From a virus, in the IMG/VR virus record IMGVR_UViG_3300023507_000005, positions 1 to 31,404 of that record: a DNA stretch of 31,404 nucleotides; one strand, 5' to 3'. The position numbers and the translations under genes are program-made. Of the stretch, positions 1-31,404 are shown piece by piece; position 1 is the stretch's first letter; each line of letters begins with the position of its first letter. The notes under the pieces are model-generated. The model was not told the origin of the DNA, searched no databases, and saw only the letters and a program-made list of their open reading frames with translations.

Positions 1-725
1 CGAAGCCCTTGTGGGTGATCGACCGAGGTGGGGATCGTGGCAACCTGTGGAAGGTCTGGATCGAGGACGAATGGGATGTCCTGGTACGTGCGGCCAATCA
101 ACGCCTTTGGCTGTGGCGGGATACCCAGAAGACGGCCCAGCAGATTGCCCGTGACCTGCCCCTGAAGCACCGTGGCAGTCTGCGACGAGGTCAGAAGAAG
201 GAGGTGGCCTTTGGCATCACCCGGGTGGCCTTGCGCGAGTACCCGGACAAGCCGTTGTGGATGGTGGTGGTGCGCCACGGCAAACGGGAGCCGTTGGTAC
301 TGGTGACCACCCGACCGGTGCGGGGACGTCGCCAAGGTGAGCGACTGATTCACAGTTACCTGGACCGCTGGGCCTGTGAGGAAGGCTACCGGTTCAGCAA
401 GCAGGGATTCGATCTTGAGGGGGTACAGGCCCGGCGTTTCACCACGCTGCAAAACCTGGTGGCACTGGTGAGCCTGGCCTGGGCCTTGCTGGCGGCCTAC
501 CAGGAGGACGGAAAGCGACTGTTGGAGAAGGCCAGGCGTCAGAAGTCCAAAAGTCCGCCGATTTTCCCGTTCTACAGCTTGTTGGCCGGATGGCAACGCC
601 TGTTCAGCATGGCAAAAGTGATCTTCCATCCCTGGTTGCGCCGCCGACAGCTTTCGGGAGCCACAGCGCCGCCACAACCCGACCTGTTCGCCAATGCCCC
701 TGGACTACTCGGATCAATCAGGTGA
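1..725 (+). pseudogene. IS4-like DDE transposase, C-terminal part (continues from the right end of the window)
   Basis: The frame enters at base 1 already in mid-gene (AKPLWVIDRGGDRGNLW) and ends at TGA 723-725. The first bases are the last bases of the window, so this is the continuation of the frame at 31141-31404 if the molecule is circular. The IDRGGDR stretch carries the second catalytic Asp of DDE transposases of this family. The later YLDRWACEEGYRFSKQG region is the Y-R-E-K type signature that contains the catalytic Glu. The first Asp region lies in the missing or damaged 5' part, so the enzyme is probably dead. The reading frame stops 23 bases before the phage promoter at 748, which places the right edge of the inserted element there. 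Confidence 0.8.
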
Positions 726-747
726 AAAAATGGGGAGACGCCAGGCC

Positions 748-776
748 TTGACTCTCCTTGTAAAGCGCGATTTACT
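748..776 (+). promoter_or_regulatory. Rightward early promoter with overlapping operator
   Basis: A -35 box TTGACT (748-753) and a -10-like TTTACT (771-776) are separated by 17 bases. The palindrome-like GTAAAGCGCGATTTAC (760-775) covers the spacer and -10. The minus-strand promoter at 30048-30076 has the same -35, the same -10, the same 17-base spacer and 12 of the 16 operator bases in order, so both are probably controlled by one phage regulator. It would transcribe the ssb/methyltransferase operon from about base 783. Confidence 0.65.
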
Positions 777-786
777 ATCACCCAAG

Positions 787-825
787 CCAACCACCCCACC
801 AAAACACCCCGCGCCGGGTGGTTGG
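787..825 (+). other. Hairpin at the start of the rightward leader
   Basis: CCAACCACCC (787-796) and GGGTGGTTGG (816-825) form a perfect 10-bp stem with a 19-base loop. It would be almost the first thing transcribed from the promoter at 748. No U-run follows, so it is not a simple intrinsic terminator. Two smaller hairpins follow in the same leader: GGCGCC at 869-874 with 887-892, and TGCCCC/GGGGCA at 962-980 just before the first ribosome binding site. Nothing protein-coding is evident between 726 and 1001. Confidence 0.5.
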
Positions 826-1001
826 AAGCGGCGACACGGAAGGCGCGGGGCGGCAACCAATGACCATCGGCGCCCAGCAGGCAGGTGGCGCCAGAGAGTA
901 ACCGCCTGCAGCCGGGGCCGGGGCCATACCGGAAACCTCCACCCCGGACGAACCGGCCGGCTGCCCCACGAGACGGGGCACACACCAACCGGGAGAACAA
1001 C

Positions 1002-1397
1002 ATGAACGACTACCGCCCAAGCACAGAACAGCAACGGCAAGAAGAACAGAAGAAGGTCAACCGCATGCGCCTGTCCACCTGGAAATTGAAGATGCTGAAC
1101 CGCGCTGGCAAACTGCCCGGCAGCGCCGCATCCCGGCCCACGCACAAGGAGGACTTGCGACGCATGCGCGAGCAGCTGGCCGGCCGACACCTGGCCGAAG
1201 CCATAGAGCTGGCGGCACGGGCCCAACAGGAGCGCAGCCGCGCCCTGGCGGTAATCGCGAGCATCAAGGCCCAGATGGCGGTGAAGATGGCCGCCAGGGC
1301 CCGAGGCATCCGGCCAGACCAGTCGCCGCCGGACAACATAATCCCGTTCCGCACCCGTCGGCCTGGACCAGGCGGCACCGGCCCGGAGGCAGCCTGA
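1002..1397 (+). CDS. Hypothetical phage early protein
   Basis: 131 residues from ATG 1002, chosen because GGGAG sits at a good distance upstream; an upstream in-frame start has no such site. I do not recognise a family. The protein is strongly basic, Ala/Arg/Gln-rich and probably mostly helical, with a charged N-terminus and a helix with many alanines around residues 65-105. It is the first gene of the rightward operon and its stop overlaps the ATG of ssb as TGATG, so the two are likely co-translated. A role in DNA metabolism can only be guessed from position. Confidence 0.75.
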
Positions 1398-1810
1398 TGG
1401 CCACGCGCGGCGTCAACAAAGTGATCCTCATCGGACGCCTGGGCGCAGATCCGGAGGCGCGCTACATGCCCAACGGCACCGCCGTTGCCAACCTCAGCCT
1501 GGCCACCTCGGAAATCTGGAAAGACAAGAACAGCGGCCAGCAGCAGGAGCGCACCGAATGGCACCGCGTGGTGCTCTTCGGGCGGCTGGCCGAAGTGGCC
1601 GCCGACTACCTGCGAAAGGGCGCCCGGATCTACGTAGAAGGAAGCCTGCGTACCCGCAAATGGCAGGACCGCGACGGCCGCGACCACTACACCACCGAAA
1701 TCGTCGGCAGCAGCCTGCAAATGCTCGACAGCAAACGGCCCGATAGCGGAATGCAGGCGCCGACACCAGCCCCAGCCGATACCGGAGGCGACGATGACGT
1801 CCCGTTCTGA
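1397..1810 (+). CDS. ssb: Single-stranded DNA-binding protein
   Basis: 137 residues. It coats single-stranded DNA during phage replication or recombination. The N-terminal 110 residues follow the bacterial SSB OB-fold: [15 protein letters not shown] at the start, the [10 protein letters not shown] segment, and [12 protein letters not shown] short flexible Pro-rich linker leads to the acidic tip DDDVPF, the standard docking peptide for host replication and repair proteins. Length is shorter than the usual 160-180 residues because the linker is short. Start overlaps the previous stop; the next gene begins inside its last codons. Confidence 0.97.
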
Positions 1811-2021
1811 ATCCCAACTACAGGAACTGCTGAACGCAGCACGGGAAATCGGCAGCGTGCTCGACTGCAATGGCCACTACCAGCACAGCCTTGCGGCACA
1901 CCTGGGCCAGACCGGCACCCCACTGCGCGATCTCACCGTTGGCCAGCTGGTGGATGCCATCCAGGCGCACGCCGATGCCTACAACGACCTGCACGCACGC
2001 ATCTACGGAGGCCTGACATGA
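1794..2021 (+). CDS. Small hypothetical protein
   Basis: 75 residues starting inside the last codons of ssb (17-base overlap), with GGAGG seven to eight bases before ATG 1794, so the start is well supported. It is soluble, acidic and helical in appearance, with [23 protein letters not shown] in the C-terminal half. I do not recognise a family. It ends as ATGA with the next gene, which makes it part of a tightly coupled chain. Confidence 0.75.
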
Positions 2022-2149
2022 ACCAATCACTCACCACCGCAGAACAGATCCTGATCCTGCTGGCCATGCTCGGCGGACTGAGCCTTGTGCTGCTCATCGG
2101 CGGCGCCATTGCCGACTGGATCGACCACATCATGGAGCAGAGCAAATGA
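2018..2149 (+). CDS. Small single-pass membrane protein
   Basis: 43 residues; a short frame supported by an ATGA overlap at both ends. Residues about 9-32 are hydrophobic (ILILLAMLGG then LSLVLLIGGAIA) and form one membrane segment, followed by a short charged tail ending QSK. The function is unknown. Tiny membrane proteins of this kind are common in phage early operons. Confidence 0.7.
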   Translation: MNQSLTTAEQILILLAMLGGLSLVLLIGGAIADWIDHIMEQSK

Positions 2150-2403
2150 ACGGCTACCGCTACCGGATCGAACCAGGCCGCAAGCGCGGTACTTGGCAAT
2201 ACGAAATCACCGGCCCCGACGGCGCCGCACCATGCTACGGCGCCAGGGTTGGCCGCAAGGCAGAAGTGGAAGCCATGCTCAAGCGCACCTGCCGCCGCCT
2301 CAACGGCGGCCCAATCGGCATTGCCAACCACAGCCCGGAGGAAGCCCAGGCATCACGCCGCCGCGGCGCCAGGAACGGCGGTAGCGGCAGGAGGTCGGCA
2401 TGA
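2146..2403 (+). CDS. Small basic hypothetical protein
   Basis: 85 residues, Arg/Gly-rich and strongly basic. The N-terminal half (YRYRIEPG, TWQYEITGPDG) suggests a small beta-sheet domain. The C-terminus is low complexity (RRRGARNGGSGRR). Its start and stop are both shared with its neighbours as ATGA overlaps. I do not recognise a family; a nucleic-acid contact is possible from charge alone. Confidence 0.7.
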   Translation: MNGYRYRIEPGRKRGTWQYEITGPDGAAPCYGARVGRKAEVEAMLKRTCRRLNGGPIGIANHSPEEAQASRRRGARNGGSGRRSA

Positions 2404-2525
2404 CAGCCTTGATCGTTATCGCGGCCATCTTCGCCACATCCACTGCGCTGGCAGTGCTGGTTGGAAACCTGATCGCCTACGGAATGGGAGAAGACGAATG
2501 CTCTTCTTCCGCAGAAGAACAATGA
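2400..2525 (+). CDS. Small single-pass membrane protein
   Basis: 41 residues with ATGA overlaps at both ends, which is the main support for so short a frame. Residues about 3-27 are a continuous hydrophobic segment (ALIVIAAIFATSTALAVLVG), followed by an acidic, serine-containing tail (GEDECSSSAEEQ). One membrane span with the tail probably cytoplasmic or periplasmic; function unknown. It is the second small membrane protein in this operon. Confidence 0.65.
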   Translation: MTALIVIAAIFATSTALAVLVGNLIAYGMGEDECSSSAEEQ

Positions 2526-2694
2526 GCACCAGGGTTGGCGTCCCCGCCAGGGAAGCGCTTGCCGTTATGGAGAATTTCATCACACAGGTCATCCCTGAAG
2601 GGATAAACCGGACCGGGACAGCGGCTGGGTCATCAATGGCGATAGCGTCGCGGTCATCATGGAAGAGCCCATTGCTTGGGCGGAAATCGCTTAA
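2522..2694 (+). pseudogene. Small hypothetical gene, apparently frameshifted at about 2600
   Basis: The frame opens with an ATGA overlap (MSTRVGVPAREALAVMENFITQVIPEG). After GAAGGG (2597-2602) the same frame becomes Ser/Arg-rich and runs to a stop at 2708-2710. A neighbouring frame from there reads sensibly instead, DKPDRDSGWVINGDSVAV then MEEPIAWAEIA and a stop at 2692-2694. Adding one G to the GGG run would join the two into a protein of about 57 residues. This is either a single-base sequencing deletion or real decay. I do not recognise the family. Confidence 0.45.
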
Positions 2695-2778
2695 CGGTCG
2701 GAGAGTTTGAGAAGTCGTTAAAGACGGCTGAGGAGAACAACCACGACTAACATCGAGAACACTTTGACGGAGCCAGAA

Positions 2779-3993
2779 ATGATGGCCGCCTACTACAACG
2801 AGTTCGATTTGTTCGCAGCCGCCTGGCTGCGGGAGTTGATCGAGGCCGGGATGATCCCGGAGGGAGACGTCGATGAAAGAGACATCCGAGAAGTACAACC
2901 CGAAGATCTGCGAGGATACACCCAATGCCACTTCTTCGCCGGGATCGGGGGCTGGGCCTACGCTCTCCGCCTCGCCGGCTGGCCTGACGAGCGCCCTGTT
3001 TGGACCGGCAGCCCCCCTTGCCAACCCTTCAGCGTCGCGGGCAAGGGGCTCGGAAAGCGGGATGAACGACACCTCGCCCCCGTCTGGCTCAATCTCATCA
3101 GGGAATGCAGGCCGCCTGCGATATTCGGGGAGCAAGTCGCCGCGGCCGTCACAAAGGACGGCTGGCTCGATGATCTACTCGATGCGCTGGAAGGGGCGGG
3201 TTATGAAACAGGAGCGGTCGTTGTCCCGGCCGCCGCAGTTGGCGCACCACATATCAGAAGCAGGCTGTGGTTCGTCGGAATCAGCAAGAGGGCTGTAGAT
3301 GGTACAGAAAAAGTTGAATCTGATGCTGCAAAGGTTGGTCGAAACCCGGAATCAGCTTTATTCGATAAAACTAAAATCCATGATGACACCGAGGGGGCGG
3401 GAAATCTGGAAAATTACAGCGTCGGCGCGCCGCACAGTGGAGTTGGCGGGGTGGCCGACGTCCAGGGCGAACGACGGGACTGGTGCGAAAATCCCTCCTG
3501 GCCGGCAGGGTGGGGTGGCGCTGAAAACTGCTATTCGGACGACAAGCCCAGCCCGCCTGACAGCCCGTGGCGAGATCCTGACTGGCTCTTCTGCCGGGAT
3601 GGAAAGTGGAGGCCGGTTGAATCCTCGGTTCAGCGCCTGGCTCATGGGATTCCCGGAAGCGTGGTGCAAGGCGGCGCTTTCGTGCCGGCTTCCAGCCCCC
3701 TCGCGCCGTCGCCGTCGAAAGCCGACAGACGGGTGATGCGGCTCAAAGGCTATGGCAACGCGATAGTACCGCAAGTTGCGGCGGAAGTGATCCGCGCCTT
3801 CCTGGACAGTCGCATTCGACGCTCCTGCTCCCGCGCTACCACGTCACCTGGTGGGGCGATCAATTGGCCATCGGCTGCCAGCAGCACAGCATCGAGCGCT
3901 GGCGTGAGTTCAGCGACGCGAAAATTTACGAGATGGACAAAGGGGCGCTGGAGTGGTGGCGCGTTTGGAAACCAATCGTCCTCGCCGCGGTGA
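2779..3993 (+). CDS. DNA (cytosine-5) methyltransferase, phage type, probably with an aberrant C-terminal extension
   Basis: It transfers a methyl group from S-adenosylmethionine to cytosine in DNA, probably protecting phage DNA from host restriction. From ATG 2779 (GGAG six bases upstream; a TTG at 2764 is also in frame), the SAM-binding motif FAGIGG is at residues 53-58, the catalytic SPPCQPF with Cys81 at 78-84, a motif VI variant GEQV near 117-120, and RLWFVG at 162-167. The final motif YGNAIVPQVAAEVIRAFL is at about 325-342. Residues beyond about 345 are Ser/Arg-rich, overlap another gene in a different frame, and probably exist only because the original stop at 3817 was lost. The middle of the gene overlaps a long second open frame. 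Confidence 0.9.
   Translation: MMAAYYNEFDLFAAAWLRELIEAGMIPEGDVDERDIREVQPEDLRGYTQCHFFAGIGGWAYALRLAGWPDERPVWTGSPPCQPFSVAGKGLGKRDERHLAPVWLNLIRECRPPAIFGEQVAAAVTKDGWLDDLLDALEGAGYETGAVVVPAAAVGAPHIRSRLWFVGISKRAVDGTEKVESDAAKVGRNPESALFDKTKIHDDTEGAGNLENYSVGAPHSGVGGVADVQGERRDWCENPSWPAGWGGAENCYSDDKPSPPDSPWRDPDWLFCRDGKWRPVESSVQRLAHGIPGSVVQGGAFVPASSPLAPSPSKADRRVMRLKGYGNAIVPQVAAEVIRAFLDSRIRRSCSRATTSPGGAINWPSAASSTASSAGVSSATRKFTRWTKGRWSGGAFGNQSSSPR
2873..3736 (+). other. Long alternate-frame ORF inside the methyltransferase gene (one internal TAG)
   Basis: In the +1 frame relative to the methyltransferase, an ORF starts at ATG 2873. GGAGG at 2859-2863 lies nine bases upstream, a better ribosome binding site than most genes here have. 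It runs to 3736 with a single in-frame TAG at 3296-3298. The product begins MKETSEKYNPKICEDTPNAT, is Ser/Pro-rich, and later carries LAGWPTSRANDGTG and LTARGEILTGSSAG, then GGRLNPRFSAWLMGFP. As far as I recall, similar sequences are annotated in many phages as hypothetical or methyltransferase proteins. Whether it is translated, or is a conserved shadow of the methyltransferase, cannot be decided here. Confidence 0.4.
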
Positions 3994-4007
3994 AGGTGGC
4001 GCCATGA
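3816..4007 (+). pseudogene. Small hypothetical gene lacking a start codon (YHVTWWGDQ protein)
   Basis: The frame ending at TGA 4005-4007 encodes a plausible 63-residue protein, LLLPRYHVTWWGDQLAIG then CQQHSIERWREFSDAKIYEM, rich in Trp and aromatic residues and unlike shadow translations. Its stop overlaps the next ATG as ATGA. No ATG, GTG or TTG lies in frame just upstream. The expected start position 3816-3819 reads TCGA where an ATGA overlap would give both this gene its ATG and the methyltransferase its TGA. It is therefore either unexpressed or made from a non-standard start such as CTG 3825. Confidence 0.6.
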
Positions 4008-4195
4008 GATTCCGTTATCGCAAGGCGTACGAACAGAGCCCCGAGCCTTGCCTGGGCTGCGCCGAGTGGCTTCGGTGCAAGTATGGAAAACTGGCCTGTC
4101 GGGCTTTCGTTGCCTTCGTGCACCAGGGACTGACCTTCCGGCCCTCGACCCCCACCCGCTCGTTGTACGAGCGACTTTTCGGAGAAACAGCATGA
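4004..4195 (+). CDS. Small cysteine-containing phage protein
   Basis: 63 residues with ATGA overlaps at both ends. Four cysteines in the pattern EPCLGCAEWLRCKYGKLAC suggest a small zinc-binding or zinc-ribbon-like fold. The rest is basic (RFRYRKAY at the start, TPTRSLYERLFG at the end). Comparable small Cys proteins are frequent in phage early regions, but I cannot name a function. Confidence 0.75.
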   Translation: MRFRYRKAYEQSPEPCLGCAEWLRCKYGKLACRAFVAFVHQGLTFRPSTPTRSLYERLFGETA

Positions 4196-4302
4196 AACTA
4201 GCAGAATCGCAAATGCAAGAAAAAGTGACTGACCTGGTAGAGCGGCTTGAGGCGCTCTACGCAGAAGCCAAAGCAGCAAGAGCTACATCTGCCCGCGCAT
4301 AA
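4192..4302 (+). CDS. Very small helical hypothetical protein
   Basis: 36 residues, starting in an ATGA overlap with the previous stop and ending at TAA 4300-4302. The sequence is one amphipathic helix with a regular heptad look (EKVTDLVERLEALYAEAKAA), so it may form a small coiled coil. It is the last gene of the rightward operon. No family recognised; the overlap chain is the main support. Confidence 0.6.
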   Translation: MKLAESQMQEKVTDLVERLEALYAEAKAARATSARA

Positions 4303-4462
4303 GATATTGACATGCACACAAATAAAACTCGTGTTTTTTTCATAAAATTCAATGCGTTGCGCTGTTTTTCGGCGTCAGAAAAACGGACAAAAACAGCGAT
4401 TTCCGCTCTTTGAAAATCAAAAACTTATCGTATGGTTTCTCCAACCATCTCGCAAGCGTTGG
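4303..4462. other. AT-rich gap between convergent operons with an inverted repeat
   Basis: 160 bases separate the ends of the rightward operon and the late operon. The stretch is far richer in A/T than the rest. CGCTGTTTTT (4360-4369) and AAAAACAGCG (4389-4398) are a perfect 10-bp inverted repeat with a 19-base centre, a possible two-way terminator although no canonical GC stem plus U-run is present. No gene or tRNA is visible. Confidence 0.45.
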
Positions 4463-4816
4463 TCAGTTTTTTCCAGCAGTAATTCGCACTACCCTCCTGT
4501 TCCGCACATCGCAGATCTCGCGCACATTGAGCACGAAGCGGCGGGAGAAGTCGCCGTTGTGGCCGATGATCTGGTGGCAGGCGGGCTTGCGGCAGAGCAT
4601 GATCATGTTCCAGGGGTCGTCGGCCCGGCCGGGGGCGACGGAGACGGGGACGATGTGGTGGACGTCCAGCTTGCCGGCGCGGCCGCACCAGGCGCACTGT
4701 CGATTTTCGGGGAGGGCCGCGAATTCGCGCATGGCGCGGCGGACGCGGGAGAGGCGGCGGACGCCGCGGGTGATTTCGGAGGGGTTGCGGGTGAGGTAGC
4801 GGACGAACTCAAACAC
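4463..4816 (-). CDS. HNH-type endonuclease-like protein
   Basis: 117 residues. The core CAWCGRAGKLDVHHIVPVS, then NMIMLC and ACHQIIGH, matches the HNH layout. A Cys pair and the later Cys/His hold zinc, HH is the catalytic pair, and an Asn follows before the final Cys-x-His. HNH enzymes nick or cut DNA with a metal ion. It is the last gene of the late operon, overlapping the DUF1353 gene by eight bases, and is separate from the HNH gene next to the terminase. At this position it could be a homing-type or accessory nuclease rather than a packaging factor. Confidence 0.75.
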   Translation of the reverse strand: MFEFVRYLTRNPSEITRGVRRLSRVRRAMREFAALPENRQCAWCGRAGKLDVHHIVPVSVAPGRADDPWNMIMLCRKPACHQIIGHNGDFSRRFVLNVREICDVRNRRVVRITAGKN

Positions 4817-5246
4817 TGGCGTCCTCGATCACCAGGAACGGCAGATAGTCCTCCACGTGACGGCGATTGCGACGCCAGGGGAGCCAGCCGCCGATGCGCA
4901 CGCCGACGTAGATGGCCCAGGCCTGGGTGCGGCGCACGTCGGAGGCGAGCATGGCATCGAGCAGGATGCGGTCTGCCGTGGCGCGGTCGATGCCGGGGGG
5001 CTGGGCACGGTAGAGAGCGTCGTGGAGGATGGCAGCAGCGGTGTAGGGCCCGGCGAAGGGGGGCGCCCACCAGCGAAGTGCGGCCGGCACGCTGGCGCCG
5101 TCGGTGGCCCAGCCGGGCAGCACGGTGATGCGCAGTCCGTCGCCTGTGCGAAACACCAGACGGCTGGCCACCACGAACACGCCGGAGGTGCCGGGCTTGC
5201 GGCGCAGCTCGTAGTCGTCCACCAGCCAGCGACCGGCCTTCATCAC
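4809..5246 (-). CDS. DUF1353 domain protein
   Basis: 145 residues. The pattern LPGWATDGASVPAALRWWAPP followed by AAAILHDALYR is the conserved signature of the DUF1353 family, common in phage tail and lysis regions and of unknown biochemical function. The HD in LHDALYR is the most conserved feature. The first two codons are both ATG; the first (5246) forms an ATGA overlap with the lipoprotein gene. Confidence 0.85.
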   Translation of the reverse strand: MMKAGRWLVDDYELRRKPGTSGVFVVASRLVFRTGDGLRITVLPGWATDGASVPAALRWWAPPFAGPYTAAAILHDALYRAQPPGIDRATADRILLDAMLASDVRRTQAWAIYVGVRIGGWLPWRRNRRHVEDYLPFLVIEDASV

Positions 5247-5746
5247 AGCGCCACCATGCCGATCTTGAGGGCCAGGGTGGCCAGCTCCAGCCCGGCCTGG
5301 ATCAATTGCCGGGTCTGCGCGTCCTGCCCCTGGATCTGCTGGTAGAGGCCGTCGATGCGCTCAGCAGCGCGCTGCAGCCGCAGAAGACGCGCGTAGGTGT
5401 CGGGCGGCAGCTGGTGGACGACAGGCGCCACAATGGCGCGCCCGCGCAGATAGAGCGCTCTGCCCTGCAGGTAATAGGACTCCAGCGCATCGGCGGAAAG
5501 ATCCGGCGAGCGGCGCCAGGCCCGGGTGAGCTCGGCCACGTAGCGGTCGGCCTCCTGCTTAAGATCCAGCAGCGCCAGGGCGGTTTCCACCGGCAGGTCG
5601 TCAATGACGTCATCGAGCCCGCGTGCAGCGTCGTCGTAGGCGATGCGCAGATCAATGAGGTCGTTGGCAGTGCTGGCGCTGTCGAGCATTTGCTGGGTGG
5701 TGCAGGCGGACAGCGCCAGCAGCACAGCGGCGAGAAGGATCTTCAT
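5243..5746 (-). CDS. Putative phage lipoprotein
   Basis: 167 residues from ATG 5746, preceded by AGGAG at a good distance; an in-frame extension further upstream crosses a terminator and is not real. The N-terminus MKILLAAVLLALSAC is a lipoprotein signal with lipobox LSAC, so the mature protein would carry lipid on Cys15 and sit in an envelope membrane. The remainder is helical. It could take part in lysis, as a spanin-like component, or in superinfection exclusion, but neither is shown by the sequence. Confidence 0.8.
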   Translation of the reverse strand: MKILLAAVLLALSACTTQQMLDSASTANDLIDLRIAYDDAARGLDDVIDDLPVETALALLDLKQEADRYVAELTRAWRRSPDLSADALESYYLQGRALYLRGRAIVAPVVHQLPPDTYARLLRLQRAAERIDGLYQQIQGQDAQTRQLIQAGLELATLALKIGMVAL

Positions 5747-5756
5747 GGCTTTCTCC

Positions 5757-5784
5757 TGGACAGAAAAAAGGGCCTTGCGGCCCA
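5757..5784 (-). terminator. Intrinsic terminator between the fibre-assembly and lipoprotein genes
   Basis: Read on the minus strand, GGGCC GCAA GGCCC is followed by a run of six T. The GCAA tetraloop and perfect 5-bp GC stem make a convincing Rho-independent terminator. It lies just after the DUF4376 gene (stop at 5815) and before the lipoprotein start. Confidence 0.75.
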
Positions 5785-5814
5785 TGTCACCCGTTTCCCG
5801 GCGGAGAGTGCGTC

Positions 5815-6342
5815 TCACCAGGTGATCGCCTCCACGTCGGCCACGGCGCTGGCGGACTCGATCTGCGCCAGCAGGGCTTCGTAGTGGGCCTGTTGCGCAG
5901 CGACGTGGTCGGCCACCTCGCGGCCCAGCTGGATGATCTGCGCGGCCGTGTGGTCGCGGCGGGCCCATGTGCCGCCGGAATCCGCGCACCAGAACTTACC
6001 GCCCACCGCATCGATGTCGGCGCGCAGCACCAGGCCGGTGAGGTTCTGCTGATCGGTCTCGGTGGTGGGATAGGTATGGACAGAGCCCAACACACTGGAC
6101 TGCACGCCCCCGGTGATGGCGGCCTGGGCGGCGGCGCGGATCTCGGCGCGCTTTGCAGCCTGGGCCTCGGCCAACGTGGGCGCGGGCGTGGTAAATGCAG
6201 TTCCGTCCCACACGTCTCCCAGCGCAGGGGGCATGTTGCCCACATCGATGGCCTGTTCTCCCCGGGAGGCGAGGTCGGCGCTGTCCGGCTCCAGGTCGCA
6301 GATGCCGACCACGGCATTGCTGCTGTCGATGATGGACCACAT
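5815..6342 (-). CDS. DUF4376-like tail fibre-associated protein
   Basis: 175 residues. The middle and C-terminal parts (LAEAQAAKRAEIRAAAQAAI, then a segment with LVLRADIDAVGGKFWCADSGG, then AAQIIQLGREVADHV) follow the DUF4376 pattern seen in fibre-assembly or fibre-tip proteins. The N-terminal 50 residues may be a short attachment domain. The gene directly follows the tail fibre, where chaperones for fibre assembly usually sit. It is the last gene before an intrinsic terminator. Confidence 0.75.
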   Translation of the reverse strand: MWSIIDSSNAVVGICDLEPDSADLASRGEQAIDVGNMPPALGDVWDGTAFTTPAPTLAEAQAAKRAEIRAAAQAAITGGVQSSVLGSVHTYPTTETDQQNLTGLVLRADIDAVGGKFWCADSGGTWARRDHTAAQIIQLGREVADHVAAQQAHYEALLAQIESASAVADVEAITW

Positions 6343-6343
6343 G

Positions 6344-7105
6344 TTATTTCACCCCGATGATGATGTAGTCGGCATTCACGCTGTACCAAACCCCGAAGCT
6401 GGCGTTGTAATATCCAGACCTGACCAGCCGATTCGAATCCGTCCATGCGCGCACGCCATCGAATGGGGTGTCCCACGCCTCTTGCACCGAGACCATCCAC
6501 TGGCACTGCGCCTGCGTGTAACCAGACGGCAGCGGGATATAGGACCCATTGGCCACACTGCCCGTCAGGATCGACACCTGGGTCTGCTGAATGGCGCCTA
6601 TTGCTTGCTGCACAAACGCCGTGCTGGCGATCCGGTGGCCGTTGTTCCCTGCTGCCTGCGTCCCCACCAGCAGCCCCAGCGTGATCCATCCCGTGCCGTC
6701 ACACACCAGAACGGCCTGGTCGTACTGTTTGAGCGCGACGGTTTCGCTGCCGTCGATGGTTTCGGTGAGGTTGCCGTCCAGGGTGACGGTGCCGGTGCCG
6801 CTGTTGCGCACGATCACGCAGAAACCGGCGCCGGCGCTGGCGGCGGCCGGCAGGGTGATGGTGATGGTGCCGCTGGTGACGTTGATCACCTTGCCCCGAT
6901 CGGCGGTGGTGAGGGTGGTGTTGACCGAGACCGACATGATGCCGGCAAACGCCGAGCCCAGGGTGGCCAGGGCGGTGGCGACCAGGCCGTCTTCCCCCAG
7001 CAGGCCGGCCAGGTAGGCGCGCAGGTCGTTCTGCGCCGCCTTGAACTGCCCTTCGGTAACGGTTGACCCGGTCCATTCAGAGGCGGCCGGAAGTGCTGTT
7101 GCCAT
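6344..7105 (-). CDS. Putative tail fibre / receptor-binding protein
   Basis: 253 residues. The N-terminal region (EGQFKAAQNDLRAYLAGLLG) looks like an attachment helix to the tail. The middle (SGTITITLPAAASAGAGFCV, GTGTVTLDGNLTETIDG) is a beta-rich shaft like those in phage side fibres. The C-terminal 80 residues (WMVSVQEAW, VRAWTDSNRL) would be the receptor-binding tip. It follows the TipJ-like protein and precedes the DUF4376 protein, the normal place for a fibre. It is short, so more like a compact tip fibre than a long side fibre. Confidence 0.8.
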   Translation of the reverse strand: MATALPAASEWTGSTVTEGQFKAAQNDLRAYLAGLLGEDGLVATALATLGSAFAGIMSVSVNTTLTTADRGKVINVTSGTITITLPAAASAGAGFCVIVRNSGTGTVTLDGNLTETIDGSETVALKQYDQAVLVCDGTGWITLGLLVGTQAAGNNGHRIASTAFVQQAIGAIQQTQVSILTGSVANGSYIPLPSGYTQAQCQWMVSVQEAWDTPFDGVRAWTDSNRLVRSGYYNASFGVWYSVNADYIIIGVK

Positions 7106-7116
7106 GAATCAGTCTC

Positions 7117-9735
7117 CTAGTATTTCCACATGGGGTTGGCGTCATCGGTCCACATGAGGTTGGCATCGTCCACCCACATGTAGTCGGCGCTGTCGCCGTA
7201 GGCGATCTGCACCCAGGGCCCGCGGGTGAGGCCCACGGCGGCCACGCGCACCAGGGTCTGCGGGCCGTAGATGGCGGTGACGGCGTAGTTGGCGGCACGG
7301 GTGTCGGCGGTGCGGGTCCAGTTGACGCCGTCCTCGGACTGCTCGATGAGGTAGTGCTCGGCGCCCGGTGCCGGCCGCCAGCTCAGCAGCATCTTGCTCG
7401 GGCCCCCCGGCTGGGAACGGGCCACCAGGCCGGAGACCACCGGCGCGGTGTAGCTGGTGTCGAGCTGGCTGCTGTTCACCGGCGGCGCGGTCTGCCCGGT
7501 TTCCGCGGTGTGGACGCTTGGATCTTCATTGATCGCCTCGACCTCCACGGTGGTGATGCCGGTGGGGCGCACCGCGAGCACTTTGGCTTCCTGCCGCCAG
7601 GTCTCGCCCCAGCCGAACACCACGTGGGTGCGCTCCTCTTCCTGCCCGGTGTAGGGGGTGAACGTCGGAGCCGAGGCGAGCACCACTTCCTGCGCAGTAG
7701 CACCCTCGGTCACCTCGATCGGTCCCTCGAGGGATCCGTCGCGCTTGCGCAGCCCGATGTAGTGGGTTTCCCCGCCCTTGTAGGTCAGCGGCTCGCTCAC
7801 GGTGAGGGTGAGCGTGTTGCTGTCCCACGCCACCGCCTCGGCAGTCTGGCCCCATTGGGGCATGTCGTGGGCGATGGCGATGAGATCTCCTGGCGCAGGG
7901 ATGAACCCCTCCATCTCTGTGGCGAACCGGATCATGCGCCGCCGGTAGCGGTTGCTGGCGGCCTGGTACATTCCCTCGCGGAAGGCCTGCTCGCGCTGCC
8001 CCACACCGAACAGCTTGATCCTCGCCGGGTTGTTGGAGGTGCCGCCGGGGAGCGTGGCCAGCACCGTTCTGGGACGCCACACCTCCTCGTCGAAATACTC
8101 CACCTCCACCGCATCTGCGGTCTGGTCGGTGGGCAGCAGGTACTCCACCCGGAAGGAGCCGCGCAGGATGTTGCGCATGGAGTAGAGCGCAACGGGCAGG
8201 CTCTTGGACTCGTCACGGGCCACGTACAGGATGCCCGCCTGCAGGAAGAGCTTGGCCCGCCCGGCGGCCAGAATCTGGCTCCAGGCATCCCACAGGGTCT
8301 GCACGTTGTCGAAGCGGCCATCGAAGGCGTCGCCGCGGCTGCTCCAGGTGGCGTCCAGGGCAAGCAGCGCGGCCAGGTCGATGCGGTTGTCCGGCAGCCC
8401 GGCGCCGTAGTCGGCCCGGGCGGCGTCGGCCAGCGCCCAGGCGATGGAGCGGGTGGCCTGTGGCGCGCTCCAGGCGCTGCCGTCCCACACCGGCAGCTTG
8501 CGGGTGGCGGTGACGCGGATCCGCCTGGAGGCCTGGGACGAGAGTTGCCCGGTGGCCCGCATGCGCATGGCCAGCAGGGTGACGTTGCCGTAGTCGGCGG
8601 TGTCGGGCAAGTAGGCGCGCAGGCCGGCCCATACCAGGTCGTGGCCGTAGCGGCTGTCGGTCTGCTCGGTGTCGGTGCGGGTTACGCGCACCTGGTAGCG
8701 GCCGGCCCCCACCGCATAGCGGAAGGTGTAGCGCTGCGGGGTGGTGGTGGCCCCGCTCACCGTCTCGGTGCCCAATACCGTCCAGCTGCCGATGGCGGCG
8801 CCGCTGTCGTCGATCTCCTGCGCCTCGATCTTAACAGTGGCGCTCACCAAGCTCAGCCCGCCGCTGTCGTTGGCGTAGTAGAGCCCGCGCGGGGCCACGA
8901 TGTCCACGCCCAGGTAGTTGGCCTGGGTGCCGGCCGCATTGGCCACGTAGGGGCCTACGGCGGCGCCGGTGGGCAGGTCCTGTCCGCTCACCTCGGTGGA
9001 GGTGGTGACATTGGCCGGGAACAGCGTCACCGAGCCGCCGGGCGGCACCACCTCGTAGGTGATCTCCTCCCACGAACTCACCGGCGTGTCGTCGATGTTG
9101 ATGACCTCGATATCGTATTCGCCCAGGCCGATGCAGAATAGCTGGTACAGAAACTGCTCGTTGCCGGAATACTCGGCATAGGGCTGGGCGGCAAAGTCGG
9201 GGTAGAACGCCAGCCGGCCATACTGCACCGGAATCGACTCCCCCAGGCGGGCATAGTTGCCCTGGGCCTGCAGGTTGTAGGTGGGCGATGGCGCCGCCAG
9301 CGACGCCATCTGCTGGGGCGCAGGCGGCTGTGGCGGAGGGACCAGGGCGTTGACCAGGGCGGTGCCGGCCAGGCCGATGCCGGCTGTCAGCAACGAAGTC
9401 CCCGCCTCGGTAGCAAACCACCCGCCCATGGCAGCACCAAGTTTCGCGCCAGCCCATGGCGCCACCACCGCCACCGCCAGCATGAGCACCAGCCGCAGGG
9501 GGTTGGAGCCGCCCTCGCCGCCCTGCGGCAGCATCACCACGATGACGATGTCGCCGTCCCGCACCACCCGGCCCCATTCGCTGCGCAGCAGCCAGCGGTC
9601 GTTGACGCGCACGATGTGGGGGCGGTCGCTGGCCGGAACCAGCTCGCGCACGGTCGCCGGCGCTTCCACCACGCGCATCTCGCGGCCCCGCATGGGATGG
9701 AACGGATCGTGGACGATGGCCAGCCCTGCTCTCAT
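7117..9735 (-). CDS. TipJ-like central tail tip / host specificity protein
   Basis: 872 residues. It forms the end of the tail and helps recognise and penetrate the host surface, like lambda gpJ. Near residues 85-140 a hydrophobic Gly/Ala segment (VLMLAVAVVAPWAGAKLGAA, and LLTAGIGLAGTALVNALVPP) resembles the gpI-like segment often fused to these proteins. GNYARLGESIPVQYGRL is the typical entry into the tail-tip domain. A fibronectin-type III-like part lies near residues 760-840 (SKMLLSWRPAPGAEHYLIE). The start overlaps the NlpC/P60 stop as ATGA. Confidence 0.9.
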   Translation of the reverse strand: MRAGLAIVHDPFHPMRGREMRVVEAPATVRELVPASDRPHIVRVNDRWLLRSEWGRVVRDGDIVIVVMLPQGGEGGSNPLRLVLMLAVAVVAPWAGAKLGAAMGGWFATEAGTSLLTAGIGLAGTALVNALVPPPQPPAPQQMASLAAPSPTYNLQAQGNYARLGESIPVQYGRLAFYPDFAAQPYAEYSGNEQFLYQLFCIGLGEYDIEVINIDDTPVSSWEEITYEVVPPGGSVTLFPANVTTSTEVSGQDLPTGAAVGPYVANAAGTQANYLGVDIVAPRGLYYANDSGGLSLVSATVKIEAQEIDDSGAAIGSWTVLGTETVSGATTTPQRYTFRYAVGAGRYQVRVTRTDTEQTDSRYGHDLVWAGLRAYLPDTADYGNVTLLAMRMRATGQLSSQASRRIRVTATRKLPVWDGSAWSAPQATRSIAWALADAARADYGAGLPDNRIDLAALLALDATWSSRGDAFDGRFDNVQTLWDAWSQILAAGRAKLFLQAGILYVARDESKSLPVALYSMRNILRGSFRVEYLLPTDQTADAVEVEYFDEEVWRPRTVLATLPGGTSNNPARIKLFGVGQREQAFREGMYQAASNRYRRRMIRFATEMEGFIPAPGDLIAIAHDMPQWGQTAEAVAWDSNTLTLTVSEPLTYKGGETHYIGLRKRDGSLEGPIEVTEGATAQEVVLASAPTFTPYTGQEEERTHVVFGWGETWRQEAKVLAVRPTGITTVEVEAINEDPSVHTAETGQTAPPVNSSQLDTSYTAPVVSGLVARSQPGGPSKMLLSWRPAPGAEHYLIEQSEDGVNWTRTADTRAANYAVTAIYGPQTLVRVAAVGLTRGPWVQIAYGDSADYMWVDDANLMWTDDANPMWKY

Positions 9736-10127
9736 GACGCCTCCCGATAGCGGTAGAAGTCGGCCTGCGGCCAGCCACAGGCCGCCAGGCGGGCCCGGGG
9801 CGTGAAGATCACGCCGGCGCCTTCCACGCAGTGGAGCACGCCCCCGCCGTCGGCATCAATCCACACGCCCACGTGGGTGGGATAGCGGGTGCGGTAGAGC
9901 AGCACGGCGTCGCCCTCCTCCGGCGTCTCCACCAGCAGCCAGCGCTGCCGCTCCTGGTGGTCGCGGAACGCACGGGCCACCGAGAGGACGTCGCCCGGGT
10001 CCACCTCCACCACCGGCACCACGCGAGCAAACCGCTCGCGCTGCACGCGCCGGAAGAATGCCCAGCAGTCGTTATGCCCGGCCACCCAGGGGCGGCCCAG
10101 GTAGTGGCTGGCCCAGTGCTCCATCAT
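9732..10127 (-). CDS. NlpC/P60-family tail peptidase (gpK-like)
   Basis: 131 residues. Probably a tail-tip peptidoglycan hydrolase that opens the cell wall during DNA entry. The catalytic Cys21 is in HNDCWAF and the catalytic His85 in PTHVGVWI, with EGDAVLLY before it as in NlpC/P60 enzymes. Two start codons are adjacent; the first overlaps the previous stop as ATGA. Its place between the DUF1833 tail protein and TipJ corresponds to lambda L-K-I-J. Confidence 0.88.
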   Translation of the reverse strand: MMEHWASHYLGRPWVAGHNDCWAFFRRVQRERFARVVPVVEVDPGDVLSVARAFRDHQERQRWLLVETPEEGDAVLLYRTRYPTHVGVWIDADGGGVLHCVEGAGVIFTPRARLAACGWPQADFYRYREAS

Positions 10128-10651
10128 CCCGGGATGAGCGCGGGGAAGCGCTCCGCGGTGTAGGTTTCGGAGGGGAACTTGCGGTTGGTGTAGTCACCGA
10201 ATCCTGCCGTGGCCCGGATGCGGAACACGTCGGCGGTGATGTTGGAGATGGTGAGCTCCATGGGCGGATCGTTCTGCGGCCCGCTCAGGTCGGCGGAGAT
10301 GAACTCGCGGTAGATCACGGTGATCAGGTCATTGGTGACGATGGCCTGCTCGATCTGCTGGAGGATCTCGCGGCTGACGTTGTCGATCTCGATGACCAGC
10401 TGGGGCACGCCGTTGGCGGAAACCTCGGGCTTTTTGAAGTCGAAGGCGTAGGCGATGAAGGTGACCGGCTGGCCCGCATCCTCCGGCGCCGAGGCCTCCA
10501 GGGTGGCGGTGAGATCGGCCACGTCGCGCACCACGCGAATGGGGGTGGTGAACGAGGGGTGGCGGATCTCCAGAGTGTGATAGATGATCACGTCGGAGGG
10601 CGCGGCGGCATAGGCCTCCTTGATGGCCTGGCTGAGCGTGTCGTCGGGCAT
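10124..10651 (-). CDS. DUF1833-family minor tail protein (gpL-like)
   Basis: 175 residues. The opening LSQAIKEAYAAAPSDVIIYHTLEI and the later RVVRDVADLTATLE with FIAYAFDFKKPEV match the DUF1833 phage tail family, which stands where lambda has gpL. It is likely part of the tail-tip baseplate. It starts and stops in ATGA overlaps with both neighbours. Confidence 0.85.
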   Translation of the reverse strand: MPDDTLSQAIKEAYAAAPSDVIIYHTLEIRHPSFTTPIRVVRDVADLTATLEASAPEDAGQPVTFIAYAFDFKKPEVSANGVPQLVIEIDNVSREILQQIEQAIVTNDLITVIYREFISADLSGPQNDPPMELTISNITADVFRIRATAGFGDYTNRKFPSETYTAERFPALIPG

Positions 10652-11013
10652 CAGCGCACCTCCAGCACTGCCGTCACGCGCCAGTTGCGTCCGGCCACCA
10701 CCTGGGCCTTGTAGATGCCGGCGAACCGCGCCTCCACGTTGTTCTGAGCGCCGTGGCCGTCATAGAGCGAGACGTTGAACCAGGCCGAACCGCCGGCGAT
10801 CCCGGTGGTGTCGTCGTCGTACCAGCTGCGGAAGCTGGCCATTTCGGAATCGGTGAACAGCCAGGAAACCGGATACCGGTCGTTGCGGGCGCTGGTGCGG
10901 CGGCGGGCGCGGGGGGCGCCCACCTCCATGTCGGTGCGCACCACCGGGTCCACCGGCTCCAGGGCGTGCCCCTCCACCAGCGGCGCGGGCAGATTGGCGG
11001 GCCAGGTAGCCAT
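10651..11013 (-). CDS. Minor tail protein (gpM-like position)
   Basis: 120 residues. The content (TWPANLPAPLVEGHALEPVD, then VSWLFTDSEMASFRSWYDDD, then AWFNVSLYDG) is typical of the small tail-tip proteins that follow the tape measure in lambda-like siphophages. The name rests on gene order and on general likeness to such proteins rather than on a diagnostic motif. Its start overlaps the tape measure stop. Confidence 0.8.
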   Translation of the reverse strand: MATWPANLPAPLVEGHALEPVDPVVRTDMEVGAPRARRRTSARNDRYPVSWLFTDSEMASFRSWYDDDTTGIAGGSAWFNVSLYDGHGAQNNVEARFAGIYKAQVVAGRNWRVTAVLEVR

Positions 11014-12893
11014 CAGTAGGCCCCCGCGGCCCGGTTGAGGCCGTAGGTGCGCTCCAGCGCCGCCGAGACGGCACCGCCCCCACCGGTGATGTCTTGTGCA
11101 ATGGCGCCCTTGACGCTTTCCACCATCACCTCGATCACGCGCCGGCCGCCCTCGTCACGCTGAGCCACGCGGCCGCCGTTGCCAGGGCTTTCGATGACAT
11201 TGATGACCACATCGCAACCTCCACCGGTGGCCAAGGCATGATTGGGGACGATGGCGCCGCTGAGCCCTGGCACGAACAGCTCGGGCCCGCGTTCGCCCAC
11301 CAGGTAGGCGGTGCCGGCCTCCACCGGCCCGCCCGTGGCGCGGGCCGGCACGCTGCCGCCGCCGAAGATGCTGCCGATTACCTTGCCGAACCAGTCGCCG
11401 GCGCTCTTGCCGATCCCGGAGACAGCCTTGCTGAACGGATCGGTGATGGTGGTGCGAACGATGACGCGGACGAGGTCCTGCTCCAGGGCCTTGAGCACAT
11501 CGCCGAGCCGGTCGCCCTCGAGGATGGCCCGCTCGAAGGCGCTGGACATGATGCCGCCGAGCTCGGTCCAGGTGTCGCCGGTTTCCCGGGCCTGCTGCTG
11601 CACCCGCCCCAGGCCGGCCTGCTGGCGCGCCCAAAGGCGCTGGTTCTCTTCTTCCTCCCGGATGTAGATGTCGAGCACGTCGTCCCACTGGTCCCGCGCC
11701 TGCTCCGCCGTGTCCGACATGGCGTCGCGCACTTTCTGCAAGCCCGCGATCTGGCGGGCGTACTCCTCATCCAGCGCCCGGAACTGCGCCTCCACCATGT
11801 CCAGCGCGCGGTCCAGGTCATCGGCCGGCTCCTCCAGCGCCTTCATGGCCTGGGAGGTGGTGAGAGTGCGGCCGGTGAAGCGTTGCCAGGCGAGATCGGC
11901 CTCCCCCGTTTTTACGGCGAATTCGCCGACGGTATTGGCGGCCTTGCCCATGTCGAGGTTGAGACGTTTCCATGTCGCCTCTTCAAACTCCCGGTTCAAT
12001 GCCGCCAACTTTTCCTCGTCGTCACGAAACGCAGCAGCAAGAAGAGCGGCACGGGATTGCTTCCACGCAAATATCCTATCGGCGAATGTTCTCCCAACGG
12101 CGGAGAGCGCTTCTCCGGCCACATTCGCAGCGGCCGGCAGTACGTCCGCCATCCAGTGCGCAATCTCTGCCAGCGTGGGGCCCAGGGCAGAGGCCAGGTT
12201 GTTGGTGAAGGCCTCAGCAGCAGCATCCATTTCTTTCATGGCCATCTCATACTGATGCATGGCCTGCACCTGATCCTGCGACAGGGTGCGGCCAATGCGG
12301 TCGGACTCGTCGGTGAACCGCCGCAGGGTGTCGCTGCCGCCGTCCAGCATCTGGAGCAGCTTGACGCCCTCGCTGTCAAAGAGCTTCATGGCGATGCGCA
12401 CGCGGTCGGACTGATCCTCCACGTTGGCCAGGGCGTCGGCCAGCACGTAGAGCTGTTCGGTGGGCGCCAGGTCCTTCAGCCGGGCGGCGGAGAGCCCCAG
12501 CTCGTCCAGCGCCCCCACGGCCTCGCCGGCGCCCTTGGCGGCCTCGGCGATGCGGCGGGTCATGCGCTGGGCGGCCATGGCCATGGTCTGAAATCCCACG
12601 TCGGTCTGCTCGGCCGCATGCTTGAGGCGAGACCACTCCTCCACCGAACCGCCGAGACGGGTGGAGAGGTTGCTGATCTCGCTGGCGGCATTCACCGCGC
12701 CGTCGATGAGCCCCTTGAACGAGATGCCTGCGATCACGCCGCCCATGATGCCGAAGGCTTGCTTGAACACGCCGCTGGTGCGCCTGGCCTGCGCACCGAA
12801 CCGGTCCAGCTTGCGGTTGGCCTTTTCCAGCTCGGAGTGGAGACGCGAGGACTCCGCCTCGAGGCGCACTACCAGTTTTGCCAGGTCAGCCAT
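11013..12893 (-). CDS. Tail tape measure protein
   Basis: 626 residues. It sets tail length during assembly and is ejected with the DNA. The N-terminal part is a coiled coil (LAKLVVRLEAESSRLHSELE) followed by a hydrophobic stretch (FGIMGGVIAGISFKGL), and the body is long helical sequence. A Gly-rich membrane-like segment lies near residues 510-530 (FGKVIGSIFGGGSVP), with a conserved phage C-terminus after it (AYLVGERGPELFVPG). At the usual 0.15 nm per residue the tail would be roughly 90 nm, which is short. It follows the frameshifted chaperones, as in lambda G-T-H. Confidence 0.95.
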   Translation of the reverse strand: MADLAKLVVRLEAESSRLHSELEKANRKLDRFGAQARRTSGVFKQAFGIMGGVIAGISFKGLIDGAVNAASEISNLSTRLGGSVEEWSRLKHAAEQTDVGFQTMAMAAQRMTRRIAEAAKGAGEAVGALDELGLSAARLKDLAPTEQLYVLADALANVEDQSDRVRIAMKLFDSEGVKLLQMLDGGSDTLRRFTDESDRIGRTLSQDQVQAMHQYEMAMKEMDAAAEAFTNNLASALGPTLAEIAHWMADVLPAAANVAGEALSAVGRTFADRIFAWKQSRAALLAAAFRDDEEKLAALNREFEEATWKRLNLDMGKAANTVGEFAVKTGEADLAWQRFTGRTLTTSQAMKALEEPADDLDRALDMVEAQFRALDEEYARQIAGLQKVRDAMSDTAEQARDQWDDVLDIYIREEEENQRLWARQQAGLGRVQQQARETGDTWTELGGIMSSAFERAILEGDRLGDVLKALEQDLVRVIVRTTITDPFSKAVSGIGKSAGDWFGKVIGSIFGGGSVPARATGGPVEAGTAYLVGERGPELFVPGLSGAIVPNHALATGGGCDVVINVIESPGNGGRVAQRDEGGRRVIEVMVESVKGAIAQDITGGGGAVSAALERTYGLNRAAGAY

Positions 12894-13212
12894 GGTCGGG
12901 CTCCTTGGGTTGGGCCAGCAGGTCGAACATGCTCTTCAGTCTCTGGGCCTCGCGCTCGCTGGCCTCGTCTTCATCCCGATAGTAGAAGTCCTCCAGCGCC
13001 ACGGGCTGCCGCGCACCCTTGTTTGCGGTGACGGCGGCGATGAGAGCGGCGTGGAAATTGTCCCGCCAGGCGCCCCAGGGCTCCAGGCGGTAGTAGGCCA
13101 TCCAGTCGGTGAGCTCGCTGCTGGTGAGCGAGCGCTCCAGCTCGGCCACGGTGCGGCCCAGCGCCAGCGCCAGTCGGTGCAGGAAGATACGCTCCGGCCG
13201 GCGCCTCAGCCG
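12886..13212 (-). CDS. gpT-like extension of the tail assembly chaperone (made by -1 frameshift)
   Basis: The frame entered after a -1 slip at 13212-13218 reads RRPERIFLHRLALALGRTVA and continues ELERSLTSSELTDWMAYYRL. This is the recognisable phage gpT-like tail chaperone sequence; its conserved beginning lies upstream of the first ATG of the frame (13149). That ATG is therefore not the real beginning. The product would be a fusion with the upstream 103 residues, about 211 in all. It would bind the tape measure protein, whose gene it overlaps by eight bases. Confidence 0.85.
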   Translation of the reverse strand, partial: RLRRRPERIFLHRLALALGRTVAELERSLTSSELTDWMAYYRLEPWGAWRDNFHAALIAAVTANKGARQPVALEDFYYRDEDEASEREAQRLKSMFDLLAQPKEPDHG

Positions 13213-13520
13213 TTTTTTGCTTCGTCCTCAGCGCTCTCGCCAATCCCAGAGAGCTCGAGGATGGCGTCGGCGATGCCGGTCACCAGGCCGCCGGGCATGG
13301 CGAGAATGGCGTCCACGTCGTCCGGCTCGAACATGGGGCACCCCATGACGACGATCTCGGCGTTGGCGCGCATGGGATCGCCCTGGTTGGCCAGCTCGCG
13401 CAGGCGGCCGCGCTGGGCTGCGGTGAGCTCCCGGATGGGAAGCTCGTAGCCATTGGGCAGCGGGTAGGTGGACTCGCGCAGCTTGATCGAGAAGAAATCG
13501 GCCTTGTTGAGCATGATCAT
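13206..13520 (-). CDS. Tail assembly chaperone (gpG-like)
   Basis: 104 residues, made by ordinary translation to TGA 13206-13208. LNKADFFSIKLRESTYPLPNG followed by a helical, acidic C-terminus (ELSGIGESAEDEAKNG) fits the small chaperones that keep the tape measure protein soluble. The starts at 13520 and 13514 are both possible; the first overlaps the tail tube stop as ATGA. Eleven bases before the stop is a slippery heptamer that gives the gpGT fusion. Confidence 0.85.
   Translation of the reverse strand: MIMLNKADFFSIKLRESTYPLPNGYELPIRELTAAQRGRLRELANQGDPMRANAEIVVMGCPMFEPDDVDAILAMPGGLVTGIADAILELSGIGESAEDEAKNG
13212..13218 (-). promoter_or_regulatory. Programmed -1 ribosomal frameshift site A AAA AAC
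   Basis: On the minus strand the end of the gpG-like frame reads GCA AAA AAC GGC TGA. A AAA AAC is a classic X XXY YYZ slippery heptamer in the correct phase. A slip back by one base leads directly into the open gpT-like frame, whose conserved residues begin within a few codons. Site, phase, gene position and downstream protein all agree. Confidence 0.88.
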
Positions 13521-13942
13521 CAGGACTTGGTGATGGCGCCGGAGATCTTGATGGTGATCTGCACCCGGTTCACGCCGGTGACAGAGGGCACCTTTTTCCA
13601 GCTGAGCGGCACCACGGTGAAATCGTAGGTTTCGGTATTGGTGCCGTCGGTGAATACCACCTGGACATTGCGATTGGTGCCGCTGTCCACGTCGCTGATG
13701 AGGCCGGCGAGCTGGGTGTTGGTGCTGCCGTCGAGGTCATCGTTGAACTCGAGAGTGATCTGGTCGCCGTCGGGAAGCCCGGCAATGTACTCCTTGGCGG
13801 CGGAGTCGAAGTCAGTGCTGTCGGCCAGTGGGTTGGTCTTGCCCAAGCCGCTGATGGAGGCCAGGCCGGGAACCTTGGTGAAGGTTTCGGGGTTACCGCC
13901 GTCCCCGCGCTTGAAGGAAATGCCGCCGATGTAGTCAGCCAT
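13520..13942 (-). CDS. Major tail tube protein
   Basis: 140 residues. The N-terminal GGISFKRGDGG and the beta-rich body (YIAGLPDGDQITLEFNDD, then VQVVFTDGTNTETYDFTVVP) ending in VNRVQITIKISGAI fit the tail tube fold of lambda gpV-type siphophages. It polymerises into the tube around the tape measure protein. It is shorter than gpV, with no Ig-like C-terminal domain. It lies between the DUF3168 tail terminator-like protein and the chaperones, as expected. Confidence 0.9.
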   Translation of the reverse strand: MADYIGGISFKRGDGGNPETFTKVPGLASISGLGKTNPLADSTDFDSAAKEYIAGLPDGDQITLEFNDDLDGSTNTQLAGLISDVDSGTNRNVQVVFTDGTNTETYDFTVVPLSWKKVPSVTGVNRVQITIKISGAITKS

Positions 13943-13948
13943 TTTGCG

Positions 13949-14338
13949 TTACTCCTCGTGCCAGAGTGTGTAGGACTGCGAGCGGCGGTAGCCGCCCACG
14001 CTGGATTCGTAGACGTCGATTTCGGCCTGCCGGAACACGGCGGCCACGCGCACGGCGCCCATCATGCCGCGGTAGTTGCGCAGGGCGGCGTGGATCTCGG
14101 CCGCGAGCTGGCGGGCCTGCTGGTAGTCGTCCGCCCAGGCGTCCACCTGGATCTCGGCGCCGGTGAACGCGGTTTGGCCGTCGTCCAGGGTCTCTGTGTC
14201 GATGGCGCCGTCGCGGCTGTAGGTGACCGCCGGCAGGGTCACGTCCTGCGGCAGCGGCGCCGGGTAGATGCGGTCGCCCACCCGGGCAGCGATGGCCGGG
14301 TCGGTGCGCAGATGGTCGTAGAGGGCCGCTTCGATCAT
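13949..14338 (-). CDS. DUF3168 tail completion / terminator protein
   Basis: 129 residues. MIEAALYDHLRTDPAIAARVGDRIYP with PAVTYSRD and EIQVDAWADDYQQARQLA is the DUF3168 signature. In HK97-like phages this family caps the head-proximal end of the tail. It sits between the gp10-like protein and the tail tube gene, the expected place. Confidence 0.9.
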   Translation of the reverse strand: MIEAALYDHLRTDPAIAARVGDRIYPAPLPQDVTLPAVTYSRDGAIDTETLDDGQTAFTGAEIQVDAWADDYQQARQLAAEIHAALRNYRGMMGAVRVAAVFRQAEIDVYESSVGGYRRSQSYTLWHEE

Positions 14339-14339
14339 G

Positions 14340-14771
14340 TCAGCCTCGCGCGATGCGCTCGATCTTGCGCCGCAGCTGCTCTTTCAGCCGCTGTTCCATC
14401 TGGGGCCGGTAGCGGGCGAAGGTTTTGGCCAGCCAGGGCCGGGCCGCCATCTTGCTTGTGCCACGCTCCAGGAACTGCACGCCGTAGAATGCCTCGTCGC
14501 GCACGCCGATGACCACCGAGGCCCAGGTCTTGTTGTGCCCGCGGTGGATGCGGCTGCGGCGCACGATGTTCCTGCGCAGAAAGCCGGGCGCCACCAGCCG
14601 ACCCTTGTAGGTGCGGTGGGCGCGCTTGCCCACGGGCGCCGCCATCTTGATGGCCTTGAATGCCGGAGTGCTGGCATTCATCACCGCTTGCCGGAGCGCT
14701 TTCTCTGCGGTGGCGCCGCCGATCTGCTCCAGCTTCTTTTCCAGCTCGGCCAGGCCTTCCAGCTCGATCAT
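14340..14771 (-). CDS. HK97 gp10-family head-tail protein
   Basis: 143 residues. IELEGLAELEKKLEQIG at the start, then AFKAIKMAAPVGKRAHRTYKG, and the conserved YGVQFLERGTSKMAARPWLA identify the HK97 gp10-like family. It works in joining head and tail or in starting tail assembly. It overlaps the head closure gene by four bases. Confidence 0.92.
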   Translation of the reverse strand: MIELEGLAELEKKLEQIGGATAEKALRQAVMNASTPAFKAIKMAAPVGKRAHRTYKGRLVAPGFLRRNIVRRSRIHRGHNKTWASVVIGVRDEAFYGVQFLERGTSKMAARPWLAKTFARYRPQMEQRLKEQLRRKIERIARG

Positions 14772-15097
14772 CGTTCGGTCTCCCTGCAGAGCAGTTCCAG
14801 CTCGCGGTTGCGCTCGCCCACATTGACCACGCCGACGATCTCCAGCACGCGGCCGGCGAAGATCAGCCTGTCCCGCGGCGAGAGATCGGCCAGGCTGGAC
14901 TGCCAGCGCAGCTGCACCCGGTGGGTCACCTCGGCGTTCTCCGCCCTCCCCTGCACCGCCTCCTTGCCAGCCAGCGGCCAGATCGAGGCCCAGACGGTGG
15001 CCAGGTCTGCCCAGTTGTCCACGCGGCCGCCGGCATCACCCCGGGTGGGGGTGTTGCGCTGTACGGTGACGCGGTGACGGAGGCGGCCGGAGCGCAT
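14768..15097 (-). CDS. Head closure protein (SPP1 gp16 / head-tail joining family)
   Basis: 109 residues from an ATG that overlaps the connector gene stop as ATGA; a much longer frame upstream is a shadow of the connector. MRSGRLRHRVTVQRNTPTRG, then WADLATVWASIWPLAGKE and ENAEVTHRVQLRWQ, then DRLIFAGRVLEIVGVVN are the standard features of this beta-barrel family. The protein closes the head after packaging and provides the site for tail joining. Confidence 0.93.
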   Translation of the reverse strand: MRSGRLRHRVTVQRNTPTRGDAGGRVDNWADLATVWASIWPLAGKEAVQGRAENAEVTHRVQLRWQSSLADLSPRDRLIFAGRVLEIVGVVNVGERNRELELLCRETER

Positions 15098-15666
15098 CAC
15101 AGGTACCAGACGCGGTAGGGCGCCAGCAGCGAGTCCACGGCCAGCGGCAGCTCGGAGGTGATGGGCCCGGTGATCACCGCTTCGCGGTTCTCGTACCAGT
15201 GGCCGAGGAGGAGCAGGATTGCCTGCTTGATGGGCAAAGGCACGGCATCGGCGTTGCCATAGCCGGCCTGATAGTCGATCTCCACCGCGCCGGTGACGGC
15301 CTGGGTATCGGGCCAGTCGGCATCGGGCGCGACCGTGATCCGCGCCGGGGTGCTGGCAATGTCCACCAGGTAGCCGCTGGCGGCCAGCACCTGCTGCACG
15401 CCATCGGTGTCGAGGTAGCGGATCTCGTCCACCTGCACCAGGGGCGGCATGGGCAGACGAATCACGGTGTCGAACCGATCCAGCGTGAGCCGGAGGCCGC
15501 GCTGTACCAGGGCGCGGCCGGTGCGCTGTTCGACATGTGCGGCGGCGGCGTCGATGAGGTCGAGGATGAGCCCATCCTCGTCGCTGTGCTCCACGCGCAG
15601 ATGGGCCTTGGCGGTGCCGAGATCCACGGGCGCGGCAGCCGCTGGAGTGAGGGTGGTGACGGGCAT
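15097..15666 (-). CDS. Head-tail connector protein (HK97 gp6 / phiE125 gp8 family)
   Basis: 189 residues. VDLGTAKAHLRVEHSDEDGL and the following LIDAAAAHVEQRTGRALVQR form the helical core of this family. The C-terminal AVEIDYQAGYGNADAVPLPI with KQAILLLLGHWYENREAV is highly typical. It forms the ring beneath the portal. Start and stop overlap both neighbours by a few bases. Confidence 0.93.
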   Translation of the reverse strand: MPVTTLTPAAAAPVDLGTAKAHLRVEHSDEDGLILDLIDAAAAHVEQRTGRALVQRGLRLTLDRFDTVIRLPMPPLVQVDEIRYLDTDGVQQVLAASGYLVDIASTPARITVAPDADWPDTQAVTGAVEIDYQAGYGNADAVPLPIKQAILLLLGHWYENREAVITGPITSELPLAVDSLLAPYRVWYL

Positions 15667-15947
15667 CAGTTGTACCTGCGTTCGACGATGCGCACGCGGA
15701 ACGAACGCTCTGCGGTGCGGCCTGCGTTGGTGACGATGCGGTTGCGCACGGCGTAGTCGCCGCCGACAGTGCCGCCGGCGAGCCAGGCCTTCGCGCTGGT
15801 GGCATCATTCTCCGATGCGCTCAGCGTAATCCCGGCGGGGACTTCCCACGCGGAACTGGAGATCTGGTCGCTGCCGAGCCAGTCGGCCCAGTCCACCCCG
15901 TAGTCGAGCACTTCGTTGGCGGTCTTGAGATAGATGCGCTTGCTCAT
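15666..15947 (-). CDS. Small phage fibre/head adaptor-like protein
   Basis: 93 residues from ATG 15947, which shares ATGA with the beta-helix gene. IYLKTANEVLDYGVDWADWL, then SSSAWEVPAGITLS, then AVRNRIVTNAGRTAERSFRV describes a small Ig-like beta protein often found next to phage head-fibre or repeat proteins and annotated, as I recall, as a fibre adaptor. The name is tentative; the likely role is attaching the neighbouring beta-helix protein to the particle. Confidence 0.7.
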   Translation of the reverse strand: MSKRIYLKTANEVLDYGVDWADWLGSDQISSSAWEVPAGITLSASENDATSAKAWLAGGTVGGDYAVRNRIVTNAGRTAERSFRVRIVERRYN

Positions 15948-17713
15948 GCGATCAATGTCCTGTTCTGGACGGCCACGCGCCATGTGCGCGCCTCCTCTGC
16001 CACAATGAGTCGGCGCTCTTGCGGCGCGGCCTGGTAGGCCCCGGCAGTGAGCTGGCCGCTGGCCGACGCCTGGGCCAGGGCGGCGCCATCAAGACGAATC
16101 TCGGTAGCCAGCGTGCCGGCAGCCACTGCCAGCGCGAGCGCATCGCCGGATAGCGACAGCGCAACATCCAGCGTGCCCATGGCGTTGGTCACAGAAGCCG
16201 CCGCCCCGGAGAGCGGGATTTCCGTGGTGAGCCCGCCGGCGGCGTCGGTGGCGGACAGCGCCGCGCCCTGCAGCGGGATTTCGGTAGTCAGGCCGGCAGA
16301 GGCCTGCGCGCCCGCCTGGGCCGCGCCAGACAGGCCAGAACCCGGTGCCGTGAGCCCGGCACTGGCCAGCGCCTCGGACAGCGCCGCGCCCTGCAGCCGG
16401 ATCTGCACCGTGAGATCAGCAGCGCCGGAGGCCACGGCCTGGGCGATGCCGGATAGCCCGGCGCCCGCGGACAGTTCGCCCGTGGCCCCGGCCTGGGCAC
16501 CAGCGTCGCCGGACAGCGGGATGGCGGTGGTGAGCCCTGCAGCGGCAACGGCCTGGGCCAGAGCATCGCCACTGAGCATGATGCTGGTGCTCAGCGTACC
16601 GCCCGCGATGGTGACCGATGCCCCATCCCCGCTGAGCGGGATACTGGTTGTGAGCGACCCACCAGCCGAGCTGACCGCGAGCGCGGCAGACGCCAGCGGA
16701 ATGCTGGTCGTGAGCGCGGCCGATGCGGTGGCGGCGGATTGTGCGGCTCCGGCCAGGTCTGCCCCAGCGGCCGCTGCATAGCTGTCCGCCCCAATATCCC
16801 ACGCCCCACTTGACGGGAACGCATCCCCGTCCATATCGAGCATGCCTGGGTAGTCTGCGGACAGGTTCGCGCCGGCCCCGCGCAGGATGGACCCGGAGGA
16901 GAGGTGATAATCATCATTCGCCGCGTCTGCGAAATCGGCGGCAGTAACGTCTGTCAGGAGCGGGTTAGAGCCTGGAGGGCTGTTTGTGGAGGCGTCCCAA
17001 GCGGCGTTGTTTGTAGAGGCGGCATTTAGCGGGAGCGTCGCCCAATCAGGGAAGGAATGATCTGTCTGGCCATAGGCTACGCAGTTTTTTACTACTTGGT
17101 AAGTTAAATAGTATGCTTTCCCTTCATAAAAAACGCTTGCACCACCAACGAAAACGCAGTTTATAAAGTATTTATTATTATACCCATAAGCATTCACAAG
17201 ATAATTTGTACTATTAGTTAGCACAAAAACACAGCTGTTAAAAACTGTATTTTCTAGTGTATCTACAACCCTTTCATTATCTCCTGCATCTGTGCGCAAC
17301 AAACAACGCTCATATGTATAGTTATCTGTATTAGCTATACATGCTCTACCATGTGTACCGCTGTTATAGCGTAGCTTAAGATCATAAACTTTCGTATAAT
17401 CTAAGCCAAAATGAAAAGGGCCATATCCACCCGGCGGGCCATATATTTCAGCCGCAGTTGGATTGGTTCCTCCTTTATATTCCTGCCCTGCTACCGGACG
17501 AATTATGGCATAATGGGCTGTATCTACTGTCCACGGAGTGCCTGCTGTAGCAGATAGGTCAAAATCTGAAACAACTACCTGCCCTGAAATTTCAGCAACA
17601 GCAAGCTCATTGGCCGTAACAAGATCGCGCGATTGATCATCACGCCACGCCTCCAGCGTGGTGTAGTCTCCAGCGCCAGATGCGTCAACAGAATGGATTA
17701 CTTCCGTCGCCAT
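15944..17713 (-). CDS. Beta-helix structural protein with eleven 20-residue repeats
   Basis: 589 residues. The first 300 or so look like a right-handed parallel beta-helix: short hydrophobic strands and many Asn/Thr/Tyr turns (VFNSCVFVLTNSTNY, KYFINCVFVGG), ending DMDGDAFPSSGAWDIGAD. From about residue 335 to 555 there are eleven tandem repeats of 20 residues (one of 21) on the pattern TTxIPLSGxA...A.xGxL. A 34-residue basic tail follows. The beta-helix half is strikingly AT-rich (about 17060-17650) against a GC-rich background, a sign of recent transfer. It lies in the head-completion module, so a head spike or decoration fibre that binds surface polysaccharide is plausible but unproven. Confidence 0.85.
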   Translation of the reverse strand: MATEVIHSVDASGAGDYTTLEAWRDDQSRDLVTANELAVAEISGQVVVSDFDLSATAGTPWTVDTAHYAIIRPVAGQEYKGGTNPTAAEIYGPPGGYGPFHFGLDYTKVYDLKLRYNSGTHGRACIANTDNYTYERCLLRTDAGDNERVVDTLENTVFNSCVFVLTNSTNYLVNAYGYNNKYFINCVFVGGASVFYEGKAYYLTYQVVKNCVAYGQTDHSFPDWATLPLNAASTNNAAWDASTNSPPGSNPLLTDVTAADFADAANDDYHLSSGSILRGAGANLSADYPGMLDMDGDAFPSSGAWDIGADSYAAAAGADLAGAAQSAATASAALTTSIPLASAALAVSSAGGSLTTSIPLSGDGASVTIAGGTLSTSIMLSGDALAQAVAAAGLTTAIPLSGDAGAQAGATGELSAGAGLSGIAQAVASGAADLTVQIRLQGAALSEALASAGLTAPGSGLSGAAQAGAQASAGLTTEIPLQGAALSATDAAGGLTTEIPLSGAAASVTNAMGTLDVALSLSGDALALAVAAGTLATEIRLDGAALAQASASGQLTAGAYQAAPQERRLIVAEEARTWRVAVQNRTLIA

Positions 17714-18009
17714 CAGCTCACAAGCAACTCAAGCTGCCACGGTTGCACGGTCAGCTCCCCATCACCCTCAAGCACAGCCCGCTCGTCAGGGGTGAGCATG
17801 TCGGCATGAAATTGCGCACCAGCCAGGTCTTGAAGCGCAGTAAACGGGCGGTTCGGCGCCTTCAGCACCACGAAAGAGCCGCGCCAATCCTGCTCCAACC
17901 CGCCGCTTTGCAGCCACGCCTGCTTGCTCTCCATCCTCCCCCACTTGTGCGCATCGGGCTGCACAGTGACAACCCGATGTGTCTTGGTGTTGATGAGCAG
18001 CTGCGCCAT
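17713..18009 (-). CDS. Hypothetical structural-region protein
   Basis: 98 residues from ATG 18009, preceded by CGGAG at a good distance; a longer in-frame start overlaps the upstream gene. MAQLLINTKTHRVVTVQPDA, then GSFVVLKAPNRPFTALQDLA, then ELTVQPWQLELLVS suggest a small beta-rich protein. No family recognised. It is linked to the beta-helix gene by an ATGA overlap, so the two may act together. Confidence 0.75.
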   Translation of the reverse strand: MAQLLINTKTHRVVTVQPDAHKWGRMESKQAWLQSGGLEQDWRGSFVVLKAPNRPFTALQDLAGAQFHADMLTPDERAVLEGDGELTVQPWQLELLVS

Positions 18010-18010
18010 G

Positions 18011-18472
18011 TCACACTCCGAGAGCCACCAGTTCAGCAACGACAGCGTCCACATCCGCCTGTGCCATCGTGATCTGTCTCAACGCCTCGTCCGACGTGAT
18101 CAGCGGAAGTTGCGCACCGTTGGCTACGTCCTGCGCCCGTTGTGCCACGAGCTGCCCCGCCTGATTGCTATAGGCAATCATGATGGGTGAAACGTTCGTT
18201 GCGAACGTATTGAGTTGCGCCAGCGTGTCGCCAGCGAGGGCTTTCCACGTTGCATCTCCATCCAGCTCGCCGCCGTCGTATGCCTGCTGAATGCCCTCGA
18301 CGATCCGCGCCAGCCCGGTCAACATCTGTTTACCCTGCGCAGCCGTAACCGGGTTGCCGGACATAAACATCTGCTTGGCAGACTGGAGGTAGGGCAGAAG
18401 GGGCCGCAACGTTTTGTAACCAACATCCGCGCTGTAGTGAGGCGGGATGGGCACGGGCTGGAGAGGCGTCAT
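18011..18472 (-). CDS. Hypothetical structural-region protein
   Basis: 153 residues. It starts in a TAATG overlap with the preceding gene after GGAGG, so the start is sound. The sequence is helical (PYLQSAKQMFMSGNPVTAAQ, then MLTGLARIVEGIQQAYDGGE) with a conserved-looking C-terminus (SDEALRQITMAQADVDAVVA). I do not recognise a family. It belongs to the block between capsid and connectors that also holds the beta-helix protein. Confidence 0.75.
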   Translation of the reverse strand: MTPLQPVPIPPHYSADVGYKTLRPLLPYLQSAKQMFMSGNPVTAAQGKQMLTGLARIVEGIQQAYDGGELDGDATWKALAGDTLAQLNTFATNVSPIMIAYSNQAGQLVAQRAQDVANGAQLPLITSDEALRQITMAQADVDAVVAELVALGV

Positions 18473-18885
18473 TAGGTATCCTCCTGATATGTCAGTGCAC
18501 CGGGCGCGAACGAAGGCGCAGGGTCGCCGTTGTTGATGGTCTTGGGCGTATTGAGCGCAGCGTAGATGAGCAGGTTGCCGCCAGTGGCGGCATCAAAGAT
18601 GCCCCAGTGGGTGACCTGGCCCCAGTCGGCCGTGGGCGCCGGGAAGGTGATGGCGTTGGTGTTGGCGGTGGTGGCGTTGCCGCCTACCGGGGCATCCCAC
18701 TCGGTGGCGCTGTTGGCTACGCCCACCCGGGCGTAACTGCCGCCACTCACCTCGGTGCCGCCGCCGGCCTCGCCGGGCGCTGCGGTGAACAGGGCCACGT
18801 AGAGGGTGCTCGGCGCGGTGAATGGTGTGCCGCGGAACAGGTGGTCGATGAGTTTGTTTTCGAGGTAGTCGGTTTTGGCTCCCAT
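18472..18885 (-). CDS. Gp80-like phage structural protein
   Basis: 137 residues. KTDYLENKLIDHLFRGTPFT followed by LYVALFTAAPGEAGGGTEV and GGSYARVGV, then VTHWGIFDAATGGNLLIY, is a widespread phage virion-associated pattern related to the mycobacteriophage Gp80 family. The role is not established. AGGAG precedes the ATG at normal distance. Its place after the capsid suggests a minor head or fibre-linked protein. Confidence 0.8.
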   Translation of the reverse strand: MGAKTDYLENKLIDHLFRGTPFTAPSTLYVALFTAAPGEAGGGTEVSGGSYARVGVANSATEWDAPVGGNATTANTNAITFPAPTADWGQVTHWGIFDAATGGNLLIYAALNTPKTINNGDPAPSFAPGALTYQEDT

Positions 18886-18907
18886 GATGATGTCTCCTGT
18901 TCAGTGA

Positions 18908-19297
18908 TCACTCGTCGCCCGGAGCATCCAACTCGGGTTCGACTACCTCTTCGCCCTGCGGCTCTTCCGCGCCACTCTGCGCGGCCGCACGGGCCGCTTC
19001 GGGCAGAGTGGCCTTTTCCAGGGCCTCGGCTTCCTGGATGAGGGCCTCGGCTTCTTTGCGCAGCGCCTCGGCGCGCATGCGCTTTTCGGCTTCCTGCTCG
19101 GCAAGCGCGGCAACTTCGAGACGGGCGTTGTAGTCATCCAGCGCCTTCTGGTAGGCCTGTTTGCCCACGGGCTCGGCAGCGCCGGCCAGCACCAGGCGCA
19201 CGGCCTCGTCGGCATCCACCTCGATCTTTTCGCCCGGCGCGTGGCTGTTGCCGTCGGCGTCCACGCGGGCGGTGTTGAGCTTGATCTTGAGTTTCAT
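18908..19297 (-). CDS. DUF7210-like small phage protein with coiled coil
   Basis: 129 residues. The first 50 (KLKIKLNTARVDADGNSHAP, then GEKIEVDADEAVRLVLAGAA) match a small domain common just downstream of HK97-type capsids. A long charged helix of Ala, Glu, Arg and Leu (residues about 65-110) is a coiled coil, and the tail is very acidic. GAGGAG lies before the ATG. Function unknown; it may act in head assembly. Confidence 0.8.
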   Translation of the reverse strand: MKLKIKLNTARVDADGNSHAPGEKIEVDADEAVRLVLAGAAEPVGKQAYQKALDDYNARLEVAALAEQEAEKRMRAEALRKEAEALIQEAEALEKATLPEAARAAAQSGAEEPQGEEVVEPELDAPGDE

Positions 19298-19313
19298 GGC
19301 GTCTCCTCGTTAT

Positions 19314-19337
19314 GGCCCGGGGACGGGGCCCCGGGCC
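19314..19337. other. GC-rich 9-bp hairpin between capsid and DUF7210 genes
   Basis: GGCCCGGGG and CCCCGGGCC form a perfect 9-bp stem with a 6-base loop in the gap after the capsid stop. There is no T-run on either strand next to it. It may stabilise the abundant capsid mRNA or reduce read-through, but it is not a standard intrinsic terminator. Confidence 0.45.
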
Positions 19338-19349
19338 GGGTTGCGGCTA

Positions 19350-20552
19350 TCAGGCCTGCTGCAGCACCTTGGCGGCTTCCGCCAGGGTGAGCTTGCCGTC
19401 CACGCGGCGGTGACCCTTGAAGCCCACCTGTCCGTTGGCGGCGTACAGCTCGTTGAGCCGCTGCACAGAGGTGGAGGCCATGCGATCGACGATGGTGTAG
19501 TAGCTGAAGTCGGCAAACACCACGGTCTTGGCGGCCGTGGCCACGGCGGGCACGTTGTCGCTCACCTCCAGGCGACGGCCGAGCAGCATGTCGGGCTCGC
19601 CGGCGCGCAGGCCTGGTTGCCAGATGTACTGGCCGTTGCCGTCCTTGAGCTTGCGGATCATCTTGACCGTGCTGTCGGCCATCATCCAGGTGGCCTGGCG
19701 ACGATAGGGCCGCTTGAGGCTGTGGTAGAGGTCGATCAGCTCATCTGCAGTGATGGCAGTGGGAGATGCAGCAGTGACCCCCACGCCGGCGGAACCGACG
19801 ATGCCGGTGGGCTTGCCGGTGCCGTCTCCGTTGACGAAAGCGGCCTCTTCCGCCAGCCCGATGGCCCGGGAGAAGTTGTCGATGAGGTAGCCCTCAAGGT
19901 CGAAGAACGCATCCTGCAGCAGCTCCTCGGACACTTTGACAATCTTGCCCACTTTGTGGGCGCTGAGAATCACACGGTCAAATGCGGGATCTCCCTCACC
20001 ATAGGCGCCCTCTTCCGCGATCCAGGCCGCCGCGCCATAGCTGGTTTCGACGGGAATGTTTCGATCCGCGCCCGCGGTGATCACGGAACAGAGACCGCGC
20101 ATGACATTCCATTCGTCCAGCGCCTGGACCAGCCGTGTTTCGAACTCCTCGGGCACGATATAGCCGCCCTCGGTGTCGGTTCCCACCTGGAGGGCTGCCA
20201 CGATCTCGCTGGTGATACCGTTCTTGCCCAGGCGGGCATAGGCATCGAAAGCGCGACGGTAGTCGTCGCCGGCGCAAGGATGGGGACGATGCAGGCCGGC
20301 GCGAGCCCCCTCGCCCACGTCGGGCATGTTCACGGGCTCGATGAGCTCGTTCATCTCGCGCTCCATGGCGTCGAGCTTTTCGGTGCGCTCGATTTTGGCG
20401 CGCAGTGTGTCCTGCTCCTTGTCCAGGCGGTCCCACTGTTCCTGCTCTTCGGCAGTGAGATCGCGGTTTTCGGCCTCGGCCTTGTCGGTGAGGCCGCGCA
20501 TCTGGGCGATGAGCTCGCCCCGCTTTTGACGCATTTCGATCAGGGTAGGCAT
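19350..20552 (-). CDS. Major capsid protein (HK97 fold)
   Basis: 400 residues from ATG 20552, preceded by AAAGGAG; the in-frame extension further upstream is inside a terminator. The first 100 residues are a coiled-coil scaffolding delta domain (LIEMRQKRGELIAQMRGLTD, LTAEEQEQWDRLDKEQDTL), normally removed by the protease. The HK97-fold shell domain follows, with LQVGTDTEGGYIVPEEFETR, then AVGLAEEAAFVNGDGTGKPT-like surface residues, and LLGRRLEVSDNVP near the end. An intrinsic terminator separates it from the protease gene. Confidence 0.97.
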   Translation of the reverse strand: MPTLIEMRQKRGELIAQMRGLTDKAEAENRDLTAEEQEQWDRLDKEQDTLRAKIERTEKLDAMEREMNELIEPVNMPDVGEGARAGLHRPHPCAGDDYRRAFDAYARLGKNGITSEIVAALQVGTDTEGGYIVPEEFETRLVQALDEWNVMRGLCSVITAGADRNIPVETSYGAAAWIAEEGAYGEGDPAFDRVILSAHKVGKIVKVSEELLQDAFFDLEGYLIDNFSRAIGLAEEAAFVNGDGTGKPTGIVGSAGVGVTAASPTAITADELIDLYHSLKRPYRRQATWMMADSTVKMIRKLKDGNGQYIWQPGLRAGEPDMLLGRRLEVSDNVPAVATAAKTVVFADFSYYTIVDRMASTSVQRLNELYAANGQVGFKGHRRVDGKLTLAEAAKVLQQA

Positions 20553-20575
20553 TGCTGCTCTCCTTTGTGGTTGCA

Positions 20576-20600
20576 CAAAAAACCCGCCGGATGGCGGGTC
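20576..20600 (-). terminator. Intrinsic terminator between protease and capsid genes
   Basis: On the minus strand ACCCGCC-ATCC-GGCGGGT is a 7-bp stem with a 4-base loop followed by six T. It stands between the protease stop and the capsid ribosome binding site. It would cut read-through into the capsid gene unless antitermination operates or a separate capsid promoter exists. Confidence 0.8.
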
Positions 20601-20621
20601 GGTATGGAGGTCGATGCGCGG

Positions 20622-21341
20622 CTAGTACCGCAACGACCGTTCCAGGTGGGCCAGGCGGATCTTGCGAGCCTCCAGGCCCGGATTGGTTTGCTGATCCTCT
20701 GATTGCGGCGGGTCGGCCGGCGCCCAGGGCAACTCGCCCGGGGCGTGCCGGTAGGCGCTGAGGTCGAAGTGGGCCGCCGCTTCGATGGGATCGGAGATGG
20801 CGTCGATGAACCCTTCCTTGAGCGCCTCTTCTGCGTTGAACCAGGTCTCTTCGTTCATGAATTCGGCAATGAGCTCTGCTTCCATGCCGGTCTTGGCAGC
20901 GTAGATGTTGACCATCAGCAGCCGGATCTTGTCGATGAGGTCGGCCACTTTGCGCAGTTCGTCGGCCTCTCCCCAGGCCGCGCCGCGCGGGTTGTGGATC
21001 ATATAGAGCCCGTTGGCGGCCATGGTGACACTGTCACCGGCCAGGGCGATGACGCTGGCCATACTGGCGGCCAGGGCATCGATGTGGGCGTTGACGGTAG
21101 CCGGGTGACGCTTGAGCGCGTTGTAGATGGCGTTGCCCTCGAATACGCTGCCGCCAGGGCTGTTGATGCGCAGGTCGATGGTCTGGATGCTGTCGTCCAG
21201 TGCATTGAGTTCGTCGATGAACTCCTTGGCGGTGATACCCCAGCCGCCGATTTCGTCGTAGATGAAGATCTCGGCGACCTGTTCCCGGGCGTGGATGCTG
21301 TACCAGCTCTTGCCGTCAGCGATCGGTTTGATCTTTGCCAT
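20622..21341 (-). CDS. ClpP-type prohead maturation protease (S14)
   Basis: 239 residues. The catalytic serine is Ser93 in ALAASMASVIALAG and the histidine His116 in MIHNPRGAAWGEADELR; IDLRINSPGGSVFEGNAIYN forms the oxyanion strand, all standard for the ClpP-like phage protease. It should cleave the delta domain from the capsid protein during prohead maturation. Its start lies inside the portal gene (26-base overlap), so the two are translationally linked. Confidence 0.96.
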   Translation of the reverse strand: MAKIKPIADGKSWYSIHAREQVAEIFIYDEIGGWGITAKEFIDELNALDDSIQTIDLRINSPGGSVFEGNAIYNALKRHPATVNAHIDALAASMASVIALAGDSVTMAANGLYMIHNPRGAAWGEADELRKVADLIDKIRLLMVNIYAAKTGMEAELIAEFMNEETWFNAEEALKEGFIDAISDPIEAAAHFDLSAYRHAPGELPWAPADPPQSEDQQTNPGLEARKIRLAHLERSLRY

Positions 21342-22506
21342 TGTTCTGGTCCATGTTGGTGGGGACGAGGAATTCGTCGAGCCCGTCGGCCGGGTTCATA
21401 TTTTCCAGCGCGCGCACTTCGTTGCGGTTCATCCAGCCGTTGACGATGGCCTTGGAATAGGCCTCGTAGCGGCTCTTGATGTCGCCGCGCAGCAGCCCCT
21501 CGACGCTGAAAGACACGAAGTACCGCTTTCGCTGCGCCGGGGTGAGGATGTCGCGGTGGATGCTCTGCTCGAACCGCACCAGCCAGGGGCGCAGGGTGTG
21601 CATGACGAATTCGAGGCTCTGGTGCTCGATGTTGGAAAAGGTGGCCCGCTCCAGGTCGGCGATCATGTGAGGCGGCACGCGATAGATGGCGCAGATCTCG
21701 GAGCGCTGGAACTTGCGCGTTTCGAGAAACTGGGCATCCTCGCTGCTGAGGCTGATCTGCTGCCACTTGAGCCCCTTTTCGAGGATGAGAGGCTTGTGGG
21801 CATTGCTGCCGCTGTAACGCTCCTGGAACTGACTGCGCAGCCGCTCGATGGCCTCTTCGTCCTGGAATACGCCATCGGTTTCGAGCACACCGAGCGGATG
21901 GGCGCCGTTCCCGAACAGAGCGGCGCCGTGCTGTTCGGTGGCCAGGGCCAGCCCGATGGCCTCCCGCGCCAGGCCGATGGGGGTGTAGCCGACAATGCCG
22001 TCCCCGCCAAGGCCCGGGATGCGCCACACGCTGTCGTGGTAGAAAGTACCCTCGCCCTCCACCAGAAAGACGAGCCGGCCGCTGCTGTCGCGGTCGATCC
22101 GCACTTTCTGGGTCTTCCAGGGGACGATCTCCCCGACTTCGCCGTTGCGCTTGCGGTAGAGCCTGGCGTAGGCGTTGCCGCGCAGGCAGAGCTGCGCCAT
22201 TTGCAGTTCCCGCAGGTCGTAGCTGGTCATCTCCCGATTGGGGAGGTCGTGCAACAGACTATAGAGCGGGTGGTCAGTGGCCTTTTCCTTGCGCCCGTCG
22301 GGTCCGCGGCGGTACAGATGCAGCGGCAGGCTGGCGACGCTCTCGGCCAGCACCCGGGTGCAGGCGTAGACGGTGGTCACGCGCATGGCACTGTCGGGCG
22401 TTACCGACTGGCCGCTGGCCGTGGGCCTGGCGTTGAGCGCTTCGCTGAGCCAGGTATCCGGCTCCTTGAGCGTGGTGGCGCCGAAGATGCTGTCGAGCAG
22501 ACTCAT
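21316..22506 (-). CDS. Portal protein (HK97 family)
   Basis: 396 residues. It forms the twelve-part ring through which DNA enters and leaves the head. TVYACTRVLAESVASLPLHLYRR with HPLYSLLHDLPNREMTSYDL and LCLRGNAYARLYR is the usual N-terminal signature; GLTRWQ-type residues (KGLKWQQISLSSEDAQFLET) and FSNIEHQSLEFVMHTLRPWL follow in order. The ribosome binding site is weak, so translation may be coupled to the tiny membrane protein just upstream. Confidence 0.96.
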   Translation of the reverse strand: MSLLDSIFGATTLKEPDTWLSEALNARPTASGQSVTPDSAMRVTTVYACTRVLAESVASLPLHLYRRGPDGRKEKATDHPLYSLLHDLPNREMTSYDLRELQMAQLCLRGNAYARLYRKRNGEVGEIVPWKTQKVRIDRDSSGRLVFLVEGEGTFYHDSVWRIPGLGGDGIVGYTPIGLAREAIGLALATEQHGAALFGNGAHPLGVLETDGVFQDEEAIERLRSQFQERYSGSNAHKPLILEKGLKWQQISLSSEDAQFLETRKFQRSEICAIYRVPPHMIADLERATFSNIEHQSLEFVMHTLRPWLVRFEQSIHRDILTPAQRKRYFVSFSVEGLLRGDIKSRYEAYSKAIVNGWMNRNEVRALENMNPADGLDEFLVPTNMDQNNGKDQTDR

Positions 22507-22510
22507 GGTT

Positions 22511-22672
22511 TCACCGCTTGAGGTAGGGCCAGAGAGCGACGATCACCATGAGCCCGCCGATGACGATCCATGCGGCAGGCTCATACACCTTGCGCAGGCC
22601 ATGGAAGAGCATGGCGCCGCCGACCAGGAGCACGAAGTCGGCCGGCTTGGGCAGCAGCGCGCGCAGCTTCAC
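22511..22672 (-). CDS. Tiny membrane protein upstream of portal
   Basis: 53 residues starting at GTG, whose TG is shared with the stop of the preceding gene. Two hydrophobic stretches (FVLLVGGAMLF at about 13-23 and AAWIVIGGLMVIVALW at 33-48) predict two membrane spans. Its stop is four bases from the portal ATG. Small proteins like this between terminase and portal are common in HK97-type phages; a holin-like role is possible but not shown. Confidence 0.7.
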   Translation of the reverse strand: MKLRALLPKPADFVLLVGGAMLFHGLRKVYEPAAWIVIGGLMVIVALWPYLKR

Positions 22673-22836
22673 TGCGCCGCACCTTCACCCAGCGCCACGG
22701 CGATGATGGCGAATACGCCGGCAATGGCGTTGGTCCAGGCCTGGAATTCCTGCTGGGTGGCACCGAGCAGCATGGCCAGACCGGCGAGGCCGGCATAGGT
22801 TGAGGGCTCGCTGAAGCGCTTGATGAGGGTTTTCAT
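22669..22836 (-). CDS. Tiny holin-like membrane protein
   Basis: 55 residues. GAGGAG precedes ATG 22836. TYAGLAGLAMLLGATQQ and the second stretch AIAGVFAIIAVALGEGAAQ give two membrane segments joined by a short loop. The layout (short charged N-terminus, GLAGL, then AIAG.FAIIA) resembles small phage holin-like proteins. It is between terminase and the next tiny membrane gene, with a GTGA overlap. Confidence 0.72.
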   Translation of the reverse strand: MKTLIKRFSEPSTYAGLAGLAMLLGATQQEFQAWTNAIAGVFAIIAVALGEGAAQ

Positions 22837-22845
22837 GGTGTCTCC

Positions 22846-24537
22846 TCACAGTGCGATGATTTCGCTGCCGTCGAAGATCCGTTGCTCGGCCTGCCCGCGC
22901 ATGAGCGCGCGGCCCAGGGCCATGATCAGGGCGACGACGCCATCGATCTTGTTGTCCGGGTGCTCCTTGCGCGGGTAGATGTTGTCCTTGGCGTCCAGGT
23001 GCGCCACGACGTTGCTCACCATCCAGGCAAGCACCGGGTCGCCGTTGTGGTGAAAGCGGCCCTGCAGGACGAGCGCCTGGAGCATCTTCATGGGCTCGCT
23101 CATGTTGGCGACGGTCTGCCGCAGCTCTATTGTGTTGAGCCCGTCCTCAGCAAGCCGCTGGCGCATGTGCTCGGCCTGCCAGGGGTCGAGAGCGAGCTCC
23201 TGGATGTCGAAATCCGCGGCGTCTGCCCGGATATCGTCCTCGATGAGCTCGTAATCTGTGACGTTGCCTGGCGTGAGGACGAGATGCCCGGCACGCGCCC
23301 AGCCGGCGTACTGGCTGTTGCGCCCGGCCTCGGCAGCCTCTTCGTTGAGGTAGTGGCGGACGAAGCCGTAATAGTGACCGTCCCGCTCGAAGACCTTGGC
23401 GACCGACGCAATGTCCACCTTGCTGGCCAAGTCGGCGGCCATGTAGCAGGGCACGTCGGTGAAGTCGGTTTCGCGCAGGGAGCGATCCGCGCAGCGCTCC
23501 CAGGCGATCATGTCCATCCAGGTGGTGTCGGCGTTGACCCAGACGTTGAGGTGCTTGGTGAGAAAGTTGCTCCTCGCGCTGGGCGTTTCGAGCGCCTGCT
23601 TGGCCTTGCGGGCGATGTCGGCAGGATTGACCGAGACGCCCCAGTTCGGGTTGGCCTTGCGCCAGATGTGTTCGTCTGTGAGCAGGCGTTCTTCGTGCTC
23701 GAGGTCCTCCTCGTCCACGGTGAAAATGATGCCGAACCAGGTGGGGTCGTCTACCGCACCACTGAGCACCTTGATCGTGTAGCTGCGCTTTTCATAGCAG
23801 ACACCGGCACGGTTGAACCCGGCGGTGGTGATCAGCAGCAACAGAGGCTGATCCCGGGAGCCGGTGCCGGTGTCGAGGACGTCGAATACGTCCCGCGTCT
23901 TGTGTGCGTGCAGCTCATCGATGACGCCGCAGTGGATGTTGAGCCCGTCCAGGTTGCCACCGTGGTCCCGGCTGAGGGGCCGGAACAGGCTGGCGGTATG
24001 CGGCACGTCGATGCTGTGCGCGGATGTCTCCACGCCGAAACGACGCCGCAGGCCTGGAGTTCGGTCCACCATGTGCTTGGCGTCCTTCCAGACGATGCGC
24101 GCCTGATCGCGGGTGGTGGCGGCGCTGTATACCTCGGCGCCGGCCTCCCCGTCCGCGGTGAGCATGTAGAGCGCGATGCCGGCAGCCAGGGTGCTCTTCG
24201 CGTTTTTGCGTGGCATCTCGATGTAGGCGATGCGGAATCGGCGCAGGCCCTGCTCATCCACCCAGCCGAACAGGGTTGTGATCAGGAAAACCTGCGCCGG
24301 CTCCAGCCGGATCAGCTGCCGTTCCCGGGCCCACCGTCCCTTGATGTGCGGCAGCTTTTCGATGAACCGGCATGGCCGGGAGGCCGCTTCGACATCGAAG
24401 TGATAGCCGATGACGCCCTGCTCGAGTTCATCCAGCTGGCGCTGGGCCGCCTGGCGCACATAGCGGCAGGCTGGGATGCGGCCTTCTACGACGTCGCGAG
24501 CATACTGTGTCGCGATGGCAACGTAGTCACGGCTCAA
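22846..24537 (-). CDS. Terminase large subunit
   Basis: 563 residues; the packaging motor with ATPase and nuclease. The Walker A variant is PRKNAKSTLAAG at about residues 109-120, Walker B is GVIDELHAHK at 204-213, and IEMPRKNAKS with SAATTRDQARIVWKDA is the terminase_1 signature. YMAADLASKVDIAS in the C-terminal half contributes an acidic residue of the RNase H-like nuclease. The start is TTG, sharing TTGA with the small subunit stop, preceded by a run of G. Confidence 0.97.
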   Translation of the reverse strand: MSRDYVAIATQYARDVVEGRIPACRYVRQAAQRQLDELEQGVIGYHFDVEAASRPCRFIEKLPHIKGRWARERQLIRLEPAQVFLITTLFGWVDEQGLRRFRIAYIEMPRKNAKSTLAAGIALYMLTADGEAGAEVYSAATTRDQARIVWKDAKHMVDRTPGLRRRFGVETSAHSIDVPHTASLFRPLSRDHGGNLDGLNIHCGVIDELHAHKTRDVFDVLDTGTGSRDQPLLLLITTAGFNRAGVCYEKRSYTIKVLSGAVDDPTWFGIIFTVDEEDLEHEERLLTDEHIWRKANPNWGVSVNPADIARKAKQALETPSARSNFLTKHLNVWVNADTTWMDMIAWERCADRSLRETDFTDVPCYMAADLASKVDIASVAKVFERDGHYYGFVRHYLNEEAAEAGRNSQYAGWARAGHLVLTPGNVTDYELIEDDIRADAADFDIQELALDPWQAEHMRQRLAEDGLNTIELRQTVANMSEPMKMLQALVLQGRFHHNGDPVLAWMVSNVVAHLDAKDNIYPRKEHPDNKIDGVVALIMALGRALMRGQAEQRIFDGSEIIAL

Positions 24538-24995
24538 ATGTCCCCCCAGCCGTCGTCGAACAGATCGCCCTGGACATCGGACAGGCCGCGCTCATCCGCC
24601 GGCGTCAGACCGAAACTGGCAGTAAGGCTGCGCCACTTGCGCCAGTCGTCATTGAGCTGCGCAACTTCTGGCCGGCTCTTGTACTGCGTGCCATTGCGGC
24701 CGGAGGTGACGTAGATCCAGTCCTCCTCGTCCAGTCGCTTGCGCCATTCCGCCAGGCGAACCGTGATCCGGCAATACTCGGCGAACGCATCGACGTGGTG
24801 CGGCTTCAGGCGACCGAGCAGCACAAGCTCCGGCGCCAGTCGGTCCCAGATGCGGATCGCGGCCTCCCCCAGCCCCCAGGGACGCAATTCATGCGCCGTG
24901 CGTTCCGCCTCACGCCGCTGCGCCTCGCTCGCGCGCGCCGAACCCGCTGCCGGGTGTCGCGCGACATTGTCCAGCTTCGGCTTTCGGCCCTTCAT
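24534..24995 (-). CDS. Terminase small subunit (P27 family)
   Basis: 153 residues. KGRKPKLDNVARHPAAGSAR at the start, PWGLGEAAIRIWDRLAPELV, then VDAFAEYCRITVRLAEWRKR and YKSRPEVAQLNDDWRKWRSL, then FGLTPADERGLS, is the P27 family pattern in order. It recognises the packaging site and recruits the large subunit. A double terminator lies directly upstream. P27 plus HNH neighbours indicate cohesive-end packaging. Confidence 0.95.
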   Translation of the reverse strand: MKGRKPKLDNVARHPAAGSARASEAQRREAERTAHELRPWGLGEAAIRIWDRLAPELVLLGRLKPHHVDAFAEYCRITVRLAEWRKRLDEEDWIYVTSGRNGTQYKSRPEVAQLNDDWRKWRSLTASFGLTPADERGLSDVQGDLFDDGWGDI

Positions 24996-25015
24996 CGTCT
25001 CGTCTCTCCGCCCAC

Positions 25016-25042
25016 AAAAAAGCCCAGCCGACTGGCTGGGCT
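25016..25042 (-). terminator. Intrinsic terminator, first of a tandem pair
   Basis: On the minus strand GCCCAGCC-AGTC-GGCTGGGC is an 8-bp stem with a 4-base loop followed by six T. It is the promoter-distal copy of the pair before the small terminase gene and is almost identical to the one at 25066-25090. Confidence 0.85.
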
Positions 25043-25065
25043 ACTGAATTGCTTACGATCCAACG

Positions 25066-25090
25066 AAAAAGCCCAGCAGACTGGCTGGGC
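25066..25090 (-). terminator. Intrinsic terminator, second of a tandem pair
   Basis: On the minus strand GCCCAGC-CAGTCT-GCTGGGC is a 7-bp stem followed by five T. It differs from the copy 49 bases away at one base inside the stem-loop, so the pair arose by duplication. Both face transcription coming from the HNH gene. Confidence 0.85.
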
Positions 25091-25222
25091 CTGGCATCAC
25101 TTCATTGCTGGCCACCTACTCCGCAGGACCACACCATCCTAACCCTGGGTTTTTTCTCTCCAATTTCCCCCACGCAAAAAATCGACTGGCCTCACGGTCC
25201 CGGGGAGGGGTGCTGTAGAGAT
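25091..25222. other. Non-coding gap between HNH and terminase, candidate cos region
   Basis: About 130 bases with no gene. On the minus strand, directly after the HNH stop, the sequence reads AAATCTCTACAGC and then CCCGGGACCG, a stretch I remember as recurring at the end of HNH genes in cos-type phages. In such phages the cohesive-end site is normally between HNH and small terminase. The nick positions cannot be located here. Confidence 0.4.
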
Positions 25223-25576
25223 TTAGACCCCCCTCTCCCTTGCGGTCTTGGTTGCGTGGCAGGCGCGGCAGATGGCCTGCAGGTTGGCCGGGTCGTCTGT
25301 GCCGCCGCGAGCCTTGGGGGTGATGTGGTCCACTTCGGCGGCCGGGGTTACGCGCCCCGCCTGCAGGCAGGGCTGGCATAGGTGCCTGTCGCGCTGCAGC
25401 ACCCAGCGGCGTAGCTTATCCCATGCGGCGCCGTAGCCACGCTGGTGCCGGTTGCCGCGCAACCTGTCATCTCCCCAGTTGTGCCTGGCCATCGCGTGAG
25501 CCTGGCAGCGGCTGCCGTTGTGCACAAGCGCCGTGCATCCGGGATATGTGCATGGCCTGGCGGCAGCACGCGGCAT
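25223..25576 (-). CDS. HNH endonuclease of the packaging module
   Basis: 117 residues. CTYPGCTALVHNGSRC forms an N-terminal Cys cluster. RRWVLQRDRHLCQPC leads to the core EVDHITPKARGGTDDPANLQ, AICRACHATKT, with D-H, Asn and the final Cys-x-x-Cys-His in order. In HK97-like phages the HNH protein works with terminase to nick the cos site. It shares its start area with the stop of the small membrane protein upstream. Confidence 0.93.
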   Translation of the reverse strand: MPRAAARPCTYPGCTALVHNGSRCQAHAMARHNWGDDRLRGNRHQRGYGAAWDKLRRWVLQRDRHLCQPCLQAGRVTPAAEVDHITPKARGGTDDPANLQAICRACHATKTARERGV

Positions 25577-25821
25577 CAGCCCTTCCCCTTGCCAATCGCG
25601 TCGAGCTTGTCGAACAACTTGCCGATCAGCCGCTTGATGTCGGCCAGCTCACGGTGCAGATCGTCTTTCTCGACGTAGGTCTCGGCCACGTGCGTTTTGT
25701 GGTCCGACAGCTCTTTGTCGAGCGTCCTGATGTCTCGGAGCATTGCACGAATCACCCAGAGCAGCGGCGTCACGACGACGACGCTGATCACGCTGACTAC
25801 GGTGTCTAAATCGATCTGCAC
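25576..25821 (-). CDS. Small membrane protein with coiled coil
   Basis: 81 residues from GTG 25821; the longer in-frame reading runs through a terminator and is rejected. Residues 8-28 (VVSVISVVVVTPLLWVIRAM) form one membrane span. The rest is a charged coiled coil (RTLDKELSDHKTHVAETYVE, then LHRELADIKRLIGKLFDKLD). SDHKTHVAETYV recurs in many phage proteins of this size, of uncertain role, sometimes near lysis genes. The ribosome binding site is poor. It is the first gene of the late operon. Confidence 0.75.
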   Translation of the reverse strand: MQIDLDTVVSVISVVVVTPLLWVIRAMLRDIRTLDKELSDHKTHVAETYVEKDDLHRELADIKRLIGKLFDKLDAIGKGKG

Positions 25822-25847
25822 TGGCTTGGCGTTTTTCTTGTGCCACG

Positions 25848-25879
25848 AAAAAGCCCGCGAGCCGTTTCCGGCTGCGGGC
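25848..25879 (-). terminator. Intrinsic terminator at the early/late boundary
   Basis: On the minus strand GCCCGC-A-GCCG-GAAA-CGGC-TC-GCGGGC is followed by five T. It is a strong 10-bp stem with a small internal bulge. It lies after the P-like gene and before the first late gene, 30 to 60 bases downstream of a good promoter. Confidence 0.85.
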
Positions 25880-25910
25880 CATCTGGGTGAACTTCTCCCA
25901 TCTTGGGGAA

Positions 25911-25940
25911 AATCTACCCAAAAGTGTCTCACTGTGTCAA
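25911..25940 (-). promoter_or_regulatory. Candidate late promoter
   Basis: Minus strand: consensus -35 TTGACA (25935-25940), 18-base spacer, -10 TAGATT (25911-25916). It begins at the stop of the P-like gene and points at the late operon. The transcript would meet the terminator at 25848-25879 within about 25 bases of its start, the same logic as lambda pR' and tR'. Confidence 0.5.
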
Positions 25941-26368
25941 CCACCATGACGAAGAATTTTTCTCATCTCGCTCAGATGCCCGCGTGCCACAGCAGAATCG
26001 CACTGCGGGTGCGGCAATGCCTGGTACAGACGATGCGCTCCGGTGCGCACGTGGCGGCGGCACAGCTGGCGGAACTCGTAGACGTCCGGCGGGAACCCCG
26101 GGCCTAGCGCCTCGAGGCCGGCCTTGATCTCCTCCGGCGTGAGATCACCCAGGATCTGCGCCCACTCGCGCATGGCCTCCTCCGCAACATCCGCAGGATA
26201 CTGCGCGGTCCACTTGTGACCGTAGCGCAGCGCCGCTTTACGGAAGATCGCCGCGATCCAGTGATCGGGCAGCGAATGCGCCGGTGCGCTCCCAGAAATC
26301 GAGCATCCGGTCTGCCGCCGTTTGTCTGCCGTGGCCAGCGCGCTGGCCAGCTCTCCTGCACGTTTCAT
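25937..26368 (-). CDS. Lambda P-like replication protein (helicase loader)
   Basis: 143 residues from ATG 26368, with GGAGG upstream. DHWIAAIFRKAALRYGHKWT, then VAEEAMREWAQILGDLTPEE with IKAGLEALGPGFPPDVYEFR and QLCRR is the conserved core of phage P-type proteins, which bring the host DnaB helicase to the origin. It is shorter than lambda P (233 residues). Its first 43 codons overlap the end of the O-like gene in another frame. Confidence 0.85.
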   Translation of the reverse strand: MKRAGELASALATADKRRQTGCSISGSAPAHSLPDHWIAAIFRKAALRYGHKWTAQYPADVAEEAMREWAQILGDLTPEEIKAGLEALGPGFPPDVYEFRQLCRRHVRTGAHRLYQALPHPQCDSAVARGHLSEMRKILRHGG

Positions 26369-27131
26369 GCTGCCGCTCCTCCAGGTAATCCTGCATGGGT
26401 TGCTCGAGATAGGCCGGGGTGAACGACTTGCCGGGTGATCGCTCGCGGATGAGCGCGACCAAGGCGAGCACATCCTCCGGCGTTACCCCCATGGCCTGCC
26501 AGTTGCGCAGCATGGCCATGACCCTCGGCGTGTGCACGTGCTCGCGGCGAAATCCCGATTTTGCCAGCGCAGCGATCAGCGCGGGATCAACGCGCGCGCG
26601 CGGGGTATTACCACTATGCTGCGCTACGTAGTATTTACTATTACCGGTCTCCGGTATTCGGTCGTTCATCCCGGTTTCCGGGTCGGTTGCTCCTCGGTCG
26701 TTCATGTGCTTCATCTCATTGATACAGCTAGAAAAACCTCGGTCGTTCATGGTCGGTCGTTCCTCGGTCGTTCCTCGGTCGTTCCTCATTTGGACAGACC
26801 GATCCATGTCGGCCAATGGCAATCGAAAAATCATGGCGCGATGGCGGTTTTCCACAGGCTCGATCAGCCCCGCCCGCTCCAGCCGCCGCAACAAGTTGCG
26901 CAGCTTGGAGACCGTGATGCGAGACTCCTGTTCGTGGCTCCCGCGCTCCCTGTGCACCTCCAGCAACGCGATCAACCAGGATCTGCTGATGCGGCTGTGT
27001 TTGGTCGCCCCGACCAGCCCGGTGCGGTAGTCCATCCGCCGCCGCAGCCCGCGCAGATAGAGCACCTGCGCCTCCCAGGGCAGATAGTCCAGCGCCTCAT
27101 CCTCAGCCTCGTTCCAGGTCCATCGACTCAT
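26238..27131 (-). CDS. Lambda O-like replication initiator containing the origin
   Basis: 297 residues from ATG 27131, which shares ATGA with the preceding gene and has GGAGG eight bases upstream. Residues about 10-115 look like a winged-helix DNA-binding domain (ALDYLPWEAQVLYLRGLRRR, then ISRSWLIALLEV, then VSKLRNLLRRLERAGLIEPV). Residues about 115-170 are low complexity with four NDR motifs because the DNA carries iterons read in several frames. The C-terminal part (ALIAALAKSGFRREHVHTPR, then AYLEQPMQDYLEERQ) should contact the P-like protein. It binds its own gene to start replication. Confidence 0.82.
   Translation of the reverse strand: MSRWTWNEAEDEALDYLPWEAQVLYLRGLRRRMDYRTGLVGATKHSRISRSWLIALLEVHRERGSHEQESRITVSKLRNLLRRLERAGLIEPVENRHRAMIFRLPLADMDRSVQMRNDRGTTEERPTMNDRGFSSCINEMKHMNDRGATDPETGMNDRIPETGNSKYYVAQHSGNTPRARVDPALIAALAKSGFRREHVHTPRVMAMLRNWQAMGVTPEDVLALVALIRERSPGKSFTPAYLEQPMQDYLEERQHETCRRAGQRAGHGRQTAADRMLDFWERTGAFAARSLDRGDLP
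26605..26650. other. AT-rich unwinding-element candidate beside the iterons
   Basis: This stretch (GTATTACCACTATG, then GTAGTATTTACTATTACC) is markedly A/T-rich in a GC-rich gene. It lies immediately downstream, in gene direction, of the iteron block, the same order as the lambda origin. A run of alternating CG lies next to it at 26591-26602. Confidence 0.5.
26659..26784. repeat. Iteron array inside the O-like gene (candidate replication origin)
   Basis: Six perfect copies of CGGTCGTTC lie at 26659-26667, 26695-26703, 26740-26748, 26754-26762, 26765-26773 and 26776-26784, with a degenerate copy at 26684-26692. The last three are spaced by exactly 11 bases, one helical turn. Because 11 is not a multiple of three, they are read as NDRG, TTE and ERP, so it is the DNA that is repeated and not a peptide. 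This is the lambda O/iteron design. Confidence 0.75.
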
Positions 27132-27634
27132 GCCGCCTGCCTCCTCATGATGTAGCTTCCAGCCTCCGCCAGCCACTGCTCCGGCAGCGCCGCCACCATT
27201 TGGTAACGATCGCGCCAGGTCCGATACCAGCGTGATCTCGTCATTCCCATGCGCTGCGCCTTCTCTGCCTCCGGGATGCGCGCTGGCAGACCGTCAGGCC
27301 GCGCAGGCGCCGAAAACTCCTCGGCCGCCATGGTAGCCATCGTCTCCAACAGCGGCCGGCCCGGCTCCAGCTTCCAGCACTCTTTGGAGGCCAGCCCCGC
27401 CGCCTCCACCCAAAGCGCGTACTTGATGCCGCGCATGGCCTGCTCGTTGCGGCCCCACTTGGCCAGGGCCGCCGTCATCCAGTTGCGCGGCATGCCCGCG
27501 CAGATGGCCGCCGCCTCGCTGCTGGCCGGCAACGAGCAATTGCGACACCCGCCAACCGCTTCCAGCGCCACCGCGCTTGGCGACAGGGCCGCGATTACCG
27601 CGTGGGGCGGCTTGCGCCCCGGCGCCCCCATCAT
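27128..27634 (-). CDS. Hypothetical early protein with helix-turn-helix-like C-terminus
   Basis: 168 residues starting in ATGA overlap with the amidase stop (two adjacent ATG codons). Two cysteines near residue 30 (GGCRNCSLPAS) suggest a metal site. ALAKWGRNEQAMRGIKYALW is a helical middle. The C-terminal AEKAQRMGMTRSRWYRTWRD has the look of a helix-turn-helix, followed by RYQMVAALPEQW. I do not recognise a family. Its position just before the replication genes suggests a regulatory or replication-linked role. Confidence 0.75.
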   Translation of the reverse strand: MMGAPGRKPPHAVIAALSPSAVALEAVGGCRNCSLPASSEAAAICAGMPRNWMTAALAKWGRNEQAMRGIKYALWVEAAGLASKECWKLEPGRPLLETMATMAAEEFSAPARPDGLPARIPEAEKAQRMGMTRSRWYRTWRDRYQMVAALPEQWLAEAGSYIMRRQAA

Positions 27635-28083
27635 GCCGGCACCTCCTTCGGCGCCGCGAATTCATCCAGCCCCGTCTCCGCCAGGAACTTCTCCAGGTCG
27701 AAACAGGGGCACGCCTTGTGCACCCCCGGGATGCTGCCATGCCCCACGATCTCCGACGGCCGGTAGGTGACCACCAGCCACCGCAGCAGGTATTGCAGCG
27801 TCAATTTCTGTAGGTAGGTGAAATTGTCCCGCGGCTTCCAGTTGTCATCGATCCCGCCCACCAGGCAGATGCCGATGGAGCGCTTGTTGTGCCCGCGGGC
27901 ATGCGCGCCCACCACCTGGGCGGGGCGCCCCGTCTCCGTCACGCCGTCTCTGCGGATGACGAAGTGGTATCCGATGTCCGACCAACCGCGTGCCTTGTGC
28001 CAGGCGCGGATCTCCTCCACGCCGATGTCCATATCCGGCGGGGTGGCGCTGCAGTGGACGATGAGCATGTCGATGCGCCGCAT
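27631..28083 (-). CDS. N-acetylmuramoyl-L-alanine amidase (T7 lysozyme-like endolysin)
   Basis: 150 residues from ATG 28083, seven bases after GGAGG; a GTG one codon earlier is also possible. It cuts the amide bond between MurNAc and the peptide in peptidoglycan. LIVHCSATPPDMDIGVEEIR carries the first zinc His (His10), IGYHFVIRRDG the conserved core, GHNKRSIGICLVGG the next motif. SEIVGHGSIPGVHKACPCFD brings the second His and the zinc Cys. There is no signal peptide, so a holin is needed. Unusually, it lies in the early operon. Confidence 0.95.
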   Translation of the reverse strand: MRRIDMLIVHCSATPPDMDIGVEEIRAWHKARGWSDIGYHFVIRRDGVTETGRPAQVVGAHARGHNKRSIGICLVGGIDDNWKPRDNFTYLQKLTLQYLLRWLVVTYRPSEIVGHGSIPGVHKACPCFDLEKFLAETGLDEFAAPKEVPA

Positions 28084-28349
28084 CACGCCACCTCCGGCAG
28101 CCGTATCAGGCCGGATTCGCGCAGCAGCCTGCGCACGTAATCAGGGTCCACACCACAAAGCGCAGCATGCGGCAGGTCACCCGCCAGGTAATAGACTGCG
28201 CCATCGTACAGGCGGTGCCCTGGCGAATACGAGCAAGCATCCTTGACCGCCTGCTCAATCACCGCATAGCACAATTGCGCCTCCGGCCATGGCGGGAACA
28301 CCCTGCGTATTGCCCGCAGCAGGGCGCGCATACGCTTGAGGTCACTCAT
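28083..28349 (-). CDS. Small hypothetical phage protein
   Basis: 88 residues from ATG 28349, with GAGGAGG upstream. DLKRMRALLRAIRRVFPPWP, AQLCYAVIEQAVKDACS and HRLYDGAVYYLAGDLPHAAL, then VDPDYVRRLLRESGLI point to a compact helical fold of a type seen in phage early regions. No function known. It is in an overlap chain: its ATG lies inside the previous gene's last codons and its stop precedes the amidase. Confidence 0.78.
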   Translation of the reverse strand: MSDLKRMRALLRAIRRVFPPWPEAQLCYAVIEQAVKDACSYSPGHRLYDGAVYYLAGDLPHAALCGVDPDYVRRLLRESGLIRLPEVA

Positions 28350-28545
28350 CGGCCGCCTCCTCGATCCAGCGCCAGCGCCCACAGCCACGGCTGGCCGGCG
28401 TAATCCCCTTGGCGCACCCGTAGCGACCGAACGCCAGGGGAGCCCGGTACAGGCAGGCCTGGCACCCGCTTTTGCGCGCCTGGCGCCGCTCCTGCGCCAC
28501 CATCACCTCCTCCGGGTCACGATACAGGGGCGCAGGCAACGCCAT
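28342..28545 (-). CDS. Small Cys-rich, possibly zinc-binding protein
   Basis: 67 residues from ATG 28545 in an ATGA overlap; a longer in-frame reading upstream is a shadow. SGCQACLYRAPLAFGRYGCA, KGITPASRGCGRWRWIEEA has four cysteines arranged CxxC...C...C, a likely zinc finger or ribbon. Basic and Trp-containing at the end. Function unknown; a nucleic-acid role is possible. Confidence 0.75.
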   Translation of the reverse strand: MALPAPLYRDPEEVMVAQERRQARKSGCQACLYRAPLAFGRYGCAKGITPASRGCGRWRWIEEAADE

Positions 28546-28931
28546 CAGGCCGCCTCCTCGCCACTGCCGCCCCGGGCGGCTCGCCACACCCGCAACAGTC
28601 CGCGTCGGTGCGCCTCTCCTTCGTCCGCCCCCTCCTGGAGCGCCACGCGCCGGCCAGCCTCGTAGGCCTGCAGCGCCATGGTGGTGTCCCGCTTCTCTGC
28701 CTGCCGCGCCAGCCGGGCCACTCGCTCGCACAGCGTCTCGTTCTCTCCGGCCCGCTCACGCTCCCTGCGCAGCAGGATCTCGTCCAGAATCCGGTGCGCG
28801 TGCTCCGGGCAGGTGGCCTTGGCGTGCTCCCGGCACACCGGCCGATAGGACCCGAACAGGTCGATCCATACCACCCATGGCTCCGGGCACTGCTGCCCGC
28901 CGCGATGCCAGCTGCACAGGTGGCGCTCCAT
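28545..28931 (-). CDS. Hypothetical Cys/His protein with helical C-terminus
   Basis: 128 residues. The N-terminus has CSWHRGGQQCPEPWVVWIDL, then CREHAKATCPEH, several Cys/His pairs able to hold zinc. The rest is a charged helix (LRRERERAGENETLCERVAR, RQAEKRDTTMALQAYEAGRR). ATGA overlaps at both ends put it firmly in the operon. No family recognised. Confidence 0.75.
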   Translation of the reverse strand: MERHLCSWHRGGQQCPEPWVVWIDLFGSYRPVCREHAKATCPEHAHRILDEILLRRERERAGENETLCERVARLARQAEKRDTTMALQAYEAGRRVALQEGADEGEAHRRGLLRVWRAARGGSGEEAA

Positions 28932-29467
28932 CAGGCCGCCACCTCGCGCAGCAGATCATCGATGCGGGCGTGCAACTCGGCTATCGAGCCGTTGTTGCGG
29001 ATCACGACGTCTCCGGAATTCACCTCGATGCCAGACTCGGAGGCGTGCGCCTCCACCTCCGGCGCATCCTCGCGCACCAGGTGCACCACCGTGCCGCCGT
29101 TGCGGCGCACGAATGCCGCCTCGTTTTCGAATCGAATGTCGGAAAACACAGCCCCCGGCCACCAGCGCGGCAGCGCATTCAGCCAGCGCTGCGCCAGGCG
29201 CACCCACACATCGTCGGCAACCTGATGCCGCCCCCACTCCGTGCCCAGCGTCTGTGCCAGGCGTCGCGGCGACACCCCAAGCCAGGGAATGATTTTCTCT
29301 TTCTCAGCCCCGTAGAGCTGGTCGTCGGTCAGATCGAATCCGGCCCGAAGCATGTGCTTGATCGGCTCCGCGAATGCGTATTCCGCGAAGCCGTAAGCAT
29401 CGATCAGATGCATGGCCGTCGTGCTCTTGCCGGCCCTGGCCGGCCCCGAAATCCCCAGGATCAACAC
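28931..29467 (-). CDS. Deoxynucleoside monophosphate kinase
   Basis: 178 residues from GTG 29467, with GGAGGGG just upstream; an ATG 27 bases further out lacks such a site. It converts dNMPs to dNDPs for phage DNA synthesis. The Walker A loop GISGPARAGKSTTA lies right at the N-terminus, as in this family. AFAEPIKHMLRAGFDLTDDQ, then GVSPRRLAQTLGTEWGRHQ and FSDIRFENEAAFVRRNGGTV are typical of the T4 gp1-like kinases. It stands early in the operon. Confidence 0.9.
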   Translation of the reverse strand: MLILGISGPARAGKSTTAMHLIDAYGFAEYAFAEPIKHMLRAGFDLTDDQLYGAEKEKIIPWLGVSPRRLAQTLGTEWGRHQVADDVWVRLAQRWLNALPRWWPGAVFSDIRFENEAAFVRRNGGTVVHLVREDAPEVEAHASESGIEVNSGDVVIRNNGSIAELHARIDDLLREVAA

Positions 29468-29661
29468 GCCTGCCCCTCCATGATCTTGCGCCAATGCGGT
29501 TTGGGCAGCACAGCCTCCAACCGCTCGCGAAGCGCCGCCATCTCCGCCATCGCCTCCTGCGCGTAGGCCTCGCGGCTCTGCGCCGAGGCCAGCAAATGAC
29601 CGGTGACGTGGCGCAGTATCACCAGCGAACGTGTCTGTTGATGGTTGGGCGTCATGTCCAT
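29461..29661 (-). CDS. Small helical hypothetical protein
   Basis: 66 residues from ATG 29661, eight bases after GGAGG; a TTG five codons upstream is part of that binding site and is rejected. The C-terminal half is amphipathic (YAQEAMAEMAALRERLEAVL) and ends PKPHWRKIMEGQAC. No family recognised. It overlaps the kinase start by seven bases. Confidence 0.7.
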   Translation of the reverse strand: MDMTPNHQQTRSLVILRHVTGHLLASAQSREAYAQEAMAEMAALRERLEAVLPKPHWRKIMEGQAC

Positions 29662-29779
29662 TGGATGAGCCTCCAACTACAGTGATACATGGGAGAGCCC
29701 GGATCGCCTGGCGAACGGCGGAGAAGGAGGGAAACCGCCGTGTGTGGGGAGGATTTTGTGCCAGACGGACGCGGACTCA

Positions 29780-30040
29780 TCACGCCGCCTCATTATCCAG
29801 CGTGCCCGCGCACCCGGAATCCAGAGCGGCTGCATCGGCTCGGGTGCCGCGGAGCACCGCCCAGTCCACGTCTGGGCGAAGGTCCTCGCAGCGGATGGCA
29901 CCGTTGGTGGCGCGCTCGATGGTCGGGCAGTGCCTCTCAGGCACCTTTTTCCACTGGCCCACCGCCGCCTTGGTCACCCCAATCGTTCTCGCCAATGCGG
30001 CCTTCGACCCGAAATGCCTGAAGAGCTCCTGCAACGTCAT
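29780..30040 (-). CDS. Cro/YdaS-like DNA-binding regulator
   Basis: 86 residues from ATG 30040. LQELFRHFGSKAALARTIGV with TKAAVGQWKKVPERHCPTIE and RATNGAIRCEDLRPDVDW matches the small Cro/YdaS-type helix-turn-helix proteins: helix ALARTIGV, turn, recognition helix TKAAVGQWK. It is the first gene of the leftward early operon and starts only about eight bases after the -10, so the mRNA is probably leaderless. It likely binds the operators at 760 and 30049. No partner CI-type repressor is visible. Confidence 0.88.
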   Translation of the reverse strand: MTLQELFRHFGSKAALARTIGVTKAAVGQWKKVPERHCPTIERATNGAIRCEDLRPDVDWAVLRGTRADAAALDSGCAGTLDNEAA

Positions 30041-30047
30041 GCGAAAT

Positions 30048-30076
30048 AGTAAAGCGCGCTTCGCCACAGAAGTCAA
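30048..30076 (-). promoter_or_regulatory. Leftward early promoter with overlapping operator
   Basis: Minus strand: -35 TTGACT (30071-30076), 17-base spacer, -10-like TTTACT (30048-30053). On the plus strand GTAAAGCGCGCTTCGC (30049-30064) differs from the operator at 760-775 in only a few bases at one end. The same -35, -10 and spacing recur there. The -10 is close to the ATG at 30040, so the transcript may lack a leader. Confidence 0.65.
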
Positions 30077-30096
30077 GGACACCTCCCTTCCGGCAA

Positions 30097-30118
30097 AGTC
30101 GTCATTTACAAGACGACT
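30097..30118. other. 7-bp hairpin at the end of the two-gene cassette
   Basis: AGTCGTC and GACGACT flank the 8-base loop that contains the TAA stop of the gene at 30106-30564. On the minus strand only TTT follows, so it would be a weak terminator. It lies 21 bases from the -35 of the leftward early promoter and could also be an operator. Confidence 0.4.
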
Positions 30119-30564
30119 ATGCGCCGACCCCAACAACCCGCCAGCAGGCTACATAGCGCCTCCGGATCGCTTGGCCAGTCTTCGGCGGCCAAGAACCGCT
30201 CAGCGGTGTCGATCACCGCCAGGCGCTCGCACCAACCCATCGACTCCAGCCGGGCCAGCAGCGCGGCGCCGTCCACGCCCCACTTGTCCGCCAGGCCGTC
30301 GAGCGTGAGCGCATCGGAGATCCCCAGCGGCAGCGACTGGATCGCGAGGGAAATCGTGTTGCCCGCCCAGACGCCGCTCAGCGCATCGAAGATTAGCATC
30401 CATTCCTCGGCCGCCAGGTCGGGGATGTGACGCCGCACGGTCTCCAGGTAGCGGTCGGCGCAGGCGTTGATCACGCCTGAGACCGACCTGGCGCCGTCGC
30501 CTGCGCGCTCGTCGATGAGTTGGCCCAGGGCCGGGCCGATGTAGATGTTGCGCCTCTTTTTCAT
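30106..30564 (-). CDS. Hypothetical mobile-element protein (second gene of a two-gene cassette)
   Basis: 152 residues. The N-terminus RRNIYIGPALGQLIDERAGD with SVSGVINACADRYLETVRR looks like a ribbon-helix-helix-type strand and helices. The rest (LAAEEWMLIFDALSGVWAGN, then LADKWGVDGAALLARLESMG, then AVIDTAERFLA) forms a helical domain. I recall similar pairs with the upstream gene in plasmids and integrative elements, without a known function. It starts as ATGA with the upstream gene. Confidence 0.75.
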   Translation of the reverse strand: MKKRRNIYIGPALGQLIDERAGDGARSVSGVINACADRYLETVRRHIPDLAAEEWMLIFDALSGVWAGNTISLAIQSLPLGISDALTLDGLADKWGVDGAALLARLESMGWCERLAVIDTAERFLAAEDWPSDPEALCSLLAGCWGRRIVVL

Positions 30565-31013
30565 GGATCCTCCGGGGCCAGCGAGTTGCTGGCAAACAGC
30601 CAGTCACCCGCGTCCCATACCTTTGCCTCCGGGGCGTAGTTGTAGCGGTCGTCGAGCAGGCGCTGCAGGTCGTCATAGAGGTCCTCGTCGTAGTTGCCGG
30701 TGTGGTTGCTGCCGTCCCACTCGACCTCGTGGCTGGCGTGGATGCGCTCCAGGAGGTCGATCACCTCCGGATCGGCCAGTAGGGCCTCAACCTGGTCGCG
30801 AGCCAGCTCGGGAGAGAGCGTCCAGCGCAGGGTGCGGTTGTGCCACACGTCCATGGGTGTGGCGTTACCGATCTCGCCGGAGACATACACGTCCACATCG
30901 CCATCCTCATCCATGCGCAGGTAGGCGGGCTGAGGTTGCAGCTCCGTGGGATACTTCTCGTAGAGCGGGGCGTTGTTGTCGTTGGGGAGGGTGGTGTCGA
31001 TTTTGATCGTCAT
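30561..31013 (-). CDS. Hypothetical mobile-element protein (first gene of a two-gene cassette)
   Basis: 150 residues from ATG 31013, preceded by AGAGGA; an in-frame upstream extension crosses the promoter and is rejected. MTIKIDTTLPNDNNAPLYEK, then PAYLRMDEDGDVDVYVSGEI with GNATPMDVWHNRTLRW, then HEVEWDGSNHTGNYDEDLYD is very acidic and probably mixed alpha/beta. I recall it beside the gene at 30106-30564 in other mobile elements. No function known; the acidic character would suit a DNA mimic, which is speculation. Confidence 0.75.
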   Translation of the reverse strand: MTIKIDTTLPNDNNAPLYEKYPTELQPQPAYLRMDEDGDVDVYVSGEIGNATPMDVWHNRTLRWTLSPELARDQVEALLADPEVIDLLERIHASHEVEWDGSNHTGNYDEDLYDDLQRLLDDRYNYAPEAKVWDAGDWLFASNSLAPEDP

Positions 31014-31093
31014 GGTCTTGTCCTCTTTCGTGATGCCGTGCCACCGTGGCCGGCTTCTTCGATGGGTGACAGCTTTCGCTGCTGTCGATGGTA

Positions 31094-31121
31094 ATAGTAG
31101 CACACAGGTGCTACCTGTCAA
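31094..31121 (-). promoter_or_regulatory. Promoter with palindromic operator for the two-gene cassette
   Basis: Minus strand: -35 TTGACA (31116-31121), 16-base spacer, -10 TACTAT (31094-31099). A perfect 7-bp inverted repeat, GTAGCAC ACAG GTGCTAC (31097-31114), fills the space between them and overlaps the -10. A dimeric repressor bound there would block the promoter. It is unlike the operator at 760 and 30049, so this cassette has its own regulation. Confidence 0.7.
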
Positions 31122-31140
31122 GGGTTTTGTGGAGGGGGTT

Positions 31141-31404
31141 TGCGCTAGAGTTTTTTATGACAGCCATAAGCCGCGTCTATGGTGTGGCGGGCGGGTGCGG
31201 GATGGAGACAAGGGAGACGTCGTGGGTGGCTATCCCCTGCTGAGCGTGGTCGCCCGGGATGTGAAGCGGGGGAAGATGCTCCCGTTGATCACCCGCCTGC
31301 TGTCTTCCGAGCGTGAAGGTTATCGGAGCGAGAACCAGGACATTCTGTCGGTGATGAAAGAGGTGGCACGGCACCTCGAGGCGAAGCCCTTGTGGGTGAT
31401 CGAC
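31141..31404 (+). pseudogene. IS4-like transposase, damaged 5' part (continues at base 1)
   Basis: From about 31192 the plus-strand frame GRVRDGDKGDVVGGYPLLSV with GKMLPLITRLLSSEREGYRS, EN and KPLWVID is clear transposase of the DDE IS4-like type and runs off the end into base 1. Just before it the similarity changes frame (ISRVYGVA in one frame, RVRDGD in another), showing small indels. The N-terminal third, with the first catalytic Asp, is absent. The remnant abuts the cassette promoter at 31094-31121. Confidence 0.75.

Follow-up and report, generated by a model that had tools for sequence, protein, structure and literature searches.

The C5 cytosine methyltransferase (MTase) gene of the viral genome studied here shares its DNA with a second gene in the +1 frame. 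The best reading of this arrangement, which we consider likely to be correct on the grounds of sequence, is that one stretch of DNA encodes a single MTase as two polypeptides from overlapping frames. The window, i.e. the whole stretch of DNA that was analysed, is a 31.4 kb virus record (IMGVR_UViG_3300023507_000005; 31,404 nt). Frame 0 would yield the catalytic polypeptide, with SAM binding, the catalytic cysteine and motifs I-VIII and X. Translation of the +1 frame from an internal ribosome binding site would add a small polypeptide with a region of WPTP repeats and a motif IX-like block, that is, the part of the small domain that is missing in frame 0. The two polypeptides would probably come together as one active enzyme, a sequence-specific MTase for the modification of the phage DNA, as in M.EcoHK31I; both would be needed for methylation, the repeats would recognise the target, and the phage would presumably benefit. 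In the window itself the N-terminal half of the +1 gene is cut by a TAG, and the core of the small polypeptide would be made from an ATG at position 3299.

Layout of the two frames

The MTase ORF extends from 2764 to 3993 on the plus strand, as do all features of the locus given below. It can start with a TTG at 2764, but the ATG at 2779, which is preceded by GGAG, is the likelier start of the large polypeptide (2779-3993). Frame 0 matches phrog_363 (E 7e-80) and, over residues 81-184 only, PF00145 (67 bits; cut-off 22). Its conserved elements comprise motif I for SAM binding (FFAGIGG, 2932-2952; conserved in our alignment A2), motif IV with the catalytic cysteine (PCQ, 3016-3024), motif VI (GEQV, 3127-3138) and motif VIII (HIRSRLWFV, 3250-3276), where all residues of motifs IV and VI and the H, R and R of motif VIII are invariant in A2. 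In classical C5 enzymes motif VI reads ENV. Further downstream A2 contains the conserved block WRDPDWLFCRDGKWRPVE (3568-3621), from the bases of which the +1 frame reads an LTG/LNP block, and motif X (GYGNAIVPQ, 3748-3774), which lies partly past the +1 stop and aligns with the motif X of canonical and actinophage enzymes. The alignment to known C5 MTases covers motifs I-VIII only. The predicted structure of frame 0, for which M.HhaI is the nearest among solved structures, is confident for the C5 large domain and for a motif X helix and shows no fold at the expected place of the recognition domain and motif IX; the variable region is predicted to be disordered (pLDDT below 50). As judged from these comparisons, frame 0 has motifs I-VIII and X without motif IX. 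The last part of the ORF (3800-3993) makes it some 60 codons longer than the end common to most relatives, and this tail has no clear counterpart among them.

The preliminary description of this DNA had pointed to a long +1 frame with one TAG, to a strong ribosome binding site and to peptides in both frames, and all of these were confirmed in the window. The +1 frame runs from an ATG at 2873 to a stop that ends at 3736, with a single TAG at 3296-3298; a GGAGG (2859-2863) is located nine bases before the ATG, and the quoted peptides are found as LTARGEILTGSSAG and LNPRFSAWLMGFP in the +1 frame and as the conserved block named above in frame 0. Since the TAG is directly followed by an ATG (TAGATG; ATG at 3299), and AGAGGG (3287-3292; Shine-Dalgarno-like by its sequence alone) lies just upstream, the window has two neighbouring +1 ORFs, of 141 and 145 codons. 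The first (2873-3298) ends at the TAG and matches phrog_1008 (E 4e-7) and the family HMM (81 bits). The second (3299-3736), the proposed core small polypeptide, matches phrog_31772 (E 1e-20), phrog_1008 (E 2e-14) and the family HMM (118 bits). It contains a TWK-like block (3356-3436; family HMM positions 90-143), one WPT repeat unit recognised by the family HMM (GWPTSRAND, 3449-3475) and the motif IX-like block LNPRFSAWLMGFPEAW (3617-3664). The two frames thus differ in their PHROG matches, and the +1 frames of 24 out of 24 relatives match both phrog_1008 and phrog_31772.

The neighbouring genes suggest a siphophage-like genome or prophage. A single-strand binding protein (1397-1810) is encoded upstream of the MTase, and a tail fibre J-like protein (7117-9735), a tape measure protein (11013-12893) and a head-closure protein (14768-15808) are encoded downstream on the minus strand.

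Likeness of the +1 product to parts of split methyltransferases

We collected 80 viral loci by way of the MTase frame and observed a long +1 ORF matching that of the window; conversely, further loci collected from viral and bacterial contigs with the +1 profile contained the MTase in frame 0. The +1 ORF overlaps the MTase in one and the same phase in all 249 homologous loci, mostly over 200-340 codons, and a diverged set reached through human-gut phage contigs shares that phase in 85 of 86 loci, at G+C contents from 0.33 to 0.71. Among the 249 near loci there was no standalone +1 homologue without an MTase frame. ORF50 of Tunturi_1 was considered as such a standalone gene and rejected, because an MTase frame underlies it.

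Searches with the +1 family against Pfam and NCBIfam gave no credible match, and its profile had no match in the PDB. Apart from a helix and hairpin (74-122), the AlphaFold model of the +1 product is poor (pLDDT 56); it places short helices, with low confidence, at the motif IX-like block, and at this model confidence a recognition-domain fold is putative. A possible functional connection came from actinophages with a split MTase, e.g. Obama12: its gp80 contains motifs I-VIII, and PTP repeats, the sequence LNAAFSEWMMG and motif X are combined in a single +1-frame polypeptide, gp79. The match of the +1 family to gp79-type proteins (actinophage ORF2) covers the repeats as well as the region of motif IX (E 1e-7), frame 0 matches actinophage ORF2 at motif X only, and motifs IX and X of canonical enzymes can in turn be aligned with the C-terminus of gp79 (P 5e-4). 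Taken together, these matches suggest that the +1 frame holds the piece missing from frame 0. More specifically, the motif IX-like block is similar to the actinophage motif IX region (P 2e-7) and weakly to canonical motif IX (P 0.008), so that the stronger link to motif IX appears to run through the actinophage proteins. The +1 frame thus seems to carry a part of the MTase that is absent from frame 0, and the evidence points to its product as the second polypeptide of the enzyme. Of the 220 loci in which both the motif IX-like block and motif X were recognised, 208 have them in different frames. Two overlapping-frame relatives (L305:2275-3289 and L306) have motif X and the motif IX-like block in one +1 ORF and motifs I-VIII in frame 0, which looks like an M.AquI-like split. 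In the actinophage MTases of Babsiella (L347) and DLane (L352) a single gene has its PTP repeats in the +1 frame first and further on in frame 0, which looks as if recombination had moved repeats from one frame to the other.

A natural precedent is offered by M.EcoHK31I. In 1995 Lee, Kam and Shaw reportedly found its small polypeptide to be encoded in an overlapping alternative frame and both polypeptides to be needed. The small polypeptide of the window would resemble it in its overlapping frame. M.EcoHK31I (YGGCCR) is a two-polypeptide C5 MTase whose large polypeptide has motifs I-VIII and X and whose small polypeptide has only motif IX, and its predicted target recognition domain (TRD) has been placed in the large subunit (PMC3404938). 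The large polypeptide of the window likewise appears to have motifs I-VIII and X without IX. However, the variable region of frame 0 looks unfolded and unconstrained in the window family (the low pLDDT is accompanied by a dN/dS of about 1), whereas the +1 repeat region is constrained. As the comparison is one by description and the recognition region is possibly placed elsewhere, we file the locus as a variant and not as a proven member of this type. The two polypeptides of M.AquI also share the C5 motifs between them, with motifs IX and X in the small subunit (PMC3404938). The window is similar in that its motifs would be split over two polypeptides and different in that motif X stays in frame 0; gp80/gp79 of Obama12 is closer to M.AquI than the window locus is.

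Alternatively, the +1 frame could be a real overprinted gene with a product other than an MTase subunit. Candidates would be a regulator, a protein acting against restriction, or a partner that binds DNA at a target of its own. The lack of a match in the three databases would fit such a protein, as would the long Ser/Pro-rich N-terminal part, which is unlike any MTase. We nevertheless regard this as rather unlikely, considering that the +1 frame always accompanies an MTase frame and was never found alone in the 249 loci, that it resembles the recognition and motif IX part of the split actinophage MTases, and that exactly this part is absent from frame 0. If the small polypeptide indeed belongs to the enzyme, a very large class of phage C5 MTases, from phages of Pseudomonadota and Bacillota, might be obligate two-frame enzymes, with frame 0 responsible for catalysis and +1 for recognising the target, a generalization to which we give slightly less than an even chance. 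In that case recombination of the DNA repeats, which are read as WPTP units in one frame and as a linker in the other, could change the specificity while leaving catalysis unbroken.

Internal start signals and the TAG codon

A Shine-Dalgarno sequence with an ATG is present in the +1 frame near motif I in 70 of 103 loci, where 21 were expected (3.3x). The recurrent signal sits at three discrete positions, and the GGAGG of the window is one of them. In phage N15 the first good +1 start, an ATG behind GGAGG, also comes late, with the core kept.

The interruption of the +1 gene by a stop in the window counts against a two-polypeptide enzyme. According to the family HMM, the TWK block is degenerate in the first +1 ORF and better preserved in the second, as LYSIKLKSMMTPRGREIWKITASARRT, where the WPT unit and the motif IX block follow it. 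In this region frame 0 reads a second motif VIII-like stretch, EGAGNLENYSVGAPHSGVGGVAD, and the G+C content falls to 0.43 in an AT-rich stretch by the TAG. Judging from this pattern, the TAG probably marks a recombination junction rather than a site of read-through; such a junction would explain the stop, and the core protein would then come from the ATG at 3299. The region 3240-3436 is AT-rich and contains a partial duplication of the motif VIII/TWK region in both frames.

The preliminary description had raised stop read-through and had proposed a check for conservation of the TAG. We found no support for it: this codon, seen in the window only, is the sole +1 stop among 96 non-redundant loci, and after the AT-rich stretch the second copy of the conserved block restarts at an ATG of its own. 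Both a conserved TAG and its read-through were therefore rejected. More generally, ribosomal frameshifting or read-through would result in a fusion and in no separate small polypeptide. A single shift would suit Obama12 and L305, where one frame has motifs I-VIII and an overlapping one has the recognition/IX/X part. In loci of the window type, however, motif X is back in frame 0 and two shifts would be required; given also the recurrent internal start signals and the uniqueness of the TAG, we consider this route quite improbable.

Double coding, selection and annotation

The absence of stops from the +1 frame was evaluated by synonymous codon shuffling of the MTase, followed by counting of the +1 stops. 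The window alone has 1 stop in 287 codons versus 4.2 expected (P = 0.02), and 45% of the shuffles attain the length of its longest open +1 run, 147 codons. By length alone its +1 frame is unremarkable; it is the homologues that make the case decisive. The 96 non-redundant loci, in regions bounded by the +1 match and thus biased toward open frames, contain 1 stop, the TAG of the window, versus 284 expected. Because of this bias we also scored 23 non-redundant loci chosen by the MTase alone over fixed MTase columns, which gave 2 stops versus 64 expected. Over MTase-defined regions the diverged set contains 8 versus 146 expected, and those of its loci with a G+C content below 0.42 contain none versus 20 expected. 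The depletion is absent from the +2 frame in the shuffled sets, and the flanking genes of the same loci have +1 stops at expectation (1259 versus 1297). A pairwise permutation test lent modest support (mean z of 2.06 in +1 and 0.91 in +2).

The preliminary description had suggested comparing substitutions in each frame, and our OLGenie-style count over 106 pairs revealed constraint in both. The two estimates of dN/dS for the +1 frame, which are rough since the estimator was home-made and the pairs were partly dependent, were 0.39 (0.33-0.46) and 0.15 (0.10-0.22) in the C-terminal block. The TWK block gave 0.74 and 0.08, and the upstream part, in which the MTase alone is encoded, gave 1.24 and 1.23. 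In the MTase frame the values were 0.20-0.39, save for the variable region near 1. Moreover, synonymous change along the MTase is lowest at the +1 TWK...LRASxRRT block and at the +1 LTASGEMLTGSS...LNPAHSRWLMGLPPEW block. In the latter, position 1 of the MTase codons, i.e. the third position in +1, is more variable than position 3, a signature located in columns 300-315, just downstream of the conserved frame-0 block at 3568-3621. The +1 frame is under purifying selection. That the open frame is a shadow, produced by high G+C or by the amino-acid and codon usage of the MTase, is hardly credible and was rejected: the ordinary length of the run in the window and the G+C content of about 0.6 at the locus are outweighed by the depletion of stops relative to the shuffles in many loci, even at low G+C, the neutral flanks, the excess of start signals, the codon-position signature and the dN/dS values.

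Of the two possibilities entertained at the outset, a real overprinted phage gene is thus borne out by the recurrent ribosome binding site and the purifying selection in its own frame. The other, that two database families are shadows of one another, holds in so far as phrog_363 and phrog_1008/phrog_31772 share the same bases, so that two sets of PHROG families describe a single DNA stretch; neither is a mere shadow, because both frames are constrained. In fact, phrog_1008 is a real family, although 363 and 1008 match one DNA in two frames.

Annotations of phage genomes rarely include same-strand overlaps of such length (200-340 codons) in which both frames are under selection. The overlap of the window type recurs in hundreds of phages, including the laboratory phages N15 and epsilon15, and usually one frame is annotated. 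A literature search, in which few subscription papers were covered, did not retrieve an earlier report of such an overlap in phages. Most records give the MTase frame only, among them those of N15 (gene 58) and epsilon15, and the PMG1 record has the +1 ORF alone. Elsewhere the +1 ORF has been annotated as 'Mte8-like' in K1 phages (K1ind1 ORF28), as 'g55 internal gene' in Paenibacillus phage Shelly and as a second 'DNA methyltransferase' in Xanthomonas phage PhiXhv-5. The K1 and Shelly proteins are the same kind of +1 ORF and belong to PHROG families 1008 and 31772; annotations of this type are functionless or read as a second 'DNA methyltransferase'. Should the +1 product be the recognition polypeptide, many phage MTases now listed as single enzymes would be only halves of an enzyme, and this could account for activity tests that failed and for specificities wrongly predicted from cloned frame-0 genes. 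In E. coli ECCTRSRTH03 (L450:2056-3225) a prophage MTase has been annotated as two broken pieces.

The streptococcal MM1-type C5 MTases (L353-L431; e.g. L351:1652-2077) were considered as a negative control and found unsuitable, for they have a +1 ORF of their own, of about 165 codons over motifs II-VIII (codon 30 to 190). It is longer than the shuffles allow in 22 of 22 non-redundant loci and often ends in SLSDILEEEVDEKYFLS; ORF14 of MM1 has been annotated at this position.
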